Shown here piece by piece: positions 1 through 64,000 of a stretch of 64,000 nt of DNA. The notes below the pieces were generated by a model. That model had not been told where the DNA came from and ran no database searches. It saw only the letters and a list, made by a program, of their open reading frames with translations. Numbering within the stretch: position 1 is the stretch's first letter; every line of letters begins with the position of its first letter. Source of the stretch: Subsaxibacter sp. CAU 1640 (GTDB lineage Bacteria; Bacteroidota; Bacteroidia; Flavobacteriales; Flavobacteriaceae); contig NZ_JALNMI010000005.1 of NCBI RefSeq assembly GCF_023156585.1, positions 62,001-126,000 of the forward strand, read 5' to 3'. Made by a program: the position numbers and the translations under genes.

Positions 1-5
1 ATATA

Positions 6-1292
6 TCATTCCAGTACATCCATCATAGAGTCATTGCCAGTAGTATCAGTAATTTGTTGCAAATCATTGCCATTGGCATCAATACTCCATATGTTGACGT
101 TGCCTTGGCCATTTTCCTGGCCGCTCCATGCTATGCGCGACCCATTGGCATAATAATGTGGCTGTAATGGTGGTAGCGATTGTGGCGAAATATCAAGGAA
201 TAACAGTAACGGTTGAGAACCATCGGTCAAGTTGATACGGTAAATGCCACGTTCTTCTTCGCTCGAAGCTGAAAAAATAATATCTTCTCCGTCTGGAGAC
301 CAATCTAAACCTTCATTGTAACTTGCAATTGGTAGCGTTGTAAAATCTGAAATAAATCCATTTGCAGGGTTAAGAATGGAAAGTTTGGTGGTTACAGTAT
401 AAGAACCGCCAGGTAAGTATTCGTAATGCTGCCTAAAGAATGCAATGTCGCCTGTAACGGGCGAAACGGTAAAATCTCTAACCGTATCTTCGAGTTGATA
501 GAGATTTGTTAAAAAATTGAATTCGCCAGTTTCAAGGTTATAGGCTCCTATATCTTTGCGCAAACTGCCATTTGGGTTTTCAGGTTGTATGGGATTGGCA
601 CGTTGTAGATAAAGCGTCTGACTATCTGTTGAAAATCGAGGCAGGAAATCGCCATCGGCATCACTTTGAACCACAGTAGTTTCACCCGTCTCACATCGTT
701 TAACATACATAGTATAACCGCTTCCACTAATTAGTTTGTTATAGGCTATCCACTGTCCGTTAGGTGATATCGCTACACTCAAACCGTCTGCGTCTAAAGA
801 TTGGGGGGAAGAGCCGTCAAAATTGCAAACATAAAATGATGAACCGTATTTATAGACTAATTTTGGTTGGTCAAAGCAACCCAAATCATCACCTGGGTCA
901 ACAAAACCCACAACGGTAAAACTCATGGACTTGGTAGCAATAATATTGTTGTCAACATCAAGAACCTGTACGGTTATTTGTTCATCACCGGCGGTACGTC
1001 CATAGCAGCGTATGGTGGTATCGGCCACAGTAGGGCTGGGTAATAGGTTTGTGCCATCAGAAAGTTCACCTCGTTCTGTGTTCAAAAGCCACACATAAGA
1101 GAGGTTTGCCATATCACCTTCATAACCCTCAACGGTTGCAGTAAAGGTGGCATAATTATTAATGGCGAGGTTATCATCGCTTAAGCCATTGGCTTCAAGG
1201 GTTACGGAAACCTGACTGTCGCTGCTGTCTTCATTTGAACAAGAAACACTGATGAGAAGTGTAAATACGAGAAGTAATCTAAATAATTTCAT
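6..1292 (-). CDS. TolB/WD40-like beta-propeller lipoprotein
   Basis: A 428-residue lipoprotein, probably anchored in the envelope and facing the periplasm or surface. The N-terminus is a lipoprotein signal ending in the lipobox SVSC followed by an acidic Ser/Asp linker. Residues ~25-130 look like an Ig-like or PKD-like domain. Residues ~145-425 contain repeated strands of the PD40/WD40-like type (SPNGQWIAY, WSPDGEDIIF, NGSRIAWSG), as in the TolB propeller. No catalytic residues are visible, so a binding or scaffolding role is likelier than an enzyme. I chose the ATG at 1292 because it places the signal peptide directly at the N-terminus; eight extra codons upstream are open. It lies downstream of the T9SS-cargo gene on the same strand, separated by a terminator, so it is probably transcribed on its own. 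Confidence 0.75.
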   Translation of the reverse strand: MKLFRLLLVFTLLISVSCSNEDSSDSQVSVTLEANGLSDDNLAINNYATFTATVEGYEGDMANLSYVWLLNTERGELSDGTNLLPSPTVADTTIRCYGRTAGDEQITVQVLDVDNNIIATKSMSFTVVGFVDPGDDLGCFDQPKLVYKYGSSFYVCNFDGSSPQSLDADGLSVAISPNGQWIAYNKLISGSGYTMYVKRCETGETTVVQSDADGDFLPRFSTDSQTLYLQRANPIQPENPNGSLRKDIGAYNLETGEFNFLTNLYQLEDTVRDFTVSPVTGDIAFFRQHYEYLPGGSYTVTTKLSILNPANGFISDFTTLPIASYNEGLDWSPDGEDIIFSASSEEERGIYRINLTDGSQPLLLFLDISPQSLPPLQPHYYANGSRIAWSGQENGQGNVNIWSIDANGNDLQQITDTTGNDSMMDVLE

Positions 1293-1354
1293 GGATATAT
1301 AATTTGATTTATACATCCATCGATGATGTAGGAAAATGTCATCAAAAAATTCAA

Positions 1355-1397
1355 AAAAAAATCTACAACCTCCTAGTTAAAGCTGTAGATTTTTTTT
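1355..1397 (-). terminator. Intrinsic terminator of the T9SS-cargo gene
   Basis: ATCTACA at 1361-1367 pairs with TGTAGAT at 1384-1390. Runs of T follow on the minus strand, and also on the plus strand, so it could work in both directions. It sits about 20-60 bases past the stop of the gene at 1417-2742. Confidence 0.75.
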
Positions 1398-1416
1398 ATG
1401 TGGGTTTGTAGAACTC

Positions 1417-2742
1417 TTACTTCACAACCCTTCTAAAGGTGCTACCATTATCGGTCACCACATTTACAAGATACAATCCCGAACCATGGTTCGAAAAATC
1501 AACAGTAGTGCTCATAGAATTTTGAACGTTTTGAGAGCTCAACAACTGACCGTTCATAGCATAGATATTCACTTTTTGAATGTTGGACAATCCATCAATA
1601 TGAAGCACATCAGTCACAGGATTAGGATATAGTTTGGCAATGCCATTATCAACTTCCTCAACACCTAATAGATCACTATCAATTGTAATCATGAATTCTG
1701 TAGTGATACTGTGGCCCGTGTAAGGATTGCGCATACTTACATAAATGCTTTCTAGATCGGTTGTGTTTTGATACGCCTGCGGATTGGCAATCGGGTTTAC
1801 TTGCGCTTCAGCATCAGCTTGGGTAAGATAATAGTTAAAATCAAATGTGTACACCGCTGTATTGATAGCACCAAGCATCAACGCTTCATTGACGGTCAAA
1901 TCAAAGATTTCATAACCGTTCATATCAGTATCTTCAATGACTAAATCCATTGGTTCTTGGTCCACAACAGGATAAGCACCAAAAGAACTATTGCGTACAA
2001 AAAGGGCGCTGTCCCACACCGCATCGTTCTGATCTGCCACTACAATTTTTACTGTATAACTATCACCAATGGTCAAATTCCCTGTCAACTCAAACACCAC
2101 TGTTTGACCACCAAAACCGACACTGTTATAACCAGCAAAATAGGCAGTGTTGGCAGGGCAGTTGGTGTTATCGTTCACACTTGTAACCGAAATAGGAGTG
2201 GTAGTACCTGGCACCATGGCAAGGTTTTTAGAAACGCCTGTAGTGTTATTGCGTATGATGAATGCAAAGGTATCAGACCATTGACATTCACTGTTGCCGT
2301 CATATTCTTCAGATGCCATCATAAAGTCAAAACTAATGGCAGGAACTTCTGCCACAAAGTCAAATTGCAAAGAAGAGGCGTTGAATAAATTAGTCAAACC
2401 GGTTAAGTTGCTCAATTCCGTATCTCCAGGCCAACTCTGTCCACCCGTACTGATTAGGGTGGTTGGTAAACCTACAATACCGTTTGCTGCGCCATTAGAT
2501 AAGATAACACCATCGGTGAATGGAACGATGTTCGCATCAGTACAATTAAAGGTCGAAATACTATTGGGACCCGAAAACTGATTGCCATTCATCATACCAA
2601 AATTGGTGGCAGGGAAGTTAGGGTTTCCAATAAGATTATTTTGAATCAACACTTGAGCTGGAATCGGACCTTCAACCGTGATTTGCGCAAAAGAGGTATA
2701 GAATCCAAAAGAAAATATAAATAGGAGTAGAGATCTTTTCAT
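1417..2742 (-). CDS. Choice-of-anchor L domain protein, T9SS type A cargo
   Basis: A secreted protein of 441 residues. Residues 1-19 are a Sec signal peptide ending in FAQ. Residues ~25-255 match the choice-of-anchor L type domain: an N-terminal LIQNNLIG segment, the SNGAANGIVG and ASEEYDG motifs, and a DSALFV segment near its end. The last ~75 residues form a type IX sorting domain: KLYPNPVTDVLHI, a central VNIYAMNGQLL, and GLYLVNVVTDNG ending in a basic tail. In this family the C-terminal domain directs export through the T9SS outer-membrane pore and attachment to the surface. The function of the mature protein is unknown; adhesion is a guess. It is probably monocistronic, with a terminator right after its stop. 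Confidence 0.85.
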   Translation of the reverse strand: MKRSLLLFIFSFGFYTSFAQITVEGPIPAQVLIQNNLIGNPNFPATNFGMMNGNQFSGPNSISTFNCTDANIVPFTDGVILSNGAANGIVGLPTTLISTGGQSWPGDTELSNLTGLTNLFNASSLQFDFVAEVPAISFDFMMASEEYDGNSECQWSDTFAFIIRNNTTGVSKNLAMVPGTTTPISVTSVNDNTNCPANTAYFAGYNSVGFGGQTVVFELTGNLTIGDSYTVKIVVADQNDAVWDSALFVRNSSFGAYPVVDQEPMDLVIEDTDMNGYEIFDLTVNEALMLGAINTAVYTFDFNYYLTQADAEAQVNPIANPQAYQNTTDLESIYVSMRNPYTGHSITTEFMITIDSDLLGVEEVDNGIAKLYPNPVTDVLHIDGLSNIQKVNIYAMNGQLLSSQNVQNSMSTTVDFSNHGSGLYLVNVVTDNGSTFRRVVK

Positions 2743-2914
2743 AGAATTATTTGCTTAAATTAATGTGGTTAAATTAAGCATTTTAAAATAATTAATAAAA
2801 GTTATATGTAAATAATGATTTGTAAAAGAAGAACTTATATAATGATGACAATTAGCATTTGTTCCGATTAATATACAATAGCATTTAAAAGTGACCAATA
2901 ATGGTCATGCAATG

Positions 2915-2960
2915 GCTGCAGCACAAAATTCACACGTCTATAAGTGCTGCAGCTTTTTTT
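2915..2960 (+). terminator. Strong terminator hairpin with no gene upstream on its strand
   Basis: A perfect 10-bp stem, GCTGCAGCAC at 2915-2924 with GTGCTGCAGC at 2944-2953, is followed by a T-run on the plus strand. No plus-strand gene precedes it, since the upstream CDS runs the other way. The imperfectly explained stretch 2743-3105 also holds a 6-bp inverted repeat TGACCA-ATAA-TGGTCA at 2892-2907 and, at 2965-3025, a degenerate run of GTCTAA-type repeats. It may end a short RNA or be the remnant of a lost gene. Confidence 0.6.
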
Positions 2961-3105
2961 AATTACTTCTAAAATATCTAATGGTCTAAAGTGTCTAACA
3001 AGTCTAACCATCTGACAAGTCTAAATACAAAAGCATCAATATTTAAAGTAAACGCGTCAACAGAAAAAGTAAGTGTATTGTATCTTGTATCAAAACATTA
3101 TAATT

Positions 3106-3504
3106 ATGGAAGTACAAGCATATTTAGCCTTTAGAGGCAACTGTCAAGAAGCATTGAACTATTACGGCGAACTCTTCAACGCCGAAGTGAGAAACAAACA
3201 GACGTATGAAGGTAAAAACATCGATGTGCCTGAAAACTATCGCAATAAATTACAGCACGCCGAACTACGTGGAAAAGGCGTGAGTTTTATGGCTTACGAT
3301 GCAGCACCAGATACACCGCTCAACAATGGCAATCAAATACATATGAGTATTGATGTCAAAGAAAAAAATGAGGCGGAAAATCTGTTTAACAAATTATCAA
3401 ATGGCGGACAAGTTCAGCAAAAATTTGCCGAGCAAGAATGGGGTCATTTTGGAAGATGTTCAGATAAGTTTGGCATCAACTGGATGGTGAACTGTAATTC
3501 ATAA
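3106..3504 (+). CDS. VOC-superfamily (PhnB/glyoxalase-like) protein
   Basis: A soluble protein of 132 residues. It opens with a VOC/PhnB signature, AYLAFRGNCQEALNYYGELF, and ends with GRCSDKFGINWMVN, matching the PhnB-like branch of the glyoxalase/bleomycin-resistance superfamily (usual length 130-150). Such proteins form beta-alpha-beta dimers. Many bind a metal, but the ligands cannot be assigned confidently here and the substrate is unknown. The ATG at 3106 is preferred over the upstream in-frame ATG because the domain begins there. A 52-codon gene starts 4 bases after its stop, so the two are probably co-transcribed. Confidence 0.85.
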   Translation: MEVQAYLAFRGNCQEALNYYGELFNAEVRNKQTYEGKNIDVPENYRNKLQHAELRGKGVSFMAYDAAPDTPLNNGNQIHMSIDVKEKNEAENLFNKLSNGGQVQQKFAEQEWGHFGRCSDKFGINWMVNCNS

Positions 3505-3507
3505 AAG

Positions 3508-3666
3508 ATGTTACCAAACCTTATTTTTGGTGTTACAAAAACACTCGTGACAAATAGAAAATTACAATTGGCACTCATTGGTTTGCAATTTGGGTATGTC
3601 ACCTATAAAATGATTGAAGAAAAACGCGCAAAGTCTAAAAAAGACAAGCAGCAATCAGTTTCATAA
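3508..3666 (+). CDS. Small protein with one hydrophobic segment (52 aa)
   Basis: A short reading frame not usually called by gene finders. It starts with ATG four bases after the VOC gene stop and ends just before a strong terminator. The product begins MLPNLIFGVTKTL, has a moderately hydrophobic middle (LALIGLQFGYVTYKM) and a lysine-rich tail. The tight spacing, and the terminator placed directly behind it, suggest a real second gene of a two-gene transcript. Its function is unknown; a small membrane-associated protein is the most that can be said. Confidence 0.5.
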   Translation: MLPNLIFGVTKTLVTNRKLQLALIGLQFGYVTYKMIEEKRAKSKKDKQQSVS

Positions 3667-3671
3667 AAAAA

Positions 3672-3706
3672 GCCACATTATTTAATATTAATAATGTGGC
3701 TTTTTT
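3672..3706. terminator. Bidirectional terminator
   Basis: GCCACATTATT at 3672-3682 pairs perfectly with AATAATGTGGC at 3690-3700. T-runs on the plus side and A-runs on the minus side flank it. It separates the convergent VOC transcript and the CsbD-like transcript. Confidence 0.85.
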
Positions 3707-3729
3707 CTTTTAAAGAGTTTTTCGATTTT

Positions 3730-3978
3730 TTAAGACGTCCAACTCTTAATGTCATCTTTAACATCCTGATGGCTACGGTCGGTACGTCGTGCAATACGAT
3801 TGACCATCGCATCAAAATCGTTGTTGACAAGGTTTACATCGTCATCCTCTAGTTCAGGATATTTTTTACGGTAGTCTGCTTGTATGTTACTCCATCGTCC
3901 TTCTAGGCTGTCGTCGGTTGGGTTTAACTTACTGTCTTCAGTATAACCTCTGTGTTTTTTGCTGTCTTCACTCATCAT
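3730..3978 (-). CDS. CsbD-like stress-response protein
   Basis: A hydrophilic protein of 82 residues. The part from LEGRWSNIQADYRKKYPEL through DAMVNRIARRTDRSHQDVKDDIKSW follows the CsbD pattern (an N-terminal W, a central basic/acidic helix, and a C-terminal helix ending in W). CsbD proteins are induced by general stress in many bacteria, but their biochemical role is unresolved. The start codon overlaps the stop of a 45-codon gene upstream (TAATG), which indicates translational coupling. There is no signal peptide or membrane segment. Confidence 0.75.
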   Translation of the reverse strand: MMSEDSKKHRGYTEDSKLNPTDDSLEGRWSNIQADYRKKYPELEDDDVNLVNNDFDAMVNRIARRTDRSHQDVKDDIKSWTS

Positions 3979-4115
3979 TATTGTTTTTTGGTTTTGTTTG
4001 GCTTATAGCCGTCTTTTGTTGAATTGTCTTTTTCACTATGTACCTGCTTGCTGCCTCTAGCATGTTTGGTGCTGGATTCTTTGCGGTCTGTGGCTTTTGT
4101 GTTATCAGTTGTCAT
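3978..4115 (-). CDS. Small hydrophilic Lys/Thr-rich protein (45 aa)
   Basis: ATG at 4115, stop TAA at 3978-3980 overlapping the ATG of the CsbD-like gene by one base. The product starts MTTDNTKATDRKESST and is almost entirely Lys, Thr, Ser, Asp and Gly, so it is probably disordered. The exact TAATG overlap is the best evidence that it is translated. Its composition resembles the short hydrophilic proteins at 18917-19474 and 41035-41181, and it may belong to the same stress-related class. Function unknown. Confidence 0.5.
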   Translation of the reverse strand: MTTDNTKATDRKESSTKHARGSKQVHSEKDNSTKDGYKPNKTKKQ

Positions 4116-4291
4116 AATATCTTATTTCTATGAATTGTAAGATAGGGCTTATATCAGAGGGATATTTGCTTATATGATTTGAATTGTGACACTATAACAA
4201 AATAGATGTACTATGATGACAAATTATTGAATGCCCCGATGTATGTTTTTAACCTAGTTAAAGGGTAGAATTGTTGTTAGTTAGTAGAAAG

Positions 4292-4322
4292 GAGGGGTTC
4301 ACCAGTGAATTCCTCTTTTTTT
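4292..4322 (+). terminator. Terminator-like hairpin without an upstream gene
   Basis: GAGG(GG)TTCA pairs with TGAA(TT)CCTC with two G-T wobbles, followed by seven Ts. Between 4116 and 4473 I see no coding frame of any length, so this hairpin may end an untranslated RNA on the plus strand. Confidence 0.4.
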
Positions 4323-4473
4323 ATGGTCACTTTGGTCGGTATTTTTTGTTTTGAGATGTTGTTTATAGTTGATTATGCGCTTCTTATCTAAAAATTAGAC
4401 ACGGTAACATCACTTGGTGCTAATTTTGGAGTCCCTCATTTACTAAATAATGTTTAACCTAATATCTATGATT

Positions 4474-4605
4474 ATGGAAACTACATTACCTTACCGTTTT
4501 GAGAGACGTTCAGATAACTTCTTTGATTGGATGCTAAATCATGTCAAATCTGAAAAGTACCACGAAGCTGAAAGCATCATTGTTCCTTATAAAAAAGCGA
4601 GTTAA
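4474..4605 (+). CDS. Small protein, possible gene (43 aa)
   Basis: A short frame starting at ATG 4474, or two codons earlier at 4468. The product, METTLPYRFERRSDNFFDW and onward to SIIVPYKKAS, is amphipathic and has normal composition. The support is its position: alone in an otherwise empty 500-base stretch, convergent with the gene at 4634-5026. There is no homology I can name and no strong ribosome-binding site. It could be spurious. Confidence 0.35.
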   Translation: METTLPYRFERRSDNFFDWMLNHVKSEKYHEAESIIVPYKKAS

Positions 4606-4633
4606 AATAGATTTCGAGTACTGACTAAAGAGA

Positions 4634-5026
4634 TTACAATGTCAGGGTCCAGGTGTGTTGCAGCTTCTTGAATTTAAGCAATTCACTGCGAAGCATTGGC
4701 AAGTAGTCTTTTCCATTACTATTGCAACGTTCCAAACGTTTGCAGCTATGGTATAATCTATTGGTCAAGCGCTCCAAAGATGCAATATGTTTGTGCTTTT
4801 TATCTGAATAGCGCTCCAATTCGGCATTTACAATTTCTGGCGCCAAAGAAGAAGATTGTTGTACAATGTCTCCCGAAAAATAGATATCAGTGTCCTCGGT
4901 CCCGTCAGGTCTCAAATAAGACAAATCTTGATTGAGGTAGGTAGAAATACTCCTCGATAGAATAATGATTTCGATAGCCTTTTTATAAATAGGCAATTCT
5001 GATAGGTGAGATGGGATGTGATACAT
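4634..5026 (-). CDS. Helical protein of unknown function, relative of the Asp-tailed protein
   Basis: A protein of 130 residues predicted to be nearly all helix. The N-terminal segment LPIYKKAIEIIILSRSIS parallels TPIYHKAQEIQQIVFSLVE of the protein encoded at 5631-6200. The later parts of both have the same layout (an A-rich helix with a basic face, then a long C-terminal helix), so I take them to be distant paralogs. The pattern recalls four-helix-bundle proteins but is not the classic S23 family. ATG at 5026 is chosen; the frame also allows a TTG at 5041. It is divergent from the Lrp-type regulator gene at 5151, with 124 bases between, so that regulator might act on it. Confidence 0.6.
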   Translation of the reverse strand: MYHIPSHLSELPIYKKAIEIIILSRSISTYLNQDLSYLRPDGTEDTDIYFSGDIVQQSSSLAPEIVNAELERYSDKKHKHIASLERLTNRLYHSCKRLERCNSNGKDYLPMLRSELLKFKKLQHTWTLTL

Positions 5027-5150
5027 GTTCTTTAATAGCAAATGAACTCAAAATTAGTGAGTAGTATCGACATAATACTTTCGATTTTAAAGTTAATCAT
5101 TATATTTGTTTTAATATTTAAGTTTTAAAGGCTTTAAATTTTAAAGAGTT

Positions 5151-5588
5151 ATGGATAATCTTAATTGGAAGATTTTGAAGTGTTTACAAGAAAATGCCAG
5201 ATATTCAAATGCCGAGATTGGTAGACGAGTGGGCATCACGTCTCCAGCGGTATCAGAACGCATCAAGAAGATGGAAGATGCAGGCATCATAAGGGGGTAT
5301 CATGCACACATAGCGCCTATCGAAGTGGGTTATCAATTGAAGGCGATTATTACTTTGAGAGCTTTTATGGGCATGCTGAAACCATTCCTTGAAAAGGTAA
5401 AAAATTATGATGAGGTACTGAATTGTTATCGCATCACAGGTAATGAAAACATTGTGATGGAAGTGGTACTAAAGAATCAAAAGCATCTGGAGTCATTTAT
5501 TGACCAACTCATTATTTATGGCGAAACTAAAACACAGATTGTTTTGTCCCACGTAGTGAGTTTTAATGATCTAAAACCGCTTCGATAG
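5151..5588 (+). CDS. Lrp/AsnC-family transcriptional regulator
   Basis: A protein of 145 residues, typical for the family. Residues 1-60 are the winged helix-turn-helix: LNWKILKCLQENARYSNAEIGRRVGITSPAVSERIKKMEDAGIIRGY, in which ITSPAVSERI is the recognition helix. Residues 65-145 are the RAM ligand-binding domain, with the glycine-containing CYRITGNENIVMEV segment that lies at the effector site. Lrp/AsnC proteins form octamers that bend DNA and often sense amino acids; the effector here is unknown. It is flanked on both sides by the two related helical proteins, both on the opposite strand. A short TTCAGTG-type repeat begins immediately after its TAG stop. Confidence 0.9.
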   Translation: MDNLNWKILKCLQENARYSNAEIGRRVGITSPAVSERIKKMEDAGIIRGYHAHIAPIEVGYQLKAIITLRAFMGMLKPFLEKVKNYDEVLNCYRITGNENIVMEVVLKNQKHLESFIDQLIIYGETKTQIVLSHVVSFNDLKPLR

Positions 5589-5614
5589 TGTTCAGTGAGC
5601 AGTGTTCAGTGGAA
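5589..5614 (+). repeat. Stop-adjacent TTCAGTG repeat
   Basis: Two TTCAGTG units separated by AGCAGTG begin directly after the TAG of the Lrp gene. Same vocabulary and same orientation relative to the gene as at 13415-13453, 42568-42600 and 47345-47388. Confidence 0.7.
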
Positions 5615-5630
5615 AATTTGACAATAGTAT

Positions 5631-6200
5631 TTAGAAATCATCGTCGTCGTCGTCGTCGTCATCGTCGTCATCCTCATCCTCTTCATAGTATTCGTCATCT
5701 TCGTCATCTTCGTCATCATCATCATCATCATCATCATCATCCGAAAATTCAGAGCCTCTCAACTCAATACCTTCTGGGCTGAAAAGTCCCCAATCATCTT
5801 CTTTGTATTTCCAAAGATCAAAGGTTTTAAGCCAATCTTTGAACAACAGTCGCAGCTCTTCAATCTCTTCGTGTAGGATGTCAAGATAGTCAATGTCCTT
5901 TAATCCCATATCTTCCATATTATAGGCATAATCACGGAGGTCTCTGGCCGCTCTCCAAACACTCACTGCAGCTTCCATGCGTAAATCATAAGGAAATGCT
6001 GAAGTACTTCCATTCTGAACTCCAGCCAAAATGGTCGCGGTACATGCTTTCATGTTGAACAAGTCATCTTCCAATAACTCAAGTTCAATTTCTCTGGCTT
6101 GAGGCAAATCGGATTCTTTTATCAACTCAACAAGACTAAAAACAATCTGCTGAATTTCTTGTGCTTTATGATAAATGGGTGTTTGCTCTTCGGGACGCAT
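5631..6200 (-). CDS. Helical protein with a poly-aspartate tail
   Basis: A cytosolic protein of 189 residues. Residues 1-~140 are helical, with the PIYHKAQEIQQIV opening shared with the gene at 4634 and a central AAVSVWRAARDLRDYAYNME segment. The last ~35 residues are almost only Asp and Glu, encoded by GAC/GAT trinucleotide runs that are prone to slippage, so tail length probably differs between strains. The start at ATG 6200 lies 10 bases after the stop of the YpdA-like gene; a longer frame would overlap that gene. It is probably the third gene of the MFS-YpdA transcript. Acidic tails of this kind can bind cations or basic proteins; the function is unknown. Confidence 0.7.
   Translation of the reverse strand: MRPEEQTPIYHKAQEIQQIVFSLVELIKESDLPQAREIELELLEDDLFNMKACTATILAGVQNGSTSAFPYDLRMEAAVSVWRAARDLRDYAYNMEDMGLKDIDYLDILHEEIEELRLLFKDWLKTFDLWKYKEDDWGLFSPEGIELRGSEFSDDDDDDDDDDEDDEDDEYYEEDEDDDDDDDDDDDDF
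5637..5745 (-). repeat. Asp-coding trinucleotide repeat
   Basis: Runs of GAC and GAT codons interrupted by GAA/GAG and TAT codons encode the C-terminal acidic tail. There are two uninterrupted parts, one just before the stop and one near 5712-5741. Confidence 0.85.
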
Positions 6201-6210
6201 AAAATCTATT

Positions 6211-7188
6211 TTACGCAGTGAAATTAACGCTTTCCAAATGATTTGCAATCAATTTTGCATGGATGCGCGAATTTTCAATAAACCATTTATGGGTTTCCAT
6301 ACCGCCACAAATCACGCCAGCGAGATAAAGTCCGTCGACGTTGGTTTCCATCGTTTCTGGGTTGTAAGTTGGCAAGCTCAACCCATCATTAGAAAGTTGT
6401 ATACCTGCTTTGTCAAGAAATTCAAAATTGGGTTGATAGCCTGTCAATGCCACTACAAAATCATTAGGCACGATTATTTGTCCTTCGGGTGTTTGAATGG
6501 TGACATCTTCGGGTTTGATATCTACAATATTCGAATTAAAATAAGCATTGATGCTGCCTTCCTCAATCCGATTCAAAATATCAGGGCGTACCCAGTATTT
6601 AACTCGTTCACCTATTTGTTCGCCTCTCACCACCATCGTGACATTACCTCCCTTACGCCAAATTTCCAAAGCAGCATCTACGGAAGAATTACTGGCACCT
6701 ACCACAAGAACGTTTTGCATTGCATAGCCGTGTGCTTCTTTATAATAATGCACCACTTTTGGAAGCTCTTCTCCAGGAACATTGAGCAAATTAGGAATGT
6801 CATAAAATCCAGATGCAATGATAATCTTATTGGCTGTATATTGTTGTTTATTAGTTTTGACAGTAAATAGATCATCTTGTTTCTTAATATTCAACACTTC
6901 CTCATACAGATGGATGTTCAATTGGTTGGAAGTGGCAACACGTCTATAATATTCCAAAGCTTCATCTCTATTGGGTTTTGGATTGTTGCTAATAAAAGGG
7001 ATATTATCAATTTCCAAACGTTCAGATGTTGAGAAAAAGGTCATATTCTTCGGATAATTATAAAGCGAATTGGTCAAAGGACCTTTTTCAATAATAAGAT
7101 AGTCCCAATGTCTTTTTTTGCATTCCAAGGCGCAGGCAATCCCGATGGGTCCTGCGCCTATAATGATAATTTGTTTTTTCTCGGTCAT
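6211..7188 (-). CDS. ypdA: YpdA-family FAD/NAD(P)H-dependent oxidoreductase (putative bacillithiol disulfide reductase)
   Basis: A protein of 325 residues with two Rossmann motifs. GAGPIGIACALE near residue 12 is the FAD site and VVGASNSSVDAALE near 165 the NADPH site. A C-terminal DGLYLAGVICGG is typical of FAD-dependent pyridine nucleotide-disulfide oxidoreductases. It lacks a CxxC redox pair, as YpdA proteins do. In bacillithiol producers YpdA reduces oxidised bacillithiol, and Bacteroidota are known to carry bacillithiol genes. One base separates its start from the stop of the MFS gene upstream, and the Asp-tailed gene follows 10 bases later, so the three form one operon. The assignment to bacillithiol is by family. 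Confidence 0.8.
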   Translation of the reverse strand: MTEKKQIIIIGAGPIGIACALECKKRHWDYLIIEKGPLTNSLYNYPKNMTFFSTSERLEIDNIPFISNNPKPNRDEALEYYRRVATSNQLNIHLYEEVLNIKKQDDLFTVKTNKQQYTANKIIIASGFYDIPNLLNVPGEELPKVVHYYKEAHGYAMQNVLVVGASNSSVDAALEIWRKGGNVTMVVRGEQIGERVKYWVRPDILNRIEEGSINAYFNSNIVDIKPEDVTIQTPEGQIIVPNDFVVALTGYQPNFEFLDKAGIQLSNDGLSLPTYNPETMETNVDGLYLAGVICGGMETHKWFIENSRIHAKLIANHLESVNFTA

Positions 7189-7189
7189 A

Positions 7190-8422
7190 TTAAACTAACT
7201 CTTCTGGTCTATTTGTCATTTTCTTTAGACGAATTAATAACCCAACTCCTACAGCACCTAAAATAGCCATAATAATCCAAGTGGTATCAAATCCGAGGGA
7301 ATGAATCATATGGAATCCCATGTTATGGGAAAATACATGTGAAATTGAAAATGCGATGCTGTACAATGCCATGTATTCTCCCTTCAAACCTCTTTTGGCT
7401 CTATCCAATGAGAACGAGTTCGAAAATGGAAATACAATCATTTCGCCAAAAGTCAGAGCAATCAAACTGATAATTATCAATCCAACCCAAGGATTAATGA
7501 CCATAAGAACAAAGCCTAAACAGACGAGTATCAGGCCGAAAATCATCAGGCCAATTTTAGTATACTTTGTAGTTTCAAGCCATTTGATGAGAGGCATTTC
7601 AAATATAAAAATCAAAATACCATTGAGGGCCATCAATAATCCAATTTCAAACTCGCTCAACCCAACACCTTCTTTATAGAAGTAGGGTATGGTAGATAGA
7701 AACTGTAAAAATACCGCACCAAAAATAACCATCGCTATTAAAAAGATGATGTAAGCTCTGTCTGAATAAGCTGATTTTGGATTTTCTGCCACTTCTTCAT
7801 CAAGAGTCTTTGATTTCTTCGGATGCAATACGTTCAGTAAAACAAAGCTGGCAATGATGCAAGTAATGCCGTCTATCCAGAACAGTCCACCGTAACTCAA
7901 TGTGGTGATGATCAATCCTCCTATGGCAGGACCAACTGAAAAACCAAGATTAATTGCCAAACGTATCAACGTTACGCTTCTAGTTTTGTTTTCCGGTTTG
8001 CTGTAGGCATTCAGTGCTACAAACATGGCAGGACGGAACATATCAGCAACTGTCATCAGCAAGAAAATCCCAATACTGATGCCCCAAAAAGTATCTAAAA
8101 GTTGCATACCAACAAACATAAATCCGCTCACCAGTAAACTGATGACCATGACCTTATAAAATCCTATTTGATCCGTTAACTTTCCGCCAAGCCACGAACC
8201 AGCAACACTGCCCAATCCAAACGCACTCATGATCCAGCCTACATCTGCTTCAGAAAAGTTAAGGCTGCTCGTAAGGTAGAGCGACAAAAATGGAATAACC
8301 ATTGTTCCGGCTCGATTGATAAGAGTGATCAGTGCTAGCCACCAAACTTCCTTTGACAGCCCTCGGAATGTATTCACGTATCCGTGTCCGATATTGTAGA
8401 ATAAAAAGTTGAAAAGTTTCAT
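7190..8422 (-). CDS. Major facilitator superfamily exporter
   Basis: A protein of 410 residues with twelve predicted membrane helices in two halves. The first half carries the MFS loop motif (GSWLGGKLTDQIGFYKVM) between helices 2 and 3. It resembles drug-efflux members of the MdtH type, but the substrate is unknown. ATG at 8422 is preferred because MKLFNFLFYN starts the usual cytoplasmic N-terminus; an upstream in-frame ATG at 8464 falls inside the leader hairpin. It heads the transcript MFS-ypdA-Asp-tailed protein. The leader has a terminator-like hairpin and a possible leader peptide, which suggests attenuation control. Confidence 0.85.
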   Translation of the reverse strand: MKLFNFLFYNIGHGYVNTFRGLSKEVWWLALITLINRAGTMVIPFLSLYLTSSLNFSEADVGWIMSAFGLGSVAGSWLGGKLTDQIGFYKVMVISLLVSGFMFVGMQLLDTFWGISIGIFLLMTVADMFRPAMFVALNAYSKPENKTRSVTLIRLAINLGFSVGPAIGGLIITTLSYGGLFWIDGITCIIASFVLLNVLHPKKSKTLDEEVAENPKSAYSDRAYIIFLIAMVIFGAVFLQFLSTIPYFYKEGVGLSEFEIGLLMALNGILIFIFEMPLIKWLETTKYTKIGLMIFGLILVCLGFVLMVINPWVGLIIISLIALTFGEMIVFPFSNSFSLDRAKRGLKGEYMALYSIAFSISHVFSHNMGFHMIHSLGFDTTWIIMAILGAVGVGLLIRLKKMTNRPEELV

Positions 8423-8445
8423 TTTGATTGATTGGTATAAAATTA

Positions 8446-8473
8446 AAAAGTCCGATGTTACCATCGGACTTTT
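8446..8473 (-). terminator. Terminator-like hairpin in the MFS leader (candidate attenuator)
   Basis: On the minus strand AAAAGTCCGATG, loop GTAA, CATCGGACTTTT and then TTAATTTT. It lies 24-51 bases before the MFS start codon. A copy of its 3' arm (TCGGACTT) occurs about 45 bases upstream at 8517-8524 and could pair with the 5' arm AAGTCCGA instead. Confidence 0.6.
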
Positions 8474-8502
8474 ATATATTGATTAAACGTATTTTCATAT
8501 CA

Positions 8503-8580
8503 TCATAACATATAACAAGTCCGACTTCTTCTGCCAGAAGTGGTTCTCTTTTGAGTATATGTGACGATGCAATTACGCAT
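8503..8580 (-). CDS. Possible leader peptide of the MFS operon (25 aa)
   Basis: A short frame, ATG at 8580 and TGA at 8503-8505, encoding MRNCIVTYTQKRTTSGRRSR and five more residues. It spans the segment that could pair with the terminator 5' arm, as expected for a ribosome-controlled attenuator. The Thr- and Arg-rich middle would be a plausible stalling point. The ribosome-binding site is weak, and the frame could be a coincidence. A promoter for the divergent gene at 8655 must lie in the same interval. Confidence 0.35.
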   Translation of the reverse strand: MRNCIVTYTQKRTTSGRRSRTCYML

Positions 8581-8654
8581 GGTTTGTTTTTTATTGTTCC
8601 TCAAAGCTATGGAAAAATATTGAAAGTTGTATTTTTGAGTTCTAATTTTTTGAT

Positions 8655-9260
8655 ATGAAGACTGTTTTATCTTTTGTTTTTAGTTTGATTTTTTTATTTA
8701 GCTGCGCCCAAAAAAAGCAAAAACCGATGGGTGAAACGGAGTTTCAACGCGAAATTAATGCGGAGTATAAAGATGCTTCCAAGTCGCCTTTAAAGGAAAA
8801 AGATTTGAAGAATTTCAAAGGTTTGGAATTTTTCAAGTTTGACTCGGCTTATGTTGTTGCTGCAAAATTCACAAGGACATTAGACGAACAGCCCTTTAAA
8901 ATGAAAACAACTACTGACAGGCTTCCTGAATACGTGAAGTACGGAGAATTGTCTTTTGAATTAAAAGGAAAAGTTTACAAGCTGAATGTATATCAAAATC
9001 AAGATTTAATTAAGAAAGAAGGGTATGAAGATTATCTGTTCTTGCCTTTTTTGGACGATACCAATGGCGATGAAAGCTATGGTGGCGGACGCTATATTGA
9101 TATGAGAATTCCAGATGGAGACAGTGTCACCATCGATTTCAATTCGGCTTATAACCCGTACTGCGCTTATAATGAAAAATACTCCTGCCCAATTGTGCCA
9201 AGGGAAAATTATCTACAAACAGAGGTAAGGGCAGGAGTCAAAAACTATAGAAAACATTAG
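8655..9260 (+). CDS. DUF1684 lipoprotein
   Basis: A protein of 201 residues with a lipoprotein signal (LIFLFSC as the lipobox). The DUF1684 signature is clear in the second half: FLPFLDDTNGDESYGGGRYIDM followed by FNSAYNPYCAYNEKYSCPIVP and ENYL. The function of DUF1684 is not established; it is common as a one-domain lipoprotein in Bacteroidota. The stop overlaps the convergent amtB stop by four bases, so the two transcripts must overlap at their 3' ends. Confidence 0.85.
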   Translation: MKTVLSFVFSLIFLFSCAQKKQKPMGETEFQREINAEYKDASKSPLKEKDLKNFKGLEFFKFDSAYVVAAKFTRTLDEQPFKMKTTTDRLPEYVKYGELSFELKGKVYKLNVYQNQDLIKKEGYEDYLFLPFLDDTNGDESYGGGRYIDMRIPDGDSVTIDFNSAYNPYCAYNEKYSCPIVPRENYLQTEVRAGVKNYRKH

Positions 9261-10489
9261 TGTTCATTCATCCTAAAATCAGGATAGGCATTCATACCGT
9301 GTTCGTGAATGTCCAATCCTTCCACTTCTTCTTGGGCTGATACTCTCAAGCCAACGAGTTTTTTCAATGCAAACAGGATGATAAACGATGTAAGGCAACA
9401 AAAAGCACCTATGGCCATAATGCCGATCAATTGATTGGTGAGCTGTGACCAACTGGCAAGATTGCCAAAAATTCCAACGGCGAGAGTTCCCCAGATACCG
9501 CACACTAAATGCACCGAAACGGCCCCTACAGGGTCATCAAGTCTTAATCTGTCAATAATTGCTACTGCAAACACGATAATGACACCCGAAACAAGACCGA
9601 TTAAAATAGCATCAACCACACCCATTTGATCAGCTCCTGCGGTGATGCCTACAAGTCCTCCCAAGATACCGTTCAATACCATCGAGAGATCATTTTCTTT
9701 ATATCTTAAAAAGGAGGTCAATGCTGCGCTGAATCCACCAGCAGCTGCCGCAAGGCAAGTTGTTACCAAAACCAAAGAGGTTGCTCCTGGATCGGCAGAT
9801 AAGACGGATCCTCCGTTGAAACCAAACCATCCAAACCATAACAGAAATACACCAGCAGTTGCTAGAGGAATATTGTGTCCTGGGATAATACTTATTTTAC
9901 CTTCCTTGAATTTCCCGATACGAGAACCTAATAGCCAAATGGCAATTAAGGCCCCCCAACCACCTACAGAGTGTACCAAGGTAGAACCAGCAAAATCATA
10001 AAAGCCTAAAGTGTTCAAAAAGCCGCCTCCCCATTTCCACATACCAACGATGGGATACACAAGTCCAACATAAATGGTTGAAAATATAAGAAAGGTTGAT
10101 AGTTTAATACGTTCTGCAACTGCTCCAGAAACTATGGTGGCTGCAGTAGCGGCAAACATGGCTTGGAACAAAAATTCTGTCCAGTAAGTGTATTGCCCAT
10201 TATAATAGTCGGCTGTCAGTCCATTAGCGGGTAGATTCAAACCAAAAGAGTTGAACCCAATAACGCCACCTGCAAAATCTTCACCTGGATACATTAAACT
10301 AAAACCGATAAGTGTATATGTGAGTAGTCCGATAATTACTACCATGACATTTTTAAATAAGATGTTGATGGTGTTTTTGGCACGTGTCAAGCCAATTTCA
10401 AGAAGTGAAAACCCAAGATGCATGATGAATACCAAGGCAATACAAATCATCATCCATAAGTTATTGGTCGTAAATAGTGCGTTCTCCAT
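9257..10489 (-). CDS. amtB: Ammonium transporter
   Basis: A protein of 410 residues with eleven predicted membrane helices, the normal length for Amt/Mep channels. Conserved features include GFSLLEIGLTRAKN near the N-terminus, DFAGSTLVHSVGGWGAL, GWFGFNGGS, and DDPVGAVSVHLVCGIWGTL with the twin-histidine helix. It lacks an obvious cleaved signal. It conducts ammonium or ammonia across the inner membrane. The PII gene lies 9 bases upstream on the same strand, which is the usual glnK-amtB pairing (here PII first), in which PII blocks the channel when nitrogen is plentiful. Confidence 0.95.
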   Translation of the reverse strand: MENALFTTNNLWMMICIALVFIMHLGFSLLEIGLTRAKNTINILFKNVMVVIIGLLTYTLIGFSLMYPGEDFAGGVIGFNSFGLNLPANGLTADYYNGQYTYWTEFLFQAMFAATAATIVSGAVAERIKLSTFLIFSTIYVGLVYPIVGMWKWGGGFLNTLGFYDFAGSTLVHSVGGWGALIAIWLLGSRIGKFKEGKISIIPGHNIPLATAGVFLLWFGWFGFNGGSVLSADPGATSLVLVTTCLAAAAGGFSAALTSFLRYKENDLSMVLNGILGGLVGITAGADQMGVVDAILIGLVSGVIIVFAVAIIDRLRLDDPVGAVSVHLVCGIWGTLAVGIFGNLASWSQLTNQLIGIMAIGAFCCLTSFIILFALKKLVGLRVSAQEEVEGLDIHEHGMNAYPDFRMNEH

Positions 10490-10498
10490 AGTCCTTGA

Positions 10499-10837
10499 TT
10501 ATTGAAGGGAGTCAAATCCCTTTTCGCGCGTTCTGATACGGTAGGACTCTTCTACTGGTGAAACAATAATTTTTCCGTCTCCTACTTGTCCTGTATAAGC
10601 TGAATCTAAAATTGCTTCTACAGTTCTGTCTAAAAACTCATCAGATACGACAATGGAAAGGTATCGTCTTTGTATATCAGATGTACTAAAAGGAACACCT
10701 CTATACACATGTCCTGTCTTTTCATTACCAATTCCGGTAACATCCCAATAGCTAAAAAAATTTACTTCGATTGCATGGAGTGCCTTTCTAACATCGTCAA
10801 ATTTTGACTTTCGAATAATAGCCTCTATTTTTTTCAT
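10499..10837 (-). CDS. Nitrogen regulatory protein PII
   Basis: A protein of 112 residues, standard for GlnB/GlnK. The N-terminal MKKIEAIIRKSKFDDVRKAL begins the fold. The T-loop region GNEKTGHVYRGVPFST includes the tyrosine that is uridylylated in proteobacterial PII. The B-loop TGQVGDGKI binds ATP, and the C-terminal IRTREKG is conserved. Its direct coupling to amtB makes it a GlnK-type partner that senses 2-oxoglutarate and ATP/ADP. The gene symbol is left open because GlnB and GlnK cannot be separated by sequence alone. It is the first gene of the pair; the 133 bases upstream are AT-rich without a clear TAnnTTTG box. Confidence 0.92.
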   Translation of the reverse strand: MKKIEAIIRKSKFDDVRKALHAIEVNFFSYWDVTGIGNEKTGHVYRGVPFSTSDIQRRYLSIVVSDEFLDRTVEAILDSAYTGQVGDGKIIVSPVEESYRIRTREKGFDSLQ

Positions 10838-10970
10838 TGAAAAAAGAATTAGTATCGCTAAAATATAAAAATAGAAGTATAGGCCCGTATAAAATTGGGG
10901 GTAAATTTTGAAAATTATATTTTTATCAATTATAGCCCCTTATTTTTGACGGGTATGTATTAAATAAAAA

Positions 10971-11336
10971 CTATTTCACTAAAAAAATACCGGCAAATAC
11001 AGCAAGAAAGCCTACAATAAAGCTTGCAACCGTATAGATAGCAAAGCTGGTAAAGTCACCAGCCTTTAAAAAGACATGATTTTCATAAGCAAAGGTGGAG
11101 AATGTGGTAAAGCCACCACAAAAGCCAGTTGCCAAAAAGAGAATTTGATTTTGGGATAAGGTATTTTGTTTGACTGCCAAACCTAAAATGATACCGATCA
11201 ATAAACTTCCGATGATATTTGCGGCAAAAGTGCCATAAGGAATTCCTGTTTCAGCATTGTTGAGATATTTGCCAACCAAGAAGCGCAAAACACTCCCGAT
11301 GCCACCACCAACAAAAACTAAAAGAAGTTGTTTCAC
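10971..11336 (-). CDS. crcB: Fluoride-specific ion channel FluC
   Basis: A protein of 121 residues with four membrane helices. Family motifs are GGGIGSVLRFLVGKYL, GTFAANIIGSLLIG and GFCGGFTTFSTFAYE, which include the fluoride-pore Asn and the Phe-box residues as well as the Na+ site glycines. FluC exports fluoride as a dual-topology dimer. The start is GTG and its first bases overlap the TGA of the upstream SRPBCC gene (GTGA), so it is translationally coupled to it. I found no crcB-type riboswitch in front; none would be expected with this overlap. Confidence 0.93.
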   Translation of the reverse strand: MKQLLLVFVGGGIGSVLRFLVGKYLNNAETGIPYGTFAANIIGSLLIGIILGLAVKQNTLSQNQILFLATGFCGGFTTFSTFAYENHVFLKAGDFTSFAIYTVASFIVGFLAVFAGIFLVK

Positions 11337-12376
11337 AATTGTTCAGTTTCGATGGTATTCTCTTTAATGGGAATGTATATTTCTGTCAAATAATTCGCAG
11401 GATTCGGAACACTTCCAGGATCGTTGACGTAGATTTCAAACGGATGTTGTTCAGATTGTTCAAGGTTATTAGCCTTTAAATAGGCCATCGCTTCTTTCCA
11501 AGCGGCACCAAGGTTTGAATAATCACCTTTCAAAGTTGCTTTCACCGCTCTCGTTTTTTCAATATAACCGCACAAAATGTTGCTATCATCTGCAACAATT
11601 ACTTTGTCCCTCACAGGAATGGCATTACTCATAATGACACTGCCATTATCATTCATTTCATTGTAAATTGTGAAAGGCATACCAGTCATAGGAATTTCGT
11701 TGGCCTGCATAAAATTCATAATCTCGGCATATTGTCTTGCCATAGTATTGCTTATGTTGGCAGCGGAAGACGACGTGGTTTTATACATATAAAAGCCACC
11801 ACCATATTCTGTTAAGCCATTGACGTCTACTTTAAATTGTTTCATGCTACTGACAACAATGCTGTCTATCTTCTCAAAGTCACGTTCAAAATGAGGCGCG
11901 ATCTGTTTTTCCATTCCGCCAGTAAAAGCGGCATATGCCTTAAAGAAAAATGGAAGGTTGTCGCCAGCAATGGTTCTGGTAACATCAGTAGTACCATCGC
12001 CATTAGGTTTGAAGGTCCAAATAACATCCGATGGTGGATAGTCACCTATCTGCATTTTTTGTTCGATACGTGTTGGTTCATTGACATTCACAATTTTCAT
12101 GGTCCCAATTTCTCCATCATCATTCCAGGAATAAGAGCCACCCACACCTTTTGTTTGCTCCGAATAAGTCAAGGTTATTTCAGGATTTTCTTCTAACCAA
12201 GAATTCCAAGCTTCCCAATTTTTAAAGTCTACAATATTGTCATAGATCACTGCTGAAGGCGCCTTGATGGTCTTGCTTCGTGTAACTTCAAATGAATTTG
12301 GTTGAACAGCAATGTAAATTGAAAGCCCTATAATGGCAATCAATAGTAAGAAAAGGATATATTTTAAAGATTTCAT
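11333..12376 (-). CDS. SRPBCC plus GyrI-like domain membrane-anchored protein
   Basis: A protein of 347 residues. Residues 1-25 are one membrane helix (YILFLLLIAIIGLSIYIAV). Residues ~30-170 are an SRPBCC/START-like polyketide cyclase domain (TIKAPSAVIYDNIVDFKNWEAW..W). Residues ~190-345 resemble the GyrI-like small-molecule-binding domain seen in AraC effector domains (YAEIMNFMQANEIP, EAMAYLKANNL, EIYIPI at the end). This combination occurs in Bacteroidota, but no ligand is known. ATG at 12376 is chosen to put the membrane helix at the N-terminus. It overlaps crcB by four bases. About 270 bases upstream hold no gene. Confidence 0.75.
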   Translation of the reverse strand: MKSLKYILFLLLIAIIGLSIYIAVQPNSFEVTRSKTIKAPSAVIYDNIVDFKNWEAWNSWLEENPEITLTYSEQTKGVGGSYSWNDDGEIGTMKIVNVNEPTRIEQKMQIGDYPPSDVIWTFKPNGDGTTDVTRTIAGDNLPFFFKAYAAFTGGMEKQIAPHFERDFEKIDSIVVSSMKQFKVDVNGLTEYGGGFYMYKTTSSSAANISNTMARQYAEIMNFMQANEIPMTGMPFTIYNEMNDNGSVIMSNAIPVRDKVIVADDSNILCGYIEKTRAVKATLKGDYSNLGAAWKEAMAYLKANNLEQSEQHPFEIYVNDPGSVPNPANYLTEIYIPIKENTIETEQL

Positions 12377-12644
12377 GAATGTCGGGAGTTGTTGATTTTT
12401 GTGCCGAAGTATCGGTTGAATCAAAGATACTCAATTTTATGTGATATAGAAACATAAAGCCGACAGTTGAAATAAAATTACTTCAACTATGTTTTAAGAA
12501 ACAATTGAAATGGTTAAATAAATCAATGTTTATTGATGCTATACTTTAAGAGAAGAAAATTAATAACTAATAAGCCTATAACCAATAACACGATGTCCAT
12601 CTTTTGAAGGTTTTTAAATACAACTCCAAAAGAAAAAAATGTCA

Positions 12645-12830
12645 TCACATAAAAGCAAACTTTATGACAGCAATAAACAATATGAACGAGATAAAGGCAA
12701 TAAGCACCCAGACACTGCCTTTGTAATATTTTTTGTGCAATTTTAAATCTTTACGGTAAGTATAGGCCAATGCACTTGCGAAAGCAATTACAAATAAAAT
12801 CGCAAAAATCAATTGACCGTTTGTAAACAT
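12645..12830 (-). CDS. Small two-helix membrane protein
   Basis: A protein of 61 residues with two membrane helices (LIFAILFVIAFASALAYTY and VWVLIAFISFILFIAVIKF) joined by a short basic loop YRKDLKLHKKYYKG, which implies both ends are outside the cytoplasm. It looks like the small conserved membrane proteins found in many flavobacterial genomes, with no known function. It stands alone between the SRPBCC gene and the MazG-like gene. Confidence 0.65.
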   Translation of the reverse strand: MFTNGQLIFAILFVIAFASALAYTYRKDLKLHKKYYKGSVWVLIAFISFILFIAVIKFAFM

Positions 12831-12982
12831 AGTTTATTTTTATGCAAAAATAAGCAATCATAGGTTAAAATAGAGCACAAATGAGTCAATATAGAACTCA
12901 TTCGCTCTAACCATATGAGTATCTACGTGTAAACGATTACTCACGGTTTCCTAAATTTATAATAATCCTGAAAAATGTAATA

Positions 12983-13369
12983 ATGAAAGACAAAATTGAC
13001 GCTGTAAAGGCATTTCACACAGCATTTAAAATAGGCCATCGAGAAACGCCTAAAGCCAATTTGGGCATGGAAAAAAATATGCTGCGTTATAAGTTAATGC
13101 GTGAAGAAAATGAAGAATACCTGGAAGCAGCCAATAATGATGATTTGGTGGAAGTGGCAGATGCCTTGGGAGATTTGCTGTATATTCTGTGTGGCACTAT
13201 CATTGAACATGGCTTGCAACACAAAATAGAAGAGGTATTCAATGAGATTCAACGAAGCAATATGAGCAAATTGGGCGAGGATGGTGAGCCTATCTATCGA
13301 GAGGATGGGAAAGTGCTTAAAGGTCCCAACTATTTTAAACCGGACATTATCAAAATCCTGAATTCATAA
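12983..13369 (+). CDS. MazG-like / PRA-PH-type nucleotide pyrophosphohydrolase
   Basis: A protein of 128 residues of the all-alpha NTP pyrophosphohydrolase superfamily. The metal-binding pattern is visible: EENEEYLEAA (ExxE) in the second helix and EVADALGDLLYIL (ExxxD-type) in the third. A C-terminal part with GEDGEPIYREDGKVLKGPNYF is typical of the phosphoribosyl-ATP pyrophosphohydrolase-like branch of about this size. The likely role is hydrolysis of a nucleoside triphosphate to a monophosphate plus PPi, for house-cleaning; the true substrate is not deducible. A strong bidirectional terminator follows. Confidence 0.8.
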   Translation: MKDKIDAVKAFHTAFKIGHRETPKANLGMEKNMLRYKLMREENEEYLEAANNDDLVEVADALGDLLYILCGTIIEHGLQHKIEEVFNEIQRSNMSKLGEDGEPIYREDGKVLKGPNYFKPDIIKILNS

Positions 13370-13373
13370 AACA

Positions 13374-13404
13374 AAAATTCCAACTTGCTACAAGTTGGAA
13401 TTTT
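13374..13404. terminator. Bidirectional terminator
   Basis: A 14-bp stem, AAAATTCCAACTTG with CAAGTTGGAATTTT, and a three-base loop. It separates the convergent MazG-like and ilvE transcripts. Confidence 0.9.
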
Positions 13405-13414
13405 ATTAATTATA

Positions 13415-13453
13415 GCTAATGTTGACTGTTCACTGCCAACTGTAGACTGAACA
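13415..13453 (-). repeat. Stop-adjacent TTCAGT-type repeat after ilvE
   Basis: Reading from the ilvE TAG on the minus strand: TGTTCAGTCTACAGTTGGCA, then GTGAACAGTC. It shares words (TTCAGT, CAGTT, GGCAGT) with the repeats after the Lrp, trpB, trpE and 38880 genes. Confidence 0.65.
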
Positions 13454-14521
13454 CTATATCTTATATCTCCAGCCATGAGGATCTTCGGCAAGATTATGCT
13501 GAATGTTTAGCATTTTTTCTTTGAAGAACGCTGCATAAGAATCCGATTTCAATTCTAATTCAAATATGTCACCTCCGTGTTCAAAGGCCGAGATTGGACT
13601 GATGACTGCGGCAGTTCCAGCACCAAAAATTTCTTTCAACGAATCATTTCTAGCAGCTTCTTTGATCTCTTTCACGCTCACTGGTCGCACTTCCACTTTC
13701 ACATCGCTATCTTTCGCCAATTGAATCACACTTTTCCTAGTGACACCATCTAAGATTCTGTCACTTGTAGGTGCAGTAATTAAAGTGTCATTCACTCTAA
13801 AGAAAATATTCATTGTTCCAGCTTCCTCCAAGTTTTCATGAGTGTTGGCATCGGTCCAGATAATTTGCTGAAAGCCTTTTGCTTGTGCCAGTGAAGTTGG
13901 GTAAAACTGGGCTGCATAGTTCCCAGCTGCTTTCGCAAATCCCACACCACCATTGGCAGAGCGACTGTATTTTTCAGCGAATAACACTCTCACACCACCT
14001 GTGTAATAAGCCTTGGCAGGTGAGCAGATAATCATAAATCGATAGGTAAGTGCTGGTGAAGCCGATATAGCTGGCTCTGTAGCTATCACAAATGGTCTTA
14101 TGTATAACGAGTTTCCTTTCCCGCTTTTAATCCAGTCTTTGTCCATGTTCAATATGGTGGTCAATCCTTCAAAGAAATACTCTTTTGGAAATTCAGGAAT
14201 AGCCAATCTGGCAGCAGATTTATTAATACGTTCGTAGTTTTCTTCCGGTCTGAATAAAAAGGCATTACCGTCTTCATCTTTATATGCCTTCATTCCTTCA
14301 AACACTGCTTGTCCATAATGGAAGACACGTGCAGAAGGCTCAAAAGTCATAGGTCCATAAGGCACAATCTTTGGTTGTTGCCATTGGCCATCTTTATAAT
14401 CACAATAAAACATGTGGTCTGTGAAAGTTCTACCGAATACTAGGTTTTCAAAATCAACCGTTTCCAACTTTGATGTATTGGATTTTACGATATCGATTTC
14501 GTAAGTTGCAAGTTTTGTCAT
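13454..14521 (-). CDS. ilvE: Branched-chain amino acid aminotransferase
   Basis: A protein of 355 residues, the length of the class IV (fold type IV PLP) BCAT subgroup seen in Bacteroidota and eukaryotes. Motifs: FGRTFTDHMF, FHYGQAVFEGMKAY, RINKSAARLAIP, GFAKAAGNYAA with the PLP-binding lysine, NLEEAGTMNIFF and LDGVTRKSV. It transfers the amino group between glutamate and the keto acids of Leu, Ile and Val, the last step of their synthesis. A TACTTTTG box at 14541-14548 lies just upstream on its strand. It is divergent from the DUF4920 gene and stands alone. Confidence 0.95.
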   Translation of the reverse strand: MTKLATYEIDIVKSNTSKLETVDFENLVFGRTFTDHMFYCDYKDGQWQQPKIVPYGPMTFEPSARVFHYGQAVFEGMKAYKDEDGNAFLFRPEENYERINKSAARLAIPEFPKEYFFEGLTTILNMDKDWIKSGKGNSLYIRPFVIATEPAISASPALTYRFMIICSPAKAYYTGGVRVLFAEKYSRSANGGVGFAKAAGNYAAQFYPTSLAQAKGFQQIIWTDANTHENLEEAGTMNIFFRVNDTLITAPTSDRILDGVTRKSVIQLAKDSDVKVEVRPVSVKEIKEAARNDSLKEIFGAGTAAVISPISAFEHGGDIFELELKSDSYAAFFKEKMLNIQHNLAEDPHGWRYKI

Positions 14522-14540
14522 TTCATTTTTGTTTCTGCTG

Positions 14541-14548
14541 CAAAAGTA
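14541..14548 (-). promoter_or_regulatory. TAnnTTTG -7 box of ilvE
   Basis: TACTTTTG on the minus strand, 20 bases before the ilvE ATG, matches the Bacteroidota -7 consensus. The -33 TTG is not well placed, so this is tentative. Confidence 0.4.
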
Positions 14549-14596
14549 CTCAAATAAACCAGTTAAAAAAACCCAAATGCATTTTTAAAAAAATGG

Positions 14597-14604
14597 TATC
14601 TTTG
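14597..14604 (+). promoter_or_regulatory. TAnnTTTG -7 box of the DUF4920 gene
   Basis: TATCTTTG, 33 bases before the ATG at 14637, is an exact match to the Bacteroidota -7 consensus. No good TTG is visible at -33. Confidence 0.5.
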
Positions 14605-14636
14605 TGGCTTATAAATTTTTAAAATTCGAACCTATT

Positions 14637-15143
14637 ATGAAATATATAGTATCCATTTTAGCCCTTGCCATCATGGTGGTTTCTTGTAAAGACAAAGAGC
14701 AAAAAGTTGAAGAACAAGAAGTTGTTAAAGAAGAAATCGCATACGCTTCTTTTGGCGATAAGATTGATGATTCTAATGTGTTGAGCACAAAAGAAATGAC
14801 AGAGAAATTCAACAGTATGAAAGTTGGCGATACGGTGAATACCAAAATGGCTGCTACGGTTAATGAAGTGTGCCAAATGAAAGGTTGCTGGATGACACTG
14901 GAGCTTGAAAATGGTGAAGAAGCGATGGTTAAATTCAAAGACTATGCCTTCTTTATGCCAAAAAATATTTCAGGAAAAGAAGTGATTGTGAACGGTAAGG
15001 CATATGTGAATGAAGTACCGGTAGAAGAGCAACGTCACTACGCTGAAGATGCAGGAAAATCTGCCGAAGAAGTAGCTGCCATTACTGAAGCAAAAAAGAC
15101 CTTCTCTTTTGAGGCAGATGGTGTTCTAATCCGAGAGAACTAA
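14637..15143 (+). CDS. DUF4920 lipoprotein
   Basis: A protein of 168 residues with a lipoprotein signal (LAIMVVSC as the lipobox). The DUF4920 core is clear: VNEVCQMKGCWMTLELENGEEAMVKF, in which two cysteines flank MKG, followed by DYAFFMPKNISGKEVIVNGKAYV and a charged helix AEDAGKSAEEVAAI. The domain is an OB-like fold of unknown function; the paired cysteines could bind metal or form a disulfide. ATG at 14637 is chosen because the signal peptide starts there. The CxxCH lipoprotein gene starts 12 bases after its stop and mnmD follows, so the three look like one transcript. Confidence 0.85.
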   Translation: MKYIVSILALAIMVVSCKDKEQKVEEQEVVKEEIAYASFGDKIDDSNVLSTKEMTEKFNSMKVGDTVNTKMAATVNEVCQMKGCWMTLELENGEEAMVKFKDYAFFMPKNISGKEVIVNGKAYVNEVPVEEQRHYAEDAGKSAEEVAAITEAKKTFSFEADGVLIREN

Positions 15144-15155
15144 CATAATCTCTTG

Positions 15156-15596
15156 ATGAAACATAGCCTTTGGTTGATGGTTTTTACCTTGATGTTGCTC
15201 TCTTGCAAAGAATCAACATCCGAGGAAGCGGTTGCCCAAAACGAACCTTTTGAATATGATATGTACGTGCCTTCAGAGATGGCAAATCTAATGAATGATA
15301 TGTACGACCATAATCTTCAAATCAAACAGGATATTCTTGATGGTAAACAACCTAAAGAGTTTCCAGAAGAGTTTCTAAAAATTCATTCTGCGGAATTTAC
15401 CAAAGGAAAAGGTCGTAACGAAACCTTCGACAACTTTTCAAAGCTCTATATTTCTACTCAAAAGGAAATTTACAACCCAGATTCTGAAGTGGATTTAAAA
15501 TCGCGTTTCAACAGCTCCATCAATCTGTGCATTTCTTGTCACCAAACTGAATGTACAGGGCCCATTTCAAGAATCAAAAAACTAATCATCCAATAG
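15156..15596 (+). CDS. Lipoprotein with a CxxCH haem-binding motif
   Basis: A protein of 146 residues: lipoprotein signal (LMLLSC), then a helical domain, and near the C-terminus NLCISCHQTECTGPISRIKKL, which carries the CxxCH motif of c-type cytochromes. There is one motif only, and a distal Met ligand is not obvious, so it may bind a single c-type haem with an unusual second ligand. The EMANLMNDMYDHN segment recalls the four-helix cytochrome c' layout, where the CxxCH is also C-terminal and the sixth site is open. This is an inference. It lies between the DUF4920 gene and mnmD. Confidence 0.65.
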   Translation: MKHSLWLMVFTLMLLSCKESTSEEAVAQNEPFEYDMYVPSEMANLMNDMYDHNLQIKQDILDGKQPKEFPEEFLKIHSAEFTKGKGRNETFDNFSKLYISTQKEIYNPDSEVDLKSRFNSSINLCISCHQTECTGPISRIKKLIIQ

Positions 15597-15597
15597 T

Positions 15598-16305
15598 TTG
15601 GAACGTCGCATCGTCATTACGGCCGATGGTTCAAAGACCATTCACTTGGTCGATTTGAATGAACATTACCACTCCATTCACGGTGCCATACAGGAAGCAA
15701 AACATGTATTTATCAAGCATGGTTTACTTTTTTTTAAGGATACTTTTGTCACTTCGAGCGCAGTCGAGAAGTTTTCACATTACATTCATATTCTAGAAAT
15801 CGGTTTGGGCACAGGGTTAAATGCCTATTTGACATTTTTGGAATCTGAAAAGCTGAATGTGTCCATCGATTATACAGGTGTGGAAGCATACCCAATTACT
15901 TCGGAAGAACTTCAGGCGCTTAATTATTCGGAAGCTTTGAATATGGATAGTGATAAGGTGTTTCAGCAAATTCATCAAGTAACTTGCGAAGAGAAACATA
16001 CTTTAGTGCCTCAATTTTCTTTGACAAAACAAACCAAGTTCTTCTCGGACATCAATGACCAAGAACTGTATGATATTATTTACTTTGATGCCTTTGGTGC
16101 GAGGGTACAACCAGAACTATGGACGGAAGATATCTTCCAAAAGATGTACAACGCACTAAAACCAAACGGCATCCTGGTCACCTATTCCGCAAAAGGCAGC
16201 GTGCGACGCGCGATGCTGGCCGTAGGCTTCCAAGTTGAAAAACTCCCTGGCCCTCCAGGTAAGAGAGAAATGCTTCGTGCCAGAAAAGGCTCATCAAATC
16301 TGTAG
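15598..16305 (+). CDS. mnmD: tRNA (mnm5s2U34) methyltransferase MnmD
   Basis: A protein of 235 residues of the stand-alone MnmD type. Features: DLNEHYHSIHGAIQEAKHVF at the start, the SAM-binding motif ILEIGLGTGLNAYLT, DIIYFDAFGARVQPELW and the C-terminal LPGPPGKREMLRA. It methylates the nm5U wobble base of certain tRNAs. The start is TTG, immediately after the stop of the lipoprotein gene. Between KHGLLFFKD and HILEIG lies an extra segment, VTSSAVEKFSHY, encoded by a palindromic repeat (CTTCGAGCGCAGTCGAGAAG) of a kind usually found between genes, so the protein seems to have absorbed a repeat. Confidence 0.88.
   Translation: MERRIVITADGSKTIHLVDLNEHYHSIHGAIQEAKHVFIKHGLLFFKDTFVTSSAVEKFSHYIHILEIGLGTGLNAYLTFLESEKLNVSIDYTGVEAYPITSEELQALNYSEALNMDSDKVFQQIHQVTCEEKHTLVPQFSLTKQTKFFSDINDQELYDIIYFDAFGARVQPELWTEDIFQKMYNALKPNGILVTYSAKGSVRRAMLAVGFQVEKLPGPPGKREMLRARKGSSNL
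15748..15778 (+). repeat. Palindromic repeat embedded in mnmD
   Basis: GTCACTTCGAGCGCAGTCGA followed by GAAGTTTTCAC. The imperfect palindrome with TTCGAGCGCAGTCGAGAA is a familiar dispersed intergenic repeat in flavobacteria. Here it is read in frame as VTSSAVEKFS. Confidence 0.6.
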
Positions 16306-16409
16306 ACTATATAAATCTCCTATTTCCAAAATTTAGTTAATTCTGTTAAAGCTACATTAAAGTCAATCTAATTGGTGATACGAATGATTAACTTTATAAA
16401 AAAAGCACG

Positions 16410-17315
16410 ATGACGATATTAATTACAGGGGCAACAGGTTTGGTAGGAAGTGAGATTGTGAGGCAATGCCACCAGCAGAACATCGTGGTGCATTATCTGA
16501 CGACTTCCAAAGACAAAATCTCCACAAAATCCAACTACAAAGGCTTTTTTTGGAATCCGAAGGAAACTGTGATAGACCATAAATGCTTTGAAGGCGTCGA
16601 TGCCATCATCAATTTAGCTGGTGCGCCCATTTCCAAACGCTGGACGGACTCTTACAAAAAGACCATCTTAAACAGTCGCTTGGAATCACTCGACTTATTA
16701 AAAACATCGCTCGCTTCCATCGAGCATCAAGTGAAACACGTAGTATCGGCAAGTGCCATCGGTATTTATCCCGATTCCTTAACCAACTATTATGATGAAG
16801 ATTTCCCCGAGCATTCCACAACCTTTTTAGGTGAAGTGGCACAGCGTTGGGAACGCAAGGCAGACGAACTGAATTCGCCCGAAGTGATGGTGTCAAAAGT
16901 GCGTATTGGTTTAGTGATGGATGACAAAGAAGGGGCGCTCCCTCAAATGGTAAGACCGATTGAATATGGTATGGGTACAGCTTTCGGCAAGGGCACACAA
17001 TGGCAGTCTTGGGTACACATCTCCGACTTGGCTGGCATCTTTCTATATGTTGTGCAACAGAAAATTGAGGGCGTATTCAATAGTGTGGCGCCAAATCCTG
17101 TAACGAATAACGATTTAACCAAGGCCATCGCAAAAACTCTCAACAAACCCCTCATTCTTCCCAACATCCCCAAGTTCTTGATGAAGCTGGTACTGGGCGA
17201 AATGCACATACTTCTTTTCGAAAGTCAGCGGGTCAGTTCAAACAAGATTGAGAACTACGGTTACCACTTCAAGTTTTCAAACGTGGTGCCTGCGCTCGAA
17301 GATCTATTCAAATAA
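16410..17315 (+). CDS. TIGR01777 family NAD(P)-dependent epimerase
   Basis: A protein of 301 residues, an atypical short-chain dehydrogenase of the YfcH/SulA type. It has the Rossmann motif TGATGLVGSEI, INLAGAPISKRWTDSYK (the family signature), SASAIGIYP with the active-site serine/tyrosine region, VRIGLVM, and a C-terminal DUF1731-like part (VAPNPVTNNDLTKAIAKTL, LGEMHILLFESQRVSSNKI). The substrate is not known; members have been linked to cell division inhibition and to an oxidoreductase role. It is preceded by 104 bases without a clear promoter box. Confidence 0.9.
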   Translation: MTILITGATGLVGSEIVRQCHQQNIVVHYLTTSKDKISTKSNYKGFFWNPKETVIDHKCFEGVDAIINLAGAPISKRWTDSYKKTILNSRLESLDLLKTSLASIEHQVKHVVSASAIGIYPDSLTNYYDEDFPEHSTTFLGEVAQRWERKADELNSPEVMVSKVRIGLVMDDKEGALPQMVRPIEYGMGTAFGKGTQWQSWVHISDLAGIFLYVVQQKIEGVFNSVAPNPVTNNDLTKAIAKTLNKPLILPNIPKFLMKLVLGEMHILLFESQRVSSNKIENYGYHFKFSNVVPALEDLFK

Positions 17316-17446
17316 ATTTTCCTTTAGAACATTCAAATCGCTGGGTCTTAAGAGGCGGAAGGCTAGTTTTTGTATTTCATTGAATCATCAGCGTTCTTCA
17401 AAAATTAATTTGTACCTTAATAGTTGCTAACACTGGCACAATTCCT

Positions 17447-18247
17447 ATGAAGAAAACACTACAAATAGCCAACGGCATTGCCCTGGTTTCCACTATCATC
17501 ATCAACTATTTGTCAAACACAGGTGCCATCAACAATACCACTATAGGTGAGGTGTCAAACAATATCGATTCACGGTTTACGCCTGCTGGTTATGCCTTTT
17601 CCATTTGGGGAATCATTTATTTGCTGCTGTTAGGCTTCATCATCTATCAAGGGCGAAGTTTATTTGTAAGAGTACGCAACGATGATTTTGTGCTTAAAAC
17701 CGGTTGGTGGTTCGTCATTTCATGTATGGCCAACAGTGCCTGGGTCTTGGTATGGCTGTGCGGCTATATAGGTCTGTCGTGCGTGTTTATCTTCTTATTG
17801 CTATTTGCCCTGCTGCGCATTGTGGTCAATAATGATATGGAATTGTATGATGAACCCATTTCTGTGATTTCCTTTGTGTGGTGGCCCTTTGTTATCTACA
17901 GTGGATGGGTCACTGTGGCGAGCATCACTAACGTTGCAGCCTATCTGAAGTCTGAAGGGTGGGATGGTTTTGGAGTATCACAAGTGAGTTGGACCATTAT
18001 CATGATCATCATTGCCACTGTGATCAATTTAATGGTAATTTGGAAACGCAACATGCGCGAATTCGCTCTAGTAGGCGCTTGGGCACTTGTCGCCATAGCT
18101 ATTGCCAATAACGATACGCAGCCCGTCATTATGTATGTGGCGGTGGCCGCTGCGGTGATATTGGTGATCAGCAGTGCTGTTCACGGGTATAAAAACCGTG
18201 CTACAAATCCCATCGAGAAATGCAGGCAATACCTCCGTAAGTCCTAG
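17447..18247 (+). CDS. TspO/MBR-related tryptophan-rich membrane protein
   Basis: A protein of 266 residues with seven or eight membrane helices. RFTPAGYAFSIWGIIYLLL resembles the opening of helix 1-2 in TspO proteins, and the later helices are rich in Trp (WWFVISCMANSAWVLVWLCGY, SFVWWPFVIYSGW). It is clearly longer than classical TspO (about 160 residues), but such long versions are common in flavobacteria. TspO proteins bind porphyrins and take part in tetrapyrrole or stress signalling; a transport role is unproven. It stands alone. Confidence 0.7.
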   Translation: MKKTLQIANGIALVSTIIINYLSNTGAINNTTIGEVSNNIDSRFTPAGYAFSIWGIIYLLLLGFIIYQGRSLFVRVRNDDFVLKTGWWFVISCMANSAWVLVWLCGYIGLSCVFIFLLLFALLRIVVNNDMELYDEPISVISFVWWPFVIYSGWVTVASITNVAAYLKSEGWDGFGVSQVSWTIIMIIIATVINLMVIWKRNMREFALVGAWALVAIAIANNDTQPVIMYVAVAAAVILVISSAVHGYKNRATNPIEKCRQYLRKS

Positions 18248-18280
18248 AGTATTTATTTTGAGAATTGTACGTTTTCTTCC

Positions 18281-18733
18281 TTAAGATTTCAAAACAATAT
18301 TGATTAACTCTCTTTCCAAACGATCAAAGTTCTCTTCGTTCTTCGGCAAGACAAATTTCTTAAGCTTCTCACATTCTTTTTCAGTGGCAAAAGTCATTCG
18401 GAAGGAAATGCGTGTACGCTCCTCACTGATGCTTTCAAAACACACTTCCATATCAAATAAGGGTTGCGAGAGACGTTTCCACGCCACACGCTTCTGCGGT
18501 TCGATGGATTGGAATACGGAATCATTCTCATAGTGTCCCACTTCAGGGCCATGCATCGTCAGTTTCCAATGGCCGCCAGGCTTTAAATCGAATGTATGGA
18601 AGGTATTGGTAAATCCTTCAGGGCCCCACCATTGCTGCAAATGCACCGGATTGGCAAAGGCTTCGTAGACTTTTGCAACAGGAGCTTCAATGATACGGCT
18701 GCTATAGATTTCGGTGGGTGAGGTTGGCGTCAT
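18281..18733 (-). CDS. SRPBCC/AHSA1-domain protein
   Basis: A protein of 150 residues of the activator-of-Hsp90-ATPase-like START fold. It has RIIEAPVAKVYEAFANPVHLQQWWGPEGFTNTF, LKPGGHWKLTMHGPEVG, RVAWKRLSQPLFDMEV and a C-terminal amphipathic helix with LERELINI. Such stand-alone AHSA1 proteins bind small hydrophobic ligands; none can be named. ATG at 18733 fits the domain start; the frame is open a further 27 codons upstream without similarity. It is convergent with the TspO-like gene. Confidence 0.85.
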   Translation of the reverse strand: MTPTSPTEIYSSRIIEAPVAKVYEAFANPVHLQQWWGPEGFTNTFHTFDLKPGGHWKLTMHGPEVGHYENDSVFQSIEPQKRVAWKRLSQPLFDMEVCFESISEERTRISFRMTFATEKECEKLKKFVLPKNEENFDRLERELINIVLKS

Positions 18734-18916
18734 AAGAATATTGGATGAATGCTTATAAATATAGTAAATATTCCCATTGCTACAGATGCTTTTGAATTTT
18801 AGAAAAACTCCCACGATTTTAACATATGGTTAATGCGTCAACAACTAAACTGTTTGCATCAACATAAGACTGAATTGTGATGTAATTTTAATGATAATCC
18901 TATAAATATTAATAAT

Positions 18917-19162
18917 ATGTCTGATAATAAGAAGCAAACTTCATACAATCCTAAAATCACCAAAGAAGATAAAGAACTCCTTGGCGATAAACGTGGTAAT
19001 GTAGAAACCGATGATGGTGACGACCAGCAATTGAGAAACCGAACCAAAAAGGTGGACTTTGAGGGCAAGGACCTTGATGTTCCCGGCCGAACCCTGCCAG
19101 AAGACGGCAATAAGAAGCAACTAAAGGACGAGGAAAACCAGCTCTACAGTGAAAACGATTAA
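18917..19162 (+). CDS. Small hydrophilic protein, GRTLPE family
   Basis: A protein of 81 residues made almost only of charged and polar residues. It shares with the next gene an N-terminal MS(D/S)(N)K block, a YNPKITKEDKE / VNPYIKREDKT match, and the motif GRTLPE(D/E) followed by QLK(D/N)E. It is probably intrinsically disordered, as in hydrophilin-like stress proteins. The two genes arose by tandem duplication. No function is known. The gene is preceded by AATATTAATAATATG with no obvious -7 box. Confidence 0.6.
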   Translation: MSDNKKQTSYNPKITKEDKELLGDKRGNVETDDGDDQQLRNRTKKVDFEGKDLDVPGRTLPEDGNKKQLKDEENQLYSEND

Positions 19163-19231
19163 CACATCGTTCTGAAAGACTGCGATGCGTATGAGGCAAA
19201 CATAAATATATAACCTTTAAAAATTAAGAAG

Positions 19232-19474
19232 ATGTCTAGTAAAGAGAAGAGCAATATTGTCAATCCATATATCAAAAGAGAAGATAAAACGCCGACAGAC
19301 AGAAAGTTGAGCGATAGCCCTAAAGATGCCGGGAAGAACAAAACAATGCAACAATTCGATAAAAAGAAAGATGCAAAAGACGATGAGAAGGACGGCACAG
19401 GTAGAACCCTGCCCGAAGAACCCGGCTTCACGCAGTTGAAGAACGAGAAGAAAGAGCGTAAGAACGGTAAGTAG
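19232..19474 (+). CDS. Small hydrophilic protein, GRTLPE family (tandem paralog)
   Basis: A protein of 80 residues, Lys/Asp/Glu-rich, with NIVNPYIKREDK, a central KKKDAKDDEKD and the GRTLPEEPGFTQLKNEKKE motif shared with the gene at 18917. The motif GRTLPE-x(2,5)-QLK is the best-preserved part and marks a small family. It lies 69 bases after its paralog. Its TAG stop is followed at once by an 88-base mosaic of short repeats. The function is unknown; membership in a stress regulon is a guess based on composition. Confidence 0.6.
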   Translation: MSSKEKSNIVNPYIKREDKTPTDRKLSDSPKDAGKNKTMQQFDKKKDAKDDEKDGTGRTLPEEPGFTQLKNEKKERKNGK

Positions 19475-19562
19475 TATTCAGTTGTCAGTGGTCATTAAGC
19501 AGTTTGCAGTCTCTGGTCATCGCTCATCGGTCACCCGTCATTATTCATCATTAATTAGTAAT
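19475..19562 (+). repeat. Stop-adjacent mosaic repeat
   Basis: Begins directly after a TAG stop: TATTCAGTTGTCAGTGGTCA, later CAGTTTGCAGT, TCATCGGTCA and CATTATTCATCATTAATTA. The same blocks appear after the genes at 37830 and 38880. Confidence 0.7.
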
Positions 19563-19579
19563 TATTTATACAACATACA

Positions 19580-20410
19580 ATGCCATTTATTACAAACAAC
19601 ACCGCAAAACAACCCGTAGATATTTTTTACCAAGATTATGGGTCGGGGCAACCCGTCATTCTCATCCATGGTTGGCCGTTGAGCCATCAGGCTTGGGAAG
19701 GGCAGGTGAGTGCACTCGTTGAGGCGGGCTACCGCGTCATTGCCTATGACCGTCGAGGTTTTGGCAAATCGTCTGCGCCTTGGGAGGCCTATGATTACTC
19801 TGCCTTGGCGTCCGATCTAAACGAACTCATTACCCAATTGAGCCTTAATGATGCCGTTATTGTCGGTTTCTCGATGGGTGGCGGTGAGGTGGTGCGCTAC
19901 TTTACCGATTATAAGGGTGCCAATGTCAAAAAGGCGGCACTCATCAGTTCGATCATTCCATTGGTGAAACAAAAGGACGACAACCCAAACGGCGTGCCAG
20001 AAAAGGATTTGAAAGGGATCATGGAGGCTTTGCAAACGGATCGTGTAGGCTTTTTAAAGGATTTCCATAAGAATTTTTACAACTATGACGACAATAAAGA
20101 CACGGTAAGCGAGGCCCAATTGCATTACGACTGGACCATCGCCTCCCACGCATCGCCACGTGCCACCTTGCAAGCTGCAAAAGCATGGGCTGATACCGAT
20201 TTTAGACCCGAATTGATGACTGTCAATGTGCCCACACTGATTGTACATGGCGATGCCGATAACATTGTGCCCATCAAAACCTCTGGTGAGCAGGCGGCAA
20301 AGGGCATTGCGAACAACACTTATAAAGTCATCAAAAACGGACCTCATGGTCTGAACCTCACTCACCGCGAGGAGCTAAACAACATACTGCTTGAGTTTCT
20401 AAAAGCGTAA
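19580..20410 (+). CDS. Alpha/beta hydrolase, non-haem haloperoxidase type
   Basis: A protein of 276 residues. The oxyanion-hole motif LIHGWPLSHQAW is at residues 28-39, and the nucleophile elbow GFSMGGGE has Ser98. The catalytic acid is probably in LIVHGDADNIVPIK near residue 225, and the His in NGPHGLNLTH near 255. The overall pattern (YDRRGFGKSSAPW, GGGEVVRYF) is that of cofactor-free chloroperoxidase-like esterases. The physiological substrate is unknown; members hydrolyse esters and can form peracids. There is no signal peptide, so it is cytosolic. A terminator follows at 20467. Confidence 0.88.
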   Translation: MPFITNNTAKQPVDIFYQDYGSGQPVILIHGWPLSHQAWEGQVSALVEAGYRVIAYDRRGFGKSSAPWEAYDYSALASDLNELITQLSLNDAVIVGFSMGGGEVVRYFTDYKGANVKKAALISSIIPLVKQKDDNPNGVPEKDLKGIMEALQTDRVGFLKDFHKNFYNYDDNKDTVSEAQLHYDWTIASHASPRATLQAAKAWADTDFRPELMTVNVPTLIVHGDADNIVPIKTSGEQAAKGIANNTYKVIKNGPHGLNLTHREELNNILLEFLKA

Positions 20411-20466
20411 GATCTTTTAGAGGCTGATGTTATTTGGTTTTCAGCCTTTAATTGTTAGGTGAATGG

Positions 20467-20493
20467 AACCCTTCCTTTTGGAAGGGTTTTTTT
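20467..20493 (+). terminator. Intrinsic terminator of the hydrolase gene
   Basis: AACCCTTCC, loop TTTT, GGAAGGGTT and a run of seven Ts. Confidence 0.9.
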
Positions 20494-20531
20494 GTTGGTA
20501 GGAATTATTTAGAATTTTTCTGTTGATTATT

Positions 20532-20680
20532 AACTTTTTTGCTCGCCCAAAAAAGTTACAAAAAAGGCGTTCCCTGTCGAGAGGTATTTTTGCTTACGCA
20601 AAACCAGAAAGACAGAGCTAAATTTTCTCCAAGGCTTCAAAAATTTTTAACGCTCTGTCTTTCCTATACTGCCGACAGGG
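20532..20680. repeat. Nested palindromic module next to a minisatellite
   Basis: AACTTTTTTG (20532-20541) pairs with CAAAAAAGTT (20548-20557). Just after it, CCCTGTCG (20572-20579) pairs with CGACAGGG (20673-20680), and inside this AAAGACAGAGC (20608-20618) pairs with GCTCTGTCTTT (20652-20662). The first palindrome recurs in the other orientation at 57123-57153, and AAAAATACCTCTCGA occurs at both places. No gene lies between 20411 and 21219. Confidence 0.7.
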
Positions 20681-20704
20681 GATGCCGCTGAAGGCGGCAA
20701 TTGA

Positions 20705-21105
20705 TTTTTTGACTTCGGGGTGGGGAGTTATGACTTCGGGGTAACGAATTATGACTTCGGGGTGAGGAATTTTGACTCCGGGGTGGGGAGATATGACTTC
20801 GGGGTGAGCAGTTCTGACTTCGGGGTAGGGAGTTCTGACTTCGGGGCGGGGAGTTCTGACTCCGGGGTGAGGAATTTTGACTCCGGGGTGGGGAGATATG
20901 ACTTCGGGGTGAGGAGATATGACTTCGGGGTGAGGAGATATGACTTCGGGGTGAGGAGATATGACTTCGGGGTGGGGAGATATGACTTCGGGGTGAGGAG
21001 ATATGACTTCGGGGTGAGGAGATATGACTTCGGGGTGAGGAGATATGACTTCGGGGTGGGGAGTTATGACTTCGGGGTGGGGAATTATGACTTCGGGGTT
21101 GGCAA
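20705..21105 (+). repeat. 21-bp minisatellite, about 19 units
   Basis: The unit is GACTTCGGGGTGAGGAGATA plus T, repeated without length change. The variable part is the ATAT/TTAT/TTCT/TTTT linker and the GTGAGG/GTGGGG core. Because 21 is a multiple of three, a long open frame (DFGVRRY repeats, start GTG) runs through it, but there is no ribosome-binding site or independent evidence of translation. I treat it as non-coding. Confidence 0.85.
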
Positions 21106-21115
21106 AAAGAAGTAG

Positions 21116-21143
21116 GCAGTTTGCAGTGGCAGTTTGCAGATGT
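21116..21143 (+). repeat. GCAGTTT repeats behind the minisatellite
   Basis: GCAGTTTGCAGTGGCAGTTT then GCAGATG, directly after the TAG that ends the frame through the minisatellite. Same vocabulary as the stop-adjacent repeats elsewhere. Confidence 0.6.
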
Positions 21144-21219
21144 TTTGGGTTGTTATCCTACATCGTATTATGTCAGTGAAAAAAACTAACAATGGCGACT
21201 TGCATACTTAACACCTCTT

Positions 21220-21945
21220 TCAGATTTTTCCAGTGAGTTTAAAGTACATATTTCCAATGACTGCAAATAAAATGAGGATGATCCACCACATGCCATTTTT
21301 GGTTTTTTTGTCGATATTCTTGCTTCTACAAACCTCGTAAAAGGAATACCCAAGAATTAAAATCAATAGTGTGCCGGTTACGCCTACCACTAATTTGTGT
21401 GTTGAGATATAGACTGTAGCAAAAAGACCCATGACCAAAAGACTTAATAACCAAATGTACTTTTCAATCAAAGGTTTCTTGTGAACAGTTGTTATTGGTA
21501 TGATTTGAGAGAGCAATTGTTGAAGTTTTTCTCGATGGTCTATTTGACAAGGAATTCCAATAATTTCTGCGGTTGAATTGCCAAGTATAGTTATTGTGCC
21601 ATTCGGGTTTCTGATTATGGATTTTATTTGATCTTTTGGGATTACAATCGTTTGCGTATTTAATTGTTCTCTGATTATTTCTTTGTCATTAATGGTAAGC
21701 AGATAACTTTCAAACAAGCTTTTTTGTCTATTGATACCTTTATATAATCCTAGAGCCACGGCGCCAATAATGACAGGGATGGCGAACGGAAGCGCACTTA
21801 TACTATTTGTTTGCCCATTTATTGAGAAATAACTGATTGCAAATCCAGCTCCTACTGCTATCATTACAAGTGGAATGATTTTGATAAGTGCCGCTTTTTT
21901 TATGTCATCAAAGCCATTTTCTCTGATTTGAAAGGTCTCTTTCAT
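21220..21945 (-). CDS. Membrane protein with a PH-like middle domain
   Basis: A protein of 241 residues. Two membrane helices lie at residues ~22-65 (IIPLVMIAVGAGFAIS and IPVIIGAVALGLY), then a ~75-residue beta-rich cytoplasmic part (LTINDKEIIREQLNTQTIVIPKDQIKSIIRNPNGTITILG) like the PH-like domains of YdbS-type proteins. Three further helices follow at the C-terminus. The function is unknown. It sits 90 bases after the three-gene run at 22036-23944 on the same strand and may be its last member. Confidence 0.55.
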   Translation of the reverse strand: MKETFQIRENGFDDIKKAALIKIIPLVMIAVGAGFAISYFSINGQTNSISALPFAIPVIIGAVALGLYKGINRQKSLFESYLLTINDKEIIREQLNTQTIVIPKDQIKSIIRNPNGTITILGNSTAEIIGIPCQIDHREKLQQLLSQIIPITTVHKKPLIEKYIWLLSLLVMGLFATVYISTHKLVVGVTGTLLILILGYSFYEVCRSKNIDKKTKNGMWWIILILFAVIGNMYFKLTGKI

Positions 21946-22035
21946 GTTCTTTTTGCGATTGGTAATTTCAGGGTTTTAAGGTAGGGATTTTCTGTTTAGT
22001 GCTGGAACTGCAATCATACTTAACAGGTATTGGCA

Positions 22036-22680
22036 TTAATTTTTTAATTCAGTTACCGTTTTTATGTTTTCTTCAGACATTGTGTGGGTGCCTCCAGGCT
22101 TCTCATACATTTGATGTTCTCCATTTTTTATATTTCCTAACTTTATGAATTTTGTGACCAAGCCTTTATCTGTAACTCTGACATAGGAACAACTATCAAG
22201 CCATCTAATCCGATTGAGTTGGTCGTCATATCCAATAGTTTTAATAAGTTCATAATCCACCTTATTTTCCGAATACCTAATAATAGTGTCAATTCCATAG
22301 AGGAATTTTCCATATTTTATTTTGTTGCAATCTATTGGATTAGAAACTAACTCCATATTGTTCTTTTGTAACAATGATTTAGGTGCGTTTTTAGTACGGT
22401 CAGTAAAAAGTACTTGATTGATGATCAAGAATATTGGCATTCCAATACTAAATAGAATATGTGCAATATAAAATCCGAGTGCGCCAATCTCAAAGCTCTC
22501 TTTTCTATGAATTACGGCATACACAATCAAATAGATGAATAAAGTCCCTGCTATTATGGCGGTCCAAGTGCGGATTGAGTCTTTAGAGATAAAGTGGGCA
22601 TTATAACCCAAAAGGATGAAGAGGTAAAAAAGAAACCCAAAGAACATAGGGCGAATTATTGATTTAAGGACATCTTTCAT
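22036..22680 (-). CDS. Membrane protein with a C-terminal domain shared by two neighbours
   Basis: A protein of 214 residues. The first ~95 residues have three or four membrane helices (FFGFLFYLFILLGYNAHF, AIIAGTLFIYLIVYAVI, FYIAHILFSIGMPIFLII). Residues ~115-210 are a soluble domain, DCNKIKYGKFLYG...YDDQLNRIRWLDSCSYVRVTDKG, with the same layout as the C-termini at 23300-23944 and 26784-27470 (Cys-x3-Lys-x-Gly-x-aromatic, later Trp-x2-Ser/Asn-Cys-x-Tyr/Phe). It follows the gene at 22686 by five bases. Function unknown. Confidence 0.6.
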   Translation of the reverse strand: MKDVLKSIIRPMFFGFLFYLFILLGYNAHFISKDSIRTWTAIIAGTLFIYLIVYAVIHRKESFEIGALGFYIAHILFSIGMPIFLIINQVLFTDRTKNAPKSLLQKNNMELVSNPIDCNKIKYGKFLYGIDTIIRYSENKVDYELIKTIGYDDQLNRIRWLDSCSYVRVTDKGLVTKFIKLGNIKNGEHQMYEKPGGTHTMSEENIKTVTELKN

Positions 22681-22685
22681 CCTAT

Positions 22686-23303
22686 TTAAATTCTATTATC
22701 ATCGGTGTTTAGTGTCGCTACCAGTTTATTAATTCTTGGTTGTAATATCCAGATGCCGACAAAATAAAACCAGAGCATGAAAAATTCGGGTGCAAAATCT
22801 GCAAATTTAACGGGTCTCTGCAATTCTGCCGTTTTTAGCGTCTTTGCCGCAAAATACATAGAATAAACAATTCCAAACATTGATGCCAAATGCAGGGGTA
22901 GAATAATTGCCGTACTCATCGCCACCATTGCGCCATTGGGTTCCGTAGCGTTTTGCATAGCTGTACTAAACATTCCGCCCACGAAAATGGATATACCAAC
23001 TATGTAAATGAATGGGATCAATAACCATATTTTAAAGTTTCTGGTTTTCATTGTTAGGTGGTCTGGTAATTTTTTTTGCAATCCTAGGGCGATTGACCAA
23101 AACCAACCAAATAAAAGACTAGCATACAGTATCATGAAAACAGGAAAGAACGTGAACATATTAAGCATTTGAACTTCAGGATTTGCTTCGGTATGGATAG
23201 CCGAAATTATGGTGATCATCACGACTATTTGGAATACCACCGGAATGCCGACCATAAGGGTGAAAAGTTGCCAATGTTTGGCTTTTAAAAATCTATCTAT
23301 CAT
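22686..23303 (-). CDS. Multi-pass membrane protein of unknown function
   Basis: A protein of 205 residues with five predicted helices: LMVGIPVVFQIVVMITIIS, FTFFPVFMILYASLLFGWF, IWLLIPFIYIVGISIFVGG, IILPLHLASMFGIVYSMYF and FFMLWFYFVGIWIL. No family can be named. The start codon overlaps the stop of the secreted protein gene upstream (ATGA overlap, 23300-23303), and the next gene follows after five bases, so the three are a tight operon. The pairing of one secreted and one membrane-anchored copy of the same domain around it suggests a shared envelope function, which is an inference. Confidence 0.6.
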   Translation of the reverse strand: MIDRFLKAKHWQLFTLMVGIPVVFQIVVMITIISAIHTEANPEVQMLNMFTFFPVFMILYASLLFGWFWSIALGLQKKLPDHLTMKTRNFKIWLLIPFIYIVGISIFVGGMFSTAMQNATEPNGAMVAMSTAIILPLHLASMFGIVYSMYFAAKTLKTAELQRPVKFADFAPEFFMLWFYFVGIWILQPRINKLVATLNTDDNRI

Positions 23304-23944
23304 TTTACTTTTTTAATAATTCCGTAATAGATTTTATCTTCAAAATCAGCTGATGACCTGTAAACATAACGTCCATCGTCAAAAACGTCAATGATCTGTA
23401 CGTCTATTTCTTTTCCGATCAAGTGTTGTAAGCGAGGCTCACTCATTTTTTTATAGATCAAGACATACTGACAATTTGAGAGCCATTTTATTTCATAAAT
23501 CTGTCTTTCATCTCGGAACAGTTCTTTTTGAATTTTTCTTGTACGTTTGATTTGACCTTCTTGGTAACGCACGTGTTCATAGCTGTAGGTGCCTGTTTTG
23601 AATGTTTCACAGGCATTACATTCGGTTTGATTGAGATTTTTGGTTTTGTATTTCAAGTTTATAAACTCAAAGGTGAAATCGTAACAGTTGTTTTTAAGTT
23701 GGCTATCTGGAGCATACTGTAGGTTTAAAAGGTACTCGCGCAGCTGCTCAATAAAATGGGTATTTTCATAAGTGGTTTTTTCTTTGATGATAGTCACCTC
23801 ACTGATGTTGGCATCGTTATCAACGCAATAATTGACTGTCGCATATTTGATATCATCCACATCTTCCACAAAGAACTGCCTTTGTATTTGTGCGACTAGC
23901 GACGATGTAGTGATTAGGAATAAAAGGGCTAGGATTGTTTTCAA
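23300..23944 (-). CDS. Secreted protein with the shared C-terminal domain
   Basis: A protein of 214 residues with a Sec signal ending in LVAQ. Residues ~25-100 resemble a TonB-C-like or similar periplasmic fold (VDNDANISEVTIIKEKTTYENTHFIEQLREYLLNLQY). Residues ~115-210 are the shared domain: CETFKTGTYSYEHVRY, KELFRDERQIYEIKWLSNCQYVLIYKKM and GKEIDVQIIDVFDDGRYVYRSS. This lipocalin-like pattern is common in Bacteroidota, without an assigned role. It is the first gene of the operon 23944-22036. No -7 box is obvious upstream. Confidence 0.6.
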   Translation of the reverse strand: MKTILALLFLITTSSLVAQIQRQFFVEDVDDIKYATVNYCVDNDANISEVTIIKEKTTYENTHFIEQLREYLLNLQYAPDSQLKNNCYDFTFEFINLKYKTKNLNQTECNACETFKTGTYSYEHVRYQEGQIKRTRKIQKELFRDERQIYEIKWLSNCQYVLIYKKMSEPRLQHLIGKEIDVQIIDVFDDGRYVYRSSADFEDKIYYGIIKKVK

Positions 23945-24003
23945 TTTATAGGTTCTGTTCAGCTTTTGGTATAAGTGCTAAATATACTGATATCTCTGAT
24001 ATA

Positions 24004-24375
24004 TCAGTATTTAAAAAACTTCTGCCACGAACGTTTTGCCCATATTAGTTCTGGCTTGTGGTGGCATATGGGTTTTGTGCGTCGCATGGGTTGCAACGGT
24101 GGTTCGGGTCTGGTGTGCTGCAAGGGCATGGTTGGGATGGGTGGCTTGGGACGGTTTTCTATGGGTGTCTCTGGGTTGTAAAAGATGATGTGTCCGCTGG
24201 TGTCGTGGATGTTTGTTCCGTTAAGATTGCCTATCCAGTCTTTGGTATGAACGCTCCAGATGCTTTGGTCTGCTGCGACAAGGCCTACCCAGTCGAGATT
24301 GCTGTCGAAGATGTTCAGTTTGTCGTCTGACAGCCAGCCTACGAGCTTTGTTTGCTTGTTATAGAGGGGTTTCAT
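24004..24375 (-). CDS. 4-fold beta-flower-like repeat protein
   Basis: A protein of 123 residues. The first ~70 residues contain four short repeats of the kind LVGWLSDDKLNIFDSN, WVGLVAADQSIWSVHT, WIGNLNGTNIHDTS, each with an aromatic-Gly pair and a turn. This matches the 4-fold beta-flower protein pattern. The remainder is Pro-rich and basic (PKPPIPTMPLQHTRPEPPLQP) and probably disordered. It has no signal. The function of the fold is unknown. The gene stands alone downstream of a truncated gene copy on the other strand. Confidence 0.5.
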   Translation of the reverse strand: MKPLYNKQTKLVGWLSDDKLNIFDSNLDWVGLVAADQSIWSVHTKDWIGNLNGTNIHDTSGHIIFYNPETPIENRPKPPIPTMPLQHTRPEPPLQPMRRTKPICHHKPELIWAKRSWQKFFKY

Positions 24376-24474
24376 GGGATAGTATGTTTTAATTAATTTG
24401 TGTTCTAAAGATAAGAGTTTTTGATAATGATTTTTATGTGGGTAAGATAACAGCCAAAAGATAATTTCCCTATT

Positions 24475-24538
24475 TTAGAACTCAAATGGACGTAGATCAA
24501 ATTATACTTATTTTAGGTCGTGTCGCCCTTGTGCTTGA
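24475..24538 (+). pseudogene. Truncated copy of the 5' end of the gene at 25669
   Basis: About 60 bases, from TTTCCCTATTTTAGAACTCA through the MDVDQIILIL coding start, match 25653-25713 with few differences, then similarity stops. The intact gene lies about 1.2 kb downstream in the same orientation, with the beta-barrel gene (opposite strand) in between. It looks like a partial duplication rather than a functional gene. Confidence 0.75.
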
Positions 24539-24572
24539 AGCAAGGGTGGGGAAGTATGAATATATTCTATAT

Positions 24573-24604
24573 AAAAAAAGGGATCCTCTCGAGAGAATCC
24601 CTTT
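24573..24604 (-). terminator. Terminator of the beta-barrel gene
   Basis: On the minus strand AAGGGAT, an inner CTCTCGAGAG stem, ATCCCTT and a T-run. Confidence 0.85.
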
Positions 24605-24617
24605 GCAAGGCATTTGT

Positions 24618-25286
24618 TTAGAATCTGTAGCCTATAGATACTTGAAAGCTTCTGTTTTTAACGCTTCCCCTGTCTACATCATCCTCTTCCAGGTTAGAGT
24701 CGGTATCGTCAAGGTCCGATAGGCCCAAGTGATAACGTCCTTGGATGAACATGTTGTTGGTAAATTGGTAGCCCAGACCAAAGTTCACACCAAAGGCAAT
24801 CGACTTCACTTGGTCTTTTATTTTTTCAGAACCAGAATCTGAAAAAGTGTCGCCTCCCACACGCAAAGTGCTGTCATACTCACTTTTGGCATTCAGTAAA
24901 TAGCCTACTTGTGGGCCTGCTTCAAAACTGAACTTATCTGTCATGCGGTATTTAAACATCACAGGAAGTTGCAGGTAGGACAGTTTCACTTCTTCCTTGA
25001 AATCCAGCCCGTAGGTGATGCCTTCATCTTCAAAGCTAAACTCGTCTTCCAGTTTGGCGCCTTCCAACGAATACAATAATTCTGGTTGAATGGAAAATTT
25101 CGCCCCCAATGGTATTTCCGCAAGGCCACCCACATGGAATCCCAGCAGGTATTTCTCACTATCCAAATCGGTGTTTAAATTAGACAAGTTGGCACCCGCC
25201 TTTACACCCCATGTCACGTTTTGGGCCGAACCCAATTGACTGGCCATCACTGTGACGGCCGTCACTACTAAAATTTTAAAATTCAT
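24618..25286 (-). CDS. PorT-family outer-membrane beta-barrel protein
   Basis: A protein of 222 residues with a Sec signal ending in GSAQ. The mature part has alternating strands typical of the OMP_b-brl_2/PorT fold: WGVKAGANLSNLNTDL at the start, GFHVGGLAEIPLGAKFSIQPELLYSL, LSYLQLPVMFKYRM, FSFEAGPQVGYLL, AFGVNFGLGYQF and the terminal strand FQVSIGYRF ending in Phe. It is probably an eight-stranded barrel in the outer membrane. The specific function is unknown; the family is large, and most members are not the T9SS component PorT. Confidence 0.85.
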   Translation of the reverse strand: MNFKILVVTAVTVMASQLGSAQNVTWGVKAGANLSNLNTDLDSEKYLLGFHVGGLAEIPLGAKFSIQPELLYSLEGAKLEDEFSFEDEGITYGLDFKEEVKLSYLQLPVMFKYRMTDKFSFEAGPQVGYLLNAKSEYDSTLRVGGDTFSDSGSEKIKDQVKSIAFGVNFGLGYQFTNNMFIQGRYHLGLSDLDDTDSNLEEDDVDRGSVKNRSFQVSIGYRF

Positions 25287-25668
25287 ACTGTTTGTTTTTT
25301 GATTAATGATGATTTTACCATTCCTACATAGGAATGTTTATTTCAGCTATAGACGACAGGTATTTGAAAATGTTTCAGTAGTTTGAAAAAAAATTTTCAG
25401 CCCTTTAAAATGAAGATATTTAAGGGTATTTAACCTGTTAGGATGCACTACCAGTTACTTATCGCGTTGCGGCTTTCACGCCTCGCTTTTGGGTTTTGAC
25501 TGACGAATTCATTGTCTACTATTATGGATACTCGTTGCAGACGAGGGTTAATTGGGGTAGCACGCAAAGATGTCACCCAAGGTTGAAAGCTGAATTGAGC
25601 GACGTTAAATCCGCACCATCAGGATTTAAAAATGTTTCAAAAGTATTTTTCCCTATTTTAGAACTCAA
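25287..25668. other. Gene-free stretch with a degenerate palindrome
   Basis: No coding frame can be supported. TTAAATCC (25606-25613) and GGATTTAA (25622-25629) form a hairpin, and the region around 25530-25560 (TACTCGTTGCAGACGAGGGT) resembles the decayed palindromic repeats of flavobacterial intergenic regions. The promoter of the barrel gene should lie near 25300. Confidence 0.3.
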
Positions 25669-26451
25669 ATGGATGTAGATCAAATTATACTTATATTATG
25701 TTGCGTGGCCCTTGTGCTGGTTCTGTATTTGGTTTTGACCTATAAGTCAAAGGCCGATATGGAGTATGAGCAAAAACTAAAGGAAAGCCTAGCCGATGAA
25801 TTTATCATAGACCCTGACACTGGTGCCAAGATTACGCTGGAGCAAGCTGAATCTGGACATTGGGTGGCACATGATAATGAATTTCGCGGTATGCCCGAGG
25901 CAGATATCGACAAGCTTTATACAGAGGAGGAACGAGAGGCGCACCGCGCTATCAATTACCTCAAGGAATCGCGCGAGTATCTCAAATATGAAGTGACAGA
26001 CGATGATATTTCATTGTTGGACAGTACGAATTTGCTGTCGCAGTACGATGATTGGGGCTATACCTGCCCATATCGATTGCAATTTTGTGATGGGGTAATG
26101 TTATTGCCAACGGTAGAGAAGGAGCAACTTGGCTATAGAGAGTCTCAAATACTATTTTGGGTACGTTGGCAGCATGCTGCTGGCCATTATTATTTTAGGG
26201 AAAAATCGTCTGTAGAAACGTTTTTTGACCGCATCCGCAACGACGATGATATTAAACTTACCCATCACGAATGTTTTTCAATTGAAAAGACGGTCAATAA
26301 ACTGCCATTGATACAGCTGATGAAACGACTCGACACCCAAAAGGGTCTGGAATTTGAGTTTAAGGATGGTTATGTCTTTATCAAAAGCACACGTTTAGTG
26401 AACCGTAAAGATTTGATGCAGATAGAAGGGATTGTTAGGCAGCATTTTTAA
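25669..26451 (+). CDS. Membrane-anchored protein of unknown function
   Basis: A protein of 260 residues. Residues 5-25 are one membrane helix (IILILCCVALVLVLYLVLTY) with a short N-terminus. The rest is soluble, acidic and mixed alpha/beta: FIIDPDTGAKITLEQAESGHWV, EEEREAHRAINYLKES, YRLQFCDGVMLLPTVEKEQLGYRESQILFWVRWQHAAGHYYF. I do not recognise the family. A truncated copy of its 5' end, including ~16 bases upstream of the ATG, is found at 24475. The stop lies two bases from the stop of the convergent gene at 26454. Confidence 0.6.
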   Translation: MDVDQIILILCCVALVLVLYLVLTYKSKADMEYEQKLKESLADEFIIDPDTGAKITLEQAESGHWVAHDNEFRGMPEADIDKLYTEEEREAHRAINYLKESREYLKYEVTDDDISLLDSTNLLSQYDDWGYTCPYRLQFCDGVMLLPTVEKEQLGYRESQILFWVRWQHAAGHYYFREKSSVETFFDRIRNDDDIKLTHHECFSIEKTVNKLPLIQLMKRLDTQKGLEFEFKDGYVFIKSTRLVNRKDLMQIEGIVRQHF

Positions 26452-26453
26452 AT

Positions 26454-26771
26454 CTATTCCAGATTTGATACCAATTGGTAGCCTTGTATATAGGTGTAGA
26501 CTGTCATGGCGAGAATGTAAAGCCAAGGTAAGGCGCTCAATAGTACCCATAGCATTTTTTTTGCGGGCGGTGCCTTATATTTTGTGCTTATGATAAATGT
26601 ATTGATAAAGGATAGCAACACTCCAAAATAAAACAGAATGGCCATTGCAATGGCAATGTAATTCGACAATGGGGTTGGGTACAGGCTATTTAAATAACCA
26701 GCAACGTTAGCTGCAACTGTAACAGCAAGGATGATGATGGTCGCTTTTTTATATGGGTTGAGTTTTGGCAC
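26454..26771 (-). CDS. Small three-helix membrane protein
   Basis: A protein of 105 residues with three predicted helices (ATIIILAVTVAANVAGYL, YIAIAMAILFYFGVLLSFINTFII, MLWVLLSALPWLYILAMTVYTYI) and a basic loop between helices 2 and 3 (STKYKAPPAKK). The start is GTG, 12 bases after the stop of the gene at 26784, so the two are probably co-transcribed. No family is recognised. Confidence 0.55.
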   Translation of the reverse strand: MPKLNPYKKATIIILAVTVAANVAGYLNSLYPTPLSNYIAIAMAILFYFGVLLSFINTFIISTKYKAPPAKKMLWVLLSALPWLYILAMTVYTYIQGYQLVSNLE

Positions 26772-26783
26772 GCGCCGTGTATT

Positions 26784-27470
26784 TTAGTCTGACTCCATTT
26801 TAACGAACTCAAACTTGTATTCGTTGCCTCCCACTTTGGTGACGATGATGAACGAATTGGGTGTGCTTCGTCTCACTTCATAAGTGTAGATCTCTCCAGG
26901 CTCACTCAAGTTCTTTTTGAAGGGGTCGTTGCTATGTTTAAAGATGAGGTCAAAGTTGCAGTTGTCTTTCCACTCGACGTCTAGCATGGAATAGGTTTTT
27001 CCGCTGTTCATACGCTCTAGGTACATTTTGTCTTTGATAGTGACATATGTAGTATCGATCTTTGCGGTATTGGGATTTGTTTGCATATAATAGAAATCAC
27101 CATTTTTAAGTTCGCTACAGTCAAGGTTGGGGTCTTGTACCTTGTCCTCCTCTTCCATTTCACTCAAAGGGTCGGCAAGGTATAGCAGCGCCTTTTGGCA
27201 ATTATTGGCCAATTCCTTACTGATGTCTACACCTATTTCATCAAAGGGTAGGTCTGTAAAGGACTCCACGTTATACTGCTTCATTAAATCCTCTGCATTT
27301 AAGATGAGTGCTTTTTCAAAACAGGGCTCTGCATCATCGATGTTGGGAAAGTTGTCTTTTTCTAGACATTTACAGATTTGTTTTGAAACTTTTTTTATCA
27401 ACTTGTCTTGAGCAGATGCCATCAAAGGCATCACAAGGATAAGGACTAGGGTTAGGGTTTTTTTGGTCAT
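26784..27470 (-). CDS. Secreted protein with an N-terminal helical domain and the shared C-terminal domain
   Basis: A protein of 228 residues with a Sec signal ending in ASAQ. Residues ~22-110 are helical with three cysteines (ICKCLEKDNFPNIDDAEPCFEKALI, NNCQKALLYL), a pattern often seen in Bacteroidota periplasmic proteins. Residues ~120-225 are the domain also found at 22036 and 23300: DCSELKNGDFYYM, LDVEWKDNCNFDLIFKHSNDPF and IYTYEVRRSTPNSFIIVTKVGG. The three copies have diverged strongly and use different N-terminal modules. Function unknown. Confidence 0.6.
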   Translation of the reverse strand: MTKKTLTLVLILVMPLMASAQDKLIKKVSKQICKCLEKDNFPNIDDAEPCFEKALILNAEDLMKQYNVESFTDLPFDEIGVDISKELANNCQKALLYLADPLSEMEEEDKVQDPNLDCSELKNGDFYYMQTNPNTAKIDTTYVTIKDKMYLERMNSGKTYSMLDVEWKDNCNFDLIFKHSNDPFKKNLSEPGEIYTYEVRRSTPNSFIIVTKVGGNEYKFEFVKMESD

Positions 27471-27694
27471 AGGGTAAAGATAATTTTTTTGATGGATTAT
27501 TGTGTGAAGTGATTTGAAATAACGTGTTTAAGTTGTGAGAGGGTTGAGTCGGAAGCCAATTTTCACTAGCGCAAGCCGCCGAATGACCGTCCTTCTGCCT
27601 AAACAGTGTCGCAACACCGCTGCTTCGCTTAAAATCACTACCTTTAACAACATAACCTCACGGTCTTCACCGTTGTAAAAATCAAGAACATCAA

Positions 27695-28456
27695 ATGACT
27701 CAAAATATCAATCTGGCCGTTTTAATAGATGGCGATAATATCCCCTCTGCCAATGTTAAGGAAATGATGGAAGAAATTGCCAAATACGGCAACCCCACCA
27801 TCAAGCGTATCTATGGCGATTGGACCAGGCCCGGACTCTCCAAATGGAAAAATCTGTTGCTCGAAAACGCCATTACACCCGTTCAGCAATACGGCTACAC
27901 CACAGGCAAAAACGCCACCGACTCCGCCATGATCATCGATGCCATGGACATTCTCTACAGCGGAAAGGTCGAAGGCTTTTGTCTCGTATCCAGTGATAGC
28001 GACTTTACACGGCTCGCCACCAGATTAAGGGAAGCAGGCAAGACCGTTATCGGTATTGGGGAAAAAAAGACCCCAAACCCCTTCATCGTCGCCTGCGATA
28101 AATTCATTTACATCGAAATTTTAAAGAAACAATCGGTAGAAAAAGTTGAAACCACCGAAACCCAAGAGCCAGTGTTGGATAAAATCACCAAAAGGGACAT
28201 CAACCTGATTTCCTCGACCATCAGGGATTTGTCAGATGAAGATGGTTGGGCATTCCTGGGCGATGTGGGCGGTTTGATCCAAAAGAAGCAACCTAATTTT
28301 GATTCCAGAAATTACGGTTTTGAAAAGCTCACGCCCCTTATCAAGTCCATTGACCAGTTTGAGATCGAACAGCGCGAAAATCATAAGAGCAGGCATAAAT
28401 TGATATACGTTAGGATCAAGGAAAAGCACAGCCCAAAGCACAAACATCAAAAGTAG
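27695..28456 (+). CDS. NYN-domain ribonuclease-like protein with OST-HTH/LOTUS domain
   Basis: A protein of 253 residues. Residues ~5-150 are a NYN (PIN-like) domain of the LabA/DUF88 group. The acidic residues expected at the metal site are present: LIDGDNIP near the start, NATDSAMIIDAMD in the middle and LVSSDSDFTRLATRLREAGK. Residues ~165-250 (ISSTIRDLSDEDGWAFLGDVGGLIQKKQPNFDSRNYGF) are an OST-HTH/LOTUS RNA-binding domain. The predicted role is RNA processing or decay, possibly in stress or phage response; no target is known. It is convergent with the NERD gene and borders the accessory island. Confidence 0.88.
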   Translation: MTQNINLAVLIDGDNIPSANVKEMMEEIAKYGNPTIKRIYGDWTRPGLSKWKNLLLENAITPVQQYGYTTGKNATDSAMIIDAMDILYSGKVEGFCLVSSDSDFTRLATRLREAGKTVIGIGEKKTPNPFIVACDKFIYIEILKKQSVEKVETTETQEPVLDKITKRDINLISSTIRDLSDEDGWAFLGDVGGLIQKKQPNFDSRNYGFEKLTPLIKSIDQFEIEQRENHKSRHKLIYVRIKEKHSPKHKHQK

Positions 28457-28502
28457 ACTTCTTAATGCGGAACTCTGCTTAACCGCCTAACTAAAAAAGG
28501 AT

Positions 28503-28540
28503 CGTCATTGCAAGGACGAAGGACGAAGCAATCTTTTTAT
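28503..28540 (+). repeat. CGTCATTGC...GCAATC palindromic repeat
   Basis: CGTCATTGCAAGGACGAAGG then ACGAAGCAATCTTTTTATT. It is related to the element inside trpF at 44166 (CGTCATTGCGAGCG...GGCAATCTTTTGATT). Confidence 0.65.
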
Positions 28541-28542
28541 TA

Positions 28543-28583
28543 AACCATCAACCAAACACCAAACACCAAACACCAAAGAAACC
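28543..28583 (-). repeat. Stop-adjacent TTTGGTG tandem repeat
   Basis: Reading from the NERD gene TGA on the minus strand: GGTTTCTTTGGTGTTTGGTG then TTTGGTGTTTGGTTGATGG. About three to four units of TTTGGTG. Confidence 0.7.
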
Positions 28584-29282
28584 TCAATCAAAAACCCGAT
28601 CCCTTCCCAGCGCATCACGCACATTCTGCACATGCAGCGCCCTGATGTCAGGGTTTTGCCCATTCGCCACAGCCTCATTAAGTACCCTCATAATATGATG
28701 CTTATCACTATAAACAGCTGGTGGATGCTCATTTAGGATTCGCTCAAAAGCCATATAAGCCGTATGCGGTTTTGCCAAATACACATCCTTGGGGATATGG
28801 GTTACCTCGCGCAACTCACAGTCACCATAAAACACAATCACCGAAAAATAAGGCATATCCTCTTGCGGTAGTTTCCGCTTCAGCATATCAATATGCGTTT
28901 TGTTTTGAAGGATAGGATTATAAAACCGATACTTTTGCTGCCCATAGTTCAGCACCTGCGTCCAGTTGCGCTGATACCCTCTGCCAAAAAGCCAACCACT
29001 ATAATCCTTCACCTCAAACACCACAATCCCCACCTTCGTAGGCACCACCACATCTATCTGCGAATACTTATCTCGATAGGTGTTGAGGTACAAATCGTGG
29101 AAAATAGTTTCTTGTGGTACATTACGGTTTTGAAGAAGATGTACCAGATTCAATTCTGCCCGTGTACCACTTTTGGAAGGTTTGGTATTGTAACGTCTAG
29201 TAGAAGTGCTGTTCTCAAAGAATTCACAATAAACGTAAATACAACCGCCTACAACCAATGCTGTAATAATCCAAAATCCCAT
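28584..29282 (-). CDS. NERD-domain (nuclease-related) membrane-anchored protein
   Basis: A protein of 232 residues. It begins with one membrane helix (FWIITALVVGGCIYVYC). Residues ~35-150 are a NERD domain: AELNLVHLLQNR, IFHDLYLNTYRDKYSQIDVVVPTKVGIVVFEVKDYSGWLFG with the DxxE-x-K arrangement (Asp in SQIDVVV, Glu and Lys in FEVKDY) of a PD-(D/E)xK nuclease fold, and a following NPILQNKTHIDMLK. The fold predicts DNA or RNA cleavage, though many NERD proteins are untested. It is last in the minus-strand run nuclease-RipA-FRG-NERD. Confidence 0.85.
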   Translation of the reverse strand: MGFWIITALVVGGCIYVYCEFFENSTSTRRYNTKPSKSGTRAELNLVHLLQNRNVPQETIFHDLYLNTYRDKYSQIDVVVPTKVGIVVFEVKDYSGWLFGRGYQRNWTQVLNYGQQKYRFYNPILQNKTHIDMLKRKLPQEDMPYFSVIVFYGDCELREVTHIPKDVYLAKPHTAYMAFERILNEHPPAVYSDKHHIMRVLNEAVANGQNPDIRALHVQNVRDALGRDRVFD

Positions 29283-29342
29283 AGCTTTGATGTTTTGAAG
29301 TGGTTAGGTTGTTGGTGGATCAGGGTTTGTATAGATTAAAAT

Positions 29343-30143
29343 TTATAAATTATTTTGAGTATACTTGAAATTTACTTCTCTAGCTAGACCCTCTAAATCG
29401 GGAAATATAGTAGACTCACTAATCCCTGTTGTTAATAGTTCCCTCGTTAAACGTTTGCGTGATTTGGAATCTATATTAATTGATAAAATCTCATTGCATT
29501 TGTTTTTTCTATATACGGAAAGTATGTCATTTTGAGAATTACCATGTAAAGTAAAACATCCTTTCTGCCTAATGATTCGCTCATTAGTATAAGAGGATGA
29601 AATTGCAATTGGTCCAAAAGATTTTTTATCAAAATCAAAAGTTAAGTATTGTTGAGATAAATTATAATTTAAATTTTGATTGGAATTCTCTGTTCTTATT
29701 AATTCAAATTTATTAATTGATAATTCATTTAACTTAAGAGGATTTATCATCCAAATTGAAGGATTTTTGTTGGCATTATCGAGAGGGTTTAATCTTAAAG
29801 CAAAAAATAAAGCAATTAAAAACCCTTCTGTCCAGTCTAATAATCTGGTTTTTATGCCAAAATGCTGCATTAGAAAATACCAATCATAATCACTTAAATC
29901 TCTCCAATTAATAAATCCTTTAGCCTTATCTGTAAAAGCATTTTTTAATTTATTTTCTAAATCGATTGAATGTTTTAATCTGTAAATATTGGGAACTAAT
30001 TTATAATCATAGTTAGGATGACCTCGATACCATATGTCATCAGTATTTAAAATAGTTTTGGCTTCTTCAACCAAATCAAAAAATTGATTTAAAGAAGTAA
30101 CATCTTTAGACTTTTGATAAATTTTCCCTGTAAATCCCAACAT
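29343..30143 (-). CDS. FRG-domain protein
   Basis: A protein of 266 residues. Residues ~15-125 contain the FRG domain: IWYRGHPNYDYKLVPNIYR with the F/Y-R-G motif, KAKGFINWRDLSDYDWYFLMQHFGIKTRLLDWTEGFLIALFFAL as its second block. FRG domains are named after the motif and are often found in phage-defense loci and near mobile DNA; the biochemical role is unknown. Base composition is visibly more AT-rich than the flanking housekeeping genes. It lies 65 bases after the RipA-like gene and 60 before the NERD gene, so it may share their transcript. Confidence 0.82.
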   Translation of the reverse strand: MLGFTGKIYQKSKDVTSLNQFFDLVEEAKTILNTDDIWYRGHPNYDYKLVPNIYRLKHSIDLENKLKNAFTDKAKGFINWRDLSDYDWYFLMQHFGIKTRLLDWTEGFLIALFFALRLNPLDNANKNPSIWMINPLKLNELSINKFELIRTENSNQNLNYNLSQQYLTFDFDKKSFGPIAISSSYTNERIIRQKGCFTLHGNSQNDILSVYRKNKCNEILSINIDSKSRKRLTRELLTTGISESTIFPDLEGLAREVNFKYTQNNL

Positions 30144-30208
30144 TAGTATTGCATTATCAATTAACTATTAAAATTTCTTTTTAATTTTTGTAAATCATAT
30201 TTTTCGAT

Positions 30209-30916
30209 TTAATTTGATGGCGATATGACCTTAAATTTTCTTTTATAGAATATAACTTTACGCTCTCCAAATCGACCTCGTCCATATCCAGTAATCATTG
30301 CGCATGTGAAATATAATACTGATAGGCTACTTAACCACACCTGAATGTTAACATTTCTCCAACCAGTATAATTAAATGTTAGATGCTCAAGAAAGTATTT
30401 TATAGCCAACAAAATCCAAATTGTTGAAATGAACCTACTGACAATTTCGTTAATTTTTGATACCGAGAATGATTTAGGTGAGGTTACGGACTTATATAGT
30501 GGCCCTGAAATCATATCTTCAAGCATATCAACATGTATTTCCCAGTGCCTTTGCCAGGTTTTACTTCCTTTATTTGTAAACACCCATGCTATACTTGTTA
30601 TAAATCCTATACACACTACAAAATATAAAACTTCGGGATTAGTAGTATATGCATTAGATCCAATAATAGAAAAATACCCTGCGAAAGACGCTATCTGAAA
30701 TGCCCAAAAATAATTCGCTCTTTTCCAATACAATTCTATCTCAAAATTTTTTGCTGCCCAAGACTTATTATAAGTTTCTTTTATTTGTTCAATCGTTCTA
30801 TCTTTTATAAACACTGCTTTATATTCATCTTCGGACATTTGATGCATTTCTTCAGTATCCTTTGTGAAGGCAAATTCCCAGAACATCTTTATATATTTTA
30901 TAACTTTTTTCTTCAT
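30209..30916 (-). CDS. RipA-like membrane protein
   Basis: A protein of 235 residues. After ~65 soluble residues comes FEIELYWKRANYFWAFQIASFAGYF (helix 1) and VLYFVVCIGFITSIAWVFT (helix 2), then the motif GSKTWQRHWEIHVDMLEDMISGPLYK, and two further helices near residues 160-215. The Trp-rich WKRANYFWAF and KTWQRHWExHVDxLED blocks are those of the RipA-type octameric membrane proteins. The role of the bacterial family is unclear; it is often next to defense genes. Its start overlaps the stop of the 614-residue gene by four bases (ATGA), so it is expressed with it. Confidence 0.65.
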   Translation of the reverse strand: MKKKVIKYIKMFWEFAFTKDTEEMHQMSEDEYKAVFIKDRTIEQIKETYNKSWAAKNFEIELYWKRANYFWAFQIASFAGYFSIIGSNAYTTNPEVLYFVVCIGFITSIAWVFTNKGSKTWQRHWEIHVDMLEDMISGPLYKSVTSPKSFSVSKINEIVSRFISTIWILLAIKYFLEHLTFNYTGWRNVNIQVWLSSLSVLYFTCAMITGYGRGRFGERKVIFYKRKFKVISPSN

Positions 30917-32757
30917 TTCATCAACGCCTTAATAATCCGTTCCTCATTAATCAAAATATCCCTAAATAAGACGTGCGGAAATTCTTGATACTTTGAGGTT
31001 TTAAATGCCTCATAAATTCTAGAGAGGGTGGTGGCTGTAATTAGCGAGAGGTTCATCTCTACATCCATCTCGCAGTCGGTCACAAAATCATCGCTAAACT
31101 CTGGTGCCACCAATAAGATTTTGACTATCCGAAGATTATTCTTCAATGCAAGATTTTGATAAGCCTTAAGTTGACGCGATACAGTGCTAAACTTATTATA
31201 ACCTTTTTCCTTGACGGTCTTGCACTCCACAATGATGATTTCGTCATTGCCAAGGTTAATTAGGATATCCATAATATCCTTATTGGTGTTCAGTTGGTTT
31301 TTAAACTTGTCGTCAATATTGAAACCTAATGATTTAAAGATGATTTTAGTCAACTCTTCAAACTTTAAACCAAGTTCGCTTTCTTTTACTGTGATGCCAT
31401 TTTCCTTTAAAAGATTCAAGTTTCGGAAACCGACGTTCTCATAATTTTCGAGGTAAAGGTTCTCAACATCTTTATAATGCTCTAGGATATTTAGAATGTC
31501 ATCACCACGCTGTTTGATACCATTATCTTTGATGAATTTTGATAGGTCTGGTTTGGCAATCAAATCCAAAATATCTCTTGGTTTAATGTTATAATCCAAG
31601 AGGTAATCGGCTTTCATCACATACTCGTCCTGTAACTCAAATTGCTCTTTCAGTTCTTTGTTGAGTTTTGGTAAGGACTGGTTGAGTTCCGTGAGCATCT
31701 TATCAAAACCATCTATGGAGATACCTACTTTTTCATCTTTCTCAACACTTTCAAAGTGCAGGATAAGGCTATTGATTTTATCTTCTAATGTGCTACCTTT
31801 AAGGTTGGGAATATTCAAACCTTTTTCACAAAGTTCATTAAGCGTTTTCTTTCGTTCCGTTAGGTTGGTGTCAGGTTTATGAATTTCGTGTGCAAGCAAG
31901 TCTGGAAACGAAATGCCTTCTTTGATAATTAGTTCTATCTTTTGATTATAAGTTAACTTTCTATCAATATTGTGCTCTTTAGCAATCTGGTTAATGACAG
32001 GCTCTCGTAGCAGTTTTAAGGTTCTACGATAGAATTTCTCCGCTACATCTTTTTTTCTAATTTTACGTAGGAGTCGCACCATTTCATCCGCCACATAAAT
32101 GGTGTTTTCTTTTTTCGAAAAGAAAATGACACCCAGATTTTTAAGGTTATTAATCACATCCAGTATTTCCATTTTCTTAATGGGAAGTATGGAATAATTA
32201 ATGAGCTTGACATCTTCTTGCGAAAGACCCAACTGACTAGAAAGTGTCAAGATGATATCTTGTTCGTCCGAGGTTATTTTGGCATCCCGATTATTCGCAA
32301 TATCATTATGGTAGGCAGTGTTTAAGCACGCTTTGTAGATTCTAAAGTCTCTTTTTCGAGCATCACTTATTTGCGATTTATCGCTTTCCAATTCTGCATT
32401 AAGGCTTTTAATCTTGGCTTTTAGATTCTTGATTTCGTTTTCATAAAGTCTGGAAAACCAATCTTGCTTCATAATGCAATTCCCATCACGAATGATAATA
32501 TCAATAAGGATATCCAATTGTGAGGTGGTTTCTTGAAATTCACAACTGATATATTCGCTAAATTCATCATAAGTTAAATTGAAAATGTTTGCAACATTCA
32601 TATTGTCAACCGACTTTAAGCCTTTATCAGAAGAACTTAAAATCTTTTCAATTTGCTTGGCATTTTTAGGGTTTTGCGAAATAATGTAATCAATAATTTT
32701 AATAAAAGAGTTTTTTTCGAGAGAACCGAGTCTATCAAGAATGCTTTCGAGTTTCAT
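30913..32757 (-). CDS. Large protein with a C-terminal restriction-endonuclease-like domain
   Basis: A protein of 614 residues. Residues ~110-145 form a coiled coil (YENEIKNLKAKIKSLNAELESD). The middle is helical with no named domain. The C-terminal ~130 residues (ELGLKFEELTKIIFKSLGFNID, then DIMDILINLGNDEIIIVECKTVKEKG) have the order Glu..Asp..Glu-x-Lys of the PD-(D/E)xK nuclease fold: the Asp in DIMDIL and the ECK triad. A basic helix with SRQLKAYQNLAL follows. A coiled coil plus REase-like domain, coupled to a membrane protein, fits an abortive or restriction-type defense gene. That function is inferred. Confidence 0.6.
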   Translation of the reverse strand: MKLESILDRLGSLEKNSFIKIIDYIISQNPKNAKQIEKILSSSDKGLKSVDNMNVANIFNLTYDEFSEYISCEFQETTSQLDILIDIIIRDGNCIMKQDWFSRLYENEIKNLKAKIKSLNAELESDKSQISDARKRDFRIYKACLNTAYHNDIANNRDAKITSDEQDIILTLSSQLGLSQEDVKLINYSILPIKKMEILDVINNLKNLGVIFFSKKENTIYVADEMVRLLRKIRKKDVAEKFYRRTLKLLREPVINQIAKEHNIDRKLTYNQKIELIIKEGISFPDLLAHEIHKPDTNLTERKKTLNELCEKGLNIPNLKGSTLEDKINSLILHFESVEKDEKVGISIDGFDKMLTELNQSLPKLNKELKEQFELQDEYVMKADYLLDYNIKPRDILDLIAKPDLSKFIKDNGIKQRGDDILNILEHYKDVENLYLENYENVGFRNLNLLKENGITVKESELGLKFEELTKIIFKSLGFNIDDKFKNQLNTNKDIMDILINLGNDEIIIVECKTVKEKGYNKFSTVSRQLKAYQNLALKNNLRIVKILLVAPEFSDDFVTDCEMDVEMNLSLITATTLSRIYEAFKTSKYQEFPHVLFRDILINEERIIKALMK

Positions 32758-32770
32758 ATTGGTTGTTTAG

Positions 32771-32974
32771 TTGGGATGACAATTTAATTTTAATAACACT
32801 ACAAGGCATGCGGAAAACCGCACAAGCTGTAAGCTAGTGCTTTAATTGCTAGGGAGAGTACCTTAAACATACCCAAAATTTCCTGACAAAGCCTACCGCC
32901 CAAACATAAAAACGACAAAAAGCAACTTTCAACGTTCAAACGTATAAGCCATATTTGTTCATTTGTCATCCCAA
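32771..32974. repeat. 12-bp inverted repeat flanking a 180-bp intergenic segment
   Basis: TTGGGATGACAA at 32771-32782 and its exact complement TTGTCATCCCAA at 32963-32974. It lies between the divergent 614-residue gene and the gene at 33057. It could be an operator pair or the ends of a small non-autonomous element. No coding frame lies inside. Confidence 0.6.
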
Positions 32975-33056
32975 ATTTTAACTCAATGGCGCACTTAAAA
33001 ATTATAAATCGCTATATTTATGATATTTACGTACTAACCACAACCAAAATAATCCA

Positions 33057-33626
33057 ATGAAAACAAAATTATCGCAAGAAGAAAAGGAATTTTTGATGAT
33101 AGAATTTCAAGAAATTTCCAATAACATGAGAGCTTTCTGGAAAGTCCGATTGACCATTATCGGTTTTGTAGTGTCACTGATTGGAGTGCTGTTGGCACAG
33201 CTCAAATCCACAGAATCATTTAAAATGCTCATTCTTGAAGCAAGTTTGGTTTTGATAATCACAGGTACTACCACCATTATAATATCTATCACAAAACATA
33301 TTGTGGTATATGCCATACGATTAAGGGAAATAGAATCCTCATTTATAAAAAATGGCTTCTGGAAAAAATGGAAAAAATACGTTGATCAAAATCCCACATA
33401 TACAAACACTTACTCTATTGCAGTTGCCATGCACTTATTGAACTTAGTGATAATGATATACATCGTTTGGAATAATTTTCATTTCTTCAAACAACTCAAT
33501 TATACAGAAATTTTGTTCACTTCAATTTTTATTGTGGGCAGTCTTGTGAATCTATGGTACATCAAGAATTTTTTAAGGCCAAAAAGAGGATGGGCCAAGC
33601 TGAAGAAAGAATGGGATGATTACTAA
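33057..33626 (+). CDS. Four-helix membrane protein of unknown function
   Basis: A protein of 189 residues. Four predicted membrane helices: VRLTIIGFVVSLIGVLLAQL, LILEASLVLIITGTTTIIISI, SIAVAMHLLNLVIMIYIVW and FTSIFIVGSLVNLWYI. The N-terminus (LSQEEKEFLMIEFQEISNNMRAFWK) and the loop between helices 2 and 3 are soluble and charged. It is divergent from the 614-residue gene across the inverted-repeat region. Small membrane proteins of this size act as effectors in some defense systems, but no family can be named here. A bidirectional terminator follows. Confidence 0.6.
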   Translation: MKTKLSQEEKEFLMIEFQEISNNMRAFWKVRLTIIGFVVSLIGVLLAQLKSTESFKMLILEASLVLIITGTTTIIISITKHIVVYAIRLREIESSFIKNGFWKKWKKYVDQNPTYTNTYSIAVAMHLLNLVIMIYIVWNNFHFFKQLNYTEILFTSIFIVGSLVNLWYIKNFLRPKRGWAKLKKEWDDY

Positions 33627-33651
33627 TTAGGACTTTATTTCACATCTAAAC

Positions 33652-33689
33652 AAAAAACCACAATCCCTTAAAAAGGAATTGTGGTTTTT
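33652..33689. terminator. Bidirectional terminator
   Basis: AAAACCACAAT pairs with ATTGTGGTTTT, with A/T-runs on both sides. It separates convergent genes ending at 33626 and 33710. Confidence 0.8.
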
Positions 33690-33709
33690 GAATTAAAGAG
33701 GGGTGGGGA

Positions 33710-34660
33710 TTAGAGGTTTTGCCAACCTTTCATCTTACGGAACTCGATGCCTTTGACCATGGCGAACTGCGGGCTGTTGAAGCCGAAGATACCAAGAATG
33801 GTCTTTTTGACACCTTGACCCACATCTACCAAGCCTGTGACGGGCTTCTGGATGATGAGGTTACGGTTAATCCTTTCCAACTTCAGCGCGGTACTTGCGA
33901 CATAGCCTGCCTGATTGGTATCATACATGGCGGTGCGCTTGACCTTCCAACCTGCGGCGCTGATTGAGGCGGGCGGGTTGTACTGTGGATAGGCGGTGAA
34001 AAGTTCGATTAATCCATCTACATGTTGAATCATCTGCACGCGTGACTGATGGCTAGCACTGATGTGATCGTCTGTCGCATCTTTAGGCAGTGCCTCTACA
34101 CGTGAGCCTTGTACTAAATGGTTCAACAAAATGCATCTCTTGATGGCTGTTTCTGGTACGCCACTGACAATAAAGATATTCTTTGATTGTGTGGAAAGCT
34201 TTTTAACATCCTCAAAAGCAATGTTCATCTGGGCAATGGCATTGTTATCGTCCTGCTTTTTAGTTTGGACAGAAAGCAGGGATTCTGATGCCGCTTGATA
34301 GATGGTTTCCATACTCTCTACAGTGAACAGGGGATTGCCTTGCACGTAGGTGTCGCCCAAACCGATGACGATCTGTCTCAATCGGGCAAAGTTTTCTACG
34401 TTGATAGGGAAGCCTGTCTCGTGATAGCGAGCTGGGGATTTCTTCTCTTTAGTGGTTTCTGCTACCGGATTTTCCTTCTTTGCAGCTTCTACTGTAGCGC
34501 TTTCGCTCTCTTTGGCAGTAGGATTAGAGTCAGCTTTGGGAAGAAGATTCTTCCAAGGAAGCTTGGCGTTCACAGGGTCTATAGCGACCTTGCTACCGTT
34601 TTTGGCTTTCCTCTGACTCTTGACAAAGGCCTTGTGGCCGTTTTTGCGATATGTACTCAT
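33710..34660 (-). CDS. Uncharacterised protein, paralog of the gene at 54092
   Basis: A protein of 316 residues. The N-terminal ~75 residues are basic then acidic and low-complexity (KAFVKSQRKAKNGSK, KESESATVEAAKKENP). The rest is helical and shares a layout with the protein at 54092: a Tyr-x-Pro near residue 210, N-x-A then a helix ending in RINRN/ARTERN, TGLVDVGQGVKKTILGIFG matching TGLVAIALQVKQYVQAVYG, and SPQFAMV matching SPEFKQV at the end. I know this as a recurrent Bacteroidota family of unknown function. ATG at 34660 is used; a TTG two codons earlier is possible. Both genes carry the same ~215-base leader. Confidence 0.65.
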   Translation of the reverse strand: MSTYRKNGHKAFVKSQRKAKNGSKVAIDPVNAKLPWKNLLPKADSNPTAKESESATVEAAKKENPVAETTKEKKSPARYHETGFPINVENFARLRQIVIGLGDTYVQGNPLFTVESMETIYQAASESLLSVQTKKQDDNNAIAQMNIAFEDVKKLSTQSKNIFIVSGVPETAIKRCILLNHLVQGSRVEALPKDATDDHISASHQSRVQMIQHVDGLIELFTAYPQYNPPASISAAGWKVKRTAMYDTNQAGYVASTALKLERINRNLIIQKPVTGLVDVGQGVKKTILGIFGFNSPQFAMVKGIEFRKMKGWQNL

Positions 34661-34882
34661 AGGCAAAAAGATTTGGAGCCATCATTGATAGTTTCCAAGT
34701 GTAGCGCTCAACAATGGCTTGGCGACGCTACACAGGTGTATGGTGTGCGAGGGGTCATGTAAATGGTATGACATCTCGAGGGTAATCGATAAAATGTTAT
34801 AAATAAAAAAGCGCTCTTGGAGTCTTTCGGCTTTTAGTGGCTACTTCTAGAATTCGCAGCTATCGGTCAATTGACTTTCAAC
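34661..34882 (-). promoter_or_regulatory. Structured leader RNA of the 33710 gene (copy 1)
   Basis: The first ~76 bases on the minus strand (34876-34801) match the leader at 53877-53952: AGTCAATTGACCGATAGCTG, a stem GCTGC/GTAGC around an AAT-rich loop, CTAAAAGCC, the conserved GAAAGACTCCAAG and a T-tract TTTTTTATTT. A further match ATTTTATCGATTACC follows, and TCCAAATCT lies close to the ATG. T-tract to ATG is 141 bases, 140 in the other copy. It may be a cis-regulatory RNA. Confidence 0.65.
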
Positions 34883-34914
34883 CAAATATATAATTAAGTA
34901 AAGATAACGTGCAA
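34883..34914 (-). promoter_or_regulatory. Promoter of the 33710 gene
   Basis: On the minus strand TTG (34914-34912), 21 bases, TATATTTG (34890-34883), an exact Bacteroidota -33/-7 pair. A perfect 9-bp inverted repeat CGATGAAAT/ATTTCATCG (34922-34930 and 34950-34958) lies just upstream and could be an operator. Confidence 0.7.
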
Positions 34915-35217
34915 ATATTTTCGATGAAATGCATGAGGTGCGTGAGTGTATTTCATCGGGAAATTTTCTTACAAGCCACGCCGCTGCTAATAAATTTAAA
35001 AATGTTAAATTTTTATTTAAATAGTATTAAAAGATATAATATGATACTATTATAGTTATAAAAAAGAGGATATTACAAGTAATAGGTGTTATAATAAAGA
35101 ATATGGTAATCATTATTTGCTAGTTATATCAGTAATTCCTACAAAGTGAAATCTTGAAATGTTAAAATTTAAAATTTTCAGGAAGGGATTTGTGCTTAAA
35201 ATGGGGAAATTTGAAAA

Positions 35218-35225
35218 TATTTTTG
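35218..35225 (+). promoter_or_regulatory. TAnnTTTG box at the head of the hairpin cluster
   Basis: TATTTTTG, plus strand, about 45 bases before the first short frame. A TTG lies upstream, but the spacing (about 25) is longer than usual. Confidence 0.35.
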
Positions 35226-35264
35226 TAGGAATCAACGATTTTATTTGCATTTAATCGAATAAAT

Positions 35265-35324
35265 ATGTATTTTAGCGGTGTTGTTGTTCATTTACATAGC
35301 ATGTTTACGAAAGCCGTGGTGTAG
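35265..35324 (+). CDS. Possible 19-codon peptide running into a terminator
   Basis: ATG at 35265 encodes MYFSGVVVHLHSMFTKAVV; the TAG lies in the loop of the hairpin at 35311-35340. A frame of exactly the same length ends inside the third hairpin at 35574. Too short to trust by itself. Confidence 0.25.
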   Translation: MYFSGVVVHLHSMFTKAVV

Positions 35325-35340
35325 GAAAACCACGGTTTTT
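35311..35340 (+). terminator. Terminator hairpin 1 of 4
   Basis: CCGTGGT (35314-35320) pairs with ACCACGG (35329-35335), followed by TTTTT. Confidence 0.7.
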
Positions 35341-35442
35341 GAACGTGCAAACGGAAAGAAAGATCTAACAAACCCATACAAGGGTTTGTTGAAGATATAA
35401 TCGTGAGGATTTGTTTTTTCATTTTTAGTTTTTATTAGCCCC

Positions 35443-35470
35443 AAACCGCAGCTTTCGGGTTGCGGTTTTT
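35443..35470 (+). terminator. Terminator hairpin 2 of 4
   Basis: AAACCGCAGC pairs with GTTGCGGTTT around TTTCGG, followed by T/A-runs. Between hairpins 1 and 2 a further 9-bp stem, AACAAACCC/GGGTTTGTT, lies at 35367-35390. Confidence 0.75.
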
Positions 35471-35514
35471 AAAAAAGAAAAAAACGACATTGAATCACGG
35501 TCACAATTTATCTT

Positions 35515-35574
35515 ATGATACTAGTTGCCCCTAGCTCTGTTTTTATTTTTTTAAGGAGGAAACCGCAACTTTAA
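35515..35574 (+). CDS. Possible 19-codon peptide ending in the third hairpin
   Basis: ATG at 35515 encodes MILVAPSSVFIFLRRKPQL; TAA at 35572-35574 lies in the loop of hairpin 3. Same length and same geometry as the frame at 35265. Speculative. Confidence 0.25.
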   Translation: MILVAPSSVFIFLRRKPQL

Positions 35575-35590
35575 AGGTTGCGGTTTCTTT
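35559..35590 (+). terminator. Terminator hairpin 3 of 4
   Basis: GAAACCGCAAC (35559-35569) pairs perfectly with GTTGCGGTTTC (35577-35587), followed by TTT. Confidence 0.75.
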
Positions 35591-35691
35591 TAAAAATAAA
35601 AGGGACCGGGTCATCAAGTAAAGAAAGTAACAAATTGAATAGGATTTTACATAGTTAAATTCTAATTTAATTGATTAGTTGGTGGTAAAAG

Positions 35692-35716
35692 CCGCAACTT
35701 TCGGGTTGCGGTTTTT
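35692..35716 (+). terminator. Terminator hairpin 4 of 4, in the leader of the 35781 gene
   Basis: CCGCAAC (35692-35698) pairs with GTTGCGG (35705-35711), followed by six Ts. It lies 65 bases before the ATG at 35781, so it may attenuate that gene. Confidence 0.7.
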
Positions 35717-35780
35717 TAAAAACATCGCTAAAAGAAAAGATTGCCCCAAAACTGAACCTGAACTTAACCTACTTAATATT

Positions 35781-36164
35781 ATGGCAAAATCTGCTGAAAC
35801 ACTTGCCAAGTACCTTGACGACGACCACGACAAGGACTATTTACAGAATTCATTATTGCATGCCAAAGCGCATTATGGATGCGGCGAGAGAAAAGATTTC
35901 CTTAAAAGTTTGAAGAAAGGAGAGGAGGCTTACTGTAGAGTTTTACGAGTTTATGGTAAAAAAAGGTATGAGGCTGTTCGACCATTTCTTCCAGAAGAGC
36001 TGTTTGTTTTCGAGAATCAACCAATTGAGTCAACAATTATTATCGGGGCAAAACCTGTAACAGAACCAAAGAACATACAAGGCTTTTGGCAACAAATGAT
36101 GAACCGATTTATTTTAAAACAACATACAAGTGTAACTGATCTATCTGTTCACTTTCAACATTGA
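35781..36164 (+). CDS. Uncharacterised protein behind the hairpin cluster
   Basis: A protein of 127 residues, probably cytosolic: MAKSAETLAKYLDDDHDKDY, then YGCGERKDFLKSLKKGEEAYCRVLRVYGKKRYEAVRPFLPEEL and a C-terminal QGFWQQMMNRFIL. I do not recognise the family. The ATG at 35781 is chosen because the upstream open frame runs through the fourth hairpin and would make an odd KAATFGLRFFKN extension. It ends before its own terminator at 36205, whose stem (AAAACCGCAGT) resembles those of the cluster. Confidence 0.55.
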   Translation: MAKSAETLAKYLDDDHDKDYLQNSLLHAKAHYGCGERKDFLKSLKKGEEAYCRVLRVYGKKRYEAVRPFLPEELFVFENQPIESTIIIGAKPVTEPKNIQGFWQQMMNRFILKQHTSVTDLSVHFQH

Positions 36165-36204
36165 ATTTTTTTGTTTTCTTTATAGTGTGATTTGAGTTAG
36201 TCAG

Positions 36205-36237
36205 AAAACCGCAGTATCATAAGCACTGCGGTTTTTT
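36205..36237 (+). terminator. Terminator of the 35781 gene
   Basis: AAAACCGCAGT (36205-36215) pairs with ACTGCGGTTTT (36225-36235), T-run after. Confidence 0.85.
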
Positions 36238-36250
36238 ATTTGTAAAAACT

Positions 36251-37060
36251 TTAATCTACTTTTTTGAATACCAACGACTGATTGTTGGGGTTAGTGAGCA
36301 AAAGTCGATTGTTTTCTACAGTGTAAGATGTCATGGCTCTTAAGGTAGACAAGAACTCATTTTCCTTATTAGGAGATTGGCAAAGCATTTTGGTAGTGGC
36401 GATATTGGTAAAACGCAACAACCCCTTTTCAAAAAACAAGCTACCACTCATACGGTTGCACCCTGCGTTTCCCATGAATGTATTTTCCGCCGCCTTTATT
36501 TCCATAGAAGGCACCTCTTTACCAAAATCTTCACGACCCACATCGATGCCATTCATGGATTCGAGTACCCAAATATCATGCAAGCGGTAGTCTGTAACAT
36601 ATGCGCCACAGCCTTTATAAGAGCTATATTCGCTGGCCGATCCTTTTTTTAGTTCGAGCTCTACTGTATATGGCGACACCTCGCCCGACATGGCGTTGGT
36701 ACACTCCATTTGCCTGATTTGAATGGTCATGCTGGCCGATTCTGTTTGTACAGTATAGCGTTTGACATTGCTATCTTGTGCCCGCGCTGGCGTGGTGTGA
36801 GGTGTCATAACCGAGTCTTCAGGTGTTTTGAATTTAATCATCTCTTCAGAGATGGTGACACTCCAAAATGGTTCGGTACCAGTTGCTTTGAAATAGACAT
36901 CGGTAGGTTGTGATTTTTCTGCAGCTACTTTGGCGTTTGCCATGCTCTCTTCGCTGGTTGTATCGGTAAGCACCTCTGTTGTGCCGACTTTTGACTTCTT
37001 ATCCATGCAGGAGAAGACAGCCAAGCTGATGCCCAGTAAAAAAATAGATATTTTTTTCAT
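36251..37060 (-). CDS. META-domain lipoprotein with an N-terminal COG3650-like domain
   Basis: A protein of 269 residues. Lipoprotein signal with LAVFSC as the lipobox. Residues ~50-150 resemble the COG3650 membrane-protein domain: YFKATGTEPFWSVTISEEMIKFKTPE, then IRQMECTNAMSGEVSPYTVEL and YKGCGAYV. Residues ~160-269 are a META/HslJ domain: DIWVLESMNGIDV, GNAGCNRMSGSLFFEKGLLRF, TTKMLC. This two-domain arrangement is known in bacterial envelope lipoproteins, and HslJ has been linked to heat and novobiocin resistance. It follows another META gene by two bases and is probably co-transcribed. ATG at 37060 is used. Confidence 0.85.
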   Translation of the reverse strand: MKKISIFLLGISLAVFSCMDKKSKVGTTEVLTDTTSEESMANAKVAAEKSQPTDVYFKATGTEPFWSVTISEEMIKFKTPEDSVMTPHTTPARAQDSNVKRYTVQTESASMTIQIRQMECTNAMSGEVSPYTVELELKKGSASEYSSYKGCGAYVTDYRLHDIWVLESMNGIDVGREDFGKEVPSMEIKAAENTFMGNAGCNRMSGSLFFEKGLLRFTNIATTKMLCQSPNKENEFLSTLRAMTSYTVENNRLLLTNPNNQSLVFKKVD

Positions 37061-37062
37061 GA

Positions 37063-37488
37063 TCAATTGGTTTTATGAAAGCGCATCATTGCCACATCAT
37101 CCATCATTAGGACGAGTTTGCCATCGGCATCGATGTTATATTTATTGATTTTCTTCATGGTGTTGACAAACACCTGTTCGCCTTCGCCACAGTACATCAT
37201 GGTGGTTGGGCCAGGCTCACCAAGGGTAAGGGTGTTACCAGTTACCGTAAAAGGTGCCGAATAGCCGTTACAACTGTTATTGCCTTGTACCATTTGACTG
37301 CTTTTGTCAAAAGTGAGGTATGGTTTTTTGTTTGGGAACAATCCGTCAAAGGCGATACGTGGTCCCGTGATGTATTCCAGTTCCCATTTGGTATCATATA
37401 GCGCATCGTTAGATGTGTTTTTTGTGGACGAGCAAGCGGTGAGGACCAAAGTCAACACCACAACGAGTAGCATTTTTGTTGTCTTCAT
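37063..37488 (-). CDS. META-domain (HslJ-like) lipoprotein
   Basis: A protein of 141 residues. Lipoprotein signal with VLTACSS. The META domain follows: DTKWELEYITGPRIAF, PYLTFDKSSQMVQGNNSCNGYSAPFTVTGNTLTLG and TTMMYCGEGEQVFVNTM. NSCNGYS aligns with the GCNRMSG motif of the next gene. The two lipoproteins form a pair on one transcript. No clear TAnnTTTG promoter is seen in the 150 bases upstream; the region beyond is filled with short tandem repeats. Confidence 0.87.
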   Translation of the reverse strand: MKTTKMLLVVVLTLVLTACSSTKNTSNDALYDTKWELEYITGPRIAFDGLFPNKKPYLTFDKSSQMVQGNNSCNGYSAPFTVTGNTLTLGEPGPTTMMYCGEGEQVFVNTMKKINKYNIDADGKLVLMMDDVAMMRFHKTN

Positions 37489-37638
37489 AGTGTGATGGTT
37501 TTATTTGTTACTAATTTACCGATTATTATCATCAGTTTTGTTATAACAAGGTTAAAACAAGAAGTGTGCCGTGATGGTGAAATGGAGTATAGAGTATTAA
37601 GTACAAAAAATAAAGATGAAATTAGGAAGGGTGACCAA

Positions 37639-37829
37639 TAACCGATGTACAATTAATAATTAATAATTAATAATTAATAATTAATAATGAATAATGAATA
37701 AATGAATAATGAATAATGAATAATTTTGCTAACAGCTAACAGCTAACAGCTAACAGCTAACAGCTAACAGCTAACAGCTAACAGCTAACAGCTAACAGCT
37801 AACAGCTAACAGCTAACAGCTAACGGCTA
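37639..37829 (-). repeat. Expanded stop-adjacent repeat, TTAGCTG x about 13 plus AATTATT/ATTCATT blocks
   Basis: Reading from the TAG of the esterase gene on the minus strand: TAGCCGTTAGCTGTTAGCTG and further TTAGCTG units to 37731, then TTAGCAAAATTATTCATTAT, several ATTCATT and AATTATT units, and GTACATCGGTTATTGGTC. The order of blocks matches 38701-38879. Confidence 0.85.
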
Positions 37830-38663
37830 CTAATCATAGCTTTTCAACGGCCACAACAGTTTAAAACCTTCCGTCAGACTTTGGTGAAGTATAGAGGCGT
37901 GGTTTTCGTCTTTTAAGAATTTAAAATCTGTTTTGAGTTTCTTTTTGCCAGAGCGTTTGAGCATTTCAGAGAGCTTGGTGGCTTCACTTTCCATCACTTC
38001 ACCTTCTGTGCCTACTGATACATACACATAAAGTGGGATGTCTTTTTGAGCTGAAAAATAAGCTTTCGCATCTTTGAGCATACTTTCATTGTCCCACCAC
38101 AGGCTTGGACTCACGATAAAGTAATGCGTAAACAATTCAGTTCTTTTTAAAAGAACTTCCGTAGCCAAGAGTCCGCCCAGTGATTGCCCAATCAGCATTT
38201 TGGTGTCGTTCACTTGATAATTCTTTTGAATATAAGGTTGCACTTCGCTTTCCAAAAACATAATGAACTTTGTCGAAGCACCGGTGGTTGGGTATTTGGC
38301 CTTCAATTCCTTGTCTGTCGTTTGAAAAGTGAAATCACGCTTGCGGTCAACGTTGGCAATGCCCACTACAATGGTTTCAGGCATCGTATATTGAAGATTA
38401 AAAAACTGCGTTAAGCCTACAATGTGCAGGAAATCTTCATTCATAGTACCGTCCAAGACATACAGCACAGGGTATTTTAGAGTGTCTTGCGCTTTGTAAC
38501 CTTGTGGCAAGTAAATATTCAGTACACGCTCTTCAGATAATATCTTGGACTTAAGCGTCACCACCTCGCCGATGTTCAAAGGCGTTTTGGACACCTCCGT
38601 AGTTTGGGCACTTACGGAAATTGATAGAAAACAAATGGTAATAAAGAGAAGCTTTTTAAGCAT
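37830..38663 (-). CDS. Secreted esterase, alpha/beta hydrolase of the esterase D/IroE type
   Basis: A protein of 277 residues with a Sec signal ending in SVSAQ. The mature part matches the putative esterase family (Fes/IroE/YbbA-like): RVLNIYLPQGY, YPVLYVLDGTMNEDFLHI, IVVGIANVDRKRDFTFQ, the nucleophile motif LIGQSLGGLLATEVLL with the catalytic Ser, FIVSPSLWWDNE, and ENHASILHQSL carrying the catalytic His. Family members hydrolyse siderophore or other esters; the substrate here is unknown. It stands alone between two repeat blocks. Confidence 0.88.
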   Translation of the reverse strand: MLKKLLFITICFLSISVSAQTTEVSKTPLNIGEVVTLKSKILSEERVLNIYLPQGYKAQDTLKYPVLYVLDGTMNEDFLHIVGLTQFFNLQYTMPETIVVGIANVDRKRDFTFQTTDKELKAKYPTTGASTKFIMFLESEVQPYIQKNYQVNDTKMLIGQSLGGLLATEVLLKRTELFTHYFIVSPSLWWDNESMLKDAKAYFSAQKDIPLYVYVSVGTEGEVMESEATKLSEMLKRSGKKKLKTDFKFLKDENHASILHQSLTEGFKLLWPLKSYD

Positions 38664-38700
38664 AATGCAATTCGTTTGAAAAACACAAAAATAACCATTA

Positions 38701-38879
38701 GAAGTTAGATTTTAGATATGAGATGTGAGATTATAATTGGAACAAAGAATCAAGAATCAAGAATCAAGACTGATGACCGATGCACAATTAATAATGAATA
38801 ATGAATAGTTTTGCTAAAGGCTAAAGGCTAAAGGCTAAAGGCTAAAGGCTAAAGGCTAACTGCTACTGAACACTGATCA
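38701..38879 (-). repeat. Expanded stop-adjacent repeat, TTTAGCC x about 6 with further blocks
   Basis: Reading from the TAG of the GNAT/CN-hydrolase gene: TGATCAGTGTTCAGTAGCAG, about six TTTAGCC units, TTTAGCAAAAC, TATTCATTATTCATTATTAA, GTGCATCGGTCATCAGTC, TTGATTC units and a TCTCACATCTCATATCTAAA tail. Confidence 0.85.
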
Positions 38880-40400
38880 CTATTTCTTCTTCAACTCAAA
38901 CAAATCCTTACGACGATCCTTAAGATTTCGGACACTTCCAAACTGATTTAATTCACGAAGCAAATCAATGTCCACATCAGCAATCAGAATCATTTCGGTG
39001 TTTTGAGTGGCTTCAGCTTTGACACCATCACTTGGAAATGCAAAATCGCACGGCGTAAAAACCATCGACTGTGCAAACTGAATGTCCATATTATGAACCT
39101 TTGGTAGGTTGCCCACGCTACCTGCAATGGCAACATAACATTCATTTTCAATCGCTCTTGCCTGTGCGCAATGACGTACGCGTGAGAAGCCGTTTTGGGT
39201 ATCCGTCAAGAATGGCACGAACAGGATGTCCATACCTTCATCGGCTAAAATTCGGCTCAGTTCTGGAAATTCCGAATCGTAACAAATGAGAATGCCAATC
39301 TTACCACAATCAGTATCAAATGCCTTCAACTGTGTGCCACCGACCATACCCCAAACCTTGGCTTCGTCTGGCGTGACGTGCAATTTTTCATAACGTTCGG
39401 TGCTACCATCACGACGACATAAATAACCAACGTTATACAAATGTTCGCCCACCACTTCTGGCATACTGCCTGTGATGATGTTGATGTTATAGGAGATGGC
39501 CAACTTTGAAAAACGCTGCACCATTTCCTTGGTATGTTTTGCCAAATTTCGGATGGCTTCTGGTGTTGACAGATGGTTGTGTTCTGCCATCAAAGGCGCA
39601 TTGAAAAACTCTGGAAACAGTGCAAAATCACTGCGATAACCAGAAACAGAATCGATGAAAAACTCTGCTTGTTCCATAACTTCATCCAAATCTTTATAGG
39701 GTCGCATTTGCCATTGCACCAAACCAAGACGCACCACTTTCTTGACCGTGGCTGCTTTTTTTGCTGGCTTTTCATAATACACGTTGTCCCATTCTAACAG
39801 CACTGCATATTCTTTGGATGCTTTGTCACCTTCCAGATAACCTTTTAAAATACGTGTCGGATGAAAATCATTGGAGATTTGAAAATTCAAAACAGGATCG
39901 TGAATCTCTTTGCGGCGAACTTTATCAATATATTGCGTAGGAGTCAATTCATCGGCGTACTTACCGTAATTTGGGATGCGTCCGCCGAATGCGACACCAC
40001 GTAGATTCAAGCGTTCACATAGCTCCTTGCGATAATCGTATAAACGTCTTCCCAAACGCAAGCCACGGAATTCCGGTTTGATAAACACATCAATTCCATA
40101 AAGTACATCGCCATTATTGCTATGTGTACTAAATGTATAATTTCCTGTAATATCTCTGTAGGAATGGTTTTCGTCAAAATCATCATAATCTACAATGATA
40201 GACAAAGCACAACCTGCAATTTGTCCATTGATTTTAATCACCACTTGACCTTCCTGAAACTTTTTGATAAGAGCTTCAATTTGATGCTCACCCCAAATAG
40301 CATCTGGCATCGTAACATAGGCCGAGCGCATAGCTTCTTGGAGTTCTTGATAATCTTCGAGGTTGAGGTATTTTAATTCAATATTTTCGATAGTATCCAT
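38880..40400 (-). CDS. GNAT acetyltransferase fused to a carbon-nitrogen hydrolase
   Basis: A protein of 506 residues with two domains. Residues 1-~215 form a GNAT fold: GVDVFIKPEFRGLRLGRRLYDYRKELCERLNLRG contains the acetyl-CoA-binding R/Q-x-x-G-x-G/A stretch. Residues ~225-500 form a nitrilase-superfamily domain: the catalytic Glu in FALFPEFFNAPL, the Lys in YEKLHVTP and the Cys in GILICYDSEFPEL. This fusion is known and widespread in Bacteroidota, but its metabolic role is not established; an N-acyl transfer plus amidase reaction is the usual suggestion. No partner genes are adjacent. Confidence 0.92.
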   Translation of the reverse strand: MDTIENIELKYLNLEDYQELQEAMRSAYVTMPDAIWGEHQIEALIKKFQEGQVVIKINGQIAGCALSIIVDYDDFDENHSYRDITGNYTFSTHSNNGDVLYGIDVFIKPEFRGLRLGRRLYDYRKELCERLNLRGVAFGGRIPNYGKYADELTPTQYIDKVRRKEIHDPVLNFQISNDFHPTRILKGYLEGDKASKEYAVLLEWDNVYYEKPAKKAATVKKVVRLGLVQWQMRPYKDLDEVMEQAEFFIDSVSGYRSDFALFPEFFNAPLMAEHNHLSTPEAIRNLAKHTKEMVQRFSKLAISYNINIITGSMPEVVGEHLYNVGYLCRRDGSTERYEKLHVTPDEAKVWGMVGGTQLKAFDTDCGKIGILICYDSEFPELSRILADEGMDILFVPFLTDTQNGFSRVRHCAQARAIENECYVAIAGSVGNLPKVHNMDIQFAQSMVFTPCDFAFPSDGVKAEATQNTEMILIADVDIDLLRELNQFGSVRNLKDRRKDLFELKKK

Positions 40401-40485
40401 ACAGGAAGTGATATAACAGTTTGTTATGCGAATTTAAAATATAAATGTCGTATTGAGTAATTTAAGGAAAGGAAATAATAAGGTA

Positions 40486-40971
40486 TTATAATACGGTAGG
40501 TTTACACGTAACTCTCTCGAGTGTTTGGCTCTTTTCAAAGGTAAATAGAGGGTTGTTTGTGAATTTTTCAGTGTTGCCCAATAATTCTGTTTTGCCACTA
40601 CCTTGAATCAATTGATTCCCATCGATTAGAAAAATCAATTCTCGTTTTGATTTGGTGCCCTCTGCTTCAAAATCGTAAATACCACGTAAGGTATCACCAA
40701 TCATAGTGCCGGAAAAGGTTCCCCAACTGCCATCAATCTGATAAAATTTATAACGCATTGTACCATTCACTTGTTGATTTTCCTTTGTAAGATTTAAGGA
40801 AATTGTGTCCTTGTCTTTTGCGTACAAATAGCAAAATTCATTAGTGGTATCCGGTACTTCCTCGAGGACCGAATCGTTGATACGTGGTGCGGTGCTCGCA
40901 TCCGTTTGTTTGTCTTTGCAGGAACAAAACGTGACCATGATCAAAGTGCCAATGATTGAAAGATATTTCAT
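40486..40971 (-). CDS. Lipoprotein of unknown function
   Basis: A protein of 161 residues. Signal with LIMVTFCSC, so the lipid-modified residue is one of two closely spaced cysteines. The mature part has NEFCYLYAKDKDTISLNLTKENQQVNGTMRYKFYQIDGSWGTFSGTMIGDTLRGIYDFEAEG, a beta-rich pattern seen in small flavobacterial lipoproteins. No function is assigned. It lies 85 bases downstream of the GNAT/CN-hydrolase start, oriented towards it. Confidence 0.7.
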   Translation of the reverse strand: MKYLSIIGTLIMVTFCSCKDKQTDASTAPRINDSVLEEVPDTTNEFCYLYAKDKDTISLNLTKENQQVNGTMRYKFYQIDGSWGTFSGTMIGDTLRGIYDFEAEGTKSKRELIFLIDGNQLIQGSGKTELLGNTEKFTNNPLFTFEKSQTLERVTCKPTVL

Positions 40972-40983
40972 AAGAGTTGATTT

Positions 40984-41021
40984 AAAAAAATTAGGCTCAA
41001 ACTTTTAAAGTTTAAGCCTAA
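40984..41021 (-). terminator. Terminator of the 48-residue gene
   Basis: On the minus strand TTAGGCTTAAACTT pairs with AGTTTGAGCCTAA, followed by TTTTTTT. Confidence 0.8.
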
Positions 41022-41034
41022 TCCTTGACAAAAA

Positions 41035-41181
41035 TTAGGATTTGGACTTTTGTCCTTTGATCGTCTTTTTGTCAATATCAAATTTATTTGTTGTGGTTTT
41101 AGAAGGACTTCCTTTAGGATTTAAAGGATTGTTCTCTTCTTTTGTTCGTTTAAATTTCTTTTTATCTTCAATAATTCCCAT
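41035..41181 (-). CDS. Small basic protein (48 aa)
   Basis: ATG at 41181, TAA at 41035-41037, directly in front of a strong terminator. The product, MGIIEDKKKFKRTKEENNPL, then NPKGSPSKTTTNKFDIDKKT and a short KGQKSKS tail, is highly basic and probably disordered. Its placement right before a terminator, with no other gene that the terminator could serve, supports it. It resembles the other short hydrophilic proteins in this window in composition only. Function unknown; nucleic-acid binding is conceivable. Confidence 0.55.
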   Translation of the reverse strand: MGIIEDKKKFKRTKEENNPLNPKGSPSKTTTNKFDIDKKTIKGQKSKS

Positions 41182-41306
41182 AATTCTTTCTTTTTTTGAT
41201 TCATATTAAAGATAAGAAATAGCTGCTGGAATAGTATTAAATCTATCTTAAAATCAGGACGTTTAAGAGAGATTTAGCATTCCTTGCCAACGATTGTTAA
41301 AGATAA

Positions 41307-41338
41307 AAAAGCCCATTCTTTTAGACCGGGCTCTTTTA
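41307..41338 (-). terminator. Terminator of the DUF805 gene
   Basis: AAAAGAGCCC pairs with GGGCTTTTTT on the minus strand (GCCC at 41311-41314, GGGC at 41328-41331). Confidence 0.75.
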
Positions 41339-41351
41339 ATTTATAAAGATA

Positions 41352-41738
41352 TTAGTTCGTTTGAATCTTTCCTATCTCGTTGATGTCTTCTCCAGGAGAT
41401 TTTGGGTCTGGCCCATATTGATTAGCTCTGCGTTCACCTTCGGTCACTGCTAGGATAAAGCTGTAGATAGGAATCAATAGATACCATCCGCTTTTGCCCA
41501 CATCGTGCATTCTTCTGACACCAACTGCTAAAGAAGGAATCATTACTCCAAACATATAGATATAAGCAAGAAATAAAATGAATGGACTCTCGATGGCAAC
41601 AGCGACCATTCCTAAAAGGAAAATTCCAGCATAAATAAAAATCGTATTGAAAAGAAAAAACATCCAATACTCTTGGCGTCTTGCACGTCCAGAAAAGTTT
41701 GCGTAGTTGTCTCTAACTACTTTTAAGTACCATTTCAT
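41352..41738 (-). CDS. DUF805 membrane protein
   Basis: A protein of 128 residues with four predicted helices. DUF805 features: MKWYLKVVRDNYANFSGRARRQEYWMFFLFN at the start (with the FSGRARRxEYW motif), SLAVGVRRMHDVGKSGWYLLIPIYSF near the C-terminus and a hydrophilic tail. The function is unknown; the family includes the inner-membrane proteins YhaH and YhaI. It is the gene immediately downstream of trpA, but 48 bases and no coupling separate them, so it is probably not part of that operon. Confidence 0.9.
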   Translation of the reverse strand: MKWYLKVVRDNYANFSGRARRQEYWMFFLFNTIFIYAGIFLLGMVAVAIESPFILFLAYIYMFGVMIPSLAVGVRRMHDVGKSGWYLLIPIYSFILAVTEGERRANQYGPDPKSPGEDINEIGKIQTN

Positions 41739-41786
41739 AATTAAAATTTAATTGGTTAGTGATTTATATAATTCCAAATATAAATT

Positions 41787-42551
41787 TTAATTTAAAATAG
41801 CATCTACAAATTGTGATATTTCGTCATCAGTTTTCGATGAAAGGAATTTTATAAACGCACTGCCAATGATCGCACCGCTGGAAAACTCAGTTGCCTGACG
41901 GAAAGTTTCTTGGTTTGAAATGCCAAAACCGACAATCGTCGGATTCTTAAGATTCATCTCTGAAATCCGTTTGAAATAGTCCGTTTGTTCCCTGCCAAAA
42001 CCCGATGAAGCACCTGTGACACTCGCACTACTGACCATATATATAAAACCATTGGATACCGAATCGATATAACGAATGCGCTCATCAGACGTTTGAGGCG
42101 TTATCAAAAACACATTGATAAGTCCGTTAGCCTCAAAAATAGATTGATACTCTTCTCGGTACACATCTATGGGCAAGTCGGGAATAATGAGTCCGTCAAT
42201 ACCGATGGCTGCACACTGTTTGCAAAAAGCCTCAACACCATATTGTAATATTGGGTTAAAATAGCCCATAATAATCAACGGAATGCTGACCGATTGACGA
42301 ATGTCTTTCAATTGATTGAACAACACGTTCGTGGTCATTCCATTCTTCAAAGCCTGCGTTGAACTCGCTTGAATGGTTGGTCCGTCTGCCAAAGGGTCAC
42401 TGAACGGCAAGCCAATTTCTATGATATCCACGCCACTTTTTTCCAATTGTTGGATGATGGAAACAGTATCCTCCAGCTTGGGATATCCAGCCGTAAAATA
42501 GATGGAGAGGAGTTTTTTGTTTTCTTTGAGTTTCGTTTGTATGCGATTCAT
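41787..42551 (-). CDS. trpA: Tryptophan synthase alpha chain
   Basis: A protein of 254 residues, slightly shorter than the E. coli enzyme. Catalytic and structural motifs: LSIYFTAGYPKLEDT, IEIGLPFSDPLADGPTIQ (with the catalytic Glu), IMGYFNPILQYGVEAFC, IDGLIIPDLP (with the catalytic Asp), LITPQTSDERI, FIYMVSSASVTGA and VGFGISNQ. It cleaves indole-3-glycerol phosphate and passes indole to TrpB through a tunnel. It is the last gene of the trp operon, 51 bases after trpB across a repeat of TTCAGTG units. Confidence 0.95.
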   Translation of the reverse strand: MNRIQTKLKENKKLLSIYFTAGYPKLEDTVSIIQQLEKSGVDIIEIGLPFSDPLADGPTIQASSTQALKNGMTTNVLFNQLKDIRQSVSIPLIIMGYFNPILQYGVEAFCKQCAAIGIDGLIIPDLPIDVYREEYQSIFEANGLINVFLITPQTSDERIRYIDSVSNGFIYMVSSASVTGASSGFGREQTDYFKRISEMNLKNPTIVGFGISNQETFRQATEFSSGAIIGSAFIKFLSSKTDDEISQFVDAILN

Positions 42552-42567
42552 TTTTACTTAAATTTTA

Positions 42568-42600
42568 CTGAACACTGAACACTGAACACTGAACAATTCT
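42568..42600 (-). repeat. Stop-adjacent TTCAGTG repeat after trpB
   Basis: About four TTCAGTG units on the minus strand, eight bases after the trpB TAA and before trpA. They are transcribed within the operon. Confidence 0.8.
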
Positions 42601-42602
42601 AT

Positions 42603-43784
42603 TTACAATCCAAAATGCTTAATATAAGTATCCAAATCCTTATCACCACGTCCTGACAAACTCACCACAACGATGTCATTCGGTTTAAACTCTTTTTGCT
42701 CAAAAATTGCCAAAGCGTGCGCACTTTCAATGGCAGGAATAATACCTTCAAGTTTGCAAAGCTCTAGCCCAGCTGTCATTGCTTGGTCGTCAGTGATGGC
42801 AATGAATTCGGCGCGTCCAGTTTTATACAAATGTGCGTGCATAGGGCCAACACCAGGATAGTCCAAGCCAGCGGAAATAGAGTATGGCTCGGTAATTTGC
42901 CCATCTTTGGTTTGCATCAATAAGGTTTTACTCCCGTGAATGATACCTTCCTTGCCCAAAACGGAAGTCGCTGCACTCTCACCAGAGTCCACGCCGTGTC
43001 CAGCCGCTTCGACGGCAATCAGTTTCACTTCTGTATCATCCAAAAAATGATAATAAGCACCAGCAGCGTTACTGCCTCCACCCACGCAAGCCACGATGTA
43101 ATCTGGTTTTGCAATGCCTTCCCGCGCTTGCAATTGTTCTTGAATTTCCTTTGAAACCACCGATTGAAATCGTGCCACCATATCAGGATACGGATGCGGA
43201 CCGACCACGCTACCGATGATGTAATGCGTATCCACGGGATTGTTAATCCAATCGCGAATGGCTTCGTTAGTGGCGTCTTTCAAGGTTTTGCTTCCAGAAG
43301 TTGCAGGTACAACCGTGGCGCCAAGCATTTTCATACGTGCCACATTGGGTGCTTGTCGTGCGATGTCGATTTCGCCCATATACACAATACATTCCAATCC
43401 GATCAAGGCGCAAACCGTCGCCGTCGCCACGCCGTGCTGACCAGCACCAGTTTCGGCAATGATACGCGTTTTGCCCAGACGCTTTGCCATCAGTATTTGT
43501 CCGATAGTATTATTGATTTTGTGCGCTCCTGTATGGTTGAGGTCCTCGCGCTTCAAGTAGATTTTTGTGTTGTACTTTTCGGACAATCGCTTCGCAAAAT
43601 AGAGTGGAGAAGGGCGTCCAACGTAATCTTTCAGCAATTGATTGAACTCTTTTTCAAAAGAAGGCTCTGACATAACATTCAGATACTTTTGTCGCAGTTC
43701 TTCCACATTAGGATAGAGCATTTCAGGTATGAAAGCCCCACCGAAGTCTCCATAATACCCTTTGTTGTTGATGTTGTATGTCAT
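42603..43784 (-). CDS. trpB: Tryptophan synthase beta chain
   Basis: A protein of 393 residues, the normal length. It contains [29 protein letters not shown], the PLP-lysine motif [34 protein letters not shown], the phosphate-binding [16 protein letters not shown], and [15 protein letters not shown]. It condenses indole and serine to tryptophan as an alpha2-beta2 complex with TrpA. It follows trpF by 34 bases, a gap filled by a palindromic element (43788-43812). Confidence 0.97.
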
Positions 43785-43787
43785 AAT

Positions 43788-43812
43788 CTTTTTCCCGCGA
43801 AAGCGGGAATCT
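43788..43812 (-). repeat. GATTCCCGC palindrome between trpF and trpB
   Basis: TTCCCGC (43792-43798) pairs with GCGGGAA (43803-43809). It belongs to the small palindrome family also seen at 47315, 48971 and 49064. Confidence 0.75.
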
Positions 43813-43818
43813 TTTTTA

Positions 43819-44508
43819 TTATAAACTTTTTATTTTCTCTTTAAATAATTCCAATTTCTGAACATCCTTCAATCCTGGTTCTATCTCAAATTTACTGTTG
43901 ACGTCAATGGCGTTGCAAAATTGAGATTCTTTGGTTTGTAAGAATGACTTCAAATCATCCAGTTGTTCCAATCCGATGCCACCACTCAAAAAAAATGGTT
44001 TTGAGGAGGGATAGTTTTTTAAAACCGTCCAGTCAAACGTGAAACCGTTGCCACCGGGCAGTTTTCCTTTAGTGTCAAATAGATAATAATCGCACACAGA
44101 TTCATAAGGTTGTAAGGTCTCAGAATCAAACTGGTTGTCTACTGAAAAGACTTTGATGATTATAACGTCATTGCGAGCGTAGCGCGGCAATCTTTTGATT
44201 TCACTAGTGTTATTATCGTCAATTTGTTCCTCGAAATGACGCTTTAAATCTTTACAAAATTCAGCAGATTCTGAACCGTGCAATTGAATCACATTCAAAC
44301 CATATGCTGTGATTTTTTCCAGAATGAATTCAATAGGAGCATTCACAAACACACCTACTTTTTTTATCTCTTTTGGCAGATTTGGAATGTCTCTATTAAA
44401 ATATCGAGCGGACTTTTCATAGAAAATAAATCCCAAATACTCTGGTTGAAGTTGGGCAACTTCAAGAATGTTCTTTTCTGATGTCATTCCGCAGACTTTA
44501 AGTTTCAT
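43819..44508 (-). CDS. trpF: Phosphoribosylanthranilate isomerase, with an inserted palindromic repeat
   Basis: A protein of 229 residues, longer than the usual 195-210. Core motifs: [36 protein letters not shown], the catalytic Cys in [39 protein letters not shown] with the catalytic Asp, [13 protein letters not shown] and [16 protein letters not shown]. Residues around 92-117 (HFEEQIDD..., then [12 protein letters not shown]) have no counterpart in other TrpF proteins and are encoded by a ~76-base repeat element with inverted ends. The insertion is in frame, at a surface loop between beta-4 and alpha-4 or nearby, so the enzyme may still work. Confidence 0.95.
44166..44241 (-). mobile_element. 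Palindromic MITE-like element inserted in frame in trpF
   Basis: On the minus strand it starts CGTCATTTCGAG and ends CTCGCAATGACG, i.e. imperfect 12-base terminal inverted repeats, with AAAAGATTGCCGCGCTACGC in the right half. Related intergenic copy at 28503-28540. Translated in trpF as HFEEQIDD ... [12 protein letters not shown]. Confidence 0.75.
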
Positions 44509-45290
44509 CGTGACAGCTCTTTTATAAATTCGCTCGCACTATTGCCAGGATGATTAGTTTTCATAAAGTTTTCTCCAATCAAAAAACCTTTATAATCATA
44601 CGCCTTCAAATCTTTAATGGCTTCTATCGAACTAATGCCACTTTCGGAGACTTTGATAAATTCATTTGGTATCAAACTTGAAAGATTTTTACTCGTGTCC
44701 AAACTCACCTCAAAGGTGTTAAGGTTTCGATTGTTGACACCTATCATATCAAGGCTCGGCATAATGGATTTGTGCAGTTCTTCTTCATTATGCACTTCCA
44801 AAAGCACCTCCAGACCAACTGATTGTGCCAATTCCGAAAACCTCTTAATGTCAGCTTTCGAAAGAATCGCTGCAATCAGCAAAATGACATCCGCTCCAAA
44901 GGCTTTTGCTTCCAGAATTTGGTATTCATCAATTAAAAATTCTTTCCGAAGTAATGGCAAATCACAACTACTTCGTGCAACAATCAAATCGTCCAGTGAA
45001 CCTCCAAAATATTTTCCATCGGTCAATACAGACATTCCACAAACGCCAGCATTTTCATATCCTTTTGCAACTTCAAAAACGTTCAAATCTTGATTGATAA
45101 CAGCTTTTGAAGGGGAACGTCGTTTATGCTCGGCGATGATGCCAGAATTGCTTTGATGCAAATTGCTAACCAAGGAATTCGTATTCTTCTGAAATAAAAC
45201 AGATTGTTCCAATTGCGAGAAGGGAATAACAGATTTCTTAAAACCTACTTCCTTCCTTTTGTCCACTACTATCTTGTCTAAAATTGTCAT
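44505..45290 (-). CDS. trpC: Indole-3-glycerol-phosphate synthase
   Basis: A protein of 261 residues, monofunctional as in most Bacteroidota. It contains ILDKIVVDKRKEV, IIAEHKRRSPSKAVI with the catalytic Glu and Lys, SVLTDGKYFGGSLDDL, LPLLRKEFLIDEYQILEAKAFGADVILLI, VLLEVHNEEEL, GVNNRNLNTFEVSLDTS, SESGI and FLIGENFMK. It closes the indole ring from CdRP. It overlaps trpD upstream and trpF downstream by four bases each (ATGA), so the three are translationally coupled. Confidence 0.96.
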   Translation of the reverse strand: MTILDKIVVDKRKEVGFKKSVIPFSQLEQSVLFQKNTNSLVSNLHQSNSGIIAEHKRRSPSKAVINQDLNVFEVAKGYENAGVCGMSVLTDGKYFGGSLDDLIVARSSCDLPLLRKEFLIDEYQILEAKAFGADVILLIAAILSKADIKRFSELAQSVGLEVLLEVHNEEELHKSIMPSLDMIGVNNRNLNTFEVSLDTSKNLSSLIPNEFIKVSESGISSIEAIKDLKAYDYKGFLIGENFMKTNHPGNSASEFIKELSR

Positions 45291-46285
45291 TGGTTTTTAC
45301 TCAAGGTTACAAGGGTTTCAAATCGCTTTTTTGCTTCGCCATTCAACAACGATTCTTTTGCCATTTCAAAAGCATTTTGAAGTCCAGTTTGTTTCACTGT
45401 GTCGATAGCGAGTGCAGCATTGGCACAAACAACATTGTTCTGCGCTTCGGTGCCGTGTCCGTCCAAAATATGCTTGAAAATCGTGGCAGCACTCTCAATC
45501 GTGTTGCCTCCATAAATGGCTTCTTGCGATAGGGTTTCTATATCGAAATAACTCGGGTCAAGCATAAATTCAGAATGATTTTTGACCACTTTCGAAGTAC
45601 CAGTCAATGAGATTTCATCGTAGCCATCAAGTGCGTGTACGATGGTGTAATTTTTATAAGTATTTTGATATAGATAACCATACAAGCGCAACAATTCCAA
45701 ACTAAAAACACCCACCATTTGATGTGGCGGAAAGGATGGATTCACCATTGGGCCAAGCATATTGAAAAATGTTTTCACGCCCAATTCTTTGCGAATGGGT
45801 GCCACATTTTTCATTGCTGGATGAAACAAAGGCGCGTGCAAAATGCAAATACTTGCTTTATTCAAACATTCTTTTAGAAAGTCAACGTCTCTAGTGAATT
45901 TCACGCCTAAATGCTCCAACACGTTTGAAGACCCACTAACAGACGACACGCCATAATTACCGTGTTTAGTAACATTCACTCCAGCGCCAGCAGTTACAAA
46001 AGAGGCAAGTGTGGAAATATTGAAAGTGTTTTTCCCATCACCACCTGTACCGCACAAATCGATGCCATTATACCCTTTCAAATCGACTGGAATACACATT
46101 TCCAAAAGTGCATCGCGAAATCCTTTCAGCTCTTCAATGGTAATGCTTCGCATCATATACACCGTCAGAAACGATGCAATCTGACTTTGGTTGTAATCTC
46201 CTTTTGAGATGTTCACCAACACCTGTTTTGCTTCCTCACTTGAGATGCTTTCGTGGTTGATGAGTCTGTTTAATATTTGCTTCAT
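45287..46285 (-). CDS. trpD: Anthranilate phosphoribosyltransferase
   Basis: A protein of 332 residues. It has the GTGGDGKNTFNIST PRPP-binding motif (DLCGTGGDGKNTFNISTLAS), KHGNYGVSSVSGSSNVLEHLG, FHPAMKNVAPIRKELGVKTFFNMLGPMVNP and HALDGYDEISLTG. It attaches phosphoribose to anthranilate. It overlaps trpC by four bases. It follows the four-helix-bundle gene after 53 bases of ATCTTAA-type repeats, and is a separate gene from trpG. Confidence 0.96.
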   Translation of the reverse strand: MKQILNRLINHESISSEEAKQVLVNISKGDYNQSQIASFLTVYMMRSITIEELKGFRDALLEMCIPVDLKGYNGIDLCGTGGDGKNTFNISTLASFVTAGAGVNVTKHGNYGVSSVSGSSNVLEHLGVKFTRDVDFLKECLNKASICILHAPLFHPAMKNVAPIRKELGVKTFFNMLGPMVNPSFPPHQMVGVFSLELLRLYGYLYQNTYKNYTIVHALDGYDEISLTGTSKVVKNHSEFMLDPSYFDIETLSQEAIYGGNTIESAATIFKHILDGHGTEAQNNVVCANAALAIDTVKQTGLQNAFEMAKESLLNGEAKKRFETLVTLSKNQ

Positions 46286-46338
46286 TTATTAGATTTAAGA
46301 TTTAAGATTTAAGATTTGAGACGTGAGATTTGAGACTT
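46286..46338 (-). repeat. Stop-adjacent AAATCTT repeat
   Basis: Reading from the TAA of the four-helix gene on the minus strand: AAGTCTCAAATCTCACGTCT, then CAAATCTTAAATCTTAAATC and more. It fills the gap to trpD and is similar to the tail at 38701-38730. Confidence 0.75.
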
Positions 46339-46695
46339 TTACTCAATAGAAAATTTTTTAATTAAAGTGAAGTTCATCTTCTGGATTTCGACAATCGTAT
46401 CAAACACTTCTTTAACCTGATGTTCTTCCAAATAGCCAATTCTCTTTGCCAACTCCAATTGTGTAGAGAGTTCGTTGAGTGAGCCATTGGCAATTCCAAG
46501 AAAGTTTCTAAACTCTTTGTTGGAATTTCTTCCGGCTCCTTCTGAAATGTTGGAGGGAACCGAAATGGCACTGCGCTGTACTTGACTTATCAATCCGTAT
46601 TTTTCGTCCCTTGGAAATAATAGTGTTAACGCATAGGTTTTTTCAACCAACTCCATAGACTTTTGCCAAATCTTTAATTCTCTGTAATTATTCAT
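46339..46695 (-). CDS. Four-helix bundle (S23/IVS-protein family) in the trp operon
   Basis: A protein of 118 residues with the family signature: YRELKIWQKSMELVEKTYALT, FPRDEKYGLISQVQRSAISVPSNISEGAGR, EFRNFLGIANGSLNELSTQLELAKRIGYL. The family was first found as a protein encoded in 23S rRNA intervening sequences and forms pentameric or larger helical rings; function unknown. Related genes travel as free-standing insertions in many Bacteroidota genomes. Here it interrupts the trp operon between trpG and trpD, with repeat blocks on both sides, in the operon's direction. It probably has nothing to do with tryptophan. Confidence 0.92.
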   Translation of the reverse strand: MNNYRELKIWQKSMELVEKTYALTLLFPRDEKYGLISQVQRSAISVPSNISEGAGRNSNKEFRNFLGIANGSLNELSTQLELAKRIGYLEEHQVKEVFDTIVEIQKMNFTLIKKFSIE

Positions 46696-46745
46696 ATTGT
46701 CTTCTATTATCTAAAATCTAATGTCTAAAGTCTAACATCTAACGT
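46696..46745 (-). repeat. TTAGA-type repeat overlapping the trpG stop
   Basis: From inside the trpG C-terminus on the minus strand: TTTAGACGTTAGATGTTAGA, then CTTTAGACATTAGATTTTAG. The TAG stop of trpG lies inside the repeat and its last residues (LDVRC) are encoded by it. Confidence 0.75.
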
Positions 46746-47316
46746 CTAAATTAATCCAGTTCGACAACATCCGTTTCCCATCAGGTGTCAACACCGATTC
46801 TGGATGGTACTGCACACCTTTGACATCAAACTCTTTATGACGCAAGGACATCACCTGACCTTGTTCGTCAAAAGAGGTAGCTTCCAACACATCTGGTAAA
46901 TCAGTGGCCACAACCCACGAATGATAACGCCCTACTTCAATGGTCTTGTCCAGCCCATCAAATAAAGGCTCATCCTCCACAGCGATGGTCACTTTTGTTG
47001 CTACACCGTGAAAAACAGTGTCGAGATTAACAAGTTTGCCGCCAAACACTTCGCCAATGGCTTGCTGACCAAGACATACACCAAGGATGCTTTTGGTAGC
47101 TGCGTATCGCTTTATTATAGGTTTTAGCAAACCGGCTTCATCAGGAATACCTGGCCCTGGTGAGAGCAAAATTTTATCAAAGGCTTCCACCTCGTCAAGG
47201 TCTAATTGGTCGTTACGTCGAACGGTCACCTCGCAACCCAAATCTTCCAAATAATGCACAAGGTTGTACGTAAAACTGTCGTAATTATCGATGACTAATA
47301 CTTTTTTCATATCCAT
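46732..47316 (-). CDS. trpG: Anthranilate synthase component II (glutamine amidotransferase)
   Basis: A protein of 194 residues, class I amidotransferase. NYDSFTYNLVHYLEDLG, LLSPGPGIPDEAG, and the nucleophile motif ILGVCLGQQAIGEVFGG with the catalytic Cys; the catalytic His and Glu in KGVQYHPESVLT. It supplies ammonia from glutamine to TrpE. ATG at 47316 or the ATG two codons on (47310) could start translation. The C-terminus LDVRC is coded by a repeat (see neighbouring entry). It is second in the operon. Confidence 0.95.
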   Translation of the reverse strand: MDMKKVLVIDNYDSFTYNLVHYLEDLGCEVTVRRNDQLDLDEVEAFDKILLSPGPGIPDEAGLLKPIIKRYAATKSILGVCLGQQAIGEVFGGKLVNLDTVFHGVATKVTIAVEDEPLFDGLDKTIEVGRYHSWVVATDLPDVLEATSFDEQGQVMSLRHKEFDVKGVQYHPESVLTPDGKRMLSNWINLDVRC

Positions 47317-47336
47317 TTCCCGCGTACGCGGGAATC
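47315..47336 (-). repeat. TTCCCGCG palindrome between trpE and trpG
   Basis: TTCCCGCG (47317-47324) pairs with CGCGGGAA (47327-47334). It lies at the trpG start, overlapping the region where its ribosome-binding site should be. Confidence 0.75.
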
Positions 47337-47344
47337 TATTTTGT

Positions 47345-47388
47345 TGTTATTTATTTACTTACTGCCTACTGCTACTGAACACTGAAAA
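47345..47388 (-). repeat. Stop-adjacent TTCAGT repeat after trpE
   Basis: Reading from the trpE TAG on the minus strand: TTTTCAGTGTTCAGTAGCAG, TAGGCAGTAAG. It shares words with 38860-38879 and 42568. Confidence 0.7.
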
Positions 47389-48792
47389 CTAAATCTCCTT
47401 CGCCAATTCAATCGCTTTGGTCAGTGCACCAAGCTTGTTATACACTTCCTGCAATTCATCTTCAGGGTTGGATTTCGAAACCAATCCCGCGCCAGCTTGC
47501 CAATGCAACTGATGATTTTTGCTCAAAAACGTCCGAATCATAATTGCGTGATTAAAGTTACCTTCAAAATCCATAAAGCCAATGGCACCACCATAAAATT
47601 CTCGACTTGTTTTCTCATACTTCTCAATCAGTTGCATCGCTTTATGCTTCGGAGCACCACTCAACGTACCAGCCGGAAACGTGTCCGCAACCATTTGCAT
47701 CGTGGTAGTGTTCGCATGCTTTTCTCCCGTGACTTTACTCACCAAATGAATCACGTGCGAAAAAAACTGCACCTCACGATAGGTTTCGACCGTCACATTA
47801 CTGCCGTGTCGGCTTAAATCATTTCTGGCTAAATCCACCAACATCACGTGTTCAGCATTTTCCTTGTCGTCCGCTGCCAAGGCTTTTGCCAATTCGGCAT
47901 CTTTTTCGTCATTTCCTGTTCGTTTGAAAGTACCTGCAATGGGATGAATTTCTGCAAGATTGTTTTTGACCACCAATTGCGCCTCTGGCGAACTCCCGAA
48001 AATCTTGAAATCGCCATAATCAAAATAGAATAGGTAAGGCGAGGGGTTGATGCTTCGCAAGGCACGATACACGTTGAAATCATCACCTTTGAATTGTTGC
48101 GAGAATTTTTTTGACAAGACCAATTGAAATACATCACCACGCGCGCAATGTTTTTTTGCCAAAGCGACTTGGTCTTTATAATCATCGTCGGTAAGGTTGG
48201 AAACTGTTTCGCCAACAGTCGAAAAATTAAAAGCTGCAAAGTTTTTCGATTGAATGAGTTGCAGGATGCTGTCGATATTGTTTTCAGTATCGAAACAATG
48301 CGCAAACACATAGGCCTCATTTTTGAAATGATTAATGGCGATGATGTTTTGATACACCGCATAGTAAACATCCGGAAGGTTGTGATGGCCATCTTTCTTC
48401 GAAATCTCAACATCTTCAAAATAACGGACCGCATCATAAGCCATATATCCAAATATCCCATTGTTGATGAACTTAAACTGCTTGTCCGATTGCAACTTGA
48501 AGCGTTTAGTAAAGCGATGGATGTGATGCGCAATGTCGGTATCAGGGTGAATGTTATGCTTCAAATCACTACCATCAGGAAAGGTTTCAATGATTTTTTC
48601 ATTCTGAATTTTGATGGACGCAATCGGGTTGCAACAGATGTATGAAAAACTGTTGTCATTAGCGTGATAGTCGCTACTTTCAAGCAGGATACTGTTCGGA
48701 AATCGATCTCGAATTTTAAGATAGATACTCACAGGTGTCAAAGTATCTGCAATGATTTTTTTGTAATGAGTGTAAAGGCTGAATGTTTTCAT
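47389..48792 (-). CDS. trpE: Anthranilate synthase component I
   Basis: A protein of 467 residues of the chorismate-binding family. The N-terminal feedback region contains LLESSD (the tryptophan-binding LLES motif). The catalytic C-terminal half contains YKDQVALAKKHCARGDVFQLVLSKKF, NPSPYLFYFDYGDFKIFGSSPEAQ, PIAGTFKRTG, HVMLVDLARNDLSRHG, THIQMVxDTFPAGTLSGAPK-like TMQMVADTFPAGTLSGAPK and YGGAIGFMDFEGNFNHAIMIRTF. It makes anthranilate from chorismate using ammonia from TrpG. It is the first structural gene of the operon, and the attenuator precedes it. Confidence 0.96.
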   Translation of the reverse strand: MKTFSLYTHYKKIIADTLTPVSIYLKIRDRFPNSILLESSDYHANDNSFSYICCNPIASIKIQNEKIIETFPDGSDLKHNIHPDTDIAHHIHRFTKRFKLQSDKQFKFINNGIFGYMAYDAVRYFEDVEISKKDGHHNLPDVYYAVYQNIIAINHFKNEAYVFAHCFDTENNIDSILQLIQSKNFAAFNFSTVGETVSNLTDDDYKDQVALAKKHCARGDVFQLVLSKKFSQQFKGDDFNVYRALRSINPSPYLFYFDYGDFKIFGSSPEAQLVVKNNLAEIHPIAGTFKRTGNDEKDAELAKALAADDKENAEHVMLVDLARNDLSRHGSNVTVETYREVQFFSHVIHLVSKVTGEKHANTTTMQMVADTFPAGTLSGAPKHKAMQLIEKYEKTSREFYGGAIGFMDFEGNFNHAIMIRTFLSKNHQLHWQAGAGLVSKSNPEDELQEVYNKLGALTKAIELAKEI

Positions 48793-48842
48793 CTATTTAT
48801 CAGTGTCATTTCCGTAATGGCAGAAATGACATTTAATTATAT

Positions 48843-48874
48843 AAAAAAAGCCTGTCGTGAATGACAGGCCTTTT
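48843..48874 (-). terminator. Attenuator terminator of the trp operon
   Basis: On the minus strand AAAAGGCCTGTCATTCACGA, then CAGGC and TTTTTTT: GGCCTGTC pairs with GACAGGCT. It ends about 50 bases before the trpE ATG. Its loop and 3' arm contain TTCACGA, complementary to TCGTGAA at the end of trpL (48909-48915), which gives the antiterminator. Confidence 0.85.
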
Positions 48875-48904
48875 CGATATTGTTGATTAAAATATACTAT
48901 AGGT

Positions 48905-48967
48905 TTAGTTCACGAAGTTTGCGTTTCGAGAATTCCACCACCAAGTATGATTTAAAATTGTGTTCAT
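48905..48967 (-). CDS. trpL: trp operon leader peptide with three consecutive Trp codons
   Basis: ATG at 48967, TAA at 48905-48907; a product of 20 residues, MNTILNHTWWWNSRNANFVN. Residues 9-11 are encoded TGG TGG TGG, the expected stalling site when charged tRNA-Trp is scarce. The last codons (TTC GTG AAC) hold the segment TCGTGAA that can pair with TTCACGA in the terminator. A stalled ribosome leaves this segment free and the antiterminator can form. A ribosome at the stop codon covers it, and the terminator forms. The promoter lies 41 bases upstream, and a small palindrome immediately precedes the ATG. Confidence 0.88.
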   Translation of the reverse strand: MNTILNHTWWWNSRNANFVN

Positions 48968-48970
48968 ATT

Positions 48971-48995
48971 ATTTCCCGTGCAAAAGGGAATCTTT
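48971..48995 (-). repeat. GATTCCC palindrome before trpL
   Basis: GATTCCC, loop TTTTGCAC, GGGAAAT on the minus strand, ending a few bases before the trpL ATG. It may be a member of the small palindrome family; whether it affects trpL translation is unknown. Confidence 0.55.
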
Positions 48996-49007
48996 AATTA
49001 TTTGGTT

Positions 49008-49038
49008 CAAATATAAAAATGAAAACCTTGCTTTTCAA
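49008..49038 (-). promoter_or_regulatory. trp operon promoter
   Basis: On the minus strand TTG (49038-49036), 20 bases, TATATTTG (49015-49008): an exact Bacteroidota -33/-7 promoter. Transcription should start near 49001, 30-35 bases before the leader peptide ATG. Confidence 0.8.
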
Positions 49039-49055
49039 ATTATTTAGGATAAAAT

Positions 49056-49085
49056 TAAAAAAAGATTCCCGCCGAAGCAGGAATC
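49056..49085 (-). terminator. Terminator of the marR-yceI transcript
   Basis: On the minus strand GATTCCTGC, loop TTCG, GCGGGAATC and TTTTTTT. The stem belongs to the same palindrome family as in the trp operon. Confidence 0.8.
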
Positions 49086-49122
49086 TCCACTAAATGTTGC
49101 TATTAATCCAGATCTAAAGGGA

Positions 49123-49674
49123 TTAGAACTTTAAATTGACATTTAGATCAAATTCATCATAAATGGCAGCATCTTTTAATCCGTCAAAGAAACTTGCTGA
49201 CTTGTATTTTATATCAAATTTGGTTCTGTCTACTTTTAAATTAGCAGTAGCAGTGTTGTCTTTCACATTCATATTAAAAGTGATAGGATTTGTGATTCCT
49301 TTGATGGTCAAATCTCCAGTCACTTTGTAGTTGCCAGCTTTTCCATCTACTTTAGTAATCACTAAAGTTGAAGTTTTATGGCTTGCTGTGCTAAAGAAGT
49401 CATCAGACTTTAAGTGACCTTCTAATTTTCCTTTTGAATCACCTTCCAAGTCGGTAACACTCAAGGTTGACATATCAACTGTGAAAGATCCACCAGTCAA
49501 ATTGTTTTTATCGTCAAACTGAAGTGTACCGTCTTGCAATTTAAGAGTTCCGTCGTGTTTTCCTGTTACTTTGTGTCCTACCCAGGTAACTTTACTTTCA
49601 GATACGTTCACTTTCTTTTCAGTTGCTACAGTAGAGGCTGCAAATGCCAATGCTAAAATTATTGTACTTTTCAT
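49123..49674 (-). CDS. YceI-family periplasmic protein
   Basis: A protein of 183 residues. Signal peptide MKSTIILALAFAASTVA, then the YceI lipocalin-like barrel: VSESKVTWVGHKVTGKHDGTLKLQDG, GGSFTVDMSTLSVTD, HLKSDDFFSTASHKTSTLVITKV, YKVTGDLTIKGITNPITFNM, VDRTKFDIKYKSASFFDGLKDAAIYDEFDLNVNLKF. YceI proteins bind isoprenoid-type lipids such as polyprenyl quinones. It is the second gene after a MarR regulator, 12 bases on, and is probably under its control. Confidence 0.93.
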   Translation of the reverse strand: MKSTIILALAFAASTVATEKKVNVSESKVTWVGHKVTGKHDGTLKLQDGTLQFDDKNNLTGGSFTVDMSTLSVTDLEGDSKGKLEGHLKSDDFFSTASHKTSTLVITKVDGKAGNYKVTGDLTIKGITNPITFNMNVKDNTATANLKVDRTKFDIKYKSASFFDGLKDAAIYDEFDLNVNLKF

Positions 49675-49686
49675 AATTGTGTGTTT

Positions 49687-50148
49687 TTAGGTTTGTGTTC
49701 TTAATTTATTTAATAATTGATTTAAATGTTCTAATTCAGATGCTGATAGATTATTGGTCAATTCAACCTCGCTGTTATCTATCAATTTGTCCAACTCCTG
49801 TAATTGTTCCAAGCCCTTTTCGGTGATGAAAATTTCGACTTTCCGTCTGTTTTTTTCACAAGTGAAACGTTCCACAAGTTCTTTCAAAATAAGTTTGTCC
49901 ACCAGTCTGGTCGTGTTGCTCATTTTGTTCACCATACGTTCTTGGATGTCTTGAAGATTGATAGGCTTTCCTTTTTGGCCTCTCAAAATTCTCAACACAT
50001 TGAATTGCTCCATCGACAAATCAAAAGGCTTCAACACAGATTGTAACTCATCCTTAAATTGACTTTGAACAAAAAAAATGTTCAATATGGTCTTCTTTGA
50101 AAGAGGCAATGCTTTGTTCGTTTTTAAAATGTCGTTCAATTCTTTCAT
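49687..50148 (-). CDS. MarR-family transcriptional regulator
   Basis: A protein of 153 residues. Winged helix-turn-helix: FNVLRILRGQKGKPINLQDIQERMVNKMSNTTRLVDKLILKELVERFTCEKNRRKVEIFITEKGLEQL, in which MSNTTRLVDKLI is the recognition helix and NRRKVE the wing. MarR proteins usually repress their own operon until a ligand or thiol oxidation releases them. Here it precedes yceI. A perfect 6-3-6 inverted repeat ATACAA-TTG-TTGTAT lies directly before its ATG. ATG at 50148 is chosen because the upstream codons overlap that operator. Confidence 0.9.
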   Translation of the reverse strand: MKELNDILKTNKALPLSKKTILNIFFVQSQFKDELQSVLKPFDLSMEQFNVLRILRGQKGKPINLQDIQERMVNKMSNTTRLVDKLILKELVERFTCEKNRRKVEIFITEKGLEQLQELDKLIDNSEVELTNNLSASELEHLNQLLNKLRTQT

Positions 50149-50163
50149 ATACAACAATTGTAT
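50149..50163. promoter_or_regulatory. MarR operator (ATACAA-N3-TTGTAT)
   Basis: Perfect inverted repeat between the promoter and the ATG of the MarR gene. Size and base composition fit MarR-type sites (15-20 bases, AT-rich). Autorepression is likely. Confidence 0.65.
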
Positions 50164-50166
50164 ATA

Positions 50167-50195
50167 CAAATGTAATACTATTTGCGAACTCTCAA
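50167..50195 (-). promoter_or_regulatory. Promoter of the marR-yceI operon
   Basis: On the minus strand TTG, 18 bases, TACATTTG (50174-50167). The start site would fall in or next to the inverted repeat, so a bound repressor would block it. Confidence 0.7.
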
Positions 50196-50261
50196 ACTAA
50201 ATTTGCTTTAAATTTTTGTTAAAATTGAAATCTACATCATAGAGTTGCTTAAATTTATAGG

Positions 50262-50807
50262 ATGAGATACTACATACTTATAGGTATATTGATGTTTGCA
50301 TCTTGTAAGGATGTACCACAAACTACCGAAGTGGCCACCAATAAAGTAGAGTCCGTATCTAATGATGCTCAAGTAGATATTGCAGATATAGATTTGGAGA
50401 TTTATGACTTTAATGGTTTAAAATCGATGCTGTCTACTACTTCAGAAAAAACTTATGTCGTCAACTTTTGGGCTACTTGGTGCGCACCTTGTGTCAAAGA
50501 ACTTCCGTATTTTGAAAAATTGAACGCCAACTATGCCAATAAAGATGTTGAGGTGATTCTAGTAAGTTTGGATTTTCCAAATAAATACGATTCGAATCTA
50601 AAACCCTTCATCATTAAAAATGAACTGAAATCAAAAGTAGTGGCGTTGAATGATACTAACTCAAATACATGGATTCCTGCCATTAGCGAAGATTGGTCTG
50701 GCGCGATTCCTGCTACCTTAATATATAATAAGGACAAAAGACAATTTTACGAACAGTCATTCACGTATGACGAATTAGAAACAGAAGTCAAACAATTTAT
50801 TAAATAA
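50262..50807 (+). CDS. TlpA-like thioredoxin-fold lipoprotein
   Basis: A protein of 181 residues. Lipoprotein signal with LMFASC. The thioredoxin fold carries YVVNFWATWCAPCVKELPYFEKL with the WCAPC active site, VILVSLDFP, and a cis-Pro region GAIPATLIYNK. Such anchored TlpA/ResA-type proteins reduce disulfides in the periplasm, for example in cytochrome c maturation; the partner here is unknown. A TAAATTTG box lies at 50198-50205. The next redoxin gene starts seven bases after its stop. Confidence 0.9.
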   Translation: MRYYILIGILMFASCKDVPQTTEVATNKVESVSNDAQVDIADIDLEIYDFNGLKSMLSTTSEKTYVVNFWATWCAPCVKELPYFEKLNANYANKDVEVILVSLDFPNKYDSNLKPFIIKNELKSKVVALNDTNSNTWIPAISEDWSGAIPATLIYNKDKRQFYEQSFTYDELETEVKQFIK

Positions 50808-50814
50808 AAGAACT

Positions 50815-51417
50815 ATGTACAAAATCAAAACTTTCGTTGCTGTTTTTGCCTTTATGGTAGCTTCAGCATTTACAACGTCTCCAGGTTATAAAGTAGGAGA
50901 TGTTGCAACCGATTTTAACCTGAAAAACATCGACGGTAAAATGGTCTCTTTATCAAATTATAAAGATGCCAAAGGGTTTATCGTTATTTTTACTTGCAAT
51001 ACCTGCCCTTATGCTGTGGCATATGAAGACAGAATCGAAGCCTTAAACAAAAAATATGCATCAAAAGGGTACCCAGTCATTGCCATTATGCCGAACAATA
51101 CAGACGTAAAACCAGGTGATAATATGGAAGCCATGCAAGCAAGAGCGAAAGCTAAAGGCTTTACATTTCCGTATTTGATGGATGAAGGTCAAAAAATCTA
51201 TCCTCAATATGGCGCAACTAAAACACCACACGTGTATTTGCTGCAAAAATCATCTAAAGGAAATGTGGTAAAATATATTGGTGCCATTGATGACAATTAT
51301 CAAGACGCTGCTGCCGTTAAAACCAAATATGTTGAAAATGCAGTAGATGCCTTATTGGCAGGAAAGGAAATAAAAGAGACTGAAACAAGAGCAATTGGCT
51401 GCTCTATTAAGGTATAA
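50815..51417 (+). CDS. Secreted thioredoxin/redoxin-family protein
   Basis: A protein of 200 residues. Signal or anchor MYKIKTFVAVFAFMVASAF. AhpC/TSA-redoxin pattern: GYKVGDVATDFNLKNIDGKMVSLSNYKDAKGFIVIFTCNTCPYAVAYEDRIEAL with a CNTC (CxxC) active site, VIAIMPNN, FPYLMDEGQKIYPQYGATKTPHVYLL with the cis-Pro. This group of Bacteroidota proteins usually follows a TlpA gene. It probably acts with the gene at 50262 on envelope thiols. It ends in an IGCSIK tail; the last cysteine is unpaired with the CxxC. Confidence 0.88.
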   Translation: MYKIKTFVAVFAFMVASAFTTSPGYKVGDVATDFNLKNIDGKMVSLSNYKDAKGFIVIFTCNTCPYAVAYEDRIEALNKKYASKGYPVIAIMPNNTDVKPGDNMEAMQARAKAKGFTFPYLMDEGQKIYPQYGATKTPHVYLLQKSSKGNVVKYIGAIDDNYQDAAAVKTKYVENAVDALLAGKEIKETETRAIGCSIKV

Positions 51418-51512
51418 TATATAATTAGAGCGTTGAGATTCTAGAGGACAACTAAATCTGTTGTCTTAAGTCTTTCTGCGAAGCGATCTAACATCTAAAA
51501 ATAAAAATTAAC

Positions 51513-51543
51513 AATCCGAAGCGTAACACTTCGGATTTTTTTT
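51513..51543 (+). terminator. Terminator of the redoxin pair
   Basis: AATCCGAAG (51513-51521) pairs with CTTCGGATT (51529-51537), followed by a long T-run. A second hairpin, GGACAAC/GTTGTCT, lies at about 51448-51467. Confidence 0.85.
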
Positions 51544-51593
51544 CGTCTTTATCATAAGGAAATGTTAATTTTGCATGATTATTGATACTAGTT

Positions 51594-51902
51594 ATGTCAG
51601 ATTTAACACAACACCAATGGCTTGAACAATTGACCAACGACAGCAATGCCGTCATTCTCGATGTTCGAACCCAAGCGGAAGTGAACGAAGGGAAAATCCC
51701 CAATGCACTTCACATAGACATTTATAAAGGTCAAGGATTTATTGAGGAAGTAGATGCTTTAGATAAATCCAAAAACTATTATGTGTATTGTAAAGCTGGT
51801 GCAAGAAGTGCCCAAGCCTGTGCGGTGATGAATCAGTTAGGTTTTAAAAATGCCTATAATTTAATTGGAGGCTTCAGTCAGTGGACGGGAGCTGTTGAGT
51901 AA
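51594..51902 (+). CDS. Rhodanese-like single-domain protein
   Basis: A protein of 102 residues. SNDSNAVILDVRTQAEVNEGKIPNALHID, then YYVYCKAGARSAQACAVMNQLGFKNAYNLIGGFSQWTGAVE. The active loop CKAGARS has the catalytic Cys. It transfers sulfane sulfur between thiols; the acceptor is unknown. ATG at 51594 fits the domain start. A second rhodanese gene follows 18 bases later, predicted to be exported, so the pair covers both sides of the membrane. Confidence 0.92.
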   Translation: MSDLTQHQWLEQLTNDSNAVILDVRTQAEVNEGKIPNALHIDIYKGQGFIEEVDALDKSKNYYVYCKAGARSAQACAVMNQLGFKNAYNLIGGFSQWTGAVE

Positions 51903-51920
51903 CATTAAAAACCAATCACA

Positions 51921-52319
51921 ATGAAACAATTAGTAACGATGTTCAGTTTAGCTTTGGTTCTGTTGGTATCAGGATGCAAAGAAGACACAGACCAAGGAGA
52001 AATCAAATTGGTAACACCGGAAGAAATGAAAACACTTGTCGATCAAAAGGATGTGCAAGTGGTAGATGTACGTACGCCAGAGGAATACAGCGAAGGCTTT
52101 ATAGCACACTCTCAAAATATCGACTTCAATTCGCCTACTTTTGAGGAAGATATTCTAAAACTGGATAAAACCAAGCCAGTATTACTTTACTGCAAGTCGG
52201 GTGGAAGAAGTGCCAAATGCGCTGAAAAACTTCAAGAGGCAGGCTTCGTTAAAATCTTTGATCTAGAAGGCGGCATCACCAAATGGAAGTTTAAAGGTTT
52301 TGAAGTAGAAACCAACTAA
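51921..52319 (+). CDS. Rhodanese-like lipoprotein
   Basis: A protein of 132 residues with a lipoprotein signal (LVLLVSGC). The rhodanese domain contains VQVVDVRTPEEYSEGFIAHSQNIDF and the active loop LLYCKSGGRSAKCAEKL, with the catalytic Cys in CKSGGRS. It is the periplasmic partner of the cytosolic rhodanese gene before it. Role in sulfur or disulfide chemistry next to the thioredoxin-like genes is plausible by context. Confidence 0.92.
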   Translation: MKQLVTMFSLALVLLVSGCKEDTDQGEIKLVTPEEMKTLVDQKDVQVVDVRTPEEYSEGFIAHSQNIDFNSPTFEEDILKLDKTKPVLLYCKSGGRSAKCAEKLQEAGFVKIFDLEGGITKWKFKGFEVETN

Positions 52320-52324
52320 AAAGA

Positions 52325-52353
52325 AAAAGGCTAGCAATCAGCTAACCTTTTCA
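52325..52353. terminator. Bidirectional terminator
   Basis: AAAAGG-c-TAGC pairs with GCTA-a-CCTTTT, with one mismatch, between convergent genes. Confidence 0.65.
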
Positions 52354-52374
52354 AACTATCTTCTTTACAGATGG

Positions 52375-52911
52375 TTATTGAGCAAACGGCTTATAACCAA
52401 ATTTCTGTCCGCCTACGGAGGCATCAGCCATCAATCCAGCTTTTGGCATCGCATACACCATCACGCCATCATTATAATTGGCATTTTTAGACGCGCCTTC
52501 TTCTGCAATTACGGCAGAAGCTTCTGCTGAAAATTCAAATTTTCCATCTTTAAAACGTTGCAAAGCTGCATCTGTTTCAAAAAAGATCACTTCAATAACG
52601 GCTTGTCCACCAGCTTGCAGTCCGACGTTTAATTTTTTCAAATTGGCCATGCCTACGGCAGCACCATTATCATAAACAATACCATTACCACTGGCACCAC
52701 CTATGATCAAGCCACCTTTACCTACATTCGGAAAAATAACATAACCAGAGGCATTGTCAAAATAAGTTTTAAGTCCAGCATCTTTGGCGAGCAATGTCGC
52801 CTTTGCCTTGTCAGCATCAGCCATTAACTCTTTGTGTTTGTCGTTTTGTGCTACGGCACCTACTGTCATAAATAGGATGGCAACAGCTATCATTGTTTTT
52901 AAAGTTTTCAT
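52375..52911 (-). CDS. SYLF/Ysc84-domain secreted protein
   Basis: A protein of 178 residues. Signal peptide ending in GAVAQ. The SYLF domain is clear: KATLLAKDAGLKTYFDNASGYVIFPNVGKGGLIIGGASGNGIVYDNG, LKKLNVGLQAGGQAVIEVIFFETDAALQRFKDGKFEFSAEASAV, YAMPKAGLMADASVGGQKFGY. SYLF domains bind lipids or phosphoinositides in eukaryotes; bacterial versions are periplasmic, with no known role. A clear promoter precedes it. Confidence 0.93.
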   Translation of the reverse strand: MKTLKTMIAVAILFMTVGAVAQNDKHKELMADADKAKATLLAKDAGLKTYFDNASGYVIFPNVGKGGLIIGGASGNGIVYDNGAAVGMANLKKLNVGLQAGGQAVIEVIFFETDAALQRFKDGKFEFSAEASAVIAEEGASKNANYNDGVMVYAMPKAGLMADASVGGQKFGYKPFAQ

Positions 52912-52936
52912 AGATCTGTGTTTTAATTATTATACT

Positions 52937-52965
52937 CAAATATATTCCAAATATCCACGCATCAA
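52937..52965 (-). promoter_or_regulatory. Promoter of the SYLF gene
   Basis: On the minus strand TTG (52965-52963), 18 bases, TATATTTG (52944-52937), an exact consensus. Confidence 0.75.
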
Positions 52966-53140
52966 TGACTCAAACCCCTATTATTTTAGCGCTAAACCTA
53001 TTCCTTAACACACTTTAACTCTATGTACTCTAGTCCTTAACACTCCCTTAATAATTTATTCAACCTGATAAATATCATGGTTTTTCATCGCTCGAAATCG
53101 TAAATTAGACAACGATTTAAATCCATAAAACCGCACATCC

Positions 53141-53593
53141 ATGATAAAAAGTCTAGAACAAATAGAAATTGACTACATTTTAGAAAACAACTACATCGGT
53201 CATTTGGGCTATATGCACCAAAACCGGCCTTACGTGGTGCCCATCACCTATTTTTATGACAAGGCATCAAAACTCATTATCTGCTATTCGGGCGAAGGTC
53301 ATAAAATTGCCTCCATGCGAAAAAACAATTTGGTATCGCTCCAAGTAGCCGATATTTTATCGGTCAATCAATGGAAATCTGTCCTTGTCCACGGCACTTT
53401 TGAACTCCATTATGGCAGTGATGCCAAAGCATATCTGCACCAATTCTCATTGGGCATCAAGGATATCATCACTGAAAAAGAGCATAAAAAACCCGATTTC
53501 ATCAGCGAGTTCTCCAGCAAAATCTATAAAGACGAAGTACCATTTGTGTTCACCATCAATATTGATGAAATGACAGGGAAGAAGCGCATGTAA
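53141..53593 (+). CDS. Pyridoxamine 5'-phosphate oxidase-like FMN-binding protein
   Basis: A protein of 150 residues of the flavin-binding split-barrel superfamily. IDYILENNYIGHLGYMHQNRPYVVPITYFYDKASKLIICYSGEGHKIASMRKNNLVSLQV fits the general-stress/PPOX-like group, which binds FMN or F420 and reduces flavins or acts on small molecules. No B6-synthesis motif is present, so it is unlikely to be PdxH. It stands alone. Confidence 0.85.
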   Translation: MIKSLEQIEIDYILENNYIGHLGYMHQNRPYVVPITYFYDKASKLIICYSGEGHKIASMRKNNLVSLQVADILSVNQWKSVLVHGTFELHYGSDAKAYLHQFSLGIKDIITEKEHKKPDFISEFSSKIYKDEVPFVFTINIDEMTGKKRM

Positions 53594-53840
53594 TTTGATG
53601 GTTTTTATGAAAGTATTTTGTCCAATAACCACGAAATGCCACCCAAAATACCTCACCAAAACCACGCCTATATTAGCCTAAAATGTTAAATTTTCACTTA
53701 TTATTAAAAATATTTTCATAATTTTTTCATGATACCTCAACACGTCAAGTTATCAGTCTTTTCAAGCGTTTTAACGATATTTTAATACTTTTAAACGATA
53801 TATTTTACACTTAATCGATAAAAAAAGTTATACGTCGATA

Positions 53841-53870
53841 TTGTACATGTCAAAATAATTTCTACATTTG
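53841..53870 (+). promoter_or_regulatory. Promoter of the 54092 gene
   Basis: TTG (53841-53843), 19 bases, TACATTTG (53863-53870): exact Bacteroidota promoter. Transcription would start near 53877, at the first base of the conserved leader. Confidence 0.8.
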
Positions 53871-54091
53871 TCTCGTAGTCAACTGACTAATAGCTGCTAA
53901 TCTCGAGTAGCTGTCTAAAGGCCCGAAGACTCCAAAAAGGACCCTTTTTATTTTTTTAAATTTTACCGTTTACCGCTTTGGCAGCAACGAAAGATTGCCT
54001 CCCCAAGCAAAACAAAATACCGCTTACAGTAGTTCATAGCCATAAGCAAGCTAGGCTGTACGCAGTATCCAAATCTAAAATTTACCTTATT
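53871..54091 (+). promoter_or_regulatory. Structured leader RNA of the 54092 gene (copy 2)
   Basis: AGTCAACTGACTAATAGCTG, a stem AGCTGC/GTAGCT around a short loop, CTAAAGGCCCGAAGACTCC, AAAAAGGACCC and TTTTTATTT (to 53952). Then AATTTTACCGTTTACC, and TCCAAATCT near the ATG. Same order and spacing as the leader of the 33710 gene. The rest of 53594-53840 is AT-rich and shows nothing else. Confidence 0.65.
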
Positions 54092-54991
54092 ATGAAAAAA
54101 GTTATTAAATCTTCGAAAGTATCAGATACGTTAAACGACCTTGCAAAAGGTTTTGAGTCCAACAATCAAGCGGCAGAGCAAGCCGTTGAGTCGTCTACCA
54201 CTGCCGCAGAGTCTCCACAAGAGGCACAGGCAGAACCCCAAGAAGAACCTCAACCAAAGGCAAAGAAAAGAGCCGCACACATCAATGAACAAGGCAATTC
54301 TAATAATGTGTTTAATTTCGATTTACTCATCGCATTCGTCATCGGTTTCGGCACCAGGTATCTTCCTAGTAACTCTCTTTTATTGCTCACCCACTTGCAG
54401 TCAGTCTATGCTCTGGCAGTACAGTGCATGGCAGATGTCAATAGTGCCTTCAACGAATTTAAGCAGGTATTGGATATTCGCTATAACCTATATGTCAAGA
54501 TGCCATTTTTGGCAACACGCATGATGGGAGAGTTGCGTTCATGCGGTGCCAGTAAAGAAACCATCAGCAAGGCGCAGTCTTATAATAATAAGATTCAAGG
54601 TAGACGTGTGGCAAAAATCGACCCTAACTCATCAGATAAGGTCATCAGTGCCAGCCAAAAATCCTTTGCACAGCGTCTCAATAATTTTGACGGTATGGTA
54701 GGCGTATGCGCTATTGAAGGATTGTATGCACCTGCAGAAATGACACTAAAAATAAATGCTCTCAAAGCTTTTATAGAAGAAATTCAAGTAGCCAATACCG
54801 CTGTGGCGATGGCAAATGCCAAGTTAGCAAATGCACGTACAGAGCGAAACAATGTCTTGTATCATCCTACCACAGGTTTGGTGGCCATTGCACTGCAAGT
54901 CAAACAATATGTTCAGGCAGTGTATGGCTTCAAAAGTCCAGAGTTCAAACAGGTCCATCGTCTTAAGTTCAAAACCAACGTAAAACTATAG
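54092..54991 (+). CDS. Uncharacterised protein, paralog of the gene at 33710
   Basis: A protein of 299 residues. The first ~70 residues are low-complexity and Glu/Ala/Gln-rich (NNQAAEQAVESSTTAAES, EEPQPKAKKR). The rest is helical, with the family pattern described for the 33710 gene: LYAPAEMTLKINALKAFIEEIQ, VANTAVAMANAKLANARTERNNVLYHPTTGLVAIALQVKQYVQAVYG, SPEFKQVHRLKFK. It has no signal. ATG at 54092 is chosen since the long upstream open part lies in the conserved leader RNA. A terminator follows. Function unknown. Confidence 0.65.
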   Translation: MKKVIKSSKVSDTLNDLAKGFESNNQAAEQAVESSTTAAESPQEAQAEPQEEPQPKAKKRAAHINEQGNSNNVFNFDLLIAFVIGFGTRYLPSNSLLLLTHLQSVYALAVQCMADVNSAFNEFKQVLDIRYNLYVKMPFLATRMMGELRSCGASKETISKAQSYNNKIQGRRVAKIDPNSSDKVISASQKSFAQRLNNFDGMVGVCAIEGLYAPAEMTLKINALKAFIEEIQVANTAVAMANAKLANARTERNNVLYHPTTGLVAIALQVKQYVQAVYGFKSPEFKQVHRLKFKTNVKL

Positions 54992-55017
54992 ACCCTTTAC
55001 AAAAAAAAGAGTCCTTC

Positions 55018-55044
55018 AAATCCCCGTCCACGCGGGGATTTTTT
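55018..55044 (+). terminator. Terminator of the 54092 gene
   Basis: AATCCCCG (55019-55026) pairs with CGGGGATT (55033-55040) and T-run. A second palindrome TCCCCAC/GTGGGGA lies at 55048-55065. Both belong to the small CCCCG palindrome class. Up to 55323 nothing else is recognisable apart from TGGCTATG/CATAGCCA (about 55228 and 55270). Confidence 0.8.
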
Positions 55045-55323
55045 ACATCCCCACGAAAGTGGGGACCTCATTTTCATCCCGACCATATGTCACCATCTTG
55101 TCCATTCGAGTGATTTTGTCATAAAAACATGACATTATAATCTTTTGCTATTCATATATTCACTTTGATAACTCATAAAAAAAAGGTATTATTGATAGAG
55201 CGCAATTACTCTTAATAAAAGTGAAATGGCTATGGCACAAACTCGCTATAAAAAAGTGATAAAAGTAGCGCATAGCCAGCCAATTTAAGTGGATAAGAGA
55301 AACAAAATAGCGCATATAAACAA

Positions 55324-55330
55324 GTTAGGC
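55324..55330 (+). other. GTTAGGC motif before the first cassette-like gene
   Basis: GTTAGGC fits GTTRRRY, the core of integron attC sites, and lies six bases before the ATG at 55336. An inverted GCCTAAC lies at 56144-56150, 14 bases after the stop. Confidence 0.4.
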
Positions 55331-55335
55331 AAAAT

Positions 55336-56130
55336 ATGAAATCAGCATTTCTTCTAATATTTTCGATATGCAATGTGATATTATCATTTGCCCAAAATGA
55401 GGATTGGGAATCAAAAGATGAAATTCTAATTGGAAGTGTAGTTCAATCATTAAATAGCCCAAATAATCTTTTTGAGCTATTTGAGAAACATGAGCAATTA
55501 AAATCGCCAATAAGTTTAGGTTTTGGTTATGTCAATAAAAATTATGTTATATATGGAGGCTATATCTCTATCTGGTGTGATTTTATTTTTTATAAAGACT
55601 CTTTAGTCAGTTTTATCCTCAAACCCCAACTTCCATATAATCCAACAAATAAGCAATTAAACAAATATTTAAATTGGTATAACAATGAATTCCAAATTAC
55701 CAAAGACACACTTATAAGACCAAAATACTATAATTATGATACATTTAAAGAGCCATTAAAATACTATAAAGGTAGTTTAAGTGAAGACGATGAAATTCAG
55801 TTTTACATGTCAACTGAATCTGGACTGATTTATGGGGAGCAAGATGAAAAAAGTCATTGTGCACTTGAAAATTGGGTGTATTACCAAAAAATAGAACATA
55901 AAATCAATAAAGAAATTGCTATTCTACTTATGTACAGTAAAAATCCGATATCCAGATTAAGAGCGGTTGAATACTACTACAATCACCGCGAGAAATTCAT
56001 CAAGGAAAAAGATGAATTGGAAAAATGGATATTTTTTCTAACGGTAAACCCAGCCATAATCTGGGATATAGTCGGCTGTATTATGGATTATCAATTATCT
56101 GAAACGATTATCAAAAGATTATCGGAATAA
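55336..56130 (+). CDS. Secreted protein of unknown function, cassette-like
   Basis: A protein of 264 residues with a Sec signal ending in SFAQ. The mature protein is acidic to neutral and rich in Tyr, Asn and Lys (GFGYVNKNYVIYGGYISIW, LNKYLNWYNNEFQITKDTLIRPKYYNYDTF), with an armadillo/HEAT-like C-terminal stretch (NPISRLRAVEYYYNHREKFIK). No family is recognised. Base composition is clearly more AT-rich than the dehydrogenase gene at 58244. It is bounded exactly by GTTAGGC and GCCTAAC, which suggests a transferred unit. Confidence 0.6.
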   Translation: MKSAFLLIFSICNVILSFAQNEDWESKDEILIGSVVQSLNSPNNLFELFEKHEQLKSPISLGFGYVNKNYVIYGGYISIWCDFIFYKDSLVSFILKPQLPYNPTNKQLNKYLNWYNNEFQITKDTLIRPKYYNYDTFKEPLKYYKGSLSEDDEIQFYMSTESGLIYGEQDEKSHCALENWVYYQKIEHKINKEIAILLMYSKNPISRLRAVEYYYNHREKFIKEKDELEKWIFFLTVNPAIIWDIVGCIMDYQLSETIIKRLSE

Positions 56131-56143
56131 GAATAAATACTTT

Positions 56144-56271
56144 GCCTAACACCATATATAAGCTATGGCTTGGTCAGTCCTCATTTGGATACAAGCATGA
56201 AGTGCGAACTGGCGAAGCAAAGTCCTCGCTGATTTTTATAACAAGCCGCGCATAAAGCCATTACCTTCACT
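56144..56271 (+). repeat. attC-like spacer between the two cassette-like genes
   Basis: Starts GCCTAAC. It contains GGCTTG (about 56167-56172) and CAAGCC near 56242-56247, which can pair, and ends close to the ATG of the next gene. It lacks a clear GTTRRRY at its end, so the attC match is only partial. Confidence 0.35.
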
Positions 56272-56925
56272 ATGAAAAAACACATTAATTCTTATTTATT
56301 TCTCTGGATAGCCCTGCTATTGATGTGTTTAAGTTGCTCCAAGTCAAAAACACCTGATTATGCATCAGAGATGAAAAGTTGTCTTAATGATACTGATAGA
56401 AAGCTTATTAATGACGCCGTTCAATTATTTGAAAAAAAATTAGCCCATAAATATCAAAGGCAATCCATTGGCAAAGCATACATATCTTACATAAAAGAGT
56501 TACATACTCAAGAAGTCGAACCTGATTTTATTTTGTCAGCAGAAACCAAAACCATAATAGACAGTCTAAAAAATGGTGGCACTTATGACAAGATTTGGAA
56601 AAAATTAGAAACTATTTTAAAGGAAAATAATCGATATAAAGATGGAGTAAAAACCATAGACATTTACACCCTCGATCCAAATGGAATTTATCTCAATTGT
56701 TTGATAGAAACGAGTAAGAATAAAATTATCAAAAAGCATCTAATGCGGAAGAGAGAAACTCCAGAATTTAGTTATGCATTTGCCGTAGAAGACTTCTCTT
56801 CAAATTTTACCGAAAAGGATTTTGATGATAATTTGAATAGAATGATTATAGCCATCAATTATTATTATGAGTTATATTCTCTGTTTGAGTATCTCAAAAT
56901 AATTAAAGAAGTTAAGGCCCAATAG
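56272..56925 (+). CDS. Lipoprotein of unknown function, cassette-like
   Basis: A protein of 217 residues. Lipoprotein signal with MCLSCS. The mature part is helical and charged: SCLNDTDRKLINDAVQLFEKKLAHKY, SYIKELHTQEVEPDFILSAETKTIIDSLKNGG, then KTIDIYTLDPNGIYLNCLIE and a C-terminal NRMIIAINYYYELYSLFEYL. No family is recognised. AT-rich like its neighbour. It has a short spacer to the first gene and no terminator between, so they might share a transcript. Confidence 0.6.
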   Translation: MKKHINSYLFLWIALLLMCLSCSKSKTPDYASEMKSCLNDTDRKLINDAVQLFEKKLAHKYQRQSIGKAYISYIKELHTQEVEPDFILSAETKTIIDSLKNGGTYDKIWKKLETILKENNRYKDGVKTIDIYTLDPNGIYLNCLIETSKNKIIKKHLMRKRETPEFSYAFAVEDFSSNFTEKDFDDNLNRMIIAINYYYELYSLFEYLKIIKEVKAQ

Positions 56926-57122
56926 CCCAAATTCACAATCCGCGCGCTCCAAACCCCTAACTTCAATCTCCCAATAAAAACCCTATGTCGCCACAGGCGA
57001 CAACCCGAAGATTCGGCGTAGCCAAACCCCAATCAGTATTGTTAGAATTTCAAAGAGTTCTTTTTGTTTCGCTTTTCGCATCGTAACGGGTGAACAAAAA
57101 ACCGCAGGCTAGACTTTTTTTG

Positions 57123-57153
57123 TTACTTTTTTGGGGCGATGCCAAAAAAGTAA
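57123..57153. repeat. TTACTTTTTTGG palindrome
   Basis: TTACTTTTTTGG (57123-57134) pairs with CCAAAAAAGTAA (57142-57153), loop GGCGATG. It is the same type of palindrome as at 20532-20557. Between 56926 and 57300 there is no supported gene; AAAAATACCTCTCGA at 57188-57202 is shared with the 20.5-kb region. Confidence 0.75.
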
Positions 57154-57302
57154 GTAAGATTAGCTTTGAACGAGTGGTTTTACTCGAAGAGTAAAAATAC
57201 CTCTCGATTGGCAAAGTCTTTTTTGGGAAGCCTGCCCGTGCTTGACACGGGGTCTAGGACCAGCAAAAAACGAACATAAGGTAAAGCATCCTTAAATACC
57301 TT

Positions 57303-57510
57303 CAAGCCATCCCTCGCAGTCCCCGAGCAATCCCTCGCAGTCCTCGAGCAATCACTCGTAGTCCTCAAGCATTCCCTCGGTGTCCTCAAGCCATCCCTCG
57401 GTATCCTCAAGCCATCCCTCGCAGTCCTCAAGCCATCCCTCGCAGTCCTCAAGCAATCCCTCGCAGTTCTCGAGCAATCACTCGGTATCCTCGAGCAATC
57501 ACTCGCATCC
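57303..57510 (-). repeat. 21-bp minisatellite behind tmRNA, ten units
   Basis: Ten consecutive 21-base units (the last shortened to 19), consensus CAAGCCATCCCTCGCAGTCC plus T on the plus strand, with CGAGCAATCACTCG variants. The long open frame through it (DCSRTARDCLRTARDG type) runs into the tmRNA gene, so I treat it as non-coding. Confidence 0.85.
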
Positions 57511-57512
57511 AT

Positions 57513-57548
57513 AAAAAAGCCCTCTGTCACAAAAAAGCAACAGAGGGC
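57513..57548 (-). terminator. tmRNA terminator
   Basis: On the minus strand GCCCTCTGT pairs with ACAGAGGGC, followed by TTTTTT. It ends directly before the first minisatellite unit. Confidence 0.9.
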
Positions 57549-57553
57549 ATCAG

Positions 57554-57947
57554 TGGAGCCGGAGAGAATCGAACTCTCGTCCAAACAAGTCATCAAAGGG
57601 CTTTCTACACGTTTATTCTTTTCTTGTTTTTTCGAGTGCAAGCTGGTTAAAGACAACCCACTTACACCTTATCTTCTTTAGTTTCAAGAGCAAGTCAAAG
57701 CGCCTCACTCCCTATGTCAACTTTTACGATGCCCCTATGCTGACCGCCGCTGACCAGGGCTTTCAAGGGACATTTAGCCTCTCTACCTTGTAGAGATAAG
57801 CGCAATCTTACTATGATTCAGATTAAGCAGCTAAAGCGTAGTTATTCTCGCCGTTTAAAAGGTTGATATCGTCTTTTACGTGTTTCAATATCATGACACG
57901 ACGTGCTTACCATTCAATAAATCTCGCTGTCAAAACCAGTCGACCCC
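57554..57947 (-). ncRNA. ssrA: Transfer-messenger RNA
   Basis: About 394 bases. The 5' end GGGGTCGACTGGTTTTGACA has the acceptor strand and the conserved tRNA-like domain; the 3' end is GAGAGTTCGATTCTCTCCGG then CTCCA (T-arm with TTCGATT and acceptor). GGGGTCG pairs with CGGCTCC with two wobbles. CCA is not encoded. The tag frame at 57823-57852 reads GGC GAG AAT AAC TAC GCT TTA GCT GCT TAA, i.e. GENNYALAA, a typical Bacteroidota tag. tmRNA rescues stalled ribosomes with SmpB and marks the product for proteolysis. Confidence 0.97.
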
Positions 57948-58104
57948 ATAAATTCCCTGCCAAAGCAGAGATTTCTATATCAAAAAGTAATTCTTCTTTT
58001 TTATGGCGTTACCCTTTTCCGCAAAAGCTCCAAAGGGTCAGGTTTTCCGCTATATCTTTTGCCGAAAAGGCAAAAGGATGCCGCTTCAACCCTTAACGCG
58101 GACG

Positions 58105-58112
58105 CAAAGTTA
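58105..58112 (-). promoter_or_regulatory. Possible tmRNA promoter
   Basis: TAACTTTG on the minus strand, with TTG about 22 bases upstream, 158 bases before the tmRNA 5' end. An internal palindrome (CTCTGCTTTGGCAGGG) lies between it and the tmRNA. A nearer promoter could not be found. The plus-strand part of 57948-58243 shows no gene before 58244. Confidence 0.4.
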
Positions 58113-58243
58113 CCAAAAAGTTTGCTTTACCCTGCAAATCCTCTTATTTTCGTGCAAATATTATTCCACATTTCTAAATGTCATAAAAAAACATTTGTGA
58201 ATTCGTGGCAAGTTTTTTCAATAACTCATTATCTTATTAATAA

Positions 58244-59446
58244 ATGAAATTCGCCATCATCAAAGAACGCAAAACCCCGCCCGACCGTCGCGTGGTCTTC
58301 TCACCAGAAAAATTGGCAGAAGCCAGAAAGCAGTTTCCACAGGCAGAGTTTGTTGTCGAAAGTAGCGACATACGTGTGTTCCCAGATGAAACCTACCGTA
58401 AATTAGGTTTTACCGTCACTGATGATGTGTCAGATGCAGATGTGATGCTCGGTGTTAAAGAGGTGCCTATCGATGCCTTGATTCCGAACAAGAAGTATTT
58501 CTTCTTCTCACATACCATCAAAAAACAACCATATAACCGCAAACTCCTTCAAGCCATTCTCGAAAAGAATATAGAGTTGTTAGACCACGAAACCATTGTC
58601 AAAAAAAGTGGCGCACGTCTCATAGGTTTTGGGCGATACGCAGGTTTGGTTGGTGCTTATAATGGTTTTAGAGCGTTAGGATTAAGAGATGGACTCTTCA
58701 ACCTTCCGAAAGTAGAAACACTTAAGGATCTAAACGAAGTCAAGGCCGAACTCGATAAAATAACGCTTCCCAACATCAAAATCCTATTGTCAGGAACAGG
58801 AAAAGTGGCTTATGGCGCAAAGGAAATCCTCGATCATCTAAAAATCAAGGAGGTCAGTGATGCCCTGTACCTCACCAGCAAGTTCACAGAGCCTGTGTAT
58901 TGTATGGTAGACGTGATGGAATACAACAAGCGCAAAGACGGCAAAGTAGGAGAGAAGTATGCTTTTTACAAAGACCCATCAGGCTACGAAAGCAATTTTA
59001 TGCCCTACGCCAAACAGACCGATATGTTCATTGCAGGACATTTTTACGGCAACAATGCGCCTTATTTGTTCACTAGAAAAGACGCCAAGTCAAAAGGTTT
59101 CAACATCAATCTCGTGGCAGACATTTCCTGCGACGTCGATGGGCCAGTGGCTTCGACCTTGCGCGCTTCCACAATCGCCGATCCTTTTTATGGCTATGAC
59201 CCAAAAACGGAAAAGGAAGTCGCTTTTGACGCACCCAATGCTATTACGGTTATGGCAGTCGACAATCTTCCTTGCGAATTGCCAAAAGACGCCAGTGAAG
59301 GTTTTGGCGAAATGTTTTTGGAAAATGTCATTCCTGCCTTCTTCAATAATGATGAACGCGGTATCCTCAAACGTGCAAAGATCACTGAAAACGGCAAACT
59401 CACAGAACGTTTTAAGTATTTACAGAATTACGTCGACGGTAAATAG
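58244..59446 (+). CDS. NAD(P)-dependent saccharopine/alanine dehydrogenase-like oxidoreductase
   Basis: A protein of 400 residues. N-terminal AlaDh_PNT-type domain: IIKERKTPPDRRVVFSPEKLAEARKQFP, VFPDETYRKLGFTVTDDVSDADVMLGVKEVP, YFFFSHTIKKQPYNRKLL. The NAD-binding part has ILLSGTGKVAYGAKEIL and FINLVADISCDVDGPVASTLRASTIADP-like INLVADISCDVDGPVAST. This is the lysine-forming saccharopine dehydrogenase (LYS1)-like branch. In Bacteroidota the reaction is not proven; lysine or another amino acid is the likely substrate. It is preceded by an AT-rich region and is monocistronic. Confidence 0.8.
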   Translation: MKFAIIKERKTPPDRRVVFSPEKLAEARKQFPQAEFVVESSDIRVFPDETYRKLGFTVTDDVSDADVMLGVKEVPIDALIPNKKYFFFSHTIKKQPYNRKLLQAILEKNIELLDHETIVKKSGARLIGFGRYAGLVGAYNGFRALGLRDGLFNLPKVETLKDLNEVKAELDKITLPNIKILLSGTGKVAYGAKEILDHLKIKEVSDALYLTSKFTEPVYCMVDVMEYNKRKDGKVGEKYAFYKDPSGYESNFMPYAKQTDMFIAGHFYGNNAPYLFTRKDAKSKGFNINLVADISCDVDGPVASTLRASTIADPFYGYDPKTEKEVAFDAPNAITVMAVDNLPCELPKDASEGFGEMFLENVIPAFFNNDERGILKRAKITENGKLTERFKYLQNYVDGK

Positions 59447-59583
59447 GAAACTATTCTATGCATTAATTGCAACAGTTTATATTGGTTTATAGTTGGGCCA
59501 CAATAGTTTATGCCCATACAACATAAAAATCTCACTAAAATAAGTTACCTTTAGGGGGTATAACCAATTAACAATCAATAATT

Positions 59584-60138
59584 ATGAGATTAAATTATGT
59601 ATTATTTTTGATTGCCCTAATCTTTATGAGTTGTAACGATAACAAAAAAATGGAATCCGATGAAGCCAAAGAAATGGCAAGGGTAGACTCAATTTTTAAA
59701 AAGAATTCCGAGACGGTTATGAAAGACATCCGTAACTGGGAAAGCGAAAAACCTGATTACTCCATTTACGCTGACAATTTTGTAGGCCTAGAAACAATGT
59801 ATGGCGCCGAGAAAGATTCCTTCAATTTGGAGGATATGAAAGAAGGCGACAAGCGCATCCTTGCAGTGTGGGATTTCGAGTTACTTGAAGACCCAGTAAT
59901 GCTTCCAGGTGTTAATTCAGAGACTATAAAACCGGATGGCTCCGTGAGATACTATGGAACTTGGAGAATCACACGTCCTGCCACAGATTCGACATCAAAA
60001 CGTACTGCAGATGTAAAAACCTACGCATCTCATGATTTTGATGAAAACGGTAAAATCATATATTCACAAATGTATGCCGATTTTGGTGGCATTTGGAATC
60101 ATTTGATGGTCGCAAAAGACTCAATGAAAACAAAATGA
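59584..60138 (+). CDS. Lipoprotein with a SnoaL/NTF2-like domain
   Basis: A protein of 184 residues. Lipoprotein signal with LIFMSC. The mature part resembles an NTF2/SnoaL-like fold: IRNWESEKPDYSIYADNFVGLETMYG near the start, AVWDFELLEDPVMLPG, VRYYGTWRITRP and KTYASHDFDENGKIIYSQMYADF, with the last part typical of the family. No active site can be assigned. A TTACCTTTA box lies about 40 bases before the ATG (59543-59552), close to the consensus. A bidirectional terminator follows. Confidence 0.65.
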   Translation: MRLNYVLFLIALIFMSCNDNKKMESDEAKEMARVDSIFKKNSETVMKDIRNWESEKPDYSIYADNFVGLETMYGAEKDSFNLEDMKEGDKRILAVWDFELLEDPVMLPGVNSETIKPDGSVRYYGTWRITRPATDSTSKRTADVKTYASHDFDENGKIIYSQMYADFGGIWNHLMVAKDSMKTK

Positions 60139-60155
60139 AATGATGATAACCCATT

Positions 60156-60187
60156 AAAAAAGCCGAGCATTTGCTTGGCTTTTTTTT
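60156..60187. terminator. Bidirectional terminator
   Basis: AAGCC-g-AGCA pairs with TGCT-t-GGCTT, A/T-runs on both sides, between convergent genes. Confidence 0.85.
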
Positions 60188-60204
60188 TAAAGTTGACTCA
60201 ACAA

Positions 60205-60936
60205 CTAAATTTTATTTTTCGGAAGTGGAAAATATTCAGTAGGCTTAAAGTCAGATACGTTTAAATCCAAAGTATAATAATGCATGTTGTCTTTCTTGTC
60301 AAACTCACAATTTTTATTGGTGTCTTCCACGCTGTTAAAATAAAGTCGGTTGTTGGCGAGTATCGTTTTCCACTCTCTCAAATCTTCAAAATCCGGAAGT
60401 AATTTGGTGAAATTAGAACCGTCAATATTGCTGATGTATAAGGTTCTAACGTCACCATAATCCAGTTTTTGGTCATTGTTGGTGTCAAAGTCGCGCACTT
60501 CATAAATGATAACAGTCTTGCCAGAATTCTTATAGACATCCTTTAAAAAACTCATTTCGGTAATTCGGATGATTTTGTTTGTAAGTGGCATCAATTCAGT
60601 CGAATCGATATGCTGAAACGATACATTTGTCAGATTGTTCACGGAAAACACATCACCACCTCTAGAGACTGATATGCCAAAGCCATCATCATAATCAGAA
60701 GAAGAGGATGAATAAGAACCAAGCTTATATCTGTTTTCTGTTTTATAAAACCCAATGGGATGTATAAGATAATTGGTGCTATCCAATAGTATTGGCAAAT
60801 CTGCAATCTCAATGGTAGAGGTGTCTTTTTTTAATTCCGGGAGCGCTTTCGGGTCTTGTACAATTTTTCGGTTGTCGTTGTCATCGCAGCTCATCAATGA
60901 TGCTAGGCTGATGCATAAAATGAATAGTTTTTTCAT
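60205..60936 (-). CDS. Lipoprotein of unknown function with Ca-binding-like repeats
   Basis: A protein of 243 residues. Lipoprotein signal with LASLMSC, then a polar linker. Two stretches look like Asp-rich loops: DTNNDQKLDYGDV and DTNKNCEFDKKDN, similar to dockerin/EF-hand calcium loops. The domain between resembles a propeller strand set (TLYISNIDGSNFTKLLPDFEDLREWKTILANNRLYF). No family is named. It is last on a minus-strand run of membrane genes, starting ten bases after the stop of the DUF1361 gene. Confidence 0.65.
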   Translation of the reverse strand: MKKLFILCISLASLMSCDDNDNRKIVQDPKALPELKKDTSTIEIADLPILLDSTNYLIHPIGFYKTENRYKLGSYSSSSSDYDDGFGISVSRGGDVFSVNNLTNVSFQHIDSTELMPLTNKIIRITEMSFLKDVYKNSGKTVIIYEVRDFDTNNDQKLDYGDVRTLYISNIDGSNFTKLLPDFEDLREWKTILANNRLYFNSVEDTNKNCEFDKKDNMHYYTLDLNVSDFKPTEYFPLPKNKI

Positions 60937-60946
60937 TATGAAAGAT

Positions 60947-61606
60947 TTAAAAATTGGTTTTTAACGATTTTATCATCCCAAACCCAACGTACAAAAATGC
61001 ACCAAAGGTCAGGGTAAATACCCAAGCTTGCATATGCTGTGTTGGGTGAATGGCAATGTCTATGATATCAGTAAATAATTGTGATGGATGCTGAATGATT
61101 TCCCACGAATTGTAGCGAAGAAATCTGCCTAAATACATTCCAAAGCCTGTCAAAAAGATGACAAAGCACATCAATATAAACAGCCATCTTTTGGAAACAT
61201 AATTTTTCAAAATCTCCTCCATATCCATCAACGATTGAAAGAATACTATCAATCCGTTGAAAGCGAATGAGGTCACAACCAAAACATCCAGCCACATCAA
61301 ATAATGCTCACTGGAACGCAAATGCAAAAGGTCGGTCACGATATATGGTGCATTCGGTAGAAACAACAACCAAATTCCAAACCACGCCATCAAAACAAAT
61401 TTGTTGAGATGTTCTTTCTCTCTTAAATAGGTGGTGATAACGAATGGAATGACTGCCAAAAACAGATTCCACACCAGAAACAGAAAGAAGAACGATTGGT
61501 TCAGTTTCATTCTGATTGCGAGTAATACAAGGCTCAAGGTCATCGACAGCATCAGCATCGACAGGAGTTTGTAGCGTGTAAGGATGATATTTTTAACGTG
61601 TTCCAT
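60947..61606 (-). CDS. DUF1361 membrane protein
   Basis: A protein of 219 residues with six membrane helices. DUF1361 signature: WNLFLAVIPFVI, WFGIWLLFLPNAPYIVTDLLHL, WLDVLVVTSFAFNGLIVFFQSL, and FVIFLTGFGMYLGRFLRYNSWEI. Function unknown. ATG at 61606 is chosen; it overlaps the DUF2809 gene by 14 bases, so they are translated together. Confidence 0.9.
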   Translation of the reverse strand: MEHVKNIILTRYKLLSMLMLSMTLSLVLLAIRMKLNQSFFFLFLVWNLFLAVIPFVITTYLREKEHLNKFVLMAWFGIWLLFLPNAPYIVTDLLHLRSSEHYLMWLDVLVVTSFAFNGLIVFFQSLMDMEEILKNYVSKRWLFILMCFVIFLTGFGMYLGRFLRYNSWEIIQHPSQLFTDIIDIAIHPTQHMQAWVFTLTFGAFLYVGFGMIKSLKTNF

Positions 61607-61970
61607 AGTTTTTAAAGATAAATTCAACAAGTAATACAAAAAGGATTCCCAAGGTATAGGCTACCAAATCCGAGATATGAAAAGTACTTCCAAAGATGAT
61701 TTTGGCAATGTGATTGTTCTCAAGATTGAAATACTTCAGGAAGTTGGTAAGCTGCAAAAATTCAATAGCGAATGAAAAAATTAAAACTCCAATGGCAACC
61801 ACCATCGGCTTCAAATCAAAAAAGCTTTTGACAAAACAATACATCAAAATAACTACCAAAAAGTCGCCAAACGTATGTCTGATAAAACCACCTTTTAGGT
61901 AAATGGCAATGAGTGCTTCGGTTATGAGAAGCAGCACAAAAAGAATAAAATAGGTCTTATTGAACTTCAT
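61593..61970 (-). CDS. DUF2809 membrane protein
   Basis: A protein of 125 residues with four membrane helices. DUF2809 features: IYLKGGFIRHTFGDFLVVILMYCFVKSFF, FSFAIEFLQLTNFLKYF and TFHISDLVAYTLGILFVLLVE. Function unknown. Its ATG overlaps the stop of the SanA gene (TAATG). Often found as a single-gene unit in Bacteroidota; here it is in the middle of an operon-like run of five or more genes. Confidence 0.9.
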   Translation of the reverse strand: MKFNKTYFILFVLLLITEALIAIYLKGGFIRHTFGDFLVVILMYCFVKSFFDLKPMVVAIGVLIFSFAIEFLQLTNFLKYFNLENNHIAKIIFGSTFHISDLVAYTLGILFVLLVEFIFKNYGTR

Positions 61971-62599
61971 TAGTCGATGATTATTTTTTCGCCCAAAAAC
62001 TTTGGTTTGGTGTTGATAACGACGTCTATGGAAGCATTGGCACGCGCCAAATATTCCCTCAATTGGGTTTTAAGTCCATAAGCGCCTGGCACGTCCTTGG
62101 CATTAAAGGCCACAGCGTCGATGCCATAGTGCTCTGCCAGGTAAATGGCACGTTCGTTATGGAACTTTTGCGAGATAATGGTAATGGAATTCTGCCCAAA
62201 AATCTCCTTGGCTCGAATGACGGAATCCAAGGTCCTGAATCCGGCGTAATCAAGAAAAATTTTCTCTTCGGGAATGCCTCTTTCGATGAGGTCATTCTTA
62301 AAATCGGAAGGTTCATCATAACTTTTGGAACCATTGTCACCACTGATGAGCACAAAATCAATCTTACCTGCTTCGTACAGGGCCACAGCAGCATTGATAC
62401 GATACGTGTAGTATAGATTGGTCTGTCCGTTGCTCAACGATTTGATGGTTCCCAACACCAAGCCAACCTTGTTTTTAGGAATCTGTTCGATAGTATCAAA
62501 GGTTTTCCCGTTTGCCTTGTGTGCAATCCATTTACTGGTAATGACGGTGGAGATGGTCAAAAACACCAAGATGAGCGTTATTATTTTTATATATTTCAT
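61970..62599 (-). CDS. SanA/YdcF-like DUF218 membrane protein
   Basis: A protein of 209 residues with one N-terminal helix (IITLILVFLTISTVITSKWI). DUF218 domain: VGLVLGTIKSLSNGQTNLYYTYRINAAVALYEAGKIDFVLISGDNG, DFKNDLIERGIPEEKIFLDYAGFRTLDSVIRAKEIFG, ITIISQKFHNERAIYLAEHYGIDAVAFNAKDVP. SanA is involved in vancomycin exclusion and envelope barrier function in E. coli. ATG at 62599 fits the signal helix. It precedes DUF2809 with a one-base overlap. Confidence 0.9.
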   Translation of the reverse strand: MKYIKIITLILVFLTISTVITSKWIAHKANGKTFDTIEQIPKNKVGLVLGTIKSLSNGQTNLYYTYRINAAVALYEAGKIDFVLISGDNGSKSYDEPSDFKNDLIERGIPEEKIFLDYAGFRTLDSVIRAKEIFGQNSITIISQKFHNERAIYLAEHYGIDAVAFNAKDVPGAYGLKTQLREYLARANASIDVVINTKPKFLGEKIIID

Positions 62600-62681
62600 T
62601 TGATAATATTTATTTTTTTTGGACAAATGCAATTCGCCAATTAATCTGTTTTAGGACTTGAAGAATTTGAGATGGCTCATT

Positions 62682-63179
62682 TCATATAAATTTTATATCT
62701 AAAACACGCTTTTGTGCTGATGAAAATATAGCACTTCTAAAGTCGTGTATATTCACATTTAACAATTTTTTGTAATCAAAATGATGAAATGGATGGGCAT
62801 TCTTCCCAATGTGATACGAGCGATAATAATAACGCCAATAGTCAGGCAAAATAAATATGCCCAAAATCATCGCGCCATAGAGATACAGACTGCGTTTACC
62901 ATTGCCAAAACAAAGGCATTGCAGCGCAATTTCGTCTTCCACATTCGTTCCGTAGCCCGTTAAAGTATGATAGGCATCGTGTCGCTCTACCTTCGGAATG
63001 AGTTCAAAACCATTCTTATGTAAAAATTCACCCAAGTGCCGTCCCAAAGTGTCGGTTGGGTAGGTGAGGAGTTCATTGGTGGTAACACCCCAAGCCTCGT
63101 GATTCTTGAACATATTGGTGTACACTTTTTGAGATTTGTCAAAAAGCCATTCGATGAGTTGTTTTCTATACTGTTTCAT
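62682..63179 (-). CDS. Coq4-like protein
   Basis: A protein of 165 residues. ERHDAYHTLTGYGTNVEDEIALQCLCFGNG carries the HDxxH-x11-E motif of Coq4, which in ubiquinone producers binds a metal and oxidatively removes a ring substituent. Flavobacteria make menaquinone, so a direct Coq4 function is unlikely, but Coq4-like proteins are frequent in Bacteroidota. No partner of ubiquinone synthesis is nearby. ATG at 63179 is used; it overlaps the upstream gene by 14 bases. 82 bases separate it from the SanA gene. Confidence 0.75.
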   Translation of the reverse strand: MKQYRKQLIEWLFDKSQKVYTNMFKNHEAWGVTTNELLTYPTDTLGRHLGEFLHKNGFELIPKVERHDAYHTLTGYGTNVEDEIALQCLCFGNGKRSLYLYGAMILGIFILPDYWRYYYRSYHIGKNAHPFHHFDYKKLLNVNIHDFRSAIFSSAQKRVLDIKFI

Positions 63180-63549
63180 CGGCAGATTCTTTGGCAAACC
63201 AAATCCAGGATTGCATCGTGGTGAAAAAAGCGGCTACAAAAAATCCTATCAAAAAGGTTTCATTAGTATTCTCATAAATGCCATAGGCGCAAAGAGCAAA
63301 ACAGACAATACTGTAGTACGGATAAAAGCGCTGAAAGACCTGTCTTTTGCTGAAATGTTTAGTTTCTCCAAAAAAGTAAAAGGGACAAATGGTCAATAGG
63401 ATTGTGCCGGTGCAACACACAAAAACAGGAATGTATGAGATGAACATAAACGCCATCATATTGATATGAAATCCATCGGTCATACCAATCACCCAAAAGA
63501 TGCCAGTTGCCAATAAAGATGATTTTGCTAAATTACTTGGTATCTTCAT
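63166..63549 (-). CDS. Four-helix membrane protein
   Basis: A protein of 127 residues: helices at LATGIFWVIGMTDGF, FISYIPVFVCCTGTILLTI, YPYYSIVCFALCAYGIYE and TFLIGFFVAAFFTTMQSWIWF. No family is recognised. It overlaps the DUF4173 gene at its start (63533-63549) and the Coq4-like gene at its end, which makes the run coupled. Confidence 0.6.
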   Translation of the reverse strand: MKIPSNLAKSSLLATGIFWVIGMTDGFHINMMAFMFISYIPVFVCCTGTILLTICPFYFFGETKHFSKRQVFQRFYPYYSIVCFALCAYGIYENTNETFLIGFFVAAFFTTMQSWIWFAKESADETV

Positions 63550-64000
63550 AGCTCTTGATGTCTGTTTTTAGTTTGAAATTGTCATAGCTCAATTCTTGCC
63601 AATTGCTTTGTTCCAAGACAGATACATAGTTGCTGTATTTAAGGTCAATCCGCGCACCTTGATTGGATTTCAAAACCATTCGGTCTTTTTTCTGATGAAG
63701 AATAAAGGCATTGTTGTTTGATAATTCAATCAAATAGTTCACATCAAGCGAATCGGCATTTTTGATGTTGTAATTGGTGATGAACGCATCCCAATCCACC
63801 ACACTACAAAGCACTAATAGCATAAATGCAACACTCACATTTTTACGGAACAAAAACCAGAGATTTTTGATTTGATAAACCTTCAGGAAGGTTGTTGTCA
63901 ACCCGATAAAGGTCATAAAGAGATAGACATACACACCAATGCGTTTGTAGGTGAGTCCAAAAGCATCAATGTACTGCGCGTTTTTGACAATGATGAGCAG
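63533..64000 (-). CDS. DUF4173/DUF4153 membrane protein, cut by the window edge
   Basis: The last ~155 residues of a larger protein whose frame is open to base 64000. FGLTYKRIGVYVYLFMTFIGLTTTFLKVYQIKN fits the late membrane helices of DUF4173 proteins, followed by VSVAFMLLVLCSVVDWDAFITNYNIKNADSLDVNYLIELSNN, in which the NYN..A..LD..YL pattern is typical of the extracytoplasmic C-terminal part. The start lies outside. Function unknown. It is the first visible gene of the minus-strand run that goes on to 60205. Confidence 0.75.
   Translation of the reverse strand: MLIIVKNAQYIDAFGLTYKRIGVYVYLFMTFIGLTTTFLKVYQIKNLWFLFRKNVSVAFMLLVLCSVVDWDAFITNYNIKNADSLDVNYLIELSNNNAFILHQKKDRMVLKSNQGARIDLKYSNYVSVLEQSNWQELSYDNFKLKTDIKSYEDTK

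Follow-up and report, generated by a model that had tools for sequence, protein, structure and literature searches.

The 330 bases upstream of trpE in Subsaxibacter sp. CAU 1640 raise the question of whether a ribosome-mediated attenuator controls this tryptophan operon, and how widely such control is shared among its relatives. Most of what is known about attenuation comes from Proteobacteria, Actinobacteria and Firmicutes. In the E. coli trp attenuator, the leader trpL combines a leader peptide containing tandem Trp codons with a protector hairpin, an antiterminator and an intrinsic terminator, and the antiterminator acts in time. We analysed a stretch of 64,000 nucleotides (the window; NCBI RefSeq assembly GCF_023156585.1, contig NZ_JALNMI010000005.1, positions 62,001 to 126,000 of the forward strand). 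All coordinates below are those of the window.

Sequence comparison and folding models indicate, with a probability of about 0.92, that in this region a ribosome-mediated attenuator controls transcription of the trpEG(x)DCFBA operon, and that it belongs to the Rfam family Bacteroid-trp (RF01692). The evidence lies in the anatomy of the leader, its conservation, the covariation of its base pairs and its predicted folding states. The attenuator is ordinary in kind and its mechanism is well supported. Its conserved antiterminator is absent from the public model, and its reach is wider than that model shows.

The leader locus and the trp operon

The features of the leader and the operon are collected in Table 1. 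The leader holds a short ORF in which codons for tryptophan, the end product of the pathway, stand in tandem, and an intrinsic terminator lies before the first structural gene. The sequence-only reading had described a gap of 330 bases before trpE, a consensus promoter, a 20-codon frame with three consecutive TGG codons, a terminator ending 50 bases before trpE, and complementarity between TCGTGAA and TTCACGA. All of these are present on the minus strand where they had been placed. The gap matches the distance between trpE and the upstream neighbour of the leader, a YceI-family ORF ending at 49123. The trpE ATG (48792) stands 50 bases beyond the T tract that follows the hairpin, and the two complementary segments form seven of seven pairs.

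The -7 box and the leader ATG are 40 nt apart in the window. If the box is placed at -12 to -5, as in the available text of the 2021 Flavobacterium psychrophilum transcriptome study (PMC9723704), transcription would start at about 49003, and the RNA would carry a predicted 36 nt 5' of the leader ATG.

Table 1. Positions of the trp leader elements and operon genes in the window
Feature	Position	Strand	Remarks
-33 element TTTG	49036..49039	-	Bacteroidetes sigma-A promoter; 20 bases before the -7 box
-7 box TATATTTG	49008..49015	-	Bacteroidetes sigma-A promoter
Leader peptide ORF MNTILNHTWWWNSRNANFVN	48905..48967	-	20 codons, stop included; ATG 48967-48965, TAA 48907-48905
Regulatory codons TGG TGG TGG	48935..48943	-	Within the leader ORF
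Antiterminator 5' strand TCGTGAA	48909..48915	-	Inside the last codons of the leader ORF
Antiterminator 3' strand TTCACGA	48855..48861	-	Terminator loop and first two bases of the terminator 3' arm
Inner antiterminator segment CCU	48901..48903	-	Fold prediction; predicted partner AGG 48871-48869, at the base of the terminator 5' arm
Protector (1:2-like) hairpin	48887..48955	-	Predicted without a ribosome on the leader; overlaps the Rfam stem
Intrinsic terminator hairpin	48844..48875	-	13 pairs, loop of 6; then T tract to 48843
RF01692 Bacteroid-trp match	48863..48987	-	Model reaches only as far as the terminator 5' arm
trpE, anthranilate synthase component I, 467 aa	47389..48792	-	First controlled gene; TIGR00564, E 5.8e-130, below curated cut-off
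Rest of operon: trpG, four-helix-bundle protein ORF, trpD, trpC, trpF, trpB, trpA	41787..47316	-	

Two minor features of the operon were also seen. The ORF between trpG and trpD (46339-46695, minus strand) encodes a TIGR02436 four-helix-bundle protein, and TrpF (43819-44508, minus strand) holds a stretch of 13 residues that resembles a translated dispersed repeat. Between the terminator and trpE lies an inverted repeat, TGTCATTTC/GAAATGACA, at 48831-48801 (minus strand). Palindrome-like stretches are also seen 3' of the terminators in some relatives.

The leader and its promoter are conserved across relatives

Leaders of relatives were collected from two kinds of source. Eighty loci were gathered by TrpE similarity alone, and a leader with a Trp run, together with a terminator, precedes trpE in 79 of them; the lone exception, L050, has just 168 upstream bases. 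The Trp codons lie more than 450 bases upstream of trpE in four of these 79 trpE-anchored leaders, and two (L041 and L059) have no ATG start. The full collection of 204 distinct leaders consists of the window's own, 76 trpE-anchored and 127 RF01692-derived leaders, including four from other families (L112, L120, L121 and L123). The RF01692-derived set drew on 130 of the 178 matching genomes, mostly higher-scoring ones, so it leans to the Rfam model. The trpE-anchored set carries no such lean. Nine of the 225 sources were missed by the mechanical leader scan and stay outside the 204: L050, with its short upstream sequence; L114 and L117, whose leaders were read separately; and L173, L174, L180, L197, L204 and L222, where a leader and a hairpin were read but the T-run or stem rule failed.

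The TGG run comprises three codons in 199 of the 204 leaders and two in five. The conservation of this run, which the sequence-only reading had proposed as a check, was found both here and in the trpE-anchored loci. Because the TGG run and the pairing described below recur in relatives, the anatomy of the leader is more than chance.

A promoter of the form TTG-N18-22-TAnnTTTG stands 5' of 169 of the 204 leaders, against 0.8% of shuffles. The -7 box alone was found in 31 leaders, and neither element in four. A Shine-Dalgarno-like motif was observed in eight leaders and was absent from 196 of the 204, which distinguishes them from enterobacterial trpL. The switch is seen here in a setting in which translation starts without Shine-Dalgarno sites. 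Among the 169 full-promoter leaders, the ATG lies exactly 5 nt past the -7 box in 28 and no more than 6 nt past it in 31 (e.g. L005, L062 and L133). With the box placed as in the available text of PMC9723704, the ATG of these 31 would fall at about +2, and they are probably leaderless leader ORFs. The same text gives leaderless mRNAs as 5.5% in F. psychrophilum.

The proposed antiterminator is conserved in the family

TCGTGA and TCACGA occur together, each without a change, in 183 of the 204 distinct leaders. The same holds for 75 of the 79 trpE-anchored leaders, which were not chosen by the Rfam model. The pairing is conserved in relatives, the second check on conservation that the sequence-only reading had set, and a few leaders carry compensatory changes. 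TCGTGA itself was found in 188 of the 204 leaders, and in all 188 its distance downstream of the first TGG is 26-28 nt. The reading frame gives TCG TGA, with TGA as the stop codon, in 104 leaders, TTC GTG A in 47 (the phase of the window's leader), and the third phase in one; in 36 the hexamer lies past an earlier stop. We rejected the idea that the hexamer is kept for its codons, since it is read in three phases or past a stop across the 188 leaders. The hexamer is constant while the peptide ends differ, which argues for selection on the RNA rather than on the peptide.

In 21 leaders the two hexamers are not both exact. Over the tested segment, 14 of these pair at -5 kcal/mol or better and seven are weaker. 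As a group they pair better with their own partners than with each other's (the observed mean was reached by 14 of 5000 permutations), and only L112 and L213 favour their own partner over either consensus strand. Each of these two carries a compensatory pair: GTCGCAA with TTGCGAC in L213, and CGTAAG with CTTGCG in L112.

Covariation was examined in an alignment (A1) of 42 of the 204 leaders at less than 74% identity; odd leaders were forced in, L121 and L123 were left out, and the rows of L124, L186 and L206 are probably misaligned. Standard pairs make up 85.7% of the antiterminator helix over the 42 sequences, compared with 81.9% in shuffles, a value that the shuffled pairs reach because the strands are nearly invariant within the family, and with at most 50.4% when the helix was slid. 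Changes on both sides occur at four of the eight helix pairs, in 13 cells versus 2.8 in shuffles.

Folding states and the proposed mechanism

The folding of the leader beats all 200 of 200 dinucleotide shuffles (z -5.1). Eight core pairs of the terminator are kept in 42 of 42 aligned sequences (100% of cells paired), and five pairs show changes on both sides. A simple terminator scan listed the palindrome on the plus strand only and not on the minus strand, where the T tract sits, whereas the fold shows the minus-strand hairpin. The scan probably missed the minus-strand call because the stem runs into the T tract. For the 1:2-like stem taken from the window's fold (pairs from 48952 inward), 61.9% of cells are paired, against at most 46.4% when it was slid, so that this helix appears moderately supported by the alignment. 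A hairpin in the 5' UTR of the window (48990-48972) was treated as chance; it is absent from the upstream stretches of five relatives.

The leader was folded with a stalled ribosome, with a ribosome at the stop codon and without a ribosome, along the lines of a check that the sequence-only reading had suggested, and the expected three states were obtained. In the stalled state of the window, the antiterminator helix has a probability of 0.92-0.94 with the RNA exposed as far as 48855 or 48853, and of only 0.02-0.14 at 48851; the antiterminator thus leads only until 48853 is exposed and has lost to the terminator by 48851. With a ribosome at the stop codon, TCGTGAA is covered and the terminator forms. 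In the ribosome-free window, the best fold (about -20 kcal/mol overall, the 5' UTR hairpin included) hides TCGTGAA (P 0.00-0.03), and the terminator forms.

Similar states were obtained over 183 leaders, with the RNA taken from the leader start codon. The mean antiterminator probability is 0.91-0.93 in the stalled state and 0.20 without a ribosome, and the window's values in the same calculation are 0.95 and 0.02. The ribosome-free fold leaves the hexamer unhidden (P over 0.5) in 30 of the 183. The hexamer starts within the footprint of the stop-codon ribosome, whose 3' edge was assumed to lie 12 bases on, in 183 of 183 leaders. The terminator 5' arm is held by inner upstream pairs with a mean probability of 0.61 over the 183 leaders and 0.40 in the window.

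With the whole 3' arm exposed, the equilibrium favours the complete terminator in each of the three ribosome states, and the switch must therefore be kinetic. The proposal that the 7-bp helix alone beats the terminator was rejected on the same result. For the switch logic of the sequence-only reading, this means that the alternation itself stands, since conservation and the three folding states fit it, but its 7-bp helix is just the outer part of the predicted antiterminator and does not outweigh the full terminator at equilibrium. Comparative and folding evidence together indicate an antiterminator that is exclusive with the terminator and free only on an early stall.

From these states we infer the following course of events. 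Transcription would begin at the predicted start near 49003. When tryptophan is present, the ribosome would run to the stop codon and cover TCGTGAA; the terminator (48875-48844) would then fold, and transcription would halt before trpE. When charged Trp-tRNA is short, the ribosome would stall on one of the TGG codons. This would leave TCGTGAA, which lies about 27 nt beyond the first TGG, free to pair with TTCACGA in the loop and 3' arm of the terminator, helped by the inner pairs that would hold the 5' arm. In this presumed kinetic competition the antiterminator would delay the terminator, and trpE would be transcribed. Without a ribosome, the protector hairpin over the Trp codons would hide TCGTGAA and the terminator would form.

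This is the same three-state logic as in enterobacterial trpL. In contrast to trpL, the 5' strand of the antiterminator spans the end of the ORF; its partner in the window's family is the loop of the terminator together with the 3' arm. For the Bacteroidetes trp leader, these results make the antiterminator a precise target for mutation, one that is conserved throughout the family and recurs, in other letters, in leaders of 21 further families.

A Trp leader ORF with an attenuator outside the enterobacteria is likewise described for trpL/rnTrpL of Sinorhizobium meliloti in the available text of PMC7298713. That leader RNA is leaderless and starts at the ATG, whereas the window's has the predicted 5' extension given above. 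According to the same text, rnTrpL and peTrpL act in trans in S. meliloti, which gives some weight to another explanation of our leader: that it is translated and its terminator works, that termination is largely fixed, that the leader releases a small RNA or peptide acting elsewhere, and that the antiterminator complementarity plays a minor role. We consider this very improbable. The covarying pairing between the ORF end and the terminator, and the place of its 5' strand under a stop-codon ribosome in 183 of 183 leaders, fit a switch in cis, and a role in trans could coexist with such a switch.

Rfam membership and the published record

RF01692 matches the window at 54.5 bits (cut-off 49) over model positions 1-131 of 131. 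Both the model and the window have Trp codons in a short ORF, and the site precedes trp biosynthesis genes. In the alignment to the window, 14 positions are marked as non-standard pairs; a stem similar to that of the model, the 1:2-like one, appears in the best ribosome-free fold and shows moderate covariation. In the stem of the model, the Trp-codon region pairs with sequence that follows the stop, and the model stops at the terminator 5' arm; it includes neither the terminator hairpin nor the antiterminator between the ORF end and the terminator. RF01692 is present in 178 of 249 genomes of the same family, 156 of them over the cut-off, and in 15 of 295 genomes of the class.

At gathering scores, the scan of 4227 Rfam families matched only tmRNA, Bacteroid-trp and Flavo-1 in the window. 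The tmRNA and Flavo-1 matches lie at 57551-57947 and 58032-58108 (minus strand), less than 90 bases apart. The scan gave no match in the window to a T-box or to another Rfam trp leader family. This bears on the proposal that a Trp-binding protein or a T-box, rather than a ribosome, controls the leader. Systems of this kind are generally known to control trp operons elsewhere, but a run of Trp codons in a short frame, three in nearly all compared leaders, has no role in them. We regard such control as even less probable than largely fixed termination.

Our results leave ribosome-mediated attenuation as the preferred reading, and it is not an undescribed kind of leader. That idea was rejected, since RF01692, published in 2010, covers this leader. 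Table 1 of Weinberg et al. 2010 (PMC2864571) lists Bacteroid-trp under Bacteroidetes with "y" for RNA and "y" for cis-regulatory. The available text of PMC6414381 notes Bacteroid-trp upstream of the F. psychrophilum trp operon. PMC9723704, in the text available, reports amino-acid operons with strong clues for upstream leader-peptide attenuation and confirms five Rfam-predicted 5' elements as expressed; trp is not named in that text. Control of this kind is thus less undescribed in the phylum than the sequence-only reading had it. What may be new is the antiterminator, which the RF01692 model lacks, and how widely it occurs. Neither the antiterminator nor its class-wide spread was found in the open-licence literature, though they may be described beyond it, in supplementary material to PMC2864571 or PMC9723704 or in the Rfam entry.

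Leaders in other families of the class

A search for TrpE covered 158 genomes of the class. Outside the family, 48 matches scored over 390 bits, and 46 of these were examined (G421 and G253 were left out). A leader was found in 43 of the 46 loci, from 21 families; L239 and L274 share one genome. No leader was seen in L229 and L245 among the 46 loci, and L242 has almost no upstream sequence. The leader ORF has at least two Trp codons in 42 of the 43 and one in L264, and all 43 have a terminator-like hairpin. Five of the hairpins (L114, L252, L258, L264 and L269) were set by hand after reading the stretches.

In these leaders the ORF end is able to pair with the terminator of the same leader, and in 41 of the 43 the paired segment overlaps the terminator loop. 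The mean energy of the own duplex is -16.5 kcal/mol versus -13.0 kcal/mol with swapped terminators, and none of 5000 permutations reached the own value (43 leaders, 21 families). This result stands with one leader per family. Without the five hand-set hairpins the values are -16.0 versus -12.7 kcal/mol (38 leaders, 19 families; 0 of 5000). For 21 of the 43 leaders (19 of 38 without the hand-set ones), the own pairing is equalled by at least 20% of foreign terminators. Single cases outside the family are often not significant because many foreign terminators pair equally well.

The letters of the pairing vary from family to family. This speaks against the view that the two hexamers are preserved as a binding site for a protein or the ribosome, with complementarity as a by-product, not a helix. 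Within the family they hardly vary, and a pair that does not vary is no proof of a helix. Other families, however, keep the pairing with different letters, and in L213 and in L112 both strands are changed and pair better with one another than with the consensus, so that we give this view hardly any credence.

The public RNA model catches only a fraction of the leaders outside the window's family: RF01692 recognises four of the 43 at its gathering score. A fifth, L233, comes from a genome whose RF01692 match falls just below that score (48.2 bits).

Under the attenuator reading, it seems fairly likely that a single ancient attenuator design underlies the trp operons throughout the class. Its hallmark would be the pairing of the leader ORF end, around the stop, with the terminator apex rather than the Rfam stem. 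Individual lineages would have changed the two strands in concert and shifted the target from one terminator arm, 5' or 3', to the other, so that sequence models miss most of these leaders. In part of the Flavobacteriaceae the ORF would start at the first bases of the RNA, and the ribosome would be loaded at once without a Shine-Dalgarno site.

By eye, the order of the trp operon differs in L114 and L263, which come from one genome of another family. There the leader lies 5' of an apparent trpB, with trpE directly next.

Other amino-acid leaders in the same genome

Candidate leaders for other amino acids were seen in the genome of Subsaxibacter sp. CAU 1640. An ORF of 32 residues with a run of Thr codons (L277) lies just before an aspartokinase gene, and the stretch inspected has no obvious intrinsic terminator. 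No match to ilvD was found in this genome, though all 14 control genomes match, and the genome possibly lacks branched-chain amino acid synthesis.

A histidine leader and a Tyr/Phe leader were considered as evidence and rejected, since the complementarity is matched by about 8% of shuffles in each. The histidine leader, MKFIQNHHHHFHTCTQAS (L275), lies near hisG, and the Tyr/Phe leader (L276), ending in FYFFFSERSEALYV, lies near a prephenate dehydratase gene. Downstream of each is a terminator-like hairpin that is partly complementary to the end of the ORF.
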